A DNA stretch of 64,000 nt, taken from the NCBI GenBank assembly GCA_022818135.1, contig JAFMSR010000010.1, positions 17,114,222 to 17,178,221 on the forward strand, written 5' to 3'. The translations under genes were made by a program, and so were the position numbers. Below the pieces are notes generated by a model. That model was not told the DNA's origin, did no database searches, and saw only the letters and a program-made list of their open reading frames with translations. Origin of the DNA: Saxidomus purpurata (taxonomy: Eukaryota > Mollusca > Bivalvia > Venerida > Veneridae). Shown piece after piece: positions 1 to 64,000 of this stretch; the stretch's first letter is position 1, and each line of letters opens with the position of its first letter.

Positions 1-1255
1 ACTAATGATCATTGTCCTTCTAAGGAAAATTCAATGTGCCCATATGTTCCATTATATACATTGCTGTATTTTGTTGGTTAATTTTTGTTTATAAAGTTTT
101 ACAAAAATTGTATCACCATATCATTTATTGTATCTTTAAGCTTTTCCCTGCCTTTATAAAATGAACTTGTCTCTTACTCAGATTGGACAATACTATTATT
201 TGTTGATAGGGATTCTCAGAAAATTTACAGACTGAATAGTAAGTAGATTAGTCATGATCTACACTGGTGTCAAGATTTTAAACACATAAACAGATTTTTG
301 ACAATTCTACATAACCAAGAATTTGAATATTTTGGTTTTAAAAGAAATACTTTAGTCAGTAAAGATTTATCATTCAGTAAATATTTGTCCTAAGGAAATA
401 CAGGATTGAGATCCAGGAATAAACTTTGTTTTTCTTTACGAATGATTCTGGTTTTCAAGTAACAGACTGCCCAGAAAATTAAAGTAAAATTATTAAACAG
501 TTATCACTCTTGGATATATTATGTTATCTCCAGAAGAATTTGATTGTTTTAGAGCCTGAATTACACAAATCTACTTTGTGATACATTTTGTAATTAAATT
601 AAATTGTGTATCATTGAGATGAAGCCTTCAAAAATGTTCAAATTATGTGAACATATCATTACCATAGATATATTATTTATGTCAAATTAGTGTCTTTCAT
701 GGGATGTATTTATGGTTAGCTTGATTAAATATCAATATGTATTAATACATGGAAAGAACATGTCGTTACAGTGTTATTGTTTATTTCCCTTCACTATTGG
801 GGGTTTCTTTTACTTGAGAAACTTCAGTTATTGCTATTGTCCAAACAAATTAACTTGATTCTGACATTTATGCATGAATATATTATTCAGTGACTGCACT
901 GAATAAATCAATTTTTAGTGAGAGTATCGTGCAATAGTGATACTTTTCGTTAGAATTACGGATTTTCTCGCCGGTTAACAATTGTTTATACTGTTCATGA
1001 TGTATTGACCGCTGTAGCTAAGTGGTTGTTAGTACATGTATGCAGTAAACTGATTTCTTTTTTAATTCATCTGGTACTAGTTTGTACAACGAATGCAGTT
1101 GATCACAGAATGCACGAGCATCACGTCACGATGACGTGGTTTCGGTTCTTTTTGAAAATATTTAAATGTTGAAAAATGAATAAGATGAAATAACATTATA
1201 TTTCTGAAATATAAAAAGTTAAAAACACTAATTGGCCAAACCATGAAAAAACTAA
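1..1255. other. AT-rich intergenic DNA
   Basis: No exon, tandem repeat or transposon signature is visible. Reading frames are short and closed, and there is no pair of splice sites flanking an open frame. Confidence 0.5.
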
Positions 1256-1261
1256 TTTAAC

Positions 1262-1345
1262 TTACACTGGCAGGATTCGAACGCACAAGGTACAGAGTAG
1301 AAATATTATAGAACAAGTTCGCTGCCAACTGAGCTACCGTCCTGG
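1262..1345 (-). repeat. tRNA-derived relic (SINE head or tRNA pseudogene)
   Basis: On the minus strand there is an A-box-like TAGCTCAGTTGGCAG (complement of 1322-1336) followed by a B-box-like GTTCGAATCC (complement of 1273-1282). These are the internal RNA polymerase III promoter elements of tRNA genes. The D stem, T stem and acceptor stem pair poorly, and the A-to-B distance is about 10 bases too long, so an intact tRNA is unlikely. A tRNA-derived SINE or a decayed tRNA copy fits better. Confidence 0.45.
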
Positions 1346-1502
1346 TAGAAATTATCCACAGACCTGAAAGATATTTTGTCAATTTTTTTAAACAGCTTAC
1401 CATGTGCACATTAGTAAAACGAAAACCAGAGATAAATATAGACAATAAATCGACCGTGAAATTATGTCAATAGAGGTCAGCAGGATCAGGTTAATTTGTG
1501 CG

Positions 1503-1890
1503 AGTAATATATAACGGAAATCACATGATCAAAATAATCTCAAAACAAAAGTAAATCTATGAAAAATGTTAGAAAATAAAATAAAAGCCGTTTGCCTGTA
1601 CATGTAAATATAAATTTAGCCTATTTTATGGCAACATATAAGTAGTCTAGAACTATACAGGTCTCAATCATATTTACAATCCTGTTGTGCTGAACACTTC
1701 AAGAAACTGAAATAATTTAGTTATGAAGTGTTAGCACAACCTGAAGGTGACTATGATTGAGACCTGTATAGTTCTAGAATATTTATATGTTGCAGCAAAC
1801 AACTTTCTTTATTTTCTTACATTTTTCACAAATCTACTTTTGTTTAGAGATTATTTTGGTCATGTGATTCCCCACCATATATATGTAAGT
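1503..1890. mobile_element. long-hairpin MITE / foldback element
   Basis: Two inverted arms of roughly 170-200 bp flank a spacer of about a dozen bases near 1707-1720. The arm phrase TCTAGAACTATACAGGTCTC (1648-1667) returns as its reverse complement near 1761-1780. The outer parts also pair: ATCACATGATCAAAATAATC near 1516 against GATTATTTTGGTCATGTGAT near 1849. The left arm carries an extra stretch of about 35 bases near 1596-1632. There is no coding capacity. This is the architecture of a non-autonomous foldback transposon; the superfamily is not determined. Confidence 0.75.
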
Positions 1891-1918
1891 GGAAAAGTTG
1901 CTTCCAGTATTGTTTTTT

Positions 1919-2570
1919 GTTAGCTCATTAGGATCGCATTCTGTCCGTCGTCCGGCCGTCCACCATTTCCTTCAAACAACATCTCCTCTGAAACCACTGG
2001 GCCAGTGTTGATGAAACTTTGCAGGGATTTTCCTTGCATGAAGCTCTATCAAAGGTGTTTAAAGAATTGTATTCCATGCAGAACTCTGGTTGCTATGGCA
2101 ACAAATAGGAAAAACTTAAAAAATCTTCTCTGAAACCACAAGGCCCAGAGCTTAGATATTTAGCATGTAGCATTGTCTAGTGGACCTCTACAAAGTTTGT
2201 TCAAATTATGACCCCCAGGTCAAAATTGACCCCGCCCGGGGGTCACTTGGTTTTACATAGGCTTATATAGGAAAAACTTTTAAAATCTTCTTCTCTAAAA
2301 CCACATGGCCTAGAGCTTAGATATTTAGCTTGTAGCATTGCCTAGTAGACTTCTTCAAAGTTTGTTCAAATCATACTCCTGGGGTCAATATTGGCCCCGC
2401 CCAGGGGGTCACTTGTTTTACAAAGACGTATATAGGAAAACCTATTCATTTTGTATGTAACATTGTCTTGTGGTCTTTCACCTACTTTGTTCATATCATG
2501 CCTCTTAGGTCAAAAGTGGACTTGTATTCAGGTGAGCGATATAGGGCCATCATGGCCCTCTTGTTATCCA
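1919..2570. repeat. bivalve-type degenerate tandem module
   Basis: Two units of about 175 bp can be aligned at roughly 2100-2270 and 2275-2440. They share GAGCTTAGATATTTAGC, the GTAGCATTG..CTAGT phrase and ACAAAGTTTGTTCAAAT. The block opens with CTGTCCGTCGTCCGGCCGTC and closes with GGTGAGCGATATAGGGCCAT..GGCCCTCTTG. From memory, blocks with this opening and closing are dispersed in many copies in bivalve genomes. No coding function is seen. Confidence 0.7.
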
Positions 2571-2670
2571 AAATCCACTTTCCTTGTCACCTTAACACTC
2601 TGTAGGAGTTAAGCGCACAGAAATTCAGTTTTTTCATTATCACAGCCAATCTACATAAAAAAGTTAAATG

Positions 2671-2958
2671 TCAACAGTGAACTTTTGTGCTCTCACTCAA
2701 TATCCGGAGACACTGTACAAATTTCCAATACACAGCTGCCATGTCTTCTGGCGTGGAGTAATAGTTGAACTCTTCTATCACAAAATATAGTCCTGAAGAA
2801 GACAAAGTAACTGTTAAGTAATCAGAAATGGCCAAATATTTACAAAACAGTGATAAATACAACTTACATTTCACCAAGACATCCACAGACAGCTCTAATA
2901 TGGAGACTTGTTGACTGGTGTCACATCCTATAGTATTTGTGACGTCACGAAGTGACAC
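2671..2958 (-). CDS. possible terminal coding exon, unknown protein
   Basis: A minus-strand frame is open for 95 codons and ends in a TGA. The frame is preceded by a good acceptor (TTCCCTCAG on the minus strand, complement near 2958-2966). The product looks protein-like: it starts SLRDVTNTIGCDTSQQ and ends EDMAAVYWKFVQCLRILSES-TKVHC. A possible short intron is also visible (GTAAGTTG to CTTCTTCAG, complement of about 2792-2866). Removing it would create a stop at the join, so either it is retained or the locus is decayed. I do not recognise a family. No upstream minus-strand exon was found before the LINE at 3.3 kb. Confidence 0.3.
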   Translation of the reverse strand: MSLRDVTNTIGCDTSQQVSILELSVDVLVKCKLYLSLFCKYLAISDYLTVTLSSSGLYFVIEEFNYYSTPEDMAAVYWKFVQCLRILSESTKVHC

Positions 2959-3299
2959 TGAGGGAATTTTAATGTCTGCTTATGTTTAGCCGTTAAATGA
3001 ATTGAAAACGAACCGAATCCTTCAAAATTTAAGAAAGGGATGGGTAATAAAGTTATTAATTTATTTATTTTACGTGTATTATTTGAGGTAGTAACTGGAC
3101 GACTCTTAACATTTTGGCTTTATCAGGGCAATTACTACACACTGTATCGGCAAAACGCAACGGCTCCAACTACGATGCTGCTCCGACTAACGTAACGACA
3201 AGGCTCCAACTAAACATGGCCAATTTCATAAACAAAACACACGTGAGTATAACAGATTTGTGTATTTTTTATAGTTATTCACACATTCTGATGAAATGA

Positions 3300-4420
3300 A
3301 TACTCCTACGGAATGCCCACATCTGTCCTGCATGACTGTAGCTTGTCGGCTTTTTCAGACATCCGTATATACGTGTGTAAGAAATGCAAGTTGAATGCTG
3401 AGGATTCAATGGTAAACATTGCGAAAACAGACCAAAATGCATGGATTTTGCACAAAATGAGCGAAGTTAAGGTGTTTAGGATAAAACAAATGCTCTTGGT
3501 GGGAGACCAGGCTGTTGAGGCATACTCTTTAGTGGTACGCACATAGGTCTTGTATGCTTTGGCTTTGGCATCAGATGGGCTTGCGCGTATGTTTCTTCTT
3601 ATGAAAGGCATTGTGTAATTTGCTTTTTTTGTAATGTTGTTGACATGTGTTTTCCAGGAAAGATCTTTGGTGATAGTGACTCCAAGATATTTTGCGTTAT
3701 CTGTGGTTTTCAGGCGGGTTCCATGGATGAAGTATTCAGATAAGGTTGGAGTACGCTTGGTTGAAATGTGGATCACTGCGCACTTGTCCGGTTTGAAGGC
3801 CATCTGCCAGTCTCTTTCCTAGCCAAATAGTTGATCAAGGCCACTTTGTAGTTGATGTGCATCTTCTTGGCTCTTGATCGGTCTGTATAGTAGGCAATCA
3901 TCAGCAAATAGGCAAGCTGTGGGTTTTACTCTAGAAGGAAGATGCGCAATGATTCATCAGGTCTGGTCGATTGGTCAAGAATAAGTCGAGTATGTTGTCA
4001 CCCCACGGGTAGGAAAGGTTATAACTTGAGTAAGATCTAGCTCTGGTTCTAGCAGCAGGAACTCTTCATTGATTGATTTCCTGTACCGGTGCCCTGATAT
4101 GGTGTTTGACTGCCAGTTGATATTAGCAGGGTCCGTATATTATACGGACCCTGATATTACGAAGATTAAAGTCGCCTGTTATCCATATGGTGGATTTTTT
4201 GTATTTATTACAAATCGATGATATAGCTTCATAGAGTTTGAAAGCATCGTCCTCATTATTGTTTGTTGGTCTATAGGCAGAACCAATTATGAGAGTTTCT
4301 TATACATTCTATCTTTTGGAATAGAATATCACATTCAGTGCTTACCTCGACTGGTTCACTTATAATGTTGTCTCTAATAAGGTGTAGCAGGAATGCTTAT
4401 TTTACAGTTATTTCTTTTCA
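3300..4420 (-). mobile_element. internally deleted non-LTR retrotransposon (LINE), minus strand
   Basis: Reading the minus strand from about 4400 downwards gives an apurinic-endonuclease segment (LLIRDNIISEPVEVSTECD, then YRPTNNNED, WITGDFNL, and later ITFPTRG, ILDLFLTNRPDL). Near 3950 it jumps directly into reverse transcriptase at LFADDCLLY, the catalytic ADD box. It continues with MAFKPDKCAVIHIS and AKYLGVTITKDLSWKTHV as an open frame at 3306-3803. The finger and palm region between endonuclease and catalytic box is missing, so the copy has lost about 1 kb and cannot be active. Several frameshifts are also present. The order of domains is that of Jockey/CR1-like LINEs; I cannot fix the clade. 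Confidence 0.8.
4127..4153. repeat. 27-bp perfect palindrome inserted in the LINE endonuclease
   Basis: CAGGGTCCGTAT, three bases (ATT), then the exact reverse complement ATACGGACCCTG. It interrupts the endonuclease frame between NLRNI and NWQSN. The hexamer ATATTA stands on both sides (4120-4125 and 4154-4159), as a target-site duplication would. It looks like the two abutting ends of a cut-and-paste element; hAT ends often begin with CAG, but that assignment is an inference. Confidence 0.6.
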
Positions 4421-4424
4421 ACAT

Positions 4425-5700
4425 CTTCTAAATACCAATGTTGAAATGTTCCTATTTTGTGACCTAGTGTTATTCAATACAACTTACATGCAGGCTGTTT
4501 TGTTAATCAGTCATCTGACACTATTTCATCTAAGTTTAGTATCCTTATTGTGAAAAGTATGCACTTCTTGCTTTTTATCCTTCGTTGTTAAAATAGTAAA
4601 TACAGAGAGGGTGGTTCATTTATTATTATTTTCATTCTTTGTTACATTTAAAACATTAAGGTCTATACAGGTGATAGCAATATTTTTGTAGCAGTCCTTT
4701 TGCAGGTAAATGTTTACAGTGTACTGTATTTCATAAAGAATGATTTGACTAATTTGGCGGGAGAATTTTGCTATATATACTGAAGTTTCTCTATGTACTG
4801 TGCCAGTTCTATAGACATTCAAGGAAGCGTATACCTGTTTTCGCCAGGTTGGTGTTTTTCACTTTTCTTTCTTTCCCGTCTCTACATTTTGATACATTTA
4901 AATTGTATTGGTGTTTTGACAATTAACTTGGTTAAAATAGATATTCATAAAAAGGAAGTATTTGTTGCCTAATAAATAAAGGTATAGTGAAAATAAAATA
5001 CTTTTGTACTCTGACCTGGTTATTTTCTTAGTTACCCTAAAATTTCAATACATGTATACATTGTAATACAGAATATGTACCTGGGTTAATTTAAAACAGG
5101 AAATTGTGTTCGCTTTTGTCCGTCTTTTGTCTGTCGGTCAGTCCTGTTACAAAGGATTAGACTTCCTCCATAACCATCAATTTAGGACTAGGTTGATACT
5201 GCAAAATGAAATGCATTTCAGCAGTCGGTGAGAGTTTGGGTAGTCGCACTGGCCAAAAACCTTATAAGTTATAATGTATGTCTATGGAAATGTATTTAGC
5301 ATACTTATACCGAGTACAAACTGAGATGACAACTGCATCTATAACTTGTACGGAGCCTTCAAAAATGAAACACTAATTACTAGTGTGCTAGTATAATTGC
5401 ATTTATTGCTTCGCAACATTTTGATGGAGACATCTTCGTAACAGCATTTATGCCGGAAATCCGAACATAAAAGTATGGGCAATGTTACACAGCAAGATTA
5501 TCACGAGATTGTCTTTTATACAAAACAAAAGTTTAGGAGGAAACTTATCAGTTTCATGAACCAATGTTTTTAGGAAATACATGTACTTAAATGTGACGAG
5601 AAGATTTAGAAATAATATGAAATAGGAATTTATGCGAATGACCAACATAATAGCTATTACCCTTAAACATTTGATTTTGTATATTCCTATTTTAAGTGTT
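4425..5700. other. intergenic DNA with one decayed repeat block
   Basis: No gene is supported. Around 5098-5350 there is a block opening with TTTTGTCCGTCTTTTGTCTG that resembles the head of the bivalve repeat modules seen elsewhere here. The rest is AT-rich, with short chance frames on both strands. Confidence 0.4.
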
Positions 5701-5703
5701 CAT

Positions 5704-6460
5704 GAATAATTAGGGCGACTAATATGAGAATTATTATTCCAAATAATGTTTCCTGTTTAAATGTAAGATAGTTCCGAGTAATCTTTGTGACTTTTGTTCT
5801 ATGGCTCCAGAAACTGTTCAACACTTGTTTTGGGAGTGTGAAATAATCCAACAGTTTTGGGTGGAAATACATAAATACTTAACAATTAAAGGATATGAAA
5901 TTGCTCCATTGACATTTGAAACTATTTCTTTTGGTTTATTAGAGCACCAATTAGAAGGGGACAAATCAAATATCGCTAATTTCATTATTATTTTAGCAAA
6001 GTATTTTATATTTAAAAACAAATGCAACAAAACTTTACCTTCCATTGAAATGTTTGTGTACTATTTGAACAGTAAAATTAAGTTAGAACATGTAATAGCA
6101 ACGATGAGAAATAAGACTGGCATATTTAACCAAAAATGGAGGGCGTTTATGGCATAATACACGCTAAATACATAAACAAAACATATTTTCAAAAGCAGAA
6201 CATTTCGAACCTTTCGAGCTTTTCTAGCTCTTCTCTATCACTTCATATACTTTCTTTCTTTCTTCTTTCTCTTTATACTTTTCAATTATAAAAAAAATCC
6301 TTAAAGTATGTGAACCAACATTTCGGGTTTTAAAATATAGTAAATAGTTACCATGGATTATTTGTATGTTTGAATATTAGATAAGAATTGTAAACAAACT
6401 ATTTGAATGTATATGTACTGAAAGGAAATAAAAATGGTAAAAGCGAATAATTAGGGCGAC
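5704..6460 (+). mobile_element. 5'-truncated L1-type LINE with 16-bp target-site duplication
   Basis: GAATAATTAGGGCGAC occurs at 5704-5719 and again, identical over 16 bases, at 6445-6460. The 725 bp between them are a 5'-truncated retrotransposon: the end of the ORF2-like frame, then about 285 bp of 3' untranslated sequence ending in AAATAAAAATGGTAAAAGC. Perfect duplications with 5' truncation are the hallmark of target-primed reverse transcription. The undamaged duplication argues for a fairly recent insertion, although the coding part already has a frame break near its 5' end. Confidence 0.85.
5743..6157 (+). pseudogene. C-terminal fragment of L1-type ORF2 protein
   Basis: The frame reads LFKCKIVPSNLCDFCSM, then APETVQHLFWECEIIQQFW and runs to a TAA at 6155-6157. 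CxxC followed by H and C (NLCDFC...QHLFWEC) is the zinc-knuckle-like C-terminal motif of L1 ORF2 proteins, downstream of the reverse transcriptase. The ATG at 5801 is internal; coding continues upstream of it to a stop near 5740, beyond which the match shifts frame. Endonuclease and reverse transcriptase are absent, so this is a dead fragment. Confidence 0.8.
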
Positions 6461-6599
6461 GGGCGAACAGACAGACAGACGTCACAAAATCTGACGCTGA
6501 GGGTGTGTTTCATTTTTTTAAAACCAAAGAATGACATTTGAAGATCACCTGACATCTATAATACAATAGACTCAAACATTGTTTAACATCCTGCCACCG

Positions 6600-6890
6600 C
6601 TATCAAACGATAGAGTGGCCAGTGCAAATATAAATCCACCTTCCATTAAAGCAAGGGACATAAGACATTAATTTTTGGTGAAGGATAGAAGCATTTCAAA
6701 TTCAGCATAGAGTTGCTTTTCTGCTCAATATTTTCAATGCTTTTAGAAAATGAATAGTCATACACAGGGTATTTTCAACACATGCCAACAGTCATACGAA
6801 AAGCGATGGAAATGCGTCTAAAATCTAGTGCTCATTCTTTGGAGTACTCTCCATTGGACTGCATACAAAAGCAACTAGACAGAAAACAAG
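6600..6890. repeat. dispersed duplicated segment, copy A part 1
   Basis: Phrases here recur diverged at 35.9-36.1 kb in the same orientation and order. Examples are AAAATGAATAG, CCAACAGTCATACGAAAAGCG (there CCAACTGTCATACGAAGAGCG) and GAGTACTCTCCATTGGACTG (there AAGTACTCTCCCTTGGACTG). The matching minus-strand frame at 35828-36109 is open for 93 codons but is broken by stops here, so conserved coding is not supported. Confidence 0.5.
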
Positions 6891-8170
6891 TTTAAGTGTT
6901 TCTTAAACCTACATAGATACTTTGTTCAAAGAAGAATAACACATTTGCTCTATATATAGTTTTTATTGTAGTGAGCACTTGGGCAAGCTTAAAATGTTTC
7001 TAAATCTGACAATTTTCATCATATCCATTTCATTTACATTCAAATACTGGCATAACATAAATCATATTACAACAGAACATTAAACATAGCTGAAACATAT
7101 CAGTTCAATATATCATTGGAGCCATCTTTCACCTCACATCAATGTGAGCATATGTCATATTTTAGTGGACAAGTTCCGAGACGCATGTAATTGTGACGAC
7201 TTCGTAATGCATTATTACGTAAATGTATAAACAGTGCATTGAACTCGTTATAAAATCAAATCATGAACATGAAATGTCATTTCAGGTTTATAAATACAAA
7301 TTCTGTGGAACACTAAGTCCTTGATATAACCATCTTTGGCATCATAGCTTGCCTCTTAAAAAGATCTTTAATACGTTGGTGGCGTTGCAGTTGCGCCCCC
7401 TGAGCGCAGTGAATTGAAATAGCTGACATATAATCTGTATATGATATAGATATGCTCATGTCCTTTAACCTGTATCCATTTTTGCATTTAGAAATTCCAC
7501 AAACTATGATTATAGAAATCAGAATCAATATTCGCCCATGTAAATTTAATACAGGACACAAAGTAGTACCATTATAAGCAATTGCTACCCATTGTCCATC
7601 TTTATGAACTTATTCAATAGATATACTAAAATATACTAGTATATGCAGATTGAAATACCATATCTGAACGATTTCTCACTTCTCAAACACCCTGCATACG
7701 CTAATAATGCTCAGATAATTATCTGATTCTTGATACTGTTTTCAAAACAACAGATCACAAGTCATTGATTCTTTCTTTACAGTTTTCGTAAAAAGCTTAC
7801 GTATAACAGCTTCTTATAGATTTTGACTAGCGTTAAATCAGTTGGCAATGACATACCATATAATAGTGCCTCGATATAACACTATAATATAATTTCAACA
7901 CAGCACTGAATAAATTTGAAGACTGAACAACAGAACACAGATATATCAAAAATGAATGGCTTGACCGGAAAGATGTCCTTTTCTCCCAAAGAATTATTTA
8001 AACCGAATAAAACCTGTTATAGCATCTGGTGGTACTGTGGGCTCGAGCATCCTCCAATAGTTCTGGGATCAAGGTCACATTATCGGCCAAGAATACCACA
8101 ATATCAGGTAAATCATCTATATCGTTAGACAATAACTGAAAAAACATATATGAACATTAGCATACATTCA
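6890..8170. other. intergenic DNA, nothing recognised
   Basis: Two frames of 70-82 codons (minus 7313-7561, plus 7916-8128) are open, but neither shows a family signature, repeat match or splice context. I treat both as chance. Confidence 0.4.
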
Positions 8171-8179
8171 TATGATAAT

Positions 8180-8960
8180 TCTGTTTATGATTATCATTTC
8201 TCCTCGCATATTATCCTGGTTTGTCAGCCTCTATACATGGGATATTAGATTGATCAAAGTAATTATAGAAGCAGCCACGCACATAACATAGTATTGGCTT
8301 CTTAGCCTCCATACACGACATATTCAGCTTATCAACGCAATTTAAGACGCAGCCACGGCAATAATAAACATACATAGCCTATATCAGGCGCGTAAATTAA
8401 ACTTAGTATATAAATACCATCGCAAAATGATTAATTACATTACATGTATCACATATTGTCTTGGCTTGTCAGCCTCGATACACGGACTATTCAACTTATC
8501 AAAGCAATCTAAGAAGCAGATACGGCAATAATTAACATACATAGCCTATATAAGGCGCGTTAATCAAACTTAATATATTGATACCATCGCAAAATAATCA
8601 TTTACATTGCATGTATCACATACCATCATGGCTTGTCAGCCTCCATGCATGATATATCAATACCATCACATAATAGTTATTTACATTGCATGTATCACAT
8701 ATTATCATGGCTTGTCAGCCTCCATGTATGGTATATTAATACCATCACATTATAATTATTTACATTCCATGTTTCACATATTATCATGGTTCATCAGCCT
8801 CCATACATCATGTATCACATATTATCATGACTTTTCAGCTTTCATACATGGTATATTAATTAATACCATCACAGAATAATTATTTACAGTACAAAATGAT
8901 ATGCATGTATCACATATTATCAAGGCTTGTCAGCCTAAACATATAATTATATATGCCTAT
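8180..8960. repeat. nested degenerate minisatellite
   Basis: The phrase CATGTATCACATATTATCATG followed by GCTTGTCAGCCTCCAT recurs with changes near 8441, 8609, 8690, 8768, 8809 and 8903. The local period is about 80 bp (CATCACATAATAATTATTTACATTG links the units). The left half has a longer unit of about 170 bp that includes GCAGCCACGGCAATAATAAACATACATAGCC. A plus frame of 90 codons at 8607-8879 is only the translated repeat. Confidence 0.75.
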
Positions 8961-9289
8961 CACTTATAAAGGCAGCAAAGCCTGAACAAATTTATTTTAC
9001 AAAAACAAGTTCCGAAAATACTTACACCATTTTTACATTGAGTGTAGTTTTCTTTATTTATGATCTACAATGTTGGAGATAAATCTACCACTCACGCACA
9101 ACTGCCAAAATGTTGCCGAAAACCATAACGGTAAAATTTAAACACCGCTAACTTTGTCTAACTGCAGTTTACTTTCGGAATTGTAACAATGGGCGGAACA
9201 AACAAACCCAATTTGTCACCTCAAAATTCTGAACATGCTTTGAATGAAATATAGGTTAATTTACTATATGAGTTGAAGCGAACCAATCT

Positions 9290-9810
9290 ACCTCTAAATT
9301 ATCCCACTTGCTTTCAATCAAGTGTAAAATAAGAAAATAGAATCCAAACATATCTTTGTCAACAATCTTTGACAAATAATCAGCTCTTTCACTGTCCTCC
9401 CACATCCAAAACATTTCTATGCCTTAACCAGTATCCACAATGTGTTGCAAATCAAGATTCATACTCCTTCTAATAACTGCCTGGTTGTCCGTAAACCACT
9501 TACCTTTGTGTCTAGGTAGTACGTGAGCGAGAGACTGCATAAATTCATAAACCGCTATAACTTTTCTACAAGTCGAGGATCGTACCTTTAGGTCATTTGT
9601 CTGCAAACACTGAGCAAGTCCATTTACAGTTTCTACTTCATACCATGCAAACCCCGTTCCAGAAACATTATTAAATACAAATTAAGTGAAAACAATCAGC
9701 AAAATTGATCTTGCTAATGTTCACAACTCGTATATTGTCTACCCAAAATTTGAACTGAGCTACATTTTGTATTTCATAGCGGCATTCACCCGGAAACATA
9801 CTTTTAAGAT
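9290..9810 (-). mobile_element. DIRS-like retrotransposon relic, RNase H region
   Basis: On the minus strand, from high to low coordinate, the fragments read QFKFWVDNIRVVN, then VSGTGFAWYEVE, SSTCRKVIAVYEFMQSLAHV, KWFTDNQAV, ADYLSKIVDKDMFGF and VDWFA. These match in order the tether/RNase H segment of DIRS-type retroelements (FW..NI; DASG.G; RELxAV; WxTDNQAV; ADxxSRxxDxDDW; DRFA). The frame shifts once near 9665 and has a stop near 9424. No reverse transcriptase, tyrosine recombinase or terminal repeats are seen here. A Gypsy-like origin is the alternative, but the WFTDNQAV/ADYLSK/WFA combination favours DIRS. Confidence 0.55.
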
Positions 9811-9904
9811 ATACATGTAGTGCATGTAGTGATTCAATTAAGACTTGCAAGGACTTCTATCTGGATTTTCTTTGAGGATGTGGTCAAATTGTAATGCTAC
9901 TCTT

Positions 9905-10960
9905 TTTCATGTAGTCTTGTATTGGGATTGCAGGGCAAACAGTTTGATGGCGTGACGGAACCCTTTTTGGCGTTTTTTAACAAACTAGTTAAGAACACGA
10001 AAACATATTTGTCAATCTTAGAAGGTTACTCGATATACTACGCAGGAACAGAACGAGTTTTCATCCCCCGTTGGCTATCTCACATTAAGAGTGAGATGAA
10101 TCCTTGATCCAATTTAGCAAACTTAACACTTCTACCATAGTAAAGGTCGGACTGTATGTTGTAAATAATGCCCTCTCCTGGCAACATATATATAAGTAAT
10201 GTTGGAATACAGTGTATGTACTTTCTTGCATCAAAAAAGTCACAAAGACCTGTTTCTTTATAAATTCTTTATTCGATCTGATTGTCGTTCAGAGAGAACA
10301 TGTTTCATAAATGTTTTATTTGTTCAAGATGTATTTGTCTGTACACGGATTTTTAAATGTGTTATGAGCTTTAAGAGTGCCTTGCAAATAAAACAATAAA
10401 AAGCTTTAAAGTCACATGACCACTTTGAGTTTGCACCCAATTGTATCCAATTATTTGAAGCTCTGATCACAATAGCAAGAACGATGTCTTGTCTACGAAG
10501 CCCACAATCAGCGTTTTGCTTTTGCAAATTAAATTACACTCTATAAATAAAGCAGTAATTTTATTTTAAATGATAATGCAAAAAGTAAGAAAAAACTTTG
10601 TGACAATAGATTTTCAAAAAGAAACAAAATAAAGGCATATGTCGATGCTTGTTTTAAAACAAATAGAACACAGTTCACTATTCCATCAGTGAATCATTAT
10701 TCTTCCCGAGCTAATTCAATGCGATCATGATACTTTGGTGATATAATAATGTTTAAAAATGCATCATTCACCAGGAGTGTTTGGAATATGATGAAAATAC
10801 ATTTAAAATTCTAAAATAAAAAAAATGTAAATCAAAAATGTTTAAATAAGCATCATTAAAGGTGATAGATAAAAACCATATTTGAAACAAACCAAAGACA
10901 CCATGATGCAAGATTCCAAAATGCAATTAAAACTTGTTTTTATTTGTTCGTATTAATTTA
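9905..10960. repeat. dispersed duplicated segment, copy A part 2
   Basis: The 20-mer GATGAATCCTTGATCCAATT (10095-10114) is identical at 36481-36500. GGTTACTCGATATACT and GTCTTGTATTGGGA match in the same order. Downstream phrases (GTCACATGACCACTTTG, CTAATTCAATGCGATCATG, TAATAATGTTTAAAA) have diverged counterparts at 12.0-13.0 kb and 36.8-37.4 kb. A plus frame at 9922-10107 reads YSIYYAGTERVFIPRWLSH but is closed in the sister copy, so it is probably not a conserved gene. Confidence 0.55.
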
Positions 10961-10970
10961 ATGTACTTAC

Positions 10971-11006
10971 AATACAATACAATACAATACAATACAATAC
11001 AATACA
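10971..11006. repeat. (AATAC)n microsatellite, possible retroposon tail
   Basis: Seven full AATAC units. On the minus strand an AATAAA (in CTATAAATAAACTTTG) precedes the (GTATT)n run by a few bases. That is the 3' architecture of LINEs that end in short satellites instead of poly-A. Confidence 0.7.
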
Positions 11007-11009
11007 AAG

Positions 11010-11815
11010 TTTATTTATAGAAGGTAATGTGATATAATAACAACAGTAGAAAACATAAGCTATGTATAGCTTTTGACCGACCTAACAAATAACATTTATG
11101 CATTAGTCATAATAAATATCAAATTTTTAAATTTATACATTAGTGATATAATCACAATATCACTTATTAGCACCATAATTATTATTATAAGAACAGTAAA
11201 TTAATTGAATACATATACAGATAAAACTAATAAGCAATACAGCATAGCAAGCTACATATACTATAAGACGGATATTAAAAGTTGTGTGGAGGTCGCTGAT
11301 CGTGGCCTACAATGTGGGTCTAACAACTGCCATAAAAGGGGAAAATAAAACACTGAATTACAAAAGAAACACAAAAGTGAGACAGATAAAAAAGATTTAA
11401 GAACATTTACCCCCCCCCCAAATCAGATTTAGTAAGCACTGATCAGCGACTTCCTCACAATAAAAAGACATAACAGGCACAATGCAGGCAGGGTATGGCA
11501 TAATGAACAAAAGCAAAAGCAAACTGATTGCATGCAAATCAATACTATGAACTTACACAAAATAATAAATGTGTACTTACTTTGTTGAATATTGTTTTGC
11601 AATAACTAACAAAACTTACCATTTTACAAAAAAGTACAAGGATGAAGAAACTGTTACAAAACCCAATGATACTATTCTTTTTACTACGGAAGCAGTAAGA
11701 TTGTTTGTTGCGAATGACGACTGCTGGCAACTTAATACTTGTAGATTAATTACAGAATACAAATTATGTACTTTTGCAAATGTCATTTCTTGCATAAAAA
11801 TACTCACAAATTTAT
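11010..11815. other. anonymous AT-rich DNA
   Basis: No exon is recognised. Opposed phrases GGAGGTCGCTGATC (near 11289) and GATCAGCGACTTCC (near 11441) form a weak inverted repeat that may bound a small element. A 9-base C run sits near 11411. Overlapping 60-80-codon frames on both strands at 11545-11817 look like chance. Confidence 0.35.
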
Positions 11816-11819
11816 GATT

Positions 11820-12886
11820 TTTATTACATCTTTTTTCAAAATTATTGTCAGGAAAATAGAAAAAAAGGTTTTAAAAATGTTTACATAGTTTTTAATTTGT
11901 TCAAGATGTTTTTTTTTATATGTCAACACGTTTTTGATTTACACAAAATGTTCACATGTAACACAATTTAATTTTTCAAAAATGGAAAGGGAATCATAAC
12001 TGTTTTGCACATATATTGAGTTTCAAAGGAAAAAAGTGCCATGTAAGTTAAACAATAAAACACATTTGAAGTCCCATGATCACTTACATGCATGCTGTGT
12101 ATAATTACTTGAAGCTCCTATAGACACATTGCTAATTTTAGTGTTCAGCCATATCTAAATATTTTGTATATGACACAAGTTAGAATTAGTTTGTCAAGTC
12201 ATAGACTCTTTATTGAAACTGGTAGATGGAATAAACCTGTGAGTACACCTTTAAACAAGGGTATTGGGTGTTATAGAAAGTTTCAGCCTGTAAAATGTCA
12301 TGATTTTTTTTAACTTAATTTTGGTGTAGAATGCGTTTTATACATTATAAGTCATATAGATACAACTTTTCGGCCTGCCTTCCTTGGTCATAACACAGTA
12401 TCATACGTCCACATAACATAGTTTAGATATATAATATACATGTAGTATAGATAATACTGTTGCGATGTATTAATGTCTAATTGAAAAAGCTTTAAATGTA
12501 TATGTTCGCCATATTGTATATTGTGTATACTATGCCACATGGGTCGTTGACCTACTGGATACCACTAAATAAACTATATATTTCTAATAAAAATGATTAC
12601 CGTAATTTGTACAAAATCAACTCTATTGTGTCTTTAAAATTGGAAGTATATGCTAGACATACAGTGCAGTTTTTTTATCAATGATACTTCAAAAAGTAAG
12701 AAAAGCTTTCTGACAATTGGTTTTCATAAAGAAACAAAAGAAAGACATACGTCGACGTTGTTTTAAAACAAACAAAACACTGATAGATGTAATCTCTCTC
12801 TGTCTGTGTGTGCGTGCGTGCGCGTGCGTGCGAGTGCGTGCGTGTATGCGTGTATCTCTCTCTCGTTCTCTTTCTCTATATATATA

Positions 12887-12924
<38 letters not shown>

Positions 12925-13480
12925 TATCCGTTTCTGTCACTATATCACTGTTCTGTCACCCTATCACTATTCCATCAGTGAATTTATTAATCTTGCCAAA
13001 GTAATTCAATGCGATTATGGGGCTTTGATAAAAAAATGATGTTTAAACAATAAAATTCACTGGGAATTAAAAAAATATTGTAATTTCTTTTTTCAATTTA
13101 TGATTTCTTTTGTTTCTCGTGTTCATATATCATACAACAATAACTAGCAAACTTAAAGTTCTTTTTTAATAAAAAAATATGTTTTACATATTGTCGACAA
13201 ATTAGATAAACATACAAAACTGTCATAAAAAACGCCGTTCACGTTTAGTTTAAATACTTGATCATCAAAAAATAATGCGATGGTGTGTTTAAGGACAACT
13301 ATTTTACACAGAAACTTATGATACATGTAAACATAAATCAGCTCTAGCTAAGTTTAGATGTTCCTATAAGAAAAGCCTTTTATAATGAAATAATGAATAA
13401 GAAAATTATGCATTCGTTGTAAGAATAGCAAAAACAAAACAGTCCTATTTCATTTATAATTGTTAGTCGTCATGCAGATT
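11820..13480. repeat. dispersed duplicated segment, copy B
   Basis: It shares TTTGTTCAAGATGT, AAGTCCCATGATCACTT (36.9-37.1 kb has AAGTCCCATGAGCACTT), ATTACTTGAAGCTCCTATA, AGTAATTCAATGCGATTATG and CCGTTCACGTTTAGTTTAA (37.66 kb has CCGTTCACGTTTGCAGT) with the copies at 10-11 kb and 36.8-37.7 kb. The order is the same but divergence is high. It contains the compound microsatellite at 12.8 kb and no open reading frame of interest. Confidence 0.45.
12797..12945. repeat. compound microsatellite
   Basis: A GTGCGTGCGC..GTGCGTGC tract passes into (CT)n with an internal TATATATAT. It produces the arginine/glutamate-rich and serine/leucine-rich pseudo-ORFs on the two strands, which are not genes. Confidence 0.9.
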
Positions 13481-13530
13481 TCAGCTAGTTTACAGTTTGT
13501 CAATGCCAGAAAACGTGTTTGTGATATTTG

Positions 13531-16500
13531 CTACGTCCATGTCGAGACAGTTTTAGACAGAATTGGCATCTGGCAAGGTCTTCTGATGTGATTCTGAAAT
13601 ATATACATAGTATAGTATTTGTTTAGTAGAAGTACCTCTAAATTATCCTGACAAGCTATATAAACAAGACGTTCATGACACTTATGGAGTACCGAATGGA
13701 TACAGAGCTGTGAGTATACGTCACAGATGACATTATTAAATATTAAAGCATAGTCGTCATGGTGTTGTTTGTTGTTTGTATTCGCTTCATGGGAATGAGT
13801 ATTCTTTGTGTATATTGCTTAATTGTACTTGGAAAAAAGGGATAGGTAATTAGTTGGATTCAAATTTCGAGTCAAAGCTCTGTAGGCAGCAGCCAACTTG
13901 TATGACTTAAAGGGTCAGATGGTGTAGTCAGATATAATGTTCTAAAATAAACACGGCTTAATTATGCAAGCGACAGGTAATGTATTTATTTTGAACCATT
14001 TTACCTACAGTTTATAAAATGTAACACATGTCGTTAGGTTAATCATGGTTCGTGTACTGCATGTTTTCGAGATTGAAATATAGTGATAATTGTCACATAC
14101 TGAACTATCTTCAACTTTTGCTGAATTTCATACTGAACTTCTTTTAATATGGATGTATCTTAAAGAGGTATATAAAGCCTTTGATGACTAAGAAAATTGA
14201 ATAGCAGTGGGAGTCTGTGCTACAACACGGTTTGCAAAAGTATCATTCTCAGTTTGTTGATGTTTTGTTCGCAGTAGAAATTTGTAAGTCATATTAGCCT
14301 TCAAAGTAACAATTGTAATTTCAAGAAATACATTTAACAAGCTATCTAGCAAACATGAATCTGTATAACATTTTTATCTCTATCGATAACTGTGAACTTT
14401 TTTCTGTCGTAGTCTACTCGATATAAGTTATTTATAACGTGTTTTTCAAAGTATTTATTGTGTTTTGAGCATCTTTCTGCACCATAATGTAGCAATACAT
14501 TGGCTATGTAGAAAAGTAATATAAATGCAAAAAATCAACAAATGTTTATAGCTAGGTGCAAGAATTAAGACTGCACATACCTTCATAATTTCAAAATAAC
14601 TATCAACGCGGCAACATGTCCTGCAACGTGCTTCAAGTTTGTTCATATCAAACACAACAGCTCTGTCGGCAAAAAACTCCTCCTATGGCCAAAGAAAAGT
14701 ATTTCATATAATTCATGTAACTTTTAAGGGAGATTACCTTGGTTTCTTTAATTTAACTATACGAAAAGAAACAAAAAACACTTTTATCAGAGTATTGTTA
14801 TTCTACTAGGTTTACATGTGACTCTACTTCTGATAATCATCTTTAATCTGTAAAGAATCACCGATACCTTTCCATATCACATGATGACAACTCCTAAAAT
14901 GTACCCTGTGCACATTACAGAAATATTGCCTAGAAATATGTACACTGTGCACATTCTATGGAACTGTTACCTAGAAATATGTACGCAGTGCACAATCTAT
15001 GGAACTATTGGCCAGAAAAATGTTCGCTGTGCACGATATATGAAACTTTGACCAGAAATATGAATACTGTACACAATATATGGAACTATTGCCTAGAAAT
15101 ATGTACACTGCGCAGAATATATGGCAATATTACCAAGAAATATGTACACTGTGCACAATCTATTGAACTATTGCCTAGAAATATGTACACCGTGTACAGT
15201 CTATTGAACTATTGACTAGAAATATGTACACTGTGCACGATCTATGGAACGATTGACTAGAAATATGTACGCTGTTCACGATCTATGGAACTATTGACCA
15301 GAAAAATGTACGCAGTACACAATCTATGGAACTATTGGCCAGAAAAATGTTCGCTGTGCACAATATATGAAACTTTTGACTAGAAATATGAACACTGTAC
15401 ACAATCTATGGAACTATTGACCAGAAAAATGTACGCTGTTCACAATCTATTGAACTATTGCCTAGCAAAATGTACGCTGTACACAATCTATGGAACTATT
15501 GACTAGAAATATGTACACTATGGAAATAGTGTCTAAAATAGTGATTTGTTACTGCAGCAGCATTATTTGGTAATTTCAGGTTCATTTTATTGAAATTAGA
15601 AGTCTTTGTTGCATATTGTTTAAACATTTTTTTATTATTATTGCCACTGATTCAACTTAGCCATAACCAAATGGAATGGAATTTATTTGGTGAAGTGATC
15701 TTGTGTACATTGATCTTTATTCTAGACTAGACCTATATATCAAGAATAGTGGTCCCATTTTAACAATTAATACATTCTGGTCCTGTATACACTCTAAGAA
15801 CAATAATATTTGAGTAATCATCACTAAGTGTATATGGTTGCATGAGCGTGGTCCAGTCTGATTATTACGAGAGAGGAAAAGTGTGTATAGAGATAATTTA
15901 CCTGATATACACGTGATATACATTTTTTTAAACCTTGTTTATTCACGGGACGCCAGGTTTCTGAAGACCAGGACCCGGTTGTTCAACAGTTTAACGGGCT
16001 GTTAAGCTAATCGTCGATTAACTTTTGATTGAGACAAAAGTATTGGTAGGAAACACAAGTGGACTATTCTTATTTTGCTTCCTCATTCTCCTAAATGCAA
16101 GCATTATTTTTAGTAAATATTTCAAACTCCAGAAGTATTACCCTTAAAGTCAAGCGACTGTTAGCTTAACAGCCGGTTAAAGGTTCGAACAACTGGGTCC
16201 TGTATAGAGTGAGCATGGCAACATTATCTTGCTCATTTAATTTTGACTAGTTCAAATCAGTAGTGTGATAATGATTTTCCCTGACGATTTCGCGGTAAAA
16301 AAAATGCTACATTTGAACATTTAAACTTGGTTACAGTCTAGAAGATTAATGTATTTCTTGAGCAATCATTACCGAACTTTGACAGAATATACAAGATCTT
16401 AGACAATTGAGAATGCTGGCTAGACAAGACAAGACTGTTATTGTCCCTATTTTGCAAACGTTGTGATATTTGACATTGTTTACATTCTAGAAGACACAAA

Positions 16501-17086
16501 TCTCTAACAAAACCCAGACGTGTTATTGATAGCACCAATATCTCAGAGACGTTTAAAACCTAGCCTTGTAATAAAACAACAAGTTCTCAAACAATGTTCA
16601 AAATCTAGACGTGTTACTATGGCAACAAGTTTTCAAACGATTTCAAAACCTAGACTTGTTATTATAGCCACAAGTTTTCAAAGAATTTTACTTATTGGTA
16701 AACATTTAGTACATTCGTAGTAATTCTATAGTAAGGATCTGCTTTATTAAAACTGATACTTTTCACTTAAATTCCATGACTTGTAAAATGTAAGTTTTCA
16801 GTTATTGTCCAAAATGTGAAGATAAACTGGACCCTTGAACAGCAATCATTGCCCAATATAACCTTGTATTATTTGTGGCAACTTCATCTAATTTATATCT
16901 TCATAAAACAAGAGCAAAGATATATTAACAATGTAATGAATAACAATTGCATGTGCTGAAACTTTTTACTCTGTATTGTTATAGCTTTACTTCAAAAAAG
17001 AAAAAAACCTTACTCTTCCCAGTTGAAAACAGTTCTTATCACGTGGTATGCCATCTTCTACACAGCGTTGACACTGTAATGCATGG
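13531..17086 (-). CDS. TRAF-like RING/zinc-finger protein, 3' exons
   Basis: Three minus-strand exons join in phase. Exon a (17014-17086) reads HALQCQRCVEDGIPRDKNCF-QLGR, after acceptor TTATTTGCAG and before donor GTAAGG. Exon b (14581-14682) reads EEFFADRAVVFDMNKLEARC-RTCCRVDSYFEIMK, after acceptor TTTGGCCATAG and before donor GTATGT. Exon c (13531-13593) reads NHIRRPCQMPILSKTVSTWT and a TAG, after acceptor TATATTTCAG. The (G)HxxxCxxC half of a RING followed by D-RAV-x-L-x(2)-C is the spacing of TRAF RING plus first TRAF-type zinc finger. The 5' exon with the first RING cysteines was not found; it should end in GG to complete GGC (Gly). The protein would stop after the first zinc finger, with no coiled coil or MATH domain, so it is either a short TRAF-like gene or a truncated copy. 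Family call rests on pattern memory. Confidence 0.45.
14897..15530. repeat. 41-bp satellite array with higher-order structure
   Basis: About sixteen head-to-tail units of 41 bp, consensus near ATGTACRCTGTGCACAATC then TATGGAACTATTGACTAGAA. Successive ATG anchors lie 41 bases apart from 14940 to 15513, with only one or two one-base exceptions. Units at 14981-15100 and 15308-15430 share diagnostic variants (CGCAGT, TGTTCGCTGT, TATATGAAAC), so a block of eight units (327 bp) was duplicated. It lies in the intron between TRAF-like exons b and a. The 85-codon frame at 14958-15215 is only repeat. Confidence 0.9.
15970..16201. mobile_element. short inverted-repeat MITE
   Basis: The left end AGGACCCGGTTGTTC..GGGCTGTTAAGCTAA is matched, inverted, by TTAGCTTAACAGCC..GTTCGAACAACTGGGTCCT at the right end. 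Arms are about 45 bp with a few mismatches and the element is 232 bp. The GGACCCGGTTGTTCGAA type of terminus is, from memory, widespread in marine invertebrate MITEs. No clear target duplication is seen. Confidence 0.8.
16509..16690. repeat. 45-bp minisatellite, four units
   Basis: Units beginning AAAACCTAGACTTGTTATTA and continuing ACAAGTTTTCAAACRATTTC start at about 16510, 16555, 16600 and 16645. The 66-codon plus frame over it exists because 45 is a multiple of three. Confidence 0.8.
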
Positions 17087-17089
17087 CTG

Positions 17090-18110
17090 CAAATAAATGA
17101 AACTTAATTATCAATGGGTTTTGCTATATAAAAGCAAAACTGCAGCATGTTGTGTGGAACTAGATTTTCAGTTTATGTGACTTTAAGGTGATGCTCATGA
17201 TAAATGGACTGACGTTCATGCCTATTAACGTCTGAAAATATTGATGGCCTTGTGAGCAAAATGTATGTATTATTTTAAGCTCTATGTGAAAAAGTACAAT
17301 GCTTTTATAATACGAACCCCTCCTCATTTTCATTCTTATTAAGGTACTACCGTTCAAAGTGACCATCGCAATTTAAAAAATCATTTGAACTCAATATCAG
17401 CTATTTCATTCACATTTTCTAAGTATTCATTGTAGGTCAAACATCTTCCTTGAACATGATATAGTTTGGTCATTCTGATGTGTAATAGAACTTTAACCTG
17501 CAAGTTAGTTTGGCTAATTTCTTTGAAAGTATTTACTTTGACAAAAGTATGTACATGTACATTTTATGTTAAACTAGTGGCATAAACAAACTTTGCAATA
17601 GGATTTCCAAATAGAGTGTTATGCAAGTTTGATGAGTCAAATAAAATGCAGTCTAGACAATATATTGATATCAGTTTTCAATTCAGAAGTATGGAAATTG
17701 TTCTTTACATTAAACATGTTTGTGAAGCAAGAAAAAGGAAGCAAAACCATAACAAAGATATTCTAAAGCATTAAACCTATTTTTACTGATCCTGAAGATA
17801 TAGTTGAAGTTTCACTTAATATTTGCATTAGTTATTTATTGTAGCAATTTGCATGTTAATCATTGACTATGATGATATAATTCTAGAAAATATCATTCAA
17901 ACTTCATGCAAGAGCTATAAACTTGTTCATTCACTTTAGACAGCAGTTCTCTGTAAAGTTTCAACCTTTACCAGTAGTAGTTTTTGAGAAAAAAAACAGC
18001 CTCTATGTCAAACTAGCCAAAACATGAACACAAATTACAAAACACTCAGTCTAAAGAATTTGATGAACTGTCAATCAAATACCATATGTCATTTACTAAA
18101 ATATATTGCT
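17090..18110. other. intergenic or intronic DNA, nothing recognised
   Basis: If the TRAF-like gene continues upstream, this is its intron. I looked for a minus-strand exon ending in GG before GT that encodes the first RING cysteines and found none that convinced me. Confidence 0.35.
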
Positions 18111-18879
18111 TTCATCATATATTGAATAGAGCAGCAAACCACCATATCCAGCATTCCACTGGGCTACAAAAATGAACAAAATGAGTTATGTACCAACATG
18201 TTCGGGAGAGTCTGAAGTTTATCGGACCACCAGCATAAAATGAAAAATTTTGGTGCGGACCGAGAAACTCAAGATGGCGTCCATTATGGCCGCCGTTTTC
18301 GTTATAGCATGTTTTTTTCTTAATGTCCAACTATAAAATACTTACCAAAGCGCACATGAAAAAGAAACACACATAAACATATGTACAAGTTCCACATAAG
18401 TATGATATTTTGAGTTTCATAAAAGGTCAAAATAACCAAATTGGTTGCCATGGAGAAATGCAAGATTGGCGTCCGAAATGGCTGCTGTTTTTACTGCGAA
18501 TATATGTAGCTTGAAGAGAGTGTATAATACCACTAACGTCTGTGTTGGCATCTGTGTTGTCGTCACACATTGGTTAAGATTTTATGCTCCAAAGGAGCGC
18601 ATGTTAAAATCGCACCATCCGTCTGTCCGTAAGTCTCTCTGTCCGTCTGTCTGTCCGCTCCCAAAAAGTGGGGTTTAAGTGGTTATGGCAACAGTAAGTA
18701 ACAGTATATTCTCTCTGATATCATTCATTCCGTTTTGGTTATGTGGCTATTTTATGGCTTATGTGGCTAAAAATAACAATAGGGAGAACAAAAGAATAAA
18801 CACACAACTGCCAATTTTTAGTACGTCCCTCTGTCCATCCGTGTATCCGGTATTCCATTTTTCTAGTCCGGGCTGAAAC

Positions 18880-19505
18880 TTTGTCATGCATGAAGAAATC
18901 ACAAATCAAATCACATGGCACAGATCTTCACCACATCAAGACAACCAGTGGCGTGCAAGTACCATTTCCCTACTTCAAATGTCAAGGTCAGACTAAAAGA
19001 GTATAAAGGCAATGGAATTCTGTATATAACTATATATGCACACATTTGTGTCCATGCATTGAAGGATTTTGAAATAACTTAGAACACATGTTCAGCCCAT
19101 AAACACGAAGTATCGAGTGCAAAGTGCAAAACCCATGACCCTACCTCAAAGGTCAAGGTCATTGAATACTGTATACACAATAACTCTGTCGTGCATGGAA
19201 ATATTTTAAAATTACATGACACCATTTTTGAAGAATGGAGATGACTTATCATGCGCAAGTCCCACGTCCTGACCTTTAAGATCAATGTCACACTTTGGAG
19301 GTCAGCGGTTTTAGAATCCTGTATATATATGCACATACATGTTTATGTCCATATTGTAACGCCGTTATAAGTTGAATGATTTTAAAATGAATTGGACAAA
19401 ATGTTCAGCGCATGGAGATATGAAGTGTTGTGCCCATGTACCGGATTCACAACTTGAATGTCAAGGTCACAGACTGTGGGATACCGCTTTAGGGGCATTT
19501 ATCAC
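18880..19505. repeat. bivalve CAAGGTCA tandem repeat
   Basis: Four decayed units of about 140-170 bp share a GTCATGCATGAAGAAAT-like head (near 18887, 19050, 19188, 19350), then CACATGTTCAGCCCAT, then AATGTCAAGGTCA. It lies inside the 18.1-21.9 kb element. Repeats of this wording are, from memory, among the most abundant in bivalve genomes. Confidence 0.75.
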
Positions 19506-19585
19506 TTATGAAGGACAGCTCTTGTTTGTACCAGTCCAAGTTTACCCTTCATCTTTACAGACATTGATTAAATTTGAACCTTACA

Positions 19586-19662
19586 TTTTTTTTTATTTTT
19601 TTTTTTTTTTTTTTTTCTTTTTTTTTTATAAAAAAAATTTTTTTAAAAGTAGTTTTTTTTAC
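19586..19662. repeat. poly-T low-complexity tract
   Basis: Long T runs broken by single other bases. They give a phenylalanine-rich pseudo-ORF and no gene. Base-calling here may be unreliable. Confidence 0.85.
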
Positions 19663-22079
19663 AAGTCCGAATATGCCTAACTTACGTAAGCTGGTGTGAA
19701 CTAAAAGCGGCAAGAAAAATTTCTAACTTTATTTATCAAGTCGGTCAAAATCGTATTCATAGCTTGTGTTACATGTTAAACCAATCCGACAATAAATAAA
19801 TAAAATATTGTATTAGTATTGAGCTAGCAAAATGGGGACAAAATACACCTCAAACATAATAAGGGAAAGTATTCCCTTCATAATCACCATCAAACACATA
19901 ACATGACCAAACTTTCTTTAGAAAAGTGACAACCGTGTTTTTTGGTTATTTTAAGAGATATCTGATTCCTTTTGAGGGGGTAATTTTAATGTCCTGAAGA
20001 ATTTTGTTTTTCCCAAAGTTATAAGTTAGTATTTTACTATTGAAACACTTTTGATTAAAGAAATTGTGAAAGGCCACCCCCCAAAAAAAAAAGGGCTTCC
20101 CTTCCCACCACCCAACACAGCACACGACCACTTAAAGTGCCGTGATTGGTTAATTGTCTTAGCTGTATTCCGGAAAATTACCCAGTTATAAGTGTAATGG
20201 TACTTTTATATCCTGTTCTGACTACAATGAACATTATCATTTAGGAATTACATTTCCTCAGTAGAATACGGAGTGCCAGTTTTATAACCGGTATGGAGTA
20301 ATTAAATGTATGACAGACCAACAAGATCATAACTAGTTAACCAAACAAACACACTAAACATACACTTTTTGGTTAGTTTGACCTCCTGAATTTGTCTTTA
20401 AATATGACATCGACCTTAACCTTGTGCTCCTGTTTTGAGCTTCTTTGATGGGTGTTACTATATATCTTCCTTGAAACCAAATTGTTCACACATGTAAGTC
20501 ATTTATAGTAATAAAACTAAACATTGATTAAAAATGAGTGTAAATAAAGCGGCTATCTCGGAAGCCATTTTGAAATTCTCCGTGGTAACTTGCTATATTT
20601 TGGTAAAGTATTGTATCATTAATGTATATGAATACAAAGTAATACATGTACTTATTCCAGACTGGTCTTCTTCTATCTTATAATTTTATATTAACTGAAG
20701 GCATTACATGAAGTAATTGTACTTCTTCAGGAATGCATTTACCTTGAAAATGACCTTGCACGATTACAAAGGGCTATGATTTTAAGTAATGTTGTAGTAC
20801 AAGTGCATATGCGTGTTTCATTTGCCCCTTCTTTTTCTTTATGTAGTTCATACATTGGCTAGAAAAAATTCTGCCATTGTAAATACAATGGCCACTTTTG
20901 ACCACTGTCGACCAATAATATTTGCACAAAAATGTCTATAAAACAAAAGCATATTGAGCTTGAATATGCATTTCTCCATGGCAACCAATTCTATTCACAC
21001 AAAATCGTTTAAAAACTAAGTGTGTGTCTGTATAACATTATAAATATTACACAAGACTTCCTTCACCATACAGTTTCGATGTTTAGTTTTGCATCAACAC
21101 AAAAAGTGATGAAGTGAAACAGTAAATATTATAGTAATTTTGACCTTTTTACTTTAAATATGACCTTAATAGCGACCGTGTATGAAACTCAAAATACCGT
21201 ATATATCTAGCGTTTTCTTAATTAATATGCTTATGTGTGTTTCATTTGCAACTTCTTCCTATAAATATTTTTATTATATTGACTTGCTTAGAACCTGCCA
21301 TTTTGAAATAAGGCAGCCATTTTGGGAGCCATCTTGCATTTCTCATCTCAGATCGCACAAAATGACATCAAATTTCTTTTGCCACAAAAGATTGTCTCCT
21401 GTCTCTAAATGAAGCCAGAAAGTACATATATATAAGATATCATCCATATCAAACAGGACATGCTATATCAATATCAAGGCATACTATATCAAGAGAAGAC
21501 GCAATTAGGTTAAAAGGGGATTTTTCTGTTCACTTTGACCTTTTGACCTTGATAGTGACCTTGTATCGAACTCAATATATAGTACTTATTTAGCACTTTC
21601 TTAGAACATATGTGAATGTGTGTTTCTTTTTCATCTGCCTTTTAGATAAATATTTTATAGTTCGACATTAAGGAAAAACCTGCTATAATAAAAACGGCGG
21701 CCATATTAGACGCTATCTTGGATTTCTCGGTCCGCACCAAACATTTTCATTTTATGCCGGCAGTTCGATAAATTTCAGAATCTCCCGAACATTTTGGTGT
21801 ACGCCTCATTTTGTTCATTTTTGTGGCTTTGTTACTTCTTAACGAAGCCACTTTTGCGAGCTTTGCTGCTCTATTAATTTTGTACAAACTTTTTACTAAT
21901 TGTGATGCATGGGCGAGTAGAATAGCTTACACTTTTTTTCCATTAGTCGAGTTATTAATGGAATTTTATACGTTTGCCATTGTTCATTAGGACAAAAGCA
22001 ATTTAAAAAAGACTGAAACTATAAGAGGTCATTTTTATCTTTTTTATAGAATTCAACTGTATTTACACAGGCATTATAG

Positions 22080-24580
22080 TAATGACGGAGACCAAATTCG
22101 ATTTATTGCCATTTTCAAAAGTATTGCGGTTATTCCAGACGGGCAGGTTATCAATCCTTAGTGACCAGGAACAGTCTAACACTTTAATTTTAGTGACTTC
22201 AATACCAACTTTTGTGGTGATAAATGCTCACTTCTTAACAGTTTAACAGCTTTCCTTGAGTTTTTCAATCTTACACAGTTGATCAGAGATCTTATAAGAA
22301 TCTCGAATTCTTCATCTACAACAATTGATCTTATTTTTGTTTCAGACACAGATAAAATTTCAAAATTGTGGCGTTGTTGATTTTTCTGTAAGTGACCATT
22401 CCATGATTTTCTGTACTCGGAAAATAACACTTTCGTCTATTGGGAAACATAATACTATAAAAATCGGATCTCAGAGAAGACTTTTAACAATCCTTATTAT
22501 CATCAGATTGGAGTTCTGTAATGCTCAGTGACAATGTCAATGAAGCTTGGTGTAGTTTTAAACAGATTTTTCTGTCTGTGTTAAATAAAAGTGCTCCTGT
22601 AAAGGAAGTTAGAATCAAACAGCGGTCAGAACCATGGAAGAGTGATGACATTTTATAGATATATATAGTATAGATGCCAGAGACAAAGTTTTTAACTTGT
22701 ATAAAAACAATAAAACGTTAGAACATTATAATAGTTTTACAGAGCTTAGAAATAATACTCAGTCTCTAATTCAAAATGCCAAGAAAAACTATTTTAAATA
22801 GGTATTGAAAACAATAAATCTGACTCCAAATGTCTTTGGAAATCTTTAAAACAGCTTGGTTTAAATTTAAAAAGGGTGTAAGTTTTTCTAGTAACATTGG
22901 TTTGAAAATAAATGGAGAAATCAGCTTTAATTTTTTAAATGTTGCTGAAAAATTTAACAGTTTTTCTATTGCTGTTGCTTCAAAATTAGTTGAAAAATTA
23001 CCAAGAAATTGTTTTAAATATGATTAATCTTTTGTAAGTAAATTGTATTTATCTTAAGGTATTTTGCCAGATAGCTTTTCATTTTCAATTGCTTTTGAGA
23101 ACAACATTCTCAAGTACTTTAATAGTCTCAGTGCTAATAAGGCTACTGGGTTAGATAGTATCCCCTGTAGGTTCTTAAGGGAGAGTGCAACAGTTATAGC
23201 CTTGTTATCGGCCCGTTTACTTTTTGTCGAAGATATTTGAAAGGGTCATCTTTGATCCAATGGAAGGTTATTTAGAGGTTCTATACAGTTCCCGATGACC
23301 GGTTAAGAACGCCCAGGTTATCCCTCTTAACAAGGACAGTTGGTAATCTATCTGCTTTTGTATATTTCAAATGGATGGTAACATGTTGATTTCTGATTAG
23401 ATGTTTGAAAGGGTCATCTTTGATTAAATGGAAGGTTATTTGAATAAGAAGAAGATTTTATACAGCCAGGCTCCTGTCACTTGTGGGTACCTCAATGATC
23501 AATCGTGGGCCCCCTTTTATTATTAATTTATGTTAACGATATGTCGGCTGTCGTCAGAAAACTATTATTGTATGCTGACGACTCTGGGATCATTGTGTGT
23601 GGTAAAAGTATTTCCGACATTGAATTTCTTTTATCGCCTTAGATGGAGCATGTAAGTGAATGGCTTGTCGATAACAAGCTTTCATTTCATCTTGGTAAGA
23701 CAGAGTTTATTTTTTTTGGTTCAAAACCAAGGTTAAGGTCAAAAAGTAATTTAAATATTTCATGAAATGGTACAAATATCCATGCTACCAGCTCTATTAA
23801 ATATAGCTCACTTAAATCTATGTGACACTTTGTTCCAGAATCTTTCCTGTGATAAAATTGCACGGTCAGTGGTTACGAAGTCAAATGTCCGGCTGAAATA
23901 CTTGTATGGGAAGTCAATTCTTGGATCTCCACACTAAGAAATTCTTGGCCATGACCTTAATTTAGTGTCATTTTGATTATTTTTGTTCTTTTTGGTACCC
24001 AAGTTTGACTCAGTATTGGAAGAAAAGGCTTCAAACAATCCAAAATAAATTGGTTCGTTTTGTTTTGGATAAGGACAGCAGGTAACATATTGGGTTAGAG
24101 CAATTTAAGGTTCTTAACTGGTTACCGGTCTCCAAGAGAGTTGATCAGATAACTCTTTGTCATGTCCATAAAATAAAGTCGGACTGTCCCAGAAAACATA
24201 AAGGAGCATTTTTTACCCCTTAATCATGTCCATGACCGCTGTACCAGGTCCAGAGTGTCTGTACTTTCACTTTCATTATCAGATTCCAATGTAAGCTATT
24301 CTTTTAATGACACAGGGCGATTTTCTTTACCAAAGGTAAGAAGCTTTGGTAGAAAAGCTTTTGCTATTGATGATATTGTTCTATGGAACGGCCTTCCTCA
24401 AAATCTATTCAATCTTCCAACACCTTCAAGCATGCCATCAAATCCAATTTAAGGATACACCAGGGGGTATTGAACTTGTACCAATTGTGCCTTCCTTATA
24501 AAATGAAGTATAGGCAAGCGGCATATCATTTTAAATCTTATGAAATTTCCTATTCAACTATGTAACGGCTTTTTTTATTA
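22080..24580 (+). mobile_element. near full-length but decayed LINE, plus strand
   Basis: Endonuclease remains come first (CSLLNSLTAFLEFFNLTQLI, SSTTIDLIFVSDTDKI, VVDFSVSDHSMIFC). The linker follows (LSDNVNEAWCSFKQIFLSVL, KQRSEPWKSDDIL), then reverse transcriptase motifs: ANKATGLDSIPCRFLRES (about 23135), GPLLLLIYVNDMSAVV, LLYADDSGIIVCGKSI with the catalytic ADD box (about 23565), and SEWLVDNKLSFHLGKTEFIF. The C-terminal domain is HVHDRCTRSRVSVLS, then RSFGRKAFAIDDIVLWNGLP (about 24400). Frameshifts and stops are scattered throughout, so it is inactive. The TRS...F...A...WN.LP ending is that of CR1/Rex-type LINEs. Confidence 0.85.
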
Positions 24581-25039
24581 TTATTTTGTATATTTGTGCA
24601 AATGCAGATTTTTTTTTGTTTTTCTAAAATGTGATTCAACTCTACTATTATTCAACCTTGGTGGTCAAATTTTTCAGCCAGGTATCTACACGGCATGATT
24701 TACAAAACCGTATCTTGGATTTAATTTATTTCCACTAGGAAAAAGGTTATAGTAAAATCAAAGTTTTGTACTTGCATATTATGTACCACCTACACCAAAA
24801 GGGTCATTAAGCTTGAATGGAATCTTTTATCAAAATTCTGAGATACTCTTTTTAAGTTCACTCATCAATCAGTCCCCCTTATAAGTTTCGTGCATTTTGA
24901 TTCATAATTGATGGATTTGAAACAATTAGAACATTGTCTACAAATCTGTGATTGCACTTCTGGAAAATAAAGAAAAATGAATTCTGAATAAACCTCCCAT
25001 TTACACGAATAAAATATAAAAGTACTGCCCTCTTCTTAA

Positions 25040-25600
25040 CGCTGACCAAGCTAAAGAACTTATGGTACTACATTTTGTTAAAACCGAGTTAATTTCTTTG
25101 AATATTAATGACATTTTAACAAAAATTCTTGGTAATCTACCAATACACTGTACACCTTTACAGAATTTCATCACTTCTGATGATCTAGCTTAAGGTACAG
25201 GGCATTAAATGTTATCAATTACTTGGTAGTGGTCAATGGTCAGCTTGCACAGCATGTAAGCAATAAATCATTCATGTTGGATTTCTAAAGTGTTTATTCA
25301 GTTAACACGTTGGCAGGGAATTAACATTTTCATATTGTTATCAGATTGTTAATACAATTACATCTCAAATAAAGCATGGCCCCATTTTTTAAGGGGCAAT
25401 ATGATTTGCTACTTAAAACTGCAGGGCAAGTCTGAGTCCTTTGATGCTAGCATAGTTATGCCAAAGGCATTGAGTGATATTCTTTGGATGTTACAATTTT
25501 ATATGATTTTGCGTGACAAATATGAAGGCCATATACCTAAGTGGTACATAAAGTTAAAAGAGGTAAACAATCAAATTATTGTGTCCTTTTGAGGACTGTT
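25040..25600 (+). mobile_element. possible DIRS-like reverse transcriptase C-terminal relic
   Basis: In a plus frame from about 25310, LAG, then KAWPHFLRGNMICYLKLQGK, then SFDASIVMPKALSDILWML. This resembles the stretch of DIRS-type polyproteins between reverse transcriptase and RNase H (LAG..; YGP.YYR.LE..K...LK..KG.FD....LS..A..DL.WW). Stops interrupt it and no flanking domain is readable. It is weaker than the relic at 9.3-9.8 kb. Confidence 0.35.
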
Positions 25601-25609
25601 GTTAATGAC

Positions 25610-28420
25610 ATTTCAGTTAACGTAGTCTCTAATTGAATGTCTAGAACTATCTGCATCGATTACTCAAAAATGTGAGTCATGATAATGAGAAATTGTAATT
25701 CAATGTTGGATGTTGAAAGCTATTCAGTCAAGCAATATATACCGAACTTTGTGATCGATATAAATGTGAAATTTTTTTTTGGTACCATTATACATAACTT
25801 TATAACAAATGATCAATGGTTTCTAAAATTGTACAAATAATTATGATAAGCTTTAAAACATTGATCTGCCATTTGACAGAAGACAATACACACTAATCCC
25901 ACTGTAAAATTAATGGTACTCCAGATAGGTGAAAGAGTAAATCCCCTTTGAAACTTCCTGGATAGGGTTTATACTTTTATAAGGTTTATAGAAATGTTTG
26001 TCCATTGATTAATGAAGTTAAAGTTTTGTATATATTAAATATTTAATGAATTTTCAGTAACTGTTTAAATAAATCCTTTTCTGGTGTCATATTTGGAAGT
26101 ACTGTGTCGTGAACGTAAAAGTTGGGACGAACCCCCAACGTTATCCGGAAGAATCTTTAGCGGCCAGAAGCAACATCTACACCACCGATATCAACCATGA
26201 AGGAATTAGGGGTCAAGTCATAATAAGTTTGGTCTTCAGAAAGATGTGAAATACGATTCATGATACTTTCTCCAGGGGAATTTCAGAAATTCAATGAATT
26301 CTAATAGTTAACACTGGACAGCTGGTTTGAACTAGCTCTAATAGCATAAGTAAGAATAATCAATACCTTGTTCAACCATTGAAAAGGCCGTTATGTTATA
26401 GACGATTAATCCGTAAGGTCACTATCATTGGGATTTGAAAACCAAGGCTGGGCTACCTTGCTGGGCTGGGCAAGTAGATGACGTATGTGTACATATACCG
26501 TACTAACATGACTCCCTTAACGTAGGTCCTAACCTATTCTATAAGGTTAAAGTTTATAGTAACCTTGTTAAGGCTGAATGACATGTTCATTAAAAGGTAG
26601 TAGCCTGCAAGTGATACTGCACAGTTTTGAATGGACATCATTATAATTCGATTCAAATTGCTATATAAGATCAATTGTTTTAAAAGTCATTTTTACAAAC
26701 ATTTTTGAGCCTTAACATTAAACATCCTTAATAAGGACTTGTTAGTTTACATTGTCAAACCAATCCAAACATTATGCCCCCCTTAATAGCCACTTTTAAT
26801 CAGTTAGTGAGGGGTTTAATAAGTTCGGAACAAGGTGGTGTCTTATTCAAAGATTAAATACAGACCTTGAAACATTGGAGTTCAGCTGAACTTTTCGATA
26901 GCACTCCCAATTCAATCAATTTAATTTAACCATGCAGTTTTGAAGATAAAAATAATATCCTGTTCACATATGAAAATAACTTTACTGATTAATTAAGTTA
27001 ACTATTTCAAATTATTATTTAAAAACCCAAACGTACCCTTCAGAGTAATACATACTTGTGTACACGTTTACCATGAACTACGCGTAATTAACGTACAACC
27101 TGCCTACCAAAGTTACATTCATACCATTCTCAAGAATAAATTAAATAGTCTGCAATAAAAAGATTGAACAAGCATGTGTGGTTGCAAAATCTGTAACTGA
27201 CCCTTCTTCAACCTGTATTAAGAGATTATATATTAGTATCAAAACTATGTATATGCTTCAATCAATACCCCCTTTAAATAATACTTGCTGGCTGTTTTTA
27301 AAGTTTTATCGTGATCACATAATAATACATTTAGAATTGTTTCTAACTAGTTATCTTCTGGTGCCAGATCAATTAGTAAGGAGAGTGACAGATGCTTTTA
27401 ACTAATATACTAGGATTTTACATATGTATCGAAACTGTAAAGTCGAATAGCAGGTATAAGTTACTAATAACTTTTTATTATGTTGATAAGTCATGCAAGT
27501 TTCCAACTAGTTCTAAACATATGACCCCACTAAGACAGGTCAAATTATTGTTATTACCTGCAACCAATTTAATTGGAAACTTTCACTCACAACGTATCCC
27601 CTTGAGAAAATTAATGACCTTCCCAGGCGGCAGATGTTAAATCAAACAGAGCACTTATTAACTGCTACAATAAAATAATGAAGATAAAACACATATTTCT
27701 AAATCACTTTGAAAAATAGTTTTTATCATGATGATAGAAAATAGTAAAGGCATATAGATTATGTTAAAACCAAAAAATGACCACCAATGATATATGGATC
27801 CCCTGGTGTACCCTAAATGGCCAGTTAGTTTTATTTTAATTTCAATAGTATTTGAATCTTTTAATAGTCTCCCAGATGTTATATATTCTGAAGTATAAGC
27901 ACAACACACACATGTTGTGTATGTCTTTTAGTAATTTACCAATTTTTAGTCTGCACATTTCACTTTAATAATAATTTATATTAAATTTTACTGTTTTGCT
28001 GACAATTTCTGTGATGCACATGATTTCATGATTAATCAATGTGATACAAACTTGGACTGTGATATATGTGATCACTACTTTTAATTATTACAATTAATGC
28101 TATACTGATTAATATAAGTATTGTTTTGAATTTTATACAAATTAACATGACTTTCTGTGTCATGCCTCCAATGCCAGGGACCACAATGAAAATAAGACGA
28201 ATCCTTTCCTCTTTTTTGTGTAATCCCTGGTATTGGTGGGCACTATATGGCTTATATATTTACATTTGTCATATATTTATGTCATGTCATACTTTTAGTC
28301 TTCTTGATAATTTGATTATTGTTATATATATTTATTGTATCATTATGCATCAATATGTCATTGCCATGTCATGTACACTTTTAACGAAAAAAACTTATTC
28401 AAACTTCTTAGTTCAAGACA
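25610..28420. other. anonymous AT-rich DNA
   Basis: Many 60-100-codon frames occur (for example plus 27178-27405, 27392-27640, 28126-28428, minus 27658-27909). None shows a domain, a splice context or a match to the transposon relics. I see no gene. Confidence 0.4.
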
Positions 28421-28423
28421 ATG

Positions 28424-28520
28424 CATAGAGACATGGTCGGTAGCAGGGGTCGAAAACAATGACACTCGATCAATGAGGCGTCGTTGTAATTTCAAGCAAG
28501 TGACTCAAACCAGTCGGCAA
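28424..28520. repeat. possible SINE-like dispersed fragment
   Basis: AGAGACATGGTCGGTAGCAGG..TCGAA resembles AGAGACATGATCGGTAGCAAGG..CGAA at about 53476, in the same orientation. Both continue with CAATSWATGAGR-like wording. It may be one dispersed family; the minus strand at 53.5 kb has a B-box-like GGTTCGCGCC. Confidence 0.3.
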
Positions 28521-28559
28521 TGGAGACATATTTTGCAGTTGATATAAAATGCGGCGGAA

Positions 28560-31045
28560 AGTATTCAAATTGTAGCATTTTAACTGTTGTAAAAACAACC
28601 ATTTTCACAACATGTATAGTACTTCAGATTCATCAAGTATTTGCTGCAATGTGTCTTCAGTTTCAGTTTAAACCCAGCATTTACGGTATGGGTTTAATAT
28701 GTGTAGCTGTGAAAAAGAATGACACTCATACTTTCTTTTGTTGAAACATTCCTCGCAAAATCTGTGCCCATTTTTTGATTGCACAGGTTTTTGCAACAAC
28801 TTCGGGCAATCTGAGCACGTTATCGCTGTCGCCATTTTGTATCAGTCATTTGGTTACAGGGTTACATTATGAAGCACATGATCGTAGGAAGACAAGTCGT
28901 TGCGACATAGTAAATGTTTGTATTTTGACGTTAAAACAAAAAAAATACTTTATTTGTACAATATACTCTGCAAAATATAGAAAAATATAGAATTTTGAAA
29001 ACAAGTAGTTCGGTCCTACTTTTTGCCCATATTTGGCAAGAGGTCAAAGCATTGTGGTTTCCCTAAAATAATTGCATGGATCTATATTAATCTTTAAAAT
29101 TGCCAAATGCTTGAAAAAACTGCTCGGCAAACTATCAAAGCATATTTCTAAATGCGTTGAATGGTTTTAAAAGAAAGAGTAGTAAACATCCGTTTTTGCG
29201 ATCTAAAATAGTATAAAGTATAAAGTATAACACACTTTTCTAATAAGTAGAATGTGGTAATAATTTAAATATTTCATCTACATTGTAAATTTGTGAGGCT
29301 TTAAATGTATAATACAGACAATGTATGTAGACAATATTATACAGTTCTACACACCAAATATCTAAACTATGAAAATTATTGAAAGGAAACCACATGTTTA
29401 ACGCCCGCCCGCCTGACATACAACATGGCCATTCTAATAAACATATATTTTTTTTTAAACCTGGTTTAAACCAGCCTCAATCTTTTACGAATTTATTTGT
29501 ACTGGCAAACAGAGTTCTGCATGGCATGGAACACTTTTAGCAGAGCTTCATCTAAGTAATAATCCTGCCAAGTTTCATCAACATTGCCCTAGTGGTTTTA
29601 GATGAACTGACATTTCAAGCAAATGTTAACGACGGACGGACGCCGGACATCCACCAATCCTCAACACAAAACTCGACAAACCGTCAAAAGCATAACAAAT
29701 AAAAAAAATACCTACAAGACACTTCTTATCAGTACTGCAACGCGAGGAAGCTACGTATCCTTTATAGTTCCACATATGTCAGCTCATGTTAGTTCTTCTC
29801 ATTTCTGATGCTTGTATCCCTGTCTTGTTTTTCTTTTTATTACAATATTTTTAAGCAAATTTGAAATTAATTGTTTGTGCTTTTATTTAGGTTCAACGTC
29901 CATGCAGATGAACGGTACCACTTTTTTCATATTGGTCCATCAGCAGGGACTCATTGCTATTCAGAAGCTTTATCCATTGACAGCCATCTGTTCTTTTCAA
30001 TCAAATAGCTTTCGGTCTTGCAAATTCAATAGTCAATGAGCACCTCTCAATATACCGTTTTATTTCTCATTCATATGTTGGTAAACCAGGTGCTAGTCAT
30101 TGCCAAGAGTTTGGAAAACTTATATATCACTTTGGTCTGTTGACAATCTTTGCCAGTTTAGAAACTTTTTTCCTTTGCTGGATGAGCAGATCAGAGCCAT
30201 TTTGTTTCATTTACACTCTTCATTTTATATTCCCCTCTGAAAATAAAGCCATTAATTGTTGTTATCATCATCATTATCAACAATAATTATATCCTTCTTG
30301 CGATAATCTTGCCATTTTAGATTAAGATTGACAGTTGACAGTCATGTGATCTTGAAACTTTAGTCATAGTCTCTTTACTTGTGACTTAGGGAAAAATATT
30401 TTAAGTACTGATATAAGTAACTATAATAAGTTCCCTACCTACTAACTCCCTATTTTTTTCTCTATTTTTAAATAGAGTAAATGATGAATATATACTCATT
30501 TACTTTTTTATCGAGTTATAAGTAATAATATTTAAATTTCCTTAGCGAAACATACATCTTTATATCACCTCATATGTTATGATTCTAATTCAAAACATTT
30601 CATAAAGGTCCTTGTGATCATTCTAATCAGTACACATCATGATAAATATTTTCCGGTAAACAGTTTTATACATTTATGAAACACTTAAAATTGTGAGTTA
30701 CATATTGTGATTCCCGTTGATACTGTTTCAATCGCACAATCAAGTAACCAACTTTACTTAAATGATAAGAGTGTTAATCTACATGTTATTAGAAAGCGAC
30801 TCGCTTAGTTTTAGGTAGGAAAACTGTCAAATAGATGAAGCAAGACTTAGTTCGGTTTTATATCAATGCCCCCAATTACTATATGCAAATTCAAAAATTT
30901 CAAGATGAGGTCCAAACAAAAAGTAACAAATCTGATTAGTTCATCAAATTGACCTTTCGCTAGGAGGGATGTAGCCACGCCCACATCAAGGGGCACTACT
31001 TCGGCGAAGTCCGACAAACACTGGAAACGCTCAAACAGATCTCTA
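28560..31045. other. intergenic DNA with repeat scraps
   Basis: Near 29570-29660 there is a bivalve repeat scrap (CTGCCAAGTTTCATCAACATT..ACGGACGGACGCCGGAC). A minus frame at 30847-31050 reads FERFQCLSDFAEVVPLDVGV and abuts the LINE tail at 31.05 kb. It has no known domain and may be repeat-derived. No gene is supported. Confidence 0.4.
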
Positions 31046-31047
31046 TT

Positions 31048-31997
31048 CAAGTCAAGTCAAGTCAAAATCCTTTTATTCACTCAGTTCATGGTGTTCATGA
31101 ATATATGAGGAACATAGTGTATACAAACATTAATATGAGGTTCTTAACAATATTGGTAAGACGAAATTGTAATAAAATTATGTATTCAACAATAATATAC
31201 TATGGTGGAGAGTCACAGTACATTAAGAAATTTTGTTTACAATAACTAGAGAAAGTATAAATTGAATAAAATTTCACAGCTTTGTAAACTTTATTATTTT
31301 TATTTACCGTCATTAATATATAAAGTTTAAAGGTGTTAGGTCGAAGGTAGTAAAATGGTTTAATATATCTGGCACGCTTTCATTAAAATGTATACATTCT
31401 AACAAGTAATGAAATTCATCTCCAATTGTGTTGTAATAGTTACATATTCTTAGGATTATCGGAGTTGATGGTGCTGTTTTTGTAAGGTATTTTTCCATTC
31501 CAAATTCCGTTTTGGAAGTTCTATTGATGAGAACCATTCGTTTATAAATAAATCTCTTAATTTAACGCGTACTGCCAATTTGAGCCAGTTGCAATTAGGA
31601 AATGAGTGATCGTGCCAAACATTAAACATGCCACATTTAATAAGAATACGTTTTATATTGTATAACCATGGGTAACTTCTTTGAAAAGTATTTTCATTTA
31701 ACAGCGAATAGCTACCTAAACACTTGATGATAAACGATTGACGATAACTTAATAACAGTAGGTAGACTACCTATACCAGGGTTACAGATCCTGGACCAAA
31801 AAGCACTTGTCCGTTCTTCAACGTCTAAATATAGTGGCGTACAACCAGTTTCCCTATATATCATTTAATTTGGTGTCGAACGCATTACTTTCAGTACATA
31901 CTTTAAAAATTTAAGTTGAACACGTTCCAGTACGTCGAAGTTTCCATAACCCCAGATCTTTGAACCATAAAGTAATATCGGTTTTATTGGTCTGGGG
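31048..31997 (-). mobile_element. LINE 3' part with (TTGAC)n tail, minus strand
   Basis: The minus strand from 31997 reads PIKPILLYGSKIWGYGNFDV, LERVQLKFLKYVLKV, then after several stops MVLINRTSKTEFGMEKYL and ILRICNYYNTIGDEFHYLLE-C, ending at 31313. This is the post-transcriptase region of LINEs common in molluscs (KPxLLYGSExWG; RxC..C...xGDExHxLLxC). Beyond the stop come AATAAA (in GTGAATAAAAGG) and a (TTGAC)n run at 31048-31067, taken as the 3' tail. The reverse transcriptase core is missing. Confidence 0.75.
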
Positions 31998-32523
31998 ACT
32001 GAAAGTCCCCTAGGCCTAAGTTAGCATACCACATTTCAAACACTGCAGACAATTTAACTGTGCTATGTGCGAATAACAACTGTAAACATGCGCTTTGGGA
32101 AAGTAGTGCAAGACAGACCAGATCAATCTTTTGTTTGAATGTCGTATACGATAAGAACATATTACAAATAAAACAGTACATACAACTTCAAACGATTGCA
32201 GAAAGGTCTATAGCTTACGGGCAGCATTACACTTTTTTTTCTGATTTAGAAATTACTGCACGGAAGATAATCATATGCATATCACGGAAAAGTACGGATA
32301 TTTACGGAAATTTACGGAAACGTACGGATTTCGATATAAGAGTTTGTAGTTTGATTTTCAAATTTCTGATGTTATTTCATTGACAACTTTCTTATTTACG
32401 AACGATTACATATATATTTACCTAAAAATAAATTTCTTTAAAAAAAAGAAGATACAATTTACGTATATTCCCGAGAAGGAACTCACGTGATCAAAATCAC
32501 CCGCCATTTATCGAGGACGCTGC

Positions 32524-32938
32524 ATGTCAAGGCCCAGTGAACGGTTTCAGCGGTTACAACTACAAGGTAGCCAAGAATCATATACACATTGTATAGTACT
32601 GTATTTATATTTCATTGTTGGTATTGCTTTGTTTATTTCTGTTTCAAGGTCTTGTCCTTGTTCACAATTACATACCGCCACAAAGTCGACGACCAATCAA
32701 AAGCACACTACACACCTCCACGCGTTCTTTTTCGAGATTTACCTCCGACAAGACTGGAAAAGAGCTTGAGTATATAGGGCATGTTTTGTGGATAGATGAA
32801 GTATCAGAAAATATAAAAACTATGAAAAAGTAAGTTTAATTACTACGAAGGGCTTTATATCAAAAACACATCAAGAACTGAAAGAAATTTAAATGATACT
32901 TTGCTTACAGAAACAGTTTAACCGGCACTAAATCGTGA
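32524..32938 (+). CDS. candidate three-exon small gene, unknown function
   Basis: Exon 1 (32524-32566) begins at ATG: MSRPSERFQRLQLQ, donor AAG|GTAGCC. Exon 2 (32649-32829) follows TTTCAAG and reads GLVLVHNYIPPQSRRPIKST, LHTSTRSFSRFTSDKTGKEL, EYIGHVLWIDEVSENIKTMK-K. Its donor AA|GTAAGT is strong. Exon 3 (32911-32938) follows CTTTGCTTACAG and adds NSLTGTKS and TGA. Phases agree at both joins, giving 83 residues; the third exon is the least certain. Upstream lie a CACGTG box (32484-32489) and CCGCCATTT just before the ATG, a plausible promoter and start setting. The product is basic and Ser/Thr-rich in the middle, acidic near its end, with no signal peptide and no domain I recognise. Exons 1-2 could instead be the 5' end of a longer gene. 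Confidence 0.45.
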
Positions 32939-32999
32939 CCAAGGTCCGTGTCGTTACCCATGTTAAATGTTTCGGTTACTTTTGTCATTTTATATTAAT

Positions 33000-34900
33000 T
33001 CATATCTAGATTAATTAAAATCTTTTCAAACGCTTTAGTTTTTCACGGAAACTTTCAGCAGAAACAAGGAAATAATCATATACTTTGTCTATGGAGACAA
33101 AAGATGTTAGTCTTTGAGTATCAACAAAACTTTAATTTTTAGGAATGATATTAGAATTAATAATTATAACATTAACTAATATTAGACATAGATAGACAGA
33201 GGGCAATGTTGAGAAAATTTAAAAAGAAATTTGTAATCCCACTAACGTACGTATAACATATTATGAGTTCTGACACGAATATTTTGTAAATTGCGACTTC
33301 ATACATACATGTACGTGCTGCTCTAATTTCTTGCATAATAGATGGCTCTTTTCAATGCCATGGATCTTTAAACAGACACGTGTCATTAAAGATAATACAT
33401 AATATACAGTGTGACACCTTGCCTTTGTTTCGGTAAGTCACCGGGAGATATGTTTTATTATACATAATCAATGACCCCCTGCTTGACTGGTCAGATGTCA
33501 TGGTACAATAAACATGAATAATCCATCTAAAATTAAATATATTGTTGACTAGTAAAAGTTGAATGTTTTGTTGTATATAATTGCCGCTTTGCCAATAAAC
33601 TTTGAAACTTCAAACTTTGATACTTTGATACATCTTGAGAATAAAATACCATGATACAGTAAATACTGACCACGGCATACAAAAAGATATATATGAACTG
33701 CATATTTTCCATGATGGTGAAAAAACCTGTGAAAAGCATCGTGAATAAATGTTTTACTCTACTATATAATTATAAAATGTGTTTTTAAATACAGAACTGA
33801 ACAAACAGTTTATAAAAAAAAAACATATACAGCTTATCTTCTTTTATAAACATTCAATAGCATGCATAAAAGAAAAGAGTATGTTATATAAATTATATAT
33901 TTACATGTATATCAAATACAATATTTAATTTACTTTTAATGAGAGGCGTAAAAACGCAATTCAGGTTGTAATGAGAACTGAAAAATATTTTGAATAAACT
34001 ATAGTTCTTTTCTGTTCTGTTTTTAAAATATATTTAAGATATTTTCCGTTTTGAATCCTTTCGGCATTTCGTGCACTCATTTCCCCCGTCTTAGAGGGTA
34101 AGTTTAAAAGTGCACATAATTAGTGCGTGATAGTATCTTGTTCTTTTTTTAAAAGGAAATATAAAAATTACGAAAACAAAACAAAAATCCCTTTTAATTG
34201 TGTTTCAATCCCAGTCAAAATATGCAAGTTTATCATGTAAATACTGTATGAACACTAGCAAAGCGTGTCGGAGGTTTTGTTATCTATCGGTCGCATGGTC
34301 GGTAGGCGGAGCGATCGATACTTTCGCGTCATGTCAATTATTTTCGATCCACATCATCAGATATCGCTTGAAGTTGAACAAAGCGCAGATTGAATTATTT
34401 TTATTGTTCTCTCAAACAATTGATATTTCCTGACCATGTGATTATTTTTCATTTAACGTACGTTTTATAATAAAACAAACTTCCCTGCCACCCATATATT
34501 TGTGAATCATTAATTCTGTGTCATATACTAAATTTCGCCCTATGCACATTTCGACCCGCGCTTTAGGTAAGGTTCAGCGTAAATCACGAAGGTCAAAAGT
34601 TGTTTTAGGGGAGTTAATCTATAGCCCCCAGGCCTTCAGCGCTCACAGCGCTTTGATTAGTTCTTGTTGTCATTTTGTGCAGCGGAGTGGAACCGAAGGA
34701 CCATCTAAGCAATAATCCTGTGATGTTTAAGTGAAACTGTCTCAGTGGTTATGGAGGCGATATCGTTTAAATGGACATACCCTATATACATGTAACTGAA
34801 GCCAAACTAAACAACCTCCAAAACATAAATAATATAATCTTTGGAAGTATTATAACTTAACCTAAAAGTTTCAGCTATGCATTCCCAGTCATTATCGATA
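33000..34900. other. intergenic DNA with repeat scraps
   Basis: No gene recognised. GGACCATCTAAGCAATAATC..GTCTCAGTGGTTATGGAGGC near 34700 is another bivalve repeat scrap. CAGCGCTCACAGCGCTTTG near 34640 is a short partly self-complementary stretch. Short frames at 34200-34433 and 34518-34715 look like chance. Confidence 0.4.
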
Positions 34901-34923
34901 AAATCAGCGGTTTACAATATACA

Positions 34924-35245
34924 ATTATAGACTAATGTTGAGGTCTATATATAGTTTTGCGAACCTGTTTAAAGTGATATTGACCGAGGACGAAGTCCGA
35001 GGTGTATATCATTTTCCACAGGTCCGCAAAACTATATATTGACCGAAACATTAGTCTAAAATTATTATATCGTATACCTCATAAAAAGTAGTCAAAATTA
35101 TGCGAAAATATAGCAGAAATGACGTCTTGAAATCCGTGCAGGTCTACACATCATTTTCCAGGTCTACACATACTTTTGCGGACTCGGCACATGAGCGCTA
35201 TCGGCCAATCAGGATTAAGTATTTAATGACAGGTATACGATATTA
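34924..35245. mobile_element. two adjacent hairpin elements
   Basis: First hairpin: TAGACTAATGTTGAGGTCTATATATAGTTTTGCG..CTGT (34930 onward) is matched inverted by ACAGGTCCGCAAAACTATATATTGACCG..ACATTAGTCTA, ending near 35057. GACCGAGGACGAAGTCCGAGGT forms the loop. Second: ATATCGTATACCT (35069-35081) is matched by AGGTATACGATAT near 35231-35243, enclosing a segment with two AGGTCTACACAT copies. Both look like non-autonomous elements of the family that carries GAGGACGAAGTCCGAGG tips. Confidence 0.65.
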
Positions 35246-35289
35246 TGCTGCAGTACCCATTCAATAATCTATGAAGAGTTGTTGTTGTA

Positions 35290-35815
35290 CAATTAATGCC
35301 CTTAAACATTCTATTTTATATCCCCGAAACGAAGTTTGTGGCAGGCGTGGGTGGCGGGGGATATATAGGAGTCACCCTGTAGACGGTCGGTCATTCGGTC
35401 CGTTGCATTTCTCGGAGCATACCTTGAAAACTACTGGTAGTAATTCAACACAACTTCATAAATGGTCAAGCACAATGTGAGGAAGAGCAGTGTGCAAGCA
35501 CTATAACTCTATTTTGACAAATTACAGAGTTATTGCTCTTTGTTACTTTCCTTGTCCGGAGCATAACTTGAAGACGTCGGGTTGGAAATCAATACAACTT
35601 CATACAATGATCAAGCGCAATGACAGGAAGTGCAGTGCACAAGAACCATAACACTATCTTGACTATTTACAGAGTCCTTGCCTTTTGTTAATTTCCTTGT
35701 CCGGAGCATACCTTCAAAATAACTGGTTGGAAGTCTTTCAAGTCAATACAACTTCATATAAAGGTCATAGTACAGTGTATAAGAACTCTATCTTGACAGA
35801 GTTATTGCCAAGAAC
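35290..35815. repeat. bivalve-type tandem repeat, three units
   Basis: Units of about 143 bp are anchored by TTGTCCGGAGCATAMCTTGAA (near 35411, 35552, 35697), followed by CAATACAACTTCATA and CTATCTTGACAGAGTTATTGC. The block opens with ATATCCCCGAAACGAAGTTTG. A 69-codon frame at 35271-35480 is only repeat. Confidence 0.75.
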
Positions 35816-35827
35816 AATAAATATATT

Positions 35828-37800
35828 TTAGTTTTTACAAGGTATTCTTTCACTAATAATCTCTTCAGTTGACAAAGCAGTCTTGCGGGGGAGGGGGGTA
35901 TTAATGACAATTAGTGATAAGTCTAGTTTTTGTTTAATATCTTCAATGTATAAGAAAATGAATAGCCGTACACAAATGCTTTTTAAACTCTTGCCAACTG
36001 TCATACGAAGAGCGGCAAGAATGTTTGTCTTTACTGTGTAATTTCTTCGAAGTACTCTCCCTTGGACTGCATGGACTTTATAGACAAAGAGGGCAACTTG
36101 GCGGTACACTGTACTGCTTATCTATCGGTATAGAAGCGATATGTGTTTCTAAGCGCACAGAGACATGATTTAAAGTTATGCCTCACAGCATGAGTATTCA
36201 ACGAAGACTTGCCAAGTCTTTTATCTCGATTGTTTGAACTTTTAATGCTTTTCTTTTTCAGATAGTCTTGTATTGGGACTGCGTGATTTGTGGGACAAAT
36301 AGCTTGATGGTGTGACAGTACACTGTTGGCGTTTCGTTGCGAGATGGTACACAACATGATAGAAATAGTTGCTAAATATCGGAGCTGCACCACTTTTTTC
36401 AGCTTAGCAGGTTACTCGATATACTTTGCAGGACCAAAACGAGCTTTCATCCCCTGACGGTTTTCTTACATTAAGAGTCAGATGAATCCTTGATCCAATT
36501 CATAGAAATTAATAACACTACCATTGAAAGAAAGGCTGGACTGGCTGTTGTTGTGAATAACAATCCATGCAGACAACTTACGGAGGTATGAGTGATTTTA
36601 ATCTAAAATTGAAATACTTTCAAAAGTAGTATTATTTTAAATATTTATGTTTAAATATGAAAATAAAACAAAGAAAACAATATGTTACACCGCTTCTTTT
36701 AAAGTTATATGAGTTTGAACTAACCCACCAAATTTTGTTATTTACAATCTGATTTTAAAACAAAAAGCAACAAAAGATTCAATTCTTATTTCTGTATATA
36801 TAATGATGGTGAAATAAGTTCAATATGTATCTAGAAAACATCTATCTTTTATTCAAAATGATTATCAGGAATATATAGGAAACAGGTTTTATAAATGTTT
36901 CCAAATTTTTTGTTTTTTCCAGATTGTTTTGTTTGCCAGTACATTTTTAGATTTTTGTTATTTTTACAAAAATATCAATTGTCAAATTACATACAATTTG
37001 ATTTTTCCAAATTAGAATTCATGAAATCTTTTAGCATACGCTGAGCTTAGACAAAAAGCAGTGGTTTGTATATAAAACAATGATAATATTCAAAGTCCCA
37101 TGAGCACTTTGGATGTAACAACTACTTGAAACTTTTATATAAATAAAGATTTTTTATATTCGAAACTTACCGTCAGTTGTACAAAAATCAACAATAGCGT
37201 TGCTATTTAAATAGAAAGCGCATGCCATAAAAAAGGGTAGTTTTTTTTTAAAAATAATGATACTGTAGAAAGGCAATGTAAGGCTTTAATAATATAATAA
37301 TGTTTAAAATAATGAAATTCACCGGGAATGTTTTAAACTACAATGTACATGTATGATTATATATGCAAATCATTTTTTTAATTTATAATAAAATTCTACA
37401 TTAAAAAGTTTGATCAAGCATCACTTAAGGTGTACAATAAATACCATATTTGAAACAAATCGAAGTCACCATGATACAAGACTCTAAAATGTAATTTTTG
37501 GTTTGAATTGATCATATGTTTCTATTTTTATATTCGTATAATATGCTTAGTTTGTAGTGATTTTTACAATTACTAGCTAGATTAACTATTTACTCAAAAT
37601 ATTTCACATATCGCTGTAGACAAATTAAACAAGGATGTCAGACTTGAAAATACACCGTTCACGTTTGCAGTAGTCTATACATTAAGCAAACTGTAACTTT
37701 CAAATGCAATGACAATTTAAACATATGATGAAGTAAATGCAATGGTTACAAAAAACTATTGCAAGCCGAGTTTAAACACGAATGTGATGTTGGCCCTATT
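35828..37800. repeat. dispersed duplicated segment, copy C
   Basis: It corresponds to 6.6-6.9 kb (first 300 bp), 9.9-10.96 kb (36264 onward) and 11.8-13.5 kb (36848 onward). Anchors include the identical 20-mer GATGAATCCTTGATCCAATT at 36481. Two minus frames are open here (35828-36109, LFVYKVHAVQGRVLRRNY; 36118-36393, MVQLRYLATISIMLCTISQ) but both are broken in the other copies. A CDS is therefore not claimed. The original sequence may have been a transposon or a decayed gene. Confidence 0.5.
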
Positions 37801-39955
37801 TCGCCCACACATGTATCATTGTACTTTAAAACAATAAAGTATGTCAAAGAGTCACAATCAAAGCAAGTCAAAGGGAGTTTAGAAATAAGTATGCAAAACT
37901 GCACAAACAGTCAAAATTTAATTTATCTAGCTTGAAAAACAAAAACTAGATCAAAGGTCAAGATCAGCCTAAGTCACAGTTGAAATCTGCATTCAAACTG
38001 TACATATGATTCCTATTTCATTGTTGTAACTTCCAAAACAGGAAATAGGTCAGTAGATCAAGCTGAAGGTCAGCCAATTTCGAAGTTGAAATCTATATGC
38101 ATAACTGTGTGCATGGTCCAAATTTCATTAATATAACGTCAAAAATAGAAAGAAGGTCAGTAGGTCAAAGTCAAAGTAAATGTGCACTTGGCGCGTATAG
38201 CCCTATATTAAAGTCTTAAACCCCAGTTTAAAGTCTGATATGTATAATCATTGTTTTAACGAGTCACATGACACTTTAAACAGTGGTTTCAGCTTATTTG
38301 ATTGGTCGTCTCTTAAACTATGGGTTTAACAGGCTTTAAACTACGGTTTAAGACTTTAAACCACAGTTTAAGAATAAATGAGCAAACGGCACCTGAAACT
38401 ATGGGTATAAGAGGTGTTAAACTATGGGTTTAACAGTTAAACCTATAGTTTAAAGGATTAATGTGCATTTCGCTTGCCATAAATACCAGTACAATGCTAT
38501 TTCTAAGGTTTAAATATTGATATTACTGTGTTGTATGGTAACTAATGCAATCAGACAATACAAAAGCATGTCAGGTACCATTCACTTTCCCAAACGCCTG
38601 TCAAACACAAATTATACCCAATATCGACATAAGATAGGTATAAAATCTAGTTTAAGTGTTGATTTTACAAAGAGGTAGTTAAACAAAAGTATTCAATGTA
38701 ATACAAGCGTTGCGCTGTGAAAAAAACATATTAATGAAAAATTATATCATATAGTGCAATAAAAACACTTTTAGAATAGAGTTGTGTTTCTTCTGTTAAG
38801 CACACCCCTTTCGAAAAACTGAAACTGGTTTCGGTCCAGTGCACACATGCCGTTGTTACTAAAATTGGAAAACCTTCAAACGGCTTCTCCCCATGATCCA
38901 ATAGATGGAATTTCACCAAACCCTTGCACATTCCCCCTTTCGAAACCGTGACAGGGAATGTTTTTGGTTCATTGCAAACAGGGCCAATGTTACTAAAAAT
39001 AGAAAATATATTTAAATTTTATGTAGTTATTGCCTTTTTTTACTTTGTACATTGCCTGCAAAGCCATTGTGTCTGCACATTTATCATTTATTCATGGCAC
39101 TGTTCAAACTGCGTTCATCATTTATTAATCGATAGCACAATTCAAGCTGTGTTTTATATGTGTAGTAAAACATACTTATCTCTCCTTGTACTTTTGAACT
39201 GATGTTTCTTTTGTTTTGTGACCAGCGCATAAGTAGGGGAATTAATCACTTCCAATGATATCTCTTGTAATAATTAAGAATCCTACCTCTGTGCTATTTT
39301 TGAGCGTATACCCTTTTTTGGCAGCCTGAGATTTAATTCCGACGAACTACACGGTATCCATAGTTTTAGATATTTAATGAACAAAGGTATGAGAGTGATC
39401 TGGTCCAATGCGATTTGACCAATGTTCTGCCGTCTGCTATCATGTCGAATCTTTGAAGAAAGCGGCAACTATTTTGTCGAGCTAATCAGACCAGACTACA
39501 AGATCAACTGATTTGACACGCAACTGAAAGGTTGCAAGGAATATACCTAGATTCTCTACACCAGGCAGGTTGCAGGACAACCTTCTTAACAGTTAACAAA
39601 CGTCAATAAATAAACATAAACAGTATATGTTAGTTAAGCCTCTTGTTTCAAACTACAAAAGAAGGAATTTCTGAGTTCTGAGTTATAACGTTAGTAGAAA
39701 GGGCATTTTATCATGCAGTAATGTTGAAGACGTCCTACATACAATTAATGACCTTGGTTAGTACAACCACCTGTTATAAAATAAAACCGGTAACCAAAAT
39801 CAGCCATGAAAAGCATTTAAACAGCTGAGCTGAGCTTATAAGTGGTTTTAATTCAGGGGTTTTAACTAGTGGCTTTTACAATGGTTGTAAAGTGAATTTT
39901 TCCTTCCAAAAGTCTATTCACTGGAAGATGGTGTTCGACACTGGTTTGATGTTAT
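37800..39955. other. intergenic DNA with repeat scraps
   Basis: Apart from the palindrome cluster at 38.2-38.5 kb, there is a decayed CAAGGTCAAGATCAGCC-type bivalve repeat at about 37850-38190. Frames such as 38924-39202 have no signature. No gene is supported. Confidence 0.4.
38195..38475. repeat. cluster of AAACYRYGGTTT palindromes
   Basis: CTTAAACCCCAGTTTAAAG, TAAACTATGGGTTTAAC, TTTAAACTACGGTTTAAG, TTTAAACCACAGTTTAAG, TTAAACTATGGGTTTAAC and TTAAACCTATAGTTTAAAG follow one another within 280 bp. Neighbouring motifs can pair with each other as well as fold on themselves. This is probably a foldback element built from short inverted units. Confidence 0.65.
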
Positions 39956-39958
39956 ATA

Positions 39959-40193
39959 CACTCAGTTCCACTTGTTAATGCACTTTTTAATTTTAAATAT
40001 TTGAATATTTAGCAGACTTATCAGCTTCAATTTTCGCACACTATATCTCATGTGTATTTGTCATTGATCGATTGCAAAATCTAAAAGTTCGCCATATGTA
40101 CGTAAACAGACTCAATATTTTGGTACAAAATTATATAGGCCAATGACGAAAACCACAGAAAACAAAGCGTACACTTTCTTTTGGAACTGAGTG
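39959..40193. mobile_element. Tc1/mariner-type MITE, copy 1
   Basis: The ends CACTCAGTTCCA and GGAACTGAGTG are inverted, with TA on each side (39957-39958 and 40194-40195). The body shares CAGCTTCAATTTTCGCACACTATATC with the copy at 56554-56819. At 235 bp it has no transposase, so it must be moved in trans. Confidence 0.8.
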
Positions 40194-40199
40194 TAAATA

Positions 40200-41340
40200 T
40201 ATATACTATACATCATTTTTGGCATATCAAATGCTGACAAACTGTTACTCTAATTTTCATTAGTTCTGTCATGTTCATATGTACCAGTACATAACATAAA
40301 CTATATTGTTTCAACCATTAACAACCATTTTACCACTAAAACAGATTTATTCAAACCACTTATTTCGTTACATGTAGTAATGATACATTTAGTTCTGGTC
40401 ACCAGTCATTCAGTTTGTCTATTTTCCCAATCATGAGTTCTTCATTCGCTTCTGCAGCGTATTTTGTTGTTACAAACTCTATAAGTAGAAATTTTGCCTG
40501 ATACATCCGTCTGTACATTTGTCTGTCCGGCTGTTTTACCATTTGTCCGGTTGTTTGTCAATTTGTCTGTTTGACTGTCTGTCCATTTATTTTAATGTTC
40601 TTACAGAATATACTTTCCGGCTGATTTCAACCAATTTTCACAGAAATTTACGTTGGCTAGCTGTTTTCAAAAGTCATTCAAATGTTGGATTGCATAAAGA
40701 ATTCTAGTTGCACTGGCAACAGACATGGCAAACTTTGAAAACATTCTGGTCCAAAGCTGCAGGACCAAAGCTTTGGTGATCTCTCTTACGAAAGCCTCGA
40801 ATATGGCGATGTACATGTAACAGAAGAAACTAGAAATACGATATTGTCCTTTTTTAAGAGTCCATGCTTTTCGCTTATTCATTCATCCTATGGACTTCAT
40901 TCTATACTGTCATTAAAGCCAAAGTGCACAAGCAAATGTATATATTTTGATAATAAATGATAAACTGTACATATGCATGATGCATCTATCATGACAGCAC
41001 ACTTTGGCAAGTAGGCTAAGGTCACTAAATACATTTATTTGTTTCTTACGACATACATTTCGGATGCAATATTTAAAAAAAAACTGAACGAAAGTGCTAA
41101 AAGGTTGCCATGGTCTTGACAAATTCACCAGGGGAGAAATTCTGCAGTCGGCTGGGACTATTAGCAATCTAAACAAAATGACAATGTTGCTGGTAGAAGG
41201 GTTAGATTTCACCAGTCTGGCATTATCTGTGACCTTATAATATTTTAATCTGATTTTGTTTCCATTTGCAACACTTCCTTATGAGTGAAAAATACGTATT
41301 CAAACTTATAGCATGGCAGGCTATTTTATTATTTTAATCG
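40200..41340. other. intergenic DNA, nothing recognised
   Basis: A decayed repeat head (TCCGTCTGTACATTTGTCTG, near 40507) is visible. The 60-100-codon frames on both strands (for example minus 40667-40882 and 40913-41212) show no domain. Confidence 0.35.
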
Positions 41341-41344
41341 TTCT

Positions 41345-42365
41345 GATTTCATAGAGATAGCTTCTTAAATAGGGGATACATCTCTTAAATTCGGAGACAT
41401 CTAATATCATTCTTTTAATAGAGATATCTCACAATGTTTTGAAAGACATCTCCCAAGTCTAAAGAGATGAATGTATCTCTCAATGAAATAGAGACATATC
41501 TCTACCGTACAGAGATATATCTTCTACCTTAAAATATACATCTGAAAGAAATATCTCTTAAAAACAGTGAGATATCTTTTAAACTTTTGGAGATATGTAC
41601 ATTTCTAATCATGAGATATATCTGTGTTTCGAAGAGCGATATCTTTATTTTTGCTGTCAAGATGTATCTTTTTTCATTAGAAAGATATGTTATCATTTTG
41701 CAAAGATATCTCTGAAAAATTGAGAGATATCTCTAAACAGTACAATTTATACATTTTTGGCCATATCAATTGCTCCCTTACACGAGGCTTTCGGAGACCA
41801 TGGATAAAAGCGGGAACTAAATGCTTTCGAATTATGGGCCACGGGGGTTAATATTAAGTGTACATTTGTCTTAGAAGCACTGGTTCATTAAAAAGAAAGA
41901 CTTATTCAGATTTTGGTTGTTGTTTTTTTGCAAAACATAAAATGTTCCTAATAATGCGAATTACTTTCTCCGCTGAGGAAAGCAGAGAATGGTTTATTAG
42001 TCAAAAACAAAGGTATCATCGGAGGATCTGTTACTGGGAAAGATATCTCTCACAAATATTTTTGAAATATACCTCTTGTCTTTTAAGAGATATCTGTTTT
42101 GTTCCATAGATATCTCTATTGCCTAACAAGATATCTTTCAAAAAGTGATATCTCTTTTGCTTACAGAGATATCTCTGTAACAGTAAAATTATCTCTGTAG
42201 CTTTGAGAGATATCTCTGTAATTGATGTAAAACAGTTAAGAAATATCTCTTATAAAGTTTAGAAGATATCTTTCTGTGATGCAAAGATATCTCTCAGTGT
42301 GAAAGAGGTATCTCTATTAAAACGGAAGATATGTTTTTGAAATTAGAAAGATATCTCTTTTTTAA
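41345..42365. repeat. array of spaced GAGATATCTC palindromes
   Basis: Two blocks, 41345-41740 and 42037-42365, carry about fifteen exact GATATCT cores, mostly within AGAGATATCTCT, and a similar number of one-mismatch versions (AGACATCTC, AGATATATCT, AAATATCTCT, AGATATGT). They are separated by 15-35 bases of otherwise unrelated sequence. The 300 bp between the blocks lack the motif. It is neither a simple microsatellite nor a normal tandem repeat, because the spacers do not match each other. See findings. Confidence 0.85.
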
Positions 42366-42369
42366 TAAA

Positions 42370-43095
42370 ATGACTTTGCAATAACATATCAGATAGGCTA
42401 TACTGCTTGAAAGATATTTACCGAACAATTATTCTGTATTCAAAAAGTGTCCCTTCACTTGTAATCGAATTTATATTTTTACCCCGTCGGCAGAGCAAGG
42501 ATAAAGAGAACACATTTTTTCATCTATAAACGGAAATAAATGTTGTTTTTTTCTCGGCCTTAGTAACTAAACAAGTATGGCACTATTGATAAATAAAAAG
42601 TCGTTGGCAGACTTATGAAAAATATAAATAAAAAGGTGATAGTGTTTGGTCATAAAAATATATCTATACAAGGTTAAGGGACTCGTCAGCAGAAACAACA
42701 CATTCGCTCATAACTGTCATAAATGTTTTAACAGTCATTACATTGCATGTATCATCAAAGTTTATTAGATACATACAGAGATATATAGAGAGGGAATCGA
42801 TTGTTTAGAGGATACACATCTCTCTCTCTCTCTCTCTCTTAGTCCGAAATGGGATTTAGGAAAAGGAATATAAGACCCTCGATACATAGTCAAAGCAGTA
42901 TAGAGGTACATGTATTTCTATATATTTCTGTATTTTATGCTTTTATTTTAATATATAAATTTCCGTTTTTTAATTTATAATAAGGGTTTGTGAAAGTATT
43001 GAATTTGATTTTTATGGAAGGCCACAATAAGATTGTGATGTATATACAAATTATTTAAAGTTCTATTTGTGCTACCTTCTTGAAATAAAGACTAC

Positions 43096-43180
<85 letters not shown>

Positions 43181-44030
43181 CATAACGCGCGGTTTAACTG
43201 AGGCTGATGTTTCCTTAAAAGAAGTCCCGAAAATTATCTATTTCGTTTCTATTCTTTTATTAACTTGCCATTTGCATATGTAGCTGATATGCTCGTGTTC
43301 TTGATGCAATCATGCCTGTTTTAACACTACATCGCGTTTTCAACGTCCTACAAGAATCATTCTAATATGCCTACGGTATATTTCTACAGTCAATTCGAGT
43401 GCATTAATATGATTAAAGCACTCGGAAAAGAAGGCGGAGTTTCGGACAAGGAAGTAGCTCCTTCTGACTTTTCTAATTTACTCCCTCGCAGGAAATAAAT
43501 TATAGAAATAGAAATAATATCTGTATAAATACATCAGGCGCATGAAATAGTTGTGTTTAAGAACCTAAATATTATTTTTGATTGCGTCAAGTACAGCCTT
43601 ACAATACCTTCACCTTGTTTTCCCCTTAAAAAGGCTAAGAAAATTCTGGATTGACGTCATACAATGTTTTGATTCCGGGAGACAAAAAAATGAACGAAAA
43701 CGTTGACGTCATCACACTGACGTCATTACTCCACGTTAAAACGTTGTACAGTTCAAATTAACGATACGCATTTATATCGATTGGCTGCTTTGTTAGGTTC
43801 TGAATCTGACGTCTTCTGCATAATGTCAGTCAGGTATTTCTTTTTATATTTTATGTATTAGATGATTAAACTAAAATAAGTTTGTATAATATAGTTATGT
43901 TTGATATCTTGAATGGTTGCCCGAATAGGGGAGTGAATTCCAACAGCTACTATTTATGCTGTTTTACACATTACCGCCGAACCGAAAAAGAGGTCCGTAG
44001 TAGTTACGATAGTTTTCAAAAAATCGGCTT
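42370..44030. other. intergenic DNA with microsatellites
   Basis: It contains a (CT)n run at 42811-42839 and the (ATT)n run at 43097-43182, otherwise unmatched sequence. No exon is seen. Confidence 0.45.
43097..43182. repeat. (ATT)n microsatellite
   Basis: An imperfect ATC/ATT trinucleotide tract of about 28 units with one AATT interruption. Confidence 0.95.
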
Positions 44031-44035
44031 ATAAT

Positions 44036-44208
44036 CGCAATAATCTATGTCTTGGAGTGCTTTATCGAAATTGAAGCATTTCCCGTCGGTGATGTGCCTG
44101 CATAATAAGTCACTCGGCTTCGCCCTCGTGAATTATTCCGCCAGGCACATCACCTCCGGGGAATGCTTCAATTTCGATAAAGCACTCCAAGCCATAGATT
44201 ATTTCTTA
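44036..44208. mobile_element. hairpin element with GAAGCC-type loop
   Basis: AATAATCTATGTCTTGGAGTG..AGCATTTCCC..GGTGATGTGCCTG (44039-44102) is matched inverted by CAGGCACATCACC..GGGGAATGCTTC..CACTCCAAGCCATAGATTATTT (44142-44205). Arms are about 70 bp at roughly 90% identity, around a 40-base spacer with TCGGCTTCGCCCTCG. Transcribed, it would form a very stable hairpin. Confidence 0.8.
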
Positions 44209-44209
44209 A

Positions 44210-45600
44210 ATAAATGCTAGAGACTGATGAACTATTTGTTTAAAAAATGTATAAAGACTAGGACAGCGCCACTTATATGGGAAGGAAGTTACAGATTTAT
44301 CTCTGCCAAGTTTTCGTGTATGGACATAAGACTTGAGAGGTATGATCGACTGTTTTACTACCTGTCCGTCCGTACCTCCATCCCGAAGAAGAATTACATA
44401 TATGTTTAAAAACACTTTTGAATCAACTTTTCTGTTTAATCGCGTTGTATTTTTTATGTTTGTACGATGAAACATTTTGCCATTAGTTTTAGATAACCAC
44501 TTTTTACAGGAAAAATCTTTACCTGCAAGTGTTTCATAACCTTTTGTATTTAAGAAGAATATTTCCATTTAAATGCAAGGAAAGAACTCAGTTTTATACG
44601 GGAACGCGTATACGCCACCATTCGCTAGTTGCTATATACTTGCTAATTATTCTGTCATGAAGCCAGCGTTCCTAGACTCGTGTCAATAATTTCTCGCTAA
44701 AACGCTTCAACGTTTTTACATTGGACATGGTTATTGAATCATATTTTTAGCGTCAATATAGTACATATTTATTTATATTGTTTGCATGTTTATAAAATAT
44801 ATTGACCGTTACAGAAAAATACCAGTCTTAATACGTAAATATCTTTCGTTGTTGTATGAGATAATATGACATATAATCGCGCAATAATTTCTCATTCTTA
44901 CATCTATGGCTTCATGTTGACGTACATGCGTTTCCATAGTTTTACGTGAGACAAAATAAGACATCGGTTTTAACAACAAAAATGACTTAGTGACTGTATT
45001 TGAAATTTGCATACGTCTGATAAGGTAAATATTCACTAAATCTAGCAAAATCAGGAACATTTGTCGGAACATGTACACTATATATTTATTATAAATACAG
45101 GCCATAGTCACAGGTTATCCTGTACAATACAATATCACAAACCCTATAAATTATTAACTTCTCGAGTTATGTGCGTTTGTTTCTAGTAAAACTTTATACT
45201 TCCTAAAGGAATTAATTTTACAAGTTATTGTCCGTTATTTGATAATATCTGTATGGTATCTTATGTTATTTGATAATATCTGTATGGCATTCTCTGTTAT
45301 AGACACGCATGTCAGTTAGCAATTATATTATGGCCTTTTCGATAATTCGATAACATATTTGACATTTATGGACCGACATGCTAACACCACAGGACCGCAC
45401 GCGAACACTATGCTAGTAAATTTGGATGTACACATGTTGAAATAATTCGCACAACAGTTCAAATGAGTCACTATATATGTAATTTACTAAAGGACGAGCC
45501 ACAAATTGACCATGTTTTTGTCTTTCCAGCTATTAGCTATATGTGTTTTGCCATTTGGAGTTGTCGCTCTTACTCCTGTATTAATGTTGTGCAGAATCTT
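44210..45600. other. intergenic DNA, one anonymous 120-codon frame
   Basis: A minus frame at 44206-44568 (FLNTKGYETLAGKDFSCKKW...) starts next to the hairpin element and runs through a repeat scrap containing TGTCCGTCCGTACC. It shows no family motif and no splice context, so I do not call a gene. Confidence 0.35.
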
Positions 45601-45639
45601 GGTACGCGATTTTACCTCGGGGTCGGGAAGTATACGCCT

Positions 45640-45960
45640 GTTGCAGCATTATCAGGTGAAATGGCATAGCAACCTCCATTTGTGCCACAATGGAAATCAG
45701 TTCTTACGTTTTGGTCCCGCCTTTGTTATACTGGTATTTGTCGACTTACTAAACGGATGGCACCATGGACTACAAATACAGCTGGTCAGTTTTGCAAGAA
45801 CTGGTATTTAGTAGTTAAAAATAAACTAGCGGAGTGTAATGCAACAGTATACAGCAATCTTTCAAACTCTTCACCAAATTTGGTTATAAATATAATTGAT
45901 AAGTATATAGCTAATTGGAGACAAGGTATTAATAGCTCGGCAAAGCACGAAATAAGTTGA
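45640..45960 (+). mobile_element. small LINE fragment, plus strand
   Basis: The plus frame ends NIIDKYIANWRQGINSSAKH. It resembles the 'D.YIQNW...IN.SSKL..Y' stretch found between reverse transcriptase and C-terminal zinc motif in mollusc LINEs such as the one at 31-32 kb. Earlier frames in the region (45506-45811) are not obviously related. Small and uncertain. Confidence 0.35.
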
Positions 45961-45964
45961 GATC

Positions 45965-48780
45965 TTACTGTACAATCAAATCAGATTGTTGTGTTGAACT
46001 CGACAGTCAGTTAATGCTATCTCCTTTGCACCGGTAGATACTTTTAATAAGTCGTTCCAATCAGAATTGAAAACTGGGGGATGCGGATTTATATTTTGGA
46101 ACTAATGATACCGTAATAGTTTTTCAAATGTTCTGCAAACTTTTCATCTAGTAACTCCATTGATATGACACTGAATGTCTTATTCCCATGGATGTATCAT
46201 TACTTCATTGCGTTATGATCCCAACTTCATTTGTTTGAATTGTTCACATAAATTCCATTTACGAGCTTATGAGTTATTTTTCTATTTGTTTGTCATACAG
46301 TGCCTTTGAATGACAACTTACAAAACGAACTGAGGCGAACGCGATTCTTTTGAATATTTTTTGTCAAGTATTCATGCATCATTCATGTTTTCAGCCAGGG
46401 ATGGGGGTAAGCAAATCTGTAATACCGGGGCGGGGTTATTGCTTTCACCCGGTCATCAATCCACACACATACTGAAGCATTACTGGACCAGTACTGAGGG
46501 ACTCATCTGACCGAGGCCTCATATACTGCTCTAAGATTTGTCTTCCGTGACGTTTTGGCAGCGTCATATTAACTATCGTGCTTAAAACCACTACTAGTAC
46601 CTTTTCCGTTGAGGATATTTTTTCAAACATTTCTGCTCATGTCTTCAGTCAACTGAAGGACAAGTTCTTCGTTCTCTGGAAGATCTGCATTCTCCCCCTT
46701 CCAGAGCCAGTATAACATTATAGGTTATTGAAATTGTTAAATGTACGACAGTTCTCTCAACAGTTAATGATTGCTCATCATTATATAATTATGATATCAT
46801 ACTTATTAAAGATTTGTTGAAGTTCTTACATGCTGTAACGCACATTCTCCATTCCAGATCTTTCTACGGAAATTATTCTTTAAGGCAAATCTTACGATAT
46901 ATGACTAAAGATGCTACTGGAATTTGACTTCTGGGTACATAAGCAACAGTATATCTTTGCACACTTTCATTTCATATTCATCTGTCCCATGTATACGTTC
47001 ATATTCAGAGATCTAAACATTAAATTGGATCTCTTTGCAATCATGTTGATGGCGCCATTCAAAGGTGTACAATAGTCCTGTCGGAAATAGAAATTCCAGT
47101 GAATGATTTTACCATTGTTTATCCGCTATTTTATCATTCTACTATACCTGTTGATGGGGTTCTTCTAGGAACAAAGAGAACAAGGTAAAATCGTTCATCG
47201 CTGTAAAGCTTTTATGAATACGCAGTACTTTAATTATTATGACAAGCGTGTAAACAACATAACTGGAGCTGAAAATTAATTTCCTGCTAATTTCAATGAC
47301 ATTTTAGTTATTGTATTAGCAAAAACAGAAAAGTGAAGAAACTTCTGTGCTTAGGCTGTAATAGTTAACAACATGTATAGATTCGACGGAGTAACTTCTA
47401 GGGAGCAATTGAGAAAGCCGTTGGGTATGCACAGGCCGAGATCAAAGTCTGACGTATGTAGATTTTGAATAATAATAATTTTAAAGAGTATTGTATAATA
47501 TGAAGATGTTTGATTACTGGCACGGTCTACCATTTACTTTTTTTCTGTTTATTTGTAGATTGAATTTCAAGTTTTAAATTGCGATGTTTTAACACGGGCG
47601 TTTGGTTAATAGAACTGTTTTGCAATTTACATAACATGTGTTCGGCGAGCCAGTTTAGCAAGTCGGACATGCACCTTCCGCTTCAATCTGTACATAACAC
47701 AAGAAATAGGACAGTTGATAAATACACCGCTCATATATAACGTGTGTTTCTTAAAATCTTATCGCATTTGAATTTTTATCTTGCTGCAATTTGTAGAGAT
47801 AAAGTGCGGAATTTTATAAACGACATGCAGCGTCTAGGGTACTTCCTACAGCTTACTGCGAACTGCTTACTGCTAACTGTCTACTTATTCCTGCTTACAC
47901 CTTCCTGTGCACTGATTATACTGTTATGTTATTTACTTGTTTCATTTAGAGTACTTAAACTTTCTGGATGTTCTTGGCACCACAACGCTCTAAGATTTTC
48001 AAAGGCGAGGCCAAACTGTGATACTGCTCTAACAAGTTCGAAACCTTTAAAACTTCCAAATGTGTGACCACACTATTGTAACCATAAGTAAGATAGTTTG
48101 GTAGATATATTGGTGCGGTATAAATGTACTTGCAAATAAACCAAGTCAGTTAAACACTATTTCAAACCTGAATTCAATACTAACCTTGGACTAGATCAAA
48201 CATCCAAGTGTGTACACGGATATACAATGTAGATGATTTTTATTGAGGTATTGTACAATTACATGAATAAACTATATAGTATGGTATTTGTATATACTAA
48301 TTTGCAGGCCCCGTGCACTAATTTTTGACAAAGTCACATATCTAAAAATGCAAAGCAAGTTATGGTTAAAATGGTATACCCTTCAATTTGACCATTGCAA
48401 ATTTCTAATACATTCATCAATGGTTTGTTATAATAAAAATAATTACATTGTATTGTTAAAGTTATTGCTAAACAGCATAAATGCATATAACAATTTTATT
48501 CCTATATACAGTGTAGTGAACATAGTTGAAAAGTAACAAGGCGAAGTCATAAAATGATTTTCCAACAAGTGTGTATGATAATTGTTTGTTTGTATCCACT
48601 AATTAACGAAATGGTTGAGCAGAACTTCTTTCTTTTTAAATTCAGAACATATCTTGACAATAAGTGTTTTGGTCATTTCGAACAGTATTATAGCTTTAAA
48701 GTACTAAAGTATAGTAGATGCTTTCTAGAAACGGCCAAGTTGTTATGTATTGACCTCAGATATAAGGAAGATATTTAAGA
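45965..48780. other. intergenic DNA, nothing recognised
   Basis: Several 60-107-codon frames (minus 46445-46630, plus 47744-48067, 48288-48536, 48554-48778) have no motif, repeat match or splice context. No gene is supported. Confidence 0.4.
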
Positions 48781-48781
48781 A

Positions 48782-49490
48782 ATAATAAACGTATCCCTGT
48801 ATTTTATCGTTTAATAAAATACAGTCAGGAATTCGGATGCGTTGTAATTAAATCACGAGTGCGTAGCATGAGTGATTTAATTTTTCGCATCCAAACGACT
48901 GGCTGTATTTTATTCAACGATAAAATACAGAGATGCATTTATTATTTATATTCTAACACGAAATTGTCTTTGAAAATACAACGAACTATGTTTGACGCGT
49001 AGCAACATTCCAAAGTAACTTACAAGCACGAAATACGATTGGACGCGTGGAAAACGTGCTCTGTATTTTATCGTAAAATAATGTATATTTTCATTCCCTC
49101 TTTAAATATACGAACAGTTGCGGATCGTGTTAAAATGGGTTCGTTTAATAAAATACAGTCAGTTAGGCGTAGTAATTAAATCACGAGTGCGTAGCACGGT
49201 GATTTATTTTGCATCCGAATGATTGACGTATTTTATTCAACGATAAAATACAGAGATGCATTTATTATTTCGATTCTAACACGAAATGGTCTTTAAAAAT
49301 ACCACGAACATGTTCGACGCGTAGCAACATTTCACAGTAACTTGCAGCACGGAATGCGATTGGACGCGTGCGATATTTACACCACGTGCTCCTGGAAATG
49401 ATCTTTTTTATCGTAAAATAATGTATAGCTTCTTCCTTCTATATCTATATACGAAAAGTTGCGGATCGTGTTAGAATATTCAATAAACGA
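48782..49490. mobile_element. tandem pair of hairpin elements (ATAAAATACAG family)
   Basis: Unit 1 runs from about 48795 to 49135 and unit 2 from about 49137 to 49490, head to tail and roughly 80% alike. Each starts with an inverted pair TTTAATAAAATACAGTCAG..AATTAAATCACGAGTGCG against GTGATTTA..TGTATTTTATTCAACGATAAAATACAG. A non-palindromic part follows (TTCTAACACGAAAT, GACGCGTAGCAACAT, GATTGGACGCGTG, TATCGTAAAATAATGTATA, GTTGCGGATCGTGTTA). No coding capacity. Confidence 0.75.
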
Positions 49491-49494
49491 CAGC

Positions 49495-50640
49495 GCGATG
49501 CCTACGGAATACTGCTTACTGCCTCCTGCTCAATCAATTCATATTAATAATTGTTTCATGAATGATGGTTGAAGTTTGAAATATTATTGGGCTATACCGT
49601 TGTTGAAATAACAACTGTATTTTGCATTCAATATAACATCATGATAGGCAGTTAACAGTATATGTAGAACACAACTTCGCAGCACGTTGTCGTTTATGGA
49701 AGTCCGTAGATAAGCCATCACACAAGATGGCGGAAAACTATTATATTGTTTCACGTGTTTGTATGACCTTTTTCAAATAATTGCTTTTATGATTGACCGA
49801 TTACAACATAGTTATATTTTCCATCAAACAGTGGGTTTCATGATGTTTTATGAATGAATCCCTTGGGGTACAAGTCAAATAAGTTTTGCATAAGGATGGA
49901 TCTATGAGATATCTACTACTTAAAGATACATGCTGTAGCCGGATAATCTAGGAGTGAATTGATCATTGTTCGGGAAAACACGACCTTCTTGGGGAAATTA
50001 AAGACTAATTTGTACCAGTATGATTCCTAACAGAGAAATAAACAGGAGAAAGAACAACACGTCAAAACCAGTGTGGATTCAGACTACATTGATTTATTTA
50101 TTCTACCGGCTTCAGTCCAAATAATGGACCTTCATCGGGATACAAAGACGTAAAGTACTTTGAAATTGGTGTTTTCTGTATTTGACTAACTGTCCGAATT
50201 ATAGTAGCAACTACATCAATACAAAAGGTATTTGCAGGAATGATAAACAGGGAACAATACTGCAACAAATCTTCTAATAGTTTGAAATATTGCACTCAAC
50301 AGCAGGTAACGCAGCTACAAAGATGCCGGTGTCCATGCAAGAGTACGTGAAACAGATATAGTAATGCACTTAAGCCAAATAGTAGACTGTAAGATAAGCA
50401 GATAATGGACTTAAGCACAAAGAAATGTAAGCATAGCAGCAGTTATGAGTCTGTGATTTGTGGACACGAGGCGCCGCGATCCTAGCTGATTACACAAAAC
50501 GAATGCAGAGTTTGATTAATCTGTTACTTCTTGTAGAATGTGTTTGATATCGGTACAGAAATAGGAGAGGACCTAGCAGAACATCTATCTTAAATGAATC
50601 GTGGTGTCGTTAAAGTCACAAAAACGGGGGACCTGAACTG
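49495..50640. other. intergenic DNA with a weak minus-strand terminal-exon candidate
   Basis: The minus frame at 50098-50295 ends KTPISKYFTSLYPDEGPLFG-LKPVE with a TAA that overlaps an AATAAA. An acceptor-like ATTCGGACAG precedes SQIQKTP. It could be a last exon, but there is no partner exon and I do not recognise the family. Confidence 0.3.
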
Positions 50641-50696
50641 ACAAAATACTTTTAAAGTGCTTAAAAGTGAGCTATTGTGATCGCCTGGTGACAGTC

Positions 50697-50727
<31 letters not shown>

Positions 50728-51240
50728 ATCTGTCCACACTTAGCCTTGTGTACGCAATAGAGGTGGTATTTTTCACTGGCTCTTCATGAAACTTGGTCAG
50801 TATAAGTGCCTTGATAGAATCTTTGTCGAGTTTGAATATAGGTTAACTTGGGGCAAACACTAAGTCATGGGGTCAAATTATAGAAAAACCTTGTGTATGC
50901 AATAGAGGTTGCATTTTTCACTGGGTTTTCGTGAAACTTTGACATTATGATTGCCTTGATAAAATCTAGCTAATTTGAATATGGGTCATCTGAGATTGAG
51001 TTTGCATGTGAGTCATCTGTGTTCAAAAACAAGGTCACCTGATTAAAAACCTTATGTATGCCATACAGGTGACATTTACAATCAAATCATCATGTAAATT
51101 TGTGAAAAGGTTTGTCTTGTCAAGGTCAACTTAAATGTTTGTGTTTATGATATATAGTTTAGCGTTGAAGTTTAGTCACATTTTGTCATAAGTAGGTCTC
51201 AGGAGAAGGATTTAGGGCCATGTTGGTCCTCTTTTTCTGT
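50640..51240. repeat. bivalve-type tandem module with (CTGT)n head
   Basis: It opens with AGTGAGCTATTGTGATCGCC and a (CTGT)n run at about 50697-50728. Decayed units of about 150 bp follow (CCTTGTGTAYGCAATAGAGG, TTTTTCACTGG, CGTGAAACTT, TTGCCTTGATAAAATCT). It ends with GGGCCATGTTGGTCCTCTTT. Its head and tail resemble the module at 1.9-2.57 kb. Confidence 0.75.
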
Positions 51241-51244
51241 TAAC

Positions 51245-52892
51245 ATAATGATAGAATGTGTGTGAGGTAGCACTTGAAAGGAAATCTGTTATCTATGTAT
51301 AGATCAGAGAACTTTATCGACAACACAGTGAGAGAAAATATTCTTTTCACATGAAATATTGATACAAATGAGAGGTTGCTGGACTCCCGTAATTCGAAGA
51401 GAAATCACAGAAAATATTTACTTCTTCTGGAGATTAATGAAGAACTAGTTTGGTTAGACGGCTGCAGCCGGTATGCACACAGCTGCTTACTAGTACGGCC
51501 CTGTCATTAAAACAGTCTGCAGTCTCTGTCATAAGCTGACCTTTCCGAGTTTGCAAAAAATTAATTGCATTAAAACAACTAGAGATAGGATCTTTTCTTC
51601 TAACTAAAGTGCAAGACGGTTGCATAGCAGATAAATTTACATGACTAGCGTTAAACGAGACTTAATTTGACAGGTGTGTTAAATGTTCAGCGTCACAAAT
51701 GTAAAGTATATGCATCAAAATTAATTATTCTTGTAAAATATGAAAAGCAGCTTGTCAACTTGACCACATATTCATTTTTAAAGCTTGTTTACACGTGTTT
51801 ATACACTTATTTATTGCAATAAGTATACTAGCCTGAGAATCTTGTTTACATTTTCCACTTATATCTTATACGACAAAACACAGACTACCTTCGTCCACGG
51901 ATGGTCAGCTCAAAAAACTAAGAACACTAAGATAGCTCAGATTGTCATCAAAGATGTTTTTAAGTTAAGGAAAAATTAGCTTCCAATGGTATACGCTGAA
52001 CATCTCATATAACTGTACACACCCAAGGAACAATCATACAAACTAGCCGAATGTTTGTCCAAAGCATGCCTAATGACGATGTTCGAGTCAGACTGAGCTC
52101 GTTGTCGCCACGCCAGTTCTTGTCCCGTGTTATCGACCCGGATCTCATTTAAGGCTTTCTTTTAAAAGGTAACTGAACACGTGTGACTTAATGTTATTTA
52201 TTATAGACTTTTAAAGTTAACATGTAATCATTTTTATACTCATTTATTCATTCTCTGTTGCAAAAGAAGACAGTTATAACATTTTAGATTAATATCGCAC
52301 TTCACACTCGAATCAACCACGAGGAAAGAAGAAGAGCGATGGGCATACGTTATTTAGAGTCTTGCCGAGGGACACTATCAAATTAGTATGGGTGGGATTC
52401 GAACCCTTGACCAGCCGAGTCTGAGACGTATACGTGCATCCATTGCTTCAGACAAACAAATGCCCGAGACAAACTGACGGGCAAATATCAACCAAGTATA
52501 TGGGCATATTCATAACTGATTTCATATAAAAGGTGGGGAGGGGAGAGGGGGGGGCGCAGTTTGTTTTTTTTTTTTAATTTTTTAATTTGAAGTTTTTGTT
52601 CTAAAAACATTGGTAAATTGTTGTTTGACCATTTTCTGATAAAATAGTTCGGAGGTCGGTAGTAAAGAGTTAAGATCGGTCCTGAAACTAAAGACTTGCA
52701 TCGTTACTTTGACCTCATCAAGGTTTTGTTTGTTATATCTATATGGACACCGCGCACTTCACATCTTGATGCTCTGTCACGAAGACATACGTTTGGCATC
52801 GGTCCATAAATTTACAGTCCGCAATTTTTCTGGACTGGAAATAATATACTGCACATATTTTTTCCTAAGCAACTTTATATATTTAATTCCAG
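51245..52892. other. 5' flank or first introns of the proton-channel gene
   Basis: The proton-channel frame needs at least one upstream exon ending on a codon boundary, and none was identified here. A G-rich run (about 52535-52556) and a T run follow the tRNA-like relic. A minus frame at 51434-51625 contains FNDRAVLVSSCVHTGC, superficially like a TRAF zinc finger, but it lacks splice support. Confidence 0.35.
52380..52465 (-). repeat. tRNA-derived relic
   Basis: The minus strand contains AAGGGTTCGAATCCCACCC, a perfect B box with a good T stem (GGG/CCC), complement of about 52388-52407. The 5' half (GCAATGGATGCACGTATACG) has no convincing A box or D arm. A SINE or tRNA pseudogene is more likely than a working tRNA. 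Confidence 0.4.
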
Positions 52893-53023
52893 GGTCTTGT
52901 GAAAAAGACGATAGATTTTGCACGAGCGTACTCAGATAATGACTTAGACAGGACAGAAAGAGTTCTTGAGGCTGAACTCAGGCGGGAGAGCATCAGACCA
53001 CCACGTGATAAGAAAGTTGCCAG
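52893..53023 (+). CDS. HVCN1-like: proton channel exon, cytoplasmic N-terminal part
   Basis: Acceptor ATTTAATTCCAG, donor CAG|GTAATG, ends in phase 2. It encodes GLVKKTIDFARAYSDNDLDR then TERVLEAELRRESIRPPRDK, a charged stretch ahead of S1. The frame is closed by a stop just upstream in the intron (52884-52886), so an earlier exon must exist; it was not found. Confidence 0.75.
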
Positions 53024-56000
53024 GTAATGTGTTTTTAGAAATATTAGGACTTGCTAGAACGTGTCTCTGCTGCAAAGCGTAATTGACAAAAGCAAATTTA
53101 AAAGAAAATGATTCACAGAAAGAAAAGTTCCTGTAGTTTTTGTCCATAACGTTCCTTTTTGCAGCTAAAGGAATTATAACAGATACACATACGAGATAAA
53201 ATCATTCATTGTGATAGCATACTGTCTAATCCTTAGAATTTGACAGTCAACTTTGCTCTTAAAATTAGGAGCCATTAAACTGTATACAAAAATGACAATA
53301 CATTTAAAAGCAGTTGATGTTTCAAGCCAGAGACGGAAAATACCTGGGAGGTAAACGATGTTGTTTTACGCCCGTTCCAACCTTGTTCATTTTAATAGGC
53401 GGACAGTTTACCTAACAATCGTTCCGAGGTAGAACCAGTACTAGACTCCGATTCTCCGTAAGAAACTGCCAAAGAGACATGATCGGTAGCAAGGCGCGAA
53501 CCGGTGGCCCTCAATCTATGAGAGGTTACATTACTGATGTCAAATTTGAAATACACTCTAAGCCTCTAATTACTCGAACACGGAAGCGAATATATGGGAC
53601 GTAAACATCTCTTGACTTGGTTGTGTTGCTTTCAGGTTGCGGTTGAAGGGAGAGCGTATGTTACACAGTAAATATGTGTTGCTGGCGGTTGTAGTACTCA
53701 ACTTGATAGACTGTGCCTTAGTCCTCGGGGAACTTATTCTAGATATACATTTTATTAGAGGTAATTCTTATGATTATTCATTATAGATCATTATAAAGAG
53801 CATGTATGTACATGCCATATGACCTCCACTGTGTGAAACTGGTCGCTTTGACATTGGCAGTCTGTGTAATGAATGTTTACTAGTTAGTTAGTAAACTTAT
53901 GAAATGACATGGGTTCTAGGTAGGTACACAATCAGTATGGATGTTTGGTCATATATGGATCCTGGCCAAATTTTAGACCCGATTTATGGTTTCCAGCATG
54001 GCTTTTGTTAAGTTATTTTCGTTAGCATTGTAAATGTATTGAAACACGACTTATTCTTATGAGTCAGCGAATAGGATGCTGCAGTCTCGTAAACAAATAT
54101 GATAATCCAGAACTAGTGGGGCCCCCATCCACGTTATTGCAGTTGCATTCGTTTTCTGAATGCCAGTATTTAAACAGACCTTCAGCTCATTCAGAAATAG
54201 GAAATTGGGCATTCTGGGTCAAAATTGTTAAGTAGTACATTTCCCAGTGCTTCAGTTAGTGTTTTTGTCATAAGAATTCATATGTCAAATATGTTTATAT
54301 TTCAGATTTGACATCAGTAAATGACCTGTTTGATCATTTTGTTATTGATTTTCAGAGCTTCGGAACAAATCTGATGCGTCGTCACAGCTGTTTATTGACA
54401 CACTTCAGACGAGGTATCCAGAACACCTGTATGGACATAACATCGACAACATGGACTTACTTTATGCTCAACTTTATACTGCTCAATGTCAGTGGTCTGA
54501 CGAGTCTGTACATGGACATGGACGAGACACACGGGGGTTTAAATAATACGAACCCTCATAAACGAGGGACGCAGGTTGTGCCGCCGCTCAGTATTCAAAT
54601 GTCTGCTCAAGGACCTAGCTATACGATGAAAGAATCGTCAAATAATCGAACTAATTCGCATGAAATACAAAACCAAGTCGGCAGCTCTTGGAATCACACT
54701 GATCAGTCCAAAGGGAATCACACTGGTCGTTTCCATGGGGATCACCATGACGACCACCATCATCACGAGCATAGTATATGGGAACACGTGGCACATGGCA
54801 TGCATAAAGCCAGCATCACCATATTAGGAATACTTTTTGTTGAGGTAGGTATTGTCTGGTATCGATTAGTTCGATAGAATCTTCTACAGTATATTTTGAA
54901 TAGCTTTTGGTGACAAAACTTCTTTCAAGCGTACCTTGTAATAAGTACCATATGAATAAATTTTGAAGTTACTTGAAAATAATAGGTTGTGTTTGGAAAG
55001 TAGATGACATGTGGCATGAAATGAACAGTTGTTCTTTTTTTATTATTTAAAGCCGCTTTCGTCTTTTTCTGTTTCAGAACTTGTTTAAACTGATTTGCAT
55101 GGGAAGGGCATTCCTTATAAAGAAATTAGAGGTATGAACAGCCAATTTATATGTAAAACACATAGAGTCTTTTTTTCCAACATCATTGATTATTTTAGAA
55201 AGTTTAGAACAATATATGAAAATTCATCAAGGACAATCATGTTCAGCTTTAATCGCACAGCTGTAGAAACTCTAACCTCCCTGAACAACATCTCCCTAGC
55301 AACAACTTCCATAAAAAGACACACGTCTTCTTTCCCGTTGCGTCGATTATAAAAGGAACCAACCTCTCCAGAACAACACCTCTCTACAATGTACACATTT
55401 CTGTGTTCCAAAGGGTGTTCGCACCTGAGAGGTTGCAGTGAAGATGCTGTATCAAAAATAAAAGGTATACATGTACTTTGAGCGAAGAAACCCTACCAAG
55501 CATTAAACTTTGTGATTTCATAACACTGTTGTTTTTATCGGCAATAAGCATCCTTATTCATTCAAGCAGTTCACGTGAGCTGCACAGGTACCTTTAAAAA
55601 CTTCATTTCAGATTTTAACCCGTGCATGTTTGTACAAACCTTCGCTTAGTCGAACTTCCAGCAGTATGTAGATTTGTCATTGAGTTTATTTATAATAATG
55701 TTCGATCCCTCTGTCAGTTAATCAAAGACAACTATCTTTCGTAACATTGCAATTATCAACGTGTTTTAGCATCCAATATTCATGTACCTTTTAAAAACGC
55801 CGTCTATCGTCTGATTGTCGTTCTGATGCTCAGTTTTAAACCACTCTGGCCAATGACCTTCATGCTTTATAATCCACTAATAAATGATGAAACTACTGTA
55901 TGATAAATATCAGTACGTCATCTTGAAGCATGCATTTGTTGGATGGCCAAACATCACATCAGCATCGTACGGACTGCGTGTCAGCTCATGTATCATATGT

Positions 56001-58814
56001 GTGTATAATACATATATTTTTGTTGACAGTATAGTTTTACGTTTTATGTCATAACATGTAGGCACGGCTAACTTTGATTGATCTTTACTGCTACCTGTAT
56101 ATTTAATGTATTCAATTATGAGTTAACATACATTGTACACGTGTTCTATGTAATGAAGCTGTAGTCATGGCGCTTGAGTGGCATTACCAATTTATCTTAC
56201 ATTGTCATCATAGGTATTTGATGCCCTTGTTGTATTCATATCGTTTGTCGTCGACTTGGTATTGTTAAAAGGTCTGATGGAGTTCAAGGTCCAAGATGCC
56301 GTGTTCATTCTGACATTCCTTCTACCTTGGAGAGTCATCCGAGTTGTTAACAGTGAGTATCGTACCATGGTCATCGTTTTCCCTGTGCCTGAATGCAAAT
56401 TCACCAATCTCTTATGTTCACATAGTTCTATACGAAAGCATATGTGCCAATGACTGAAATTAAAATGGAAACATAGGTTCTGGTATTTAATGCCCATTAA
56501 GACAATGGTCTGAATCTCATATAAACAAAACAACAAAGTATTTCATGTACATACACTCAGTTACAAAAGAAAGTGTGCACTTCTTAATTTGAAATATTTC
56601 AATACATGTATTTAGCAGGCGTATCGGCTTCAATTTTCGCACACTATATCGCATGTGTATTTGTCATCGATCAATTGCAAAATCTAAAATGTTCGCCATA
56701 TATGTATGACATGTACGTAAACAGATCTCAATTTTGGTACCAATTATATAGGCTTTCAGAAAAGTAGTCGATGAAAAATCACAGAAAACAAAGTGCACAC
56801 TTTCTTTTGGAACTGAGTATATGATAACCATGGTCAGAGTCCTGTACACTAGTACTATGTTTTTTTTGAAATTTTTTCTCATGTGAATAGAAAACATTGT
56901 CATGGCCATCATTGTACACAATGCAATATCTTATGTACACAAATAGTTCTTCCATATTCTGTTTCTCTTGTACTTGAAATGAAACCATGGTCATGTACAA
57001 TGAAATCCATAGTAATGGTCTTTCTTGTATTGGTCATGATATTATGGCCTATTTATCTTGCAAATGAAACATGGTCAGGATACTTTTTACTGGGTATTGT
57101 CAAATTTCGAATGTATCATGTGTACGTAAAAAAACTAAAAATTGCAGTGACTTTCACAAATTAATCAAACAAATTTAAAAATGCTTTCCTTTCAAATCTC
57201 GTATCAACATTTTAACTTCTGTAACCATTAACCAACGGCTGTCATTTTTCAAATTATACCATGATAGTGTGGGTCCTTATTTTTCTTTTCAATATTTACA
57301 TCTTAAGCATCGATATCTAGACCCCTCAATAGACTGCACTTACTATATAGTATATACTCTTCCCCAGGTTTGATCGTGGCAGTGTTGGATCACGAACATT
57401 TCCGGCTGAAGATGCTATACCAGGAAAAGAAGGTTGTTACTGCTGAATTGAAACAGCTCAAGGCCAAGGAGAAAGGCTGGGATGTAAGAAAGTTTAGATT
57501 TAAGTTCATACCTATTACCGTATCTCCGGCAAACTTCGGACGTATTGAAATGATAAGGTGGTCCAGTTGACGCTGGTGTTGGGATAAGTTACTGGATAAT
57601 GAAGTTTTGTCCGTAAAATTAAGATTTCAATTATTGAACGTGTACGAATTTTACTCTCAAGCCGTTTGTTATTCTCGTACATCTTTACTCGGCAATGGCA
57701 ACACGTATTAAGTTTGATGATAGAAAATATTTCTGTTTAAAACGAAAACGTTGCAGATGTAATATACATTTGTATTTACATAGAAACAATGAATTGATAC
57801 AGTTTTTATCATGGTGTTTCTTTTCAGTTTCACTTAAAAAAGATTGAGAATTTCTGTGAAAGTGAAGGTATTCCAATATGGAAGATCAGACAGCACACAG
57901 GTTTGTACCAGATTTTATTCTTTCAGAAAATAGAATTGCTCTTCAGATGTATTTCATTATGGATTTAGCTTAAGTATTTTTGTCTATATTGTACATATTT
58001 CAAGATGCCATTCGTCATAATTATAGTCTGTATGATGGTTACCATCTTTTTTACACACAATCGGCGCCAGGGTGTATCTAGCGCCACAATGGAGATAATG
58101 TAATTTAATTAATCTTACTCTGTTGAACCATAACTATGAACTTTTTGATTGCACTTTTTAACATTTCTGCACTATTCATGTTTTGAATGTCTGATTTATG
58201 TACGCAAGACTTTTCTAAATGTTATTTATGTACTTCACATAACGTTACTATGACGTCGCAAACATTGTACGATGTCGTGTATCTTAAAATATTGTCTACA
58301 TTCTTCAGCAATGGGTAGGAAACAGTCGACAATCACATCAATGGCGTCCCTAGCACTGAACGGTTTTCTGCAAGGCATGGTGTTAAGTCCTTCAGACAAG
58401 ATGTTAATGGACAAGTCATTATCCCTGGCCGGGCGAGACATCCCTTGTCTAGGTCCAATAGATGAAAGTGACGACGCAGACAACGAATTTGTTGAGATTT
58501 TGCACAAAACAAATACAACCGACAGCGCTTTGTCGTACGTAACGTCAGAGGACCGTCAAAAGAACAACAAGGAGTCTTTATCATTGATATCTGTAGACCA
58601 CACAAATGGTGTCCGCCAAAATGCTCATGTTGATGTTGAACATGCGCATGCGTATCCAGAACATAGTATTATGAAGGCTGCTTCCAGAGCCACGATGAAA
58701 AGTGTCAGTTTTGAGCAAATAGAAAATAAACCATTGTTACACCGTCAAGATTCTTTTGAAGTGAAGGACATAAATGTCAATAATGATGACGAAAACTTTA
58801 AAGGCTGGAGATAG
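52893..58814 (+). CDS. HVCN1-like: voltage-gated proton channel, Hv3-like (5' end missing)
   Basis: Eight exons with matching phases: 52893-53023, 53636-53760, 54356-54844, 55078-55131, 56214-56352, 57368-57483, 57828-57900, 58309-58814; about 543 residues plus an unseen N-terminus. Residues are numbered from the first exon. S1 (57-84) IDCALVLGELILD keeps the selectivity Asp (D69; human D112). S2 (237-256) SITILGILFVENLFK keeps Glu and Lys (E248, K252) and the Zn-site His before it (H235). S3 (267-284) FDALVVFISFVVDLV keeps both Asp (D269, D280). S4 reads TFLLPWRVIRVVN: second and third arginines are present (R306, R309) but the first is Leu (L303). A coiled-coil-like segment follows (EHFRLKMLYQEKKVV), then a 170-residue cytoplasmic tail. 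Such channels pass protons across the plasma membrane with no separate pore domain. The S1-S2 loop is about 155 residues and has one frame break. Human numbering and family alignment are from memory. Confidence 0.88.
53636..53760 (+). CDS. HVCN1-like: proton channel exon, S1 helix
   Basis: Acceptor TTGCTTTCAG, donor G|GTAATT, ends in phase 1. It encodes RLKGERMLHSKYVLLAVVV then LNLIDCALVLGELILDIHFI-R. D69, E76 and D80 align with human D112, E119 and D123, the acidic line of the S1 proton path. Confidence 0.88.
54356..54844 (+). CDS. HVCN1-like: proton channel exon, long S1-S2 loop and start of S2
   Basis: Using acceptor TTGATTTTCAG, phase 1 continues as ELRNKSDASSQLFIDTLQTR, YPEHLYGHNIDNMDLLYAQL. 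This frame stops at about 54550. The next frame (one base over) carries GLNNTNPHKRG, four N-glycosylation sequons (NNT, NRT, NHT, NHT), the His-rich HGDHHDDHHHHEHSIWEHV and then S2. One surplus base, for example in the G run at 54533-54537, would explain it. A 67-base mini-intron (54508-54574) is an alternative. A second possible acceptor at 54305 gives one open frame for the whole exon, but its first part looks less protein-like. Donor GAG|GTAGGT. Confidence 0.75.
55078..55131 (+). CDS. HVCN1-like: proton channel exon, end of S2
   Basis: Acceptor TTCTGTTTCAG, donor GAG|GTATGA, phase 0 on both sides. It encodes NLFKLICMGRAFLIKKLE; K252 aligns with human K157. It is the intracellular end of S2 and the S2-S3 loop. 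Confidence 0.85.
56214..56352 (+). CDS. HVCN1-like: proton channel exon, S3 and voltage-sensing S4
   Basis: Acceptor GTCATCATAG, donor A|GTGAGT. It encodes VFDALVVFISFVVDLVLLK, then GLMEFKVQDAVFILTFLLP and WRVIRVVN. The S4 pattern is L-x-x-R-x-x-R where human Hv1 has R-x-x-R-x-x-R. The S3-S4 loop lacks the human Zn-binding His193 equivalent. Confidence 0.9.
56554..56819. mobile_element. Tc1/mariner-type MITE, copy 2, in a proton-channel intron
   Basis: The ends CACTCAGTTACAAAAGAAAG and CTTTCTTTTGGAACTGAGTA are inverted, with TA on each side (56552-56553, 56820-56821). It shares most of its 266 bp with the copy at 39959-40193 and sits between the S4 and coiled-coil exons, so it is spliced out. 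Confidence 0.82.
57368..57483 (+). CDS. HVCN1-like: proton channel exon, S4 exit and coiled coil
   Basis: Acceptor CTTCCCCAG, donor GAT|GTAAGA. It encodes LIVAVLDHEHFRLKMLYQEK then KVVTAELKQLKAKEKGWD, where Hv1 proteins enter the coiled coil that makes them dimers. Heptad-like leucine spacing is present but the helix is short. Confidence 0.85.
57828..57900 (+). CDS. HVCN1-like: proton channel exon, post-coil segment
   Basis: Acceptor TTTCTTTTCAG, donor CAG|GTTTGT. It encodes FHLKKIENFCESEGIPIWKI-RQHT, an amphipathic cytoplasmic stretch not present in mammalian Hv1. Phase 1 at the end agrees with the last exon. Confidence 0.75.
58309..58814 (+). CDS. HVCN1-like: proton channel last exon, C-terminal tail
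   Basis: Acceptor CATTCTTCAG. The frame adds 167 residues and ends in TAG at 58812-58814. It starts MGRKQSTITSMASLALNGFL and is rich in Ser, Asp and Asn with no membrane segment: a long, probably disordered cytosolic tail. The ATG at 58311 is internal, not a start. Confidence 0.8.
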
Positions 58815-58857
58815 TCATCTTTCTATTGAGTCAAAAGGTCTATTCATACAGAACAAG

Positions 58858-58863
58858 AATAAA
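58858..58863 (+). terminator. candidate poly(A) signal of the proton-channel gene
   Basis: AATAAA lies 44 bases after the stop codon; another is at 59798-59803. Which one is used cannot be told from sequence. Confidence 0.4.
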
Positions 58864-58869
58864 TACAGG

Positions 58870-60300
58870 TGCTTGAGTATATTAGCAAAGATTTACTATT
58901 ACAAATCGAATTTAGAATTAATGAGTCGTTATATAAAATTTAACAAGAGCTTTCACTAATGGCCTAAAGCTTCAAATAGAGTAATACACAAGTGCGCATT
59001 GAGAGTTTATGCTTTTTTTTTCATTTTGAAACTACATGTATGTAGTATTTTAAGTTTCATTATCATTGTAGCCATATTTTTAAAACATCGAGCACAGATT
59101 CAGTCCATGTTGCAATGAGTTTTTAAATCACGATATATTTAGGAAATAGATTTCACTTTTGAGTGATATACCTTCAGATTACTACGCATTTACACTCCAC
59201 ACAGTGATATAGTAACCAGTATATCACTCAAAATAGAAATCTATTTCCTAAATATAAATCAAACTAGGATTAAACTAAAATTTCTCAACCGATGTCATAT
59301 AAATATGTCATGCAAATCCTTCTGTTCGTGCAGATCAAGTCCAGGAAGTTTTAGATATGCGTTGAAAGCTTCGTTTGTAAGTCAATAAACGAACAGAAGC
59401 ACTGATCGTATATTTATGTGTGTAGATATATTAAGACTTTAGTTGATAATTCTATTCATAAGTCGGACATATACGACCTCTGGCCTGAAGCAAGGTAACA
59501 AAACAACTATACACAGAGTGGGGCAATCACAAACATTTGACTATGCATACAATAGTTTAGGATGTGAACAAACGTGTCTTGTTGTCTTCAGATTCACTGA
59601 AAGTTTTCAGTGATACCTTTGTAAGAACCGCGCGCATGTTTCATTCATGATCAAAGCACATTGTTATTTTTTGTATTTTTATAACTGTTATATTTTAACA
59701 TATTCATTGTTTATATGCATTACATTTTTACAGAAATTTTCATTGAAGAGTTCACTGATTCAGTTGTTACTTAGTTTTTTGTATCCAGCAGAAATGAAAT
59801 AAATGATGACTTACTGTCTAGTTCTTTGGTTACTTACTTCTGTCAGAATCGTGATTCATTCTTTTGTACTTTATGAACAAACCCTTTTCATCTATGGTTT
59901 AATTAAGTACAATTTTGTTTTAAAATGTATATGTACAATATTGCATACTGATCTCGAATTTAAGATATAAATACTAACAAATGTTATGTTTAAAACATCT
60001 AGAAGTAAAACTTAAAAGCCTTGCAAGCCACTCCAAACTTAAACTTGTAACAAGATATGTTAAAATCTAGTTTGAAGTGAATTTAAACTATGAATGTCGG
60101 GAACCGCCTGTCCGCTCATCACATCATATACGATGTAAAGCAATGACCATTGCTGTTTTAAATAGGAACAGAAAAAAAACGTTATGTCTAATAAGCTTTG
60201 GTAATCTTGGAGAAATCTATCGAATAGTGCATGTATATTTTGTGTGAAATGACAATACCCTATCGAAACACCTTGTCAAAAGTTGTTGATGTTAAAATTT
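58870..60300. other. 3' flank with hairpin
   Basis: It may include the proton-channel 3' untranslated region. It contains the inverted repeat at 59127-59262 and a short inverted pair CTTCTGTTCGT/ACGAACAGAAG (about 59328 and 59388). No further gene is seen. Confidence 0.4.
59127..59262. repeat. inverted repeat, arms about 38 bp
   Basis: TATTTAGGAAATAGATTTC..TTTTGAGTGATATAC (59133-59171) is matched inverted by GTATATCACTCAAAA..GAAATCTATTTCCTAAATA (59219-59257) around a 47-base spacer. Probably a small foldback element. Confidence 0.75.
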
Positions 60301-60305
60301 CAATA

Positions 60306-60690
60306 AAGGGCTGCAATAATTATTCTTGTTAATGATTATGATACCCCTTCTGAAAATTTATTTCAAGAATTGCGTTGGATGAAATGTAGTGATCGAGTGA
60401 TATTTAAAAAAATTATACTTGTATATAAATTTGTTCAAGAGGACAATGCGCCACAATACATTCGCAACAAATTTCAGATGTCTTATGCTAATGGAAATAT
60501 AAATCTAAGGTCCTCAAACAGAATCATGTGAACTGCTCCTTCCAAAACCTAATCTGGAATTCTTAAGAAAATCTCTATCTTACTCAGGACCTAAAATTTG
60601 GAATTCACACAGTATTCGAAAAGCTGAAAATCTAAATCAATTTAAACAGTTATATTGTCAGTGGAAGTTTTCTGGTTAGTGATGCACAGT
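60306..60690 (+). mobile_element. LINE C-terminal relic, plus strand
   Basis: Reads AAIIILVNDYDTPSENLFQE, LRWMKCSDRVIFKKIILVYK, FVQEDNAPQYIRNKFQMSYA then, across frameshifts, LRSSNRIM, SYSGPKIWNSHSIRKAENL-like pieces and SGWKFSG-like end. This is the C-terminal tail seen in CR1-like LINEs (RRAARxIxxDYxT; YxVHKxxxG..P.Y). No endonuclease or transcriptase is present. Confidence 0.7.
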
Positions 60691-60829
60691 ACAGTTTAAC
60701 TTGATAAATTGCTTGTTCATATACATGATCCTTTTTCAATTTTTAAGTGATTTTTCTTTTTTGTTTGTAATTGTTTGTATTTCTTTGTTGTATATATGTG
60801 TATGTTATATAGAGGCCCACGTGGAAGAT

Positions 60830-61200
60830 TGGGACCAGGTGAATAGAGTGACCGAAATACCAAAAAAGACTGAATAAGACCGAAAAAGACAGAAAATCTC
60901 TTTATGTTTACCGTAAACTACTATTTTCAAGAGATAATGTACGATTTATAACTTAAGTATTAAATAAATGAAGGAATTAGTATGTAGTGAATAATTTTTT
61001 TGTCTGTTTTTATGTGGAATGCTAATTCAGAAAGTTTTCGGTCTGCAATACTTGTTTTCGATCTTTTTACTTGATTTGTAACACAATATCTACAAATTTC
61101 TTCTTTTAAGCTGTAAGTTATATATACTCTTTTAAAAGAGCTGTTTTCGGTCATCACAAACTGTTTTTCGGTCTTTTTTCGGTTATTATATGCACCGATT
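60830..61200. repeat. GACCGAAAAAG-rich element
   Basis: GACCGAAATACC, GACTGAATAAGACCGAAAAAGACAG (60850-60895) faces TTTTCGGTC, TTTTTCGGTCTTTTTTCGGTT (61141-61190) in inverted sense, with the motif also near 61036. It looks like degenerate terminal inverted repeats. The 110-codon minus frame at 60960-61292 crosses them and is probably spurious. Confidence 0.5.
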
Positions 61201-62200
61201 GGGACTATACTCAAACGTGTATAGCCTCTCAAAATAATGACTTTATTATAGTCTGAGGAGGTCTTGTTATCACGACCTTTTATGCAATGCACATGTATTT
61301 TAAAGTTTAAACTTATCTATTTTACATCGATTATGGGATGGAGTTCTCAATCAATTGTATATCGTTAAGAGTGACCGAGTTCCAATGACACCATCATTAT
61401 AACATTTTAACGAAATGTATGATGCAGAAATTGGGCAGTGAAACGCCTTCTTCAAGTCCACCCAGTGCTAGAATTGACCTTACTTTGATATAACTTGAAA
61501 GTCCGGTATGTTATATTCTGACAAATCACCAATTAGTTGCAGGAGTTCAGAGGTTGGTCCCTTTTCTTTGCAGAAGAATCCAGTCATCTTCTAACTTTGG
61601 TTCGAATTAATGCAGAAGCATGGTTTTTATGTATAAAAGTCAAATTAAAATATTTAACAGGAAAACTTTGAGGCGGGCCTTACAGCAGTGTCTTAACTTG
61701 ATAAGTTATTGCCAAGTCCCAATTCATTTTATTTTCTCCTTTCAAGAGACAGCTCCCTACTTTTTTGTAGCATGAGCAAAAATGGTTTGTTTTTTTCTGA
61801 ACGAAACTTATATTTTAAAATGCAAAGAACCAACACTCAAATTTCTTGTTAAAAAAGAAAATGTAACAGCCGAGACAAATCAAATGTTGATGCCTGGCAT
61901 CAATACGAAGCAAATTCAGTAAAGATTAAAAATTGGTGTAATGGTTAGTAAATGCATGTATAGGTAATGTATGCAACCATTCACGCAACACTCAGCAATC
62001 GAGTGAATATATTATATGCTACTGATTACTATTATTTGTATCATAAGTTACGCATTGAAGAGTGATGTTAGCCCATCCTTTATCTTACTTTCGTAGGCAT
62101 TTTTCATTCATTTCATGTATGCAAAGAACTTTCCACTATTTCACTTACATTCCCGTTTTTTTACTCAAGCTGGTGTACAAAAGGTGGTGTACTGTCAGTA
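61200..62200. other. intergenic DNA, nothing recognised
   Basis: No exon or strong repeat is visible. GTTGCAGGAGTTCAGAGGTTGGTCC near 61540 and the surrounding text have no counterpart elsewhere in the window. Confidence 0.35.
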
Positions 62201-62239
62201 GGTCAGCGTGCTTGACTTTTTTAGTGCTTGCCAATAAAA

Positions 62240-63003
62240 AAAACTTTGACAGTTAAAGGCAAACCAAGGATCTGTATAAACAAGGGCCACAAGTAGCAAG
62301 ATATTAAGTCAAGAGTTATCAAACTTAAATGTTTGATATCCCTAAATACTACAGCAAAGTTGTAGATAAAGTGGATAATGATATATGGGCATGACGGTGC
62401 CAGTTGCACACATGACTTTAACTAGGAACTTTTAAGTACAAATCAAGAAACATTTTCACAAGAGTTATCTTCTCTTGCTTACAGATAGGTGTCATGATGG
62501 TAGTTAAGTACTCCACTTTTCAAAGTAATATCTCAAATGGTTTAGTCAACAAGTGGACAAGAATGAAAATTTTAACTGAGTTTCTAAGTCGAAAAGGGCC
62601 ATAATTCAAATAAAATCCTTGACAGAATTACCTTCTCCTGCCTATGTTTGGGGATCATAATGGTATTCCAACTTTCATTCTAGCATAAAATGTAGGGTTA
62701 ACGCACGTTTCGTTATAACAAGTATTCCAAACCCGTTCAATGCAATATCTCAAACAGTTTAGCGCAGATCAAAAAATAAAATGAAACGTATTAGACAACG
62801 TTCATGCGCGGGACAACGTCCGTGTGTTTACGTCATATTATGACGTCACCAGCGGTTTGTCCGCAGTGACGCCGTACATGAGTAAGACTTGGGAGACAGG
62901 TCCATTGTTTACAATAGCCCGATAGAAGAAAACGGGTTATAACGGCGGGGGGACTCCCCGTTAACCACTTTTTCTCCTAAAAAGGTCTTGACAAAGGGGA
63001 AAA

Positions 63004-63039
<36 letters not shown>

Positions 63040-63102
63040 CGTTACCTTCTCTTTCATTTACGCAGGGGGTAATCATGATGCAAACAAGTACATGTATTCC
63101 AA

Positions 63103-63155
<53 letters not shown>

Positions 63156-63640
63156 AAGGAGGGGGGAAAAAAGGGGGGGGGGTCCGGGGCTTTGGGGACG
63201 GCGTACTAATAGGAGCGTTTCATTTTATTTTATGATTTGTTAACTAATTTCTCAAAGGCTTAAGTCAATAGCACCTTCTGGATTTGCAATGTTATAACCC
63301 CTTAATTCAATGTAATATAATAAAGTTCTCAAAAAGTGGACTGGTACGAAAAACTTATCCCAGATTCCAAGTCGATAAAGAATTTAATTTCTAAAAGAAT
63401 CTTGACAAAGTAACCTTCTCTTGCTTACAGAGGGGGGTAATGATGCAAACAAGTATTCCAACTTTCATTAAAAACCGGGGCATGATTCTGACAAAAACCT
63501 TTTCAGAATGATGTACTCTTGTCTTCGGATGGAAATAATGATGGTAAATAAGTATGGTAAGTTTCAAAGCAACATCTGTACTGAAATAAAGTTGGGTGGT
63601 ATGAACAACTTAACCAAGGTGTGACACCAACGCAGACGCG
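62240..63640. repeat. bivalve CTTGCTTACAG tandem repeat
   Basis: The motif CTTGACARAGTTAYCTTCTC, then TTGCTTACAGA and AAACAAGTATTCCAACTTTC, recurs near 62458, 62620, 62985, 63400 and 63506. CAATATCTCAAACAGTTTAG recurs between (62535, 62745). Units are roughly 160 bp and decayed. Two poly-G runs (63004-63039 and 63103-63154) interrupt the unit at 62985-63100. Confidence 0.75.
63004..63190. repeat. poly-G tracts, probable artefact
   Basis: 36 and 52 consecutive G, followed by GGGGGGAAAAAAGGGG-type sequence to 63190. They give a polyglycine pseudo-ORF at 62988-63209 that is not a gene. Confidence 0.85.
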
Positions 63641-64000
63641 AGTAGAATAGCTCCCCTTTTCTTAGAAAAATTGAGCTAAAAACTGTTCACTACTTTGTAA
63701 ATGTGTGCAAATCTACACTTACATAAACATTTTCCTAAGTCGTTCTAAATATAGTGGACCATTGACCCTTAATCAAGACAGTATTGTCCGTGATATACAT
63801 TCTGTCCAAGTTTGGTGAAGACTGTTCAAAATATGGCTTACAAAATATAATCCGTTTGTGTCACATACAGATGTGACCCTACTCTTTTATTGTAGCTTCA
63901 CGTAAAGTTTCAGTTGGTTCCTGCCAGTAATTGCACAGATCCAGAGCCGAACGGCCAGACATTCAAGCAACTTTATGCATCCTCTGCTGGGAGCAGACAT
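63640..64000. other. repeat scrap at the window edge
   Basis: The tail CGCGAGTAGAATAGCTCCCC..TTTTCTTAGAAAAATTGAGCTAAAA closes the tandem module. The remainder shows no gene. Confidence 0.4.

What the first reader, a model, noticed from the sequence alone, without database searches (positions are those of the whole stretch)
56214..56352. Proton channel whose first S4 arginine is leucine (Hv3 type)
Seen: S4 reads FLLPWRVIRVVN, so the human R205 position is Leu while R208 and R211 equivalents stay, and D112, E153, K157, D174 and D185 equivalents are all conserved. Known (from memory): Aplysia has three proton channels, and AcHV3, which lacks the first S4 arginine, shows proton leak and weak voltage dependence. 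Inference: this is a bivalve Hv3 orthologue, which would make the leak-type paralogue older than gastropods. It could serve proton entry rather than extrusion, for example in shell-forming or acid-secreting epithelia.
Basis: partly seen in the sequence, partly recalled or inferred. Interest (0 to 1): 0.85.

Follow-up and report, generated by a model that had tools for sequence, protein, structure and literature searches.

The report
Clam leak-type proton channel gene (HV3)
This is a bivalve member of an already described mollusc family of unusual proton channels (HV3) that lack the first voltage-sensing arginine; the family also shares changes in the channel's water-tight seal that may help explain why it leaks acid.

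Summary
Exon 56214-56352 reads ...ILTFLLPWRVIRVVN: the human R205 position is Leu and the other named residues are kept. It is the fifth of eight exons placed in a long Hv-type gene (52893-58814; first coding exon not found). It is not an isolated R-to-L change: of 87 relatives fetched, 79 have a readable S4, each with L, V or I then Pro there. A tree splits 40 such rows from 29 conventional Hv rows with full support and pairs the window gene with Mactra. This HV3 family, its presence in bivalves and its origin before gastropods are already in print (PMC10377628), so the headline is not new. Additions: (1) ten xPWR loci found in this genome, all on one chromosome-size contig, and one conventional Hv on another; (2) in the hydrophobic gasket HV3 rows have Cys/Asn/Thr for V109 and mostly Leu/Ile/Val for F150, while 119 of 119 aligned conventional rows keep V and F, so leak may come from the gasket as well as S4; (3) a one-base frameshift at a G5 run in the S1-S2 exon. 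Leak is inferred, not shown.

The parts
52893..53023 (+). N-terminal cytosolic exon (GLVKKTIDFARAYSDNDLDRTERVLEAELRRESIRPPRDKKVA)
   Evidence: tblastn with Mactra P0002, 58% over 45 residues, E 2e-10; splice sites
53636..53760 (+). S1 exon, D112 and E119 equivalents; gasket V109 position is Asn
   Evidence: 93% identical to Mactra over 42 residues; residue table
54356..54844 (+). S1-S2 extracellular loop (His-rich) and first half of S2 with H140 and E153 equivalents; gasket F150 position is Leu; frameshift inside
54533..54537 (+). GGGGG run where the exon changes frame (upstream frame stops at TAA 54541-54543)
   Evidence: relative P0059 aligns to both frames with the switch here; P0061 and P0063 as printed also hold this exon in one frame; only copy of the exon found in the assembly
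55078..55131 (+). second half of S2, K157 equivalent, up to E171
56214..56352 (+). S3-S4 exon, D174 and D185 equivalents, LPWRVIR voltage-sensor motif (the finding)
57368..57483 (+). end of S4 running into a long helix, presumed coiled coil
   Evidence: 85% identical to Mactra over 39 residues; one continuous helix 279-350 in the Mactra model; coiled coil itself not computed
57828..57900 (+). cytosolic exon FHLKKIENFCESEGIPIWKIRQHT
   Evidence: 78% identical to Mactra over 27 residues
58309..58814 (+). last coding exon, AMGRKQSTITSMASLALNGFLQGMVLSPSDK... to stop
   Evidence: 58% identical to Mactra over the aligned stretch; ORF

Best explanation
This is a venerid-like bivalve gene of the known unconventional HV3 family of voltage-sensor-domain proton channels. 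Shown: S1-S4 with the D112 proton filter; R2 and R3 kept, R1 replaced by Leu and followed by Pro; an extracellular S1-S2 loop of about 150 residues (counted over two frames); and long cytosolic ends. Inferred: it is a proton-selective pore that dimerises through the helix continuing S4, and it closes poorly. With R1 gone there is no arginine to hold D112 at rest, and two of the hydrophobic gasket residues are changed (V109 to Asn, F150 to Leu). Water and protons could then cross the resting channel, giving a weakly voltage-dependent proton leak like that of Aplysia AcHV3.
For: Family: searches (63 proteins; 25, one shared) gave 87 different relatives; S4 readable in 79 of 87: LPWR 60, VPWR 16, IPWR 2, LPWG 1. 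These were found by similarity to an xPWR query, so the tree is the fairer test: 69 rows, 40 xPWR against 29 RxWR, support 100/100; window with Mactra 100/98. The split stays at 100 in a 60-row quick tree with the four trait columns masked. Long loop: median 120 residues in the 50 of 87 HV3 proteins where it could be measured, 17 in 85 of 120 conventional. Function by analogy: AcHV3 with LPWRxxR leaks and has shallow gating (PMC10377628 passages); human R205W leaks and loses the R1-D112 contact in simulation (PMC11853527 passages). Gasket: C/N/T at 109 in 52 of 52 HV3 rows with a residue there (69 aligned, 17 gaps) and L/I/V at 150 in 63 of 66 (3 gaps); V and F in 119 of 119 conventional rows. 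Species hint: its conventional Hv exon is 92% identical to Mercenaria and 90% to Ruditapes.
Against: No current was measured for any bivalve HV3 protein here. The assembled gene is frameshifted in the loop exon, so this copy might be a null allele. The first coding exon was not found. The HV3 changes sit on one stem branch, so their link to leak is correlative. AcHV3's own gasket residues were not seen. Three of 66 HV3 rows have Y, G or F at 150. Pfam gave no family for the spliced window query, and Foldseek of the Mactra model gave no match at E 0.001 or better.
Confidence: 0.78

Rival explanations
1. An ordinary Hv1 with an isolated R-to-L change.
Against: 79 of 79 readable relatives (of 87) share L/V/I-P-W; separated from 29 conventional rows with 100/100 support; the genome has a separate conventional RLWRVTR gene on C7.
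Confidence: 0.02
2. A decaying pseudogene of the HV3 family, broken by the frameshift in the S1-S2 exon.
For: Frame 0 ends at TAA 54541 and the downstream half is in another frame; relatives and five own-genome paralogues show this exon in one frame; no second copy of the exon was found in the assembly.
Against: The other seven exons placed are open with usable splice sites; branch length 0.12 against 0.10 for its sister Mactra, no marked acceleration; the shift lies in a G homopolymer, a usual place for assembly error (general knowledge).
Confidence: 0.12
3. A voltage sensor that no longer conducts protons and serves as a sensor or scaffold.
For: R1 lost, gasket altered, large extra domains; PMC10377628 says HV3 members were at first suspected of having lost channel function.
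Against: D112 in 53 of 53 HV3 rows with a residue there (69 aligned); AcHV3 conducts protons.
Confidence: 0.1

Closest known systems
AcHV3 of Aplysia californica and the unconventional molluscan HV3 family (PMC10377628, passages seen; Chaves et al. 2023 FEBS J, not held)
   Same: xPWRxxR motif, long S1-S2 loop, large cytosolic domains, D112 kept
   Different: Belongs to a subgroup with Mactra, Mya and Dreissena; one-to-one orthology with AcHV3 not tested; current not measured
Conventional HV1 / AcHV1 (RxWRxxR)
   Same: D112, E119, H140, E153, K157, D174, D185, R208, R211
   Different: R1 and the following Leu become Leu-Pro; V109 to Asn, F150 to Leu; loop about 150 residues against a median of 17 (14-22 in 85 proteins); long cytosolic ends
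Human Hv1 R205W (PMC11853527, passages seen) and hydrophobic gasket mutants (Banh 2019, not held; known from citations and recall)
   Same: Loss of R1 or of gasket hydrophobicity, with closed-state proton leak
   Different: Those are engineered or somatic changes in a conventional channel; here the combination is natural and family-wide in the sample
Ci-VSP voltage sensor (4g7v)

Membership tests
HV3 (unconventional molluscan proton channel) | xPWRxxR voltage-sensor motif | tested here: met
   LPWRVIR at 56214-56352
[quoted passage not shown]
   in 54356-54844, about 150 residues over two frames; 120 median in 50 relatives against 17 in 85 conventional
HV3 (unconventional molluscan proton channel) | large intracellular domains | tested here: met
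   exons 52893-53023 and 57368-58814; relatives mostly 350-540 aa
HV3 (unconventional molluscan proton channel) | S1 aspartate (D112) selectivity filter | tested here: met
HV3 (unconventional molluscan proton channel) | groups with HV3 and not with conventional Hv | tested here: met
   100/100; AcHV3 itself not in the tree
HV3 (unconventional molluscan proton channel) | proton-selective current with closed-state leak (as AcHV3) | not testable with these tools
   needs patch clamp
one-to-one orthologue of AcHV3 | sister to AcHV3 in a tree of all paralogues | not tested
   no protein named as AcHV3 was among those listed
conventional HV1/HV2/HV4 | RxWRxxR/K motif | tested here: not met
   L at R1
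conventional HV1/HV2/HV4 | short protein (200-250 aa) with short S1-S2 loop | tested here: not met

The most novel reading that the evidence does not exclude
HV3 channels are natural hydrophobic-gasket mutants. On one stem branch the family lost V109 (now C, N or T), F150 (now L, I or V) and R1, and gained the S4 proline. The resting leak is then a built-in, conserved property of a whole mollusc channel class, kept through several duplications on one chromosome, and is caused jointly by the opened gasket and the missing R1. The passages I saw tie the leak to R1 loss; one (PMC10377628) draws the parallel with gasket mutants but, in what I saw, names no gasket residue of HV3. The family would be dedicated acid-influx or pH-shunt channels.
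Probability: 0.45. Interest if true: 0.55.

Novelty: new member of a known kind. Interest (0 to 1): 0.36.

Why it matters
The window gene itself only adds one more bivalve HV3 to a family already described. What may be useful is the gasket signature, which gives a direct, cheap test of why HV3 channels leak. The spread of ten loci on one chromosome-size contig offers a system for asking why bivalves keep so many leak-type proton channels, for example in calcification or gut acid handling.

Full report
Observation. The exon 56214-56352 on the + strand reads VFDALVVFISFVVDLVLLKGLMEFKVQDAVFILTFLLPWRVIRVVN. In an alignment with human Hv1 the window has L at 205, P at 206, R at 208 and 211, and D112, E119, H140, E153, K157, E171, D174 and D185 are kept. 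The S1-S4 exons match solved human Hv1 5oqk at E 1.8e-14.

Gene. tblastn with relatives and splice signals place eight exons between 52893 and 58814, the S3-S4 exon being the fifth. The first coding exon was not found. The loop exon 54356-54844 is read in one frame up to the GGGGG run at 54533-54537 and in another after it. The relatives P0059, P0061 and P0063, from unnamed sources, hold this exon in one frame as printed; P0059 aligns to both frames of the window and the switch falls at the run; P0063 was read by eye, not aligned. Five own-genome paralogues (10.524, 10.537, 22.40, 40.32 and 40.63 Mb) also show the loop exon as one tblastn frame. No second copy of the exon was found in the assembly, so an assembly error and a real shift cannot be told apart here. 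Seven other open exons and a branch length of 0.12 against 0.10 in Mactra favour error or a young change.

Family. Searches returned 87 different relatives; S4 could be read in 79 of 87: LPWR 60, VPWR 16, IPWR 2, LPWG 1. The closest is Mactra antiquata P0002, 66% over the whole query. In a careful tree of 69 rows (40 xPWR, 29 RxWR) the two classes separate with 100/100; the window groups with Mactra (100/98), then with Mya and Dreissena (100/98), then with an unnamed row (100/98). Another xPWR group holds octopus, gastropod and bivalve genes including the own-genome 40.32 Mb gene (97/95), and the large group with the window also holds two gastropod rows (93/85, not starred), so more than one HV3 lineage is probably older than the split of these classes. 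The quick tree agrees on the window with Mactra, Mya and Dreissena; it also adds unionids (97), which one search leaves unresolved.

Own genome. G000 has 1.135 Gb in 4232 contigs; the window is C10:17114222-17178221. A search with the window VSD (E <= 1) gave 27 exon matches, which I grouped by position into ten xPWR loci, all on C10 (9.39, 10.524, 10.537, 11.14, 11.25, 17.17 = window, 22.40, 36.59, 40.32 and 40.63 Mb), and one conventional gene on C7. The 40.32 and 40.63 Mb loci are inverted and about 98% identical over some 9 kb, so they may be a recent duplication or an assembly duplicate. A search with the conventional exon found that gene on C7 at E 1.1e-101; the other nine matches, E 1.9e-4 to 0.88, lie on C10 (eight) and C12 (one; not looked into). 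A conventional channel too far diverged for this search would be missed, so the counts are lower bounds. Whether each locus is a working gene was not tested; several exons were not found in some loci. The conventional exon is 92% identical to Mercenaria and 90% to Ruditapes, hence 'venerid-like'.

Known or not. PMC10377628 (passages) states that unconventional HV3 channels with xPWRxxR, a very large S1-S2 loop and large intracellular domains form a big mollusc family with up to eight members per bivalve species, that the S4 proline is also in brachiopods and phoronids, and that AcHV3 leaks and gates with about 60 mV per e-fold. That text gives leucine at R1 in AcHV3 (elsewhere it says lysine for HV3, apparently a slip); in the present sample Val and Ile also occur (18 of 79).

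Gasket. PMC11853527 (passages) defines the gasket as V109, F150 and two S3 valines; PMC10377628 calls the S2 Phe conserved in Hv channels; an insect channel also has V and F in its gasket (PMC8804609 passage). In the joint alignment (69 of 87 HV3 proteins and 119 of the 120 conventional proteins listed, which had 199 hits; rows of 165 aa or more) position 109 is V in 119 of 119 conventional rows and C 27, N 23, T 2 in the 52 HV3 rows with a residue there (17 gaps); position 150 is F in 119 of 119 conventional rows and L 50, I 9, V 4 in 63 of 66 HV3 rows (exceptions P0060, P0066, P0068; 3 gaps). A separate motif-based count at 109 gave C 27, N 24, T 4 in 55 of 87. In the clam genome the S1 exon was found in eight of the ten xPWR loci, with N in six and C in two, and the conventional gene has V and F, read by eye from the printed exons. 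On a quick tree of 60 proteins with the four trait columns masked the split stays (100) and the least number of changes is four at 109, three at 150, four at 205 and one at 206: one set of changes on the stem, then swaps among C, N and T at 109 with no Val in any HV3 row of the sample.

Mechanism. Shown by others: human R205W leaks, with R2 reaching D112 across the gasket in simulations (PMC11853527); AcHV3 leaks; gasket mutants leak (Banh 2019 as cited there). Inferred here: the window channel has lost R1 and has a more polar gasket, so its resting state should pass protons, with weak voltage dependence. The Mactra model (mean pLDDT 65.9, VSD blocks mostly 78-93) keeps S4 as one long helix (279-350) into the cytosol despite the proline, in line with a coiled-coil dimer, which was not modelled; loop 149-210 and the tail after 379 are low confidence. 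The His-rich loop (15 His in the 102 residues encoded after the run) may bind Zn2+ or sense outside pH; this is a guess.

Verdict. Real, correctly read, correctly placed in HV3; a new member of a known kind. The useful additions are the gasket signature, the one-contig set of paralogues and the frameshift.

Noticed in passing
54533-54537: One-base frameshift at a G5 run inside the S1-S2 exon of the channel gene; relatives hold the exon in one frame.
   Followed up: yes
L043 (C10:40320000-40329900) and L044 (C10:40631900-40641800): Two HV3 loci in inverted orientation about 300 kb apart, about 98% identical over some 9 kb.
   Followed up: partly
C10 of the own genome, 9.39-40.64 Mb: All ten xPWR proton channel loci found lie on one chromosome-size contig, the conventional one on C7.
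   Followed up: partly
P0018 (Mytilus coruscus): S4 reads LPWGVIR, so R2, said to be fully conserved in Hv channels (PMC10377628), is Gly; could be a gene-model or sequence error.
   Followed up: no
P0026, P0029, P0030 (octopus, argonaut HV3): The E153 position is Gly in these cephalopod HV3 proteins.
   Followed up: no
59134-59256: Hairpin of two 38-nt arms, 95% complementary, 47 nt apart, downstream of the stop codon; MITE-like.
   Followed up: no
52394-52406: Exact GGGATTCGAACCC, a tRNA T-loop-like word; with up to one mismatch 0.02 expected by chance; ARAGORN finds no tRNA; possibly a SINE relic.
   Followed up: no
63004-63039 and 63103-63154: Two pure G runs of 36 and 52 bases.
   Followed up: no
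5747-6157: ORF with a sub-threshold zf-RVT match, probably a retroelement relic.
   Followed up: no
14899-15519: Tandem array of a 41-bp unit, about 15 copies.
   Followed up: no
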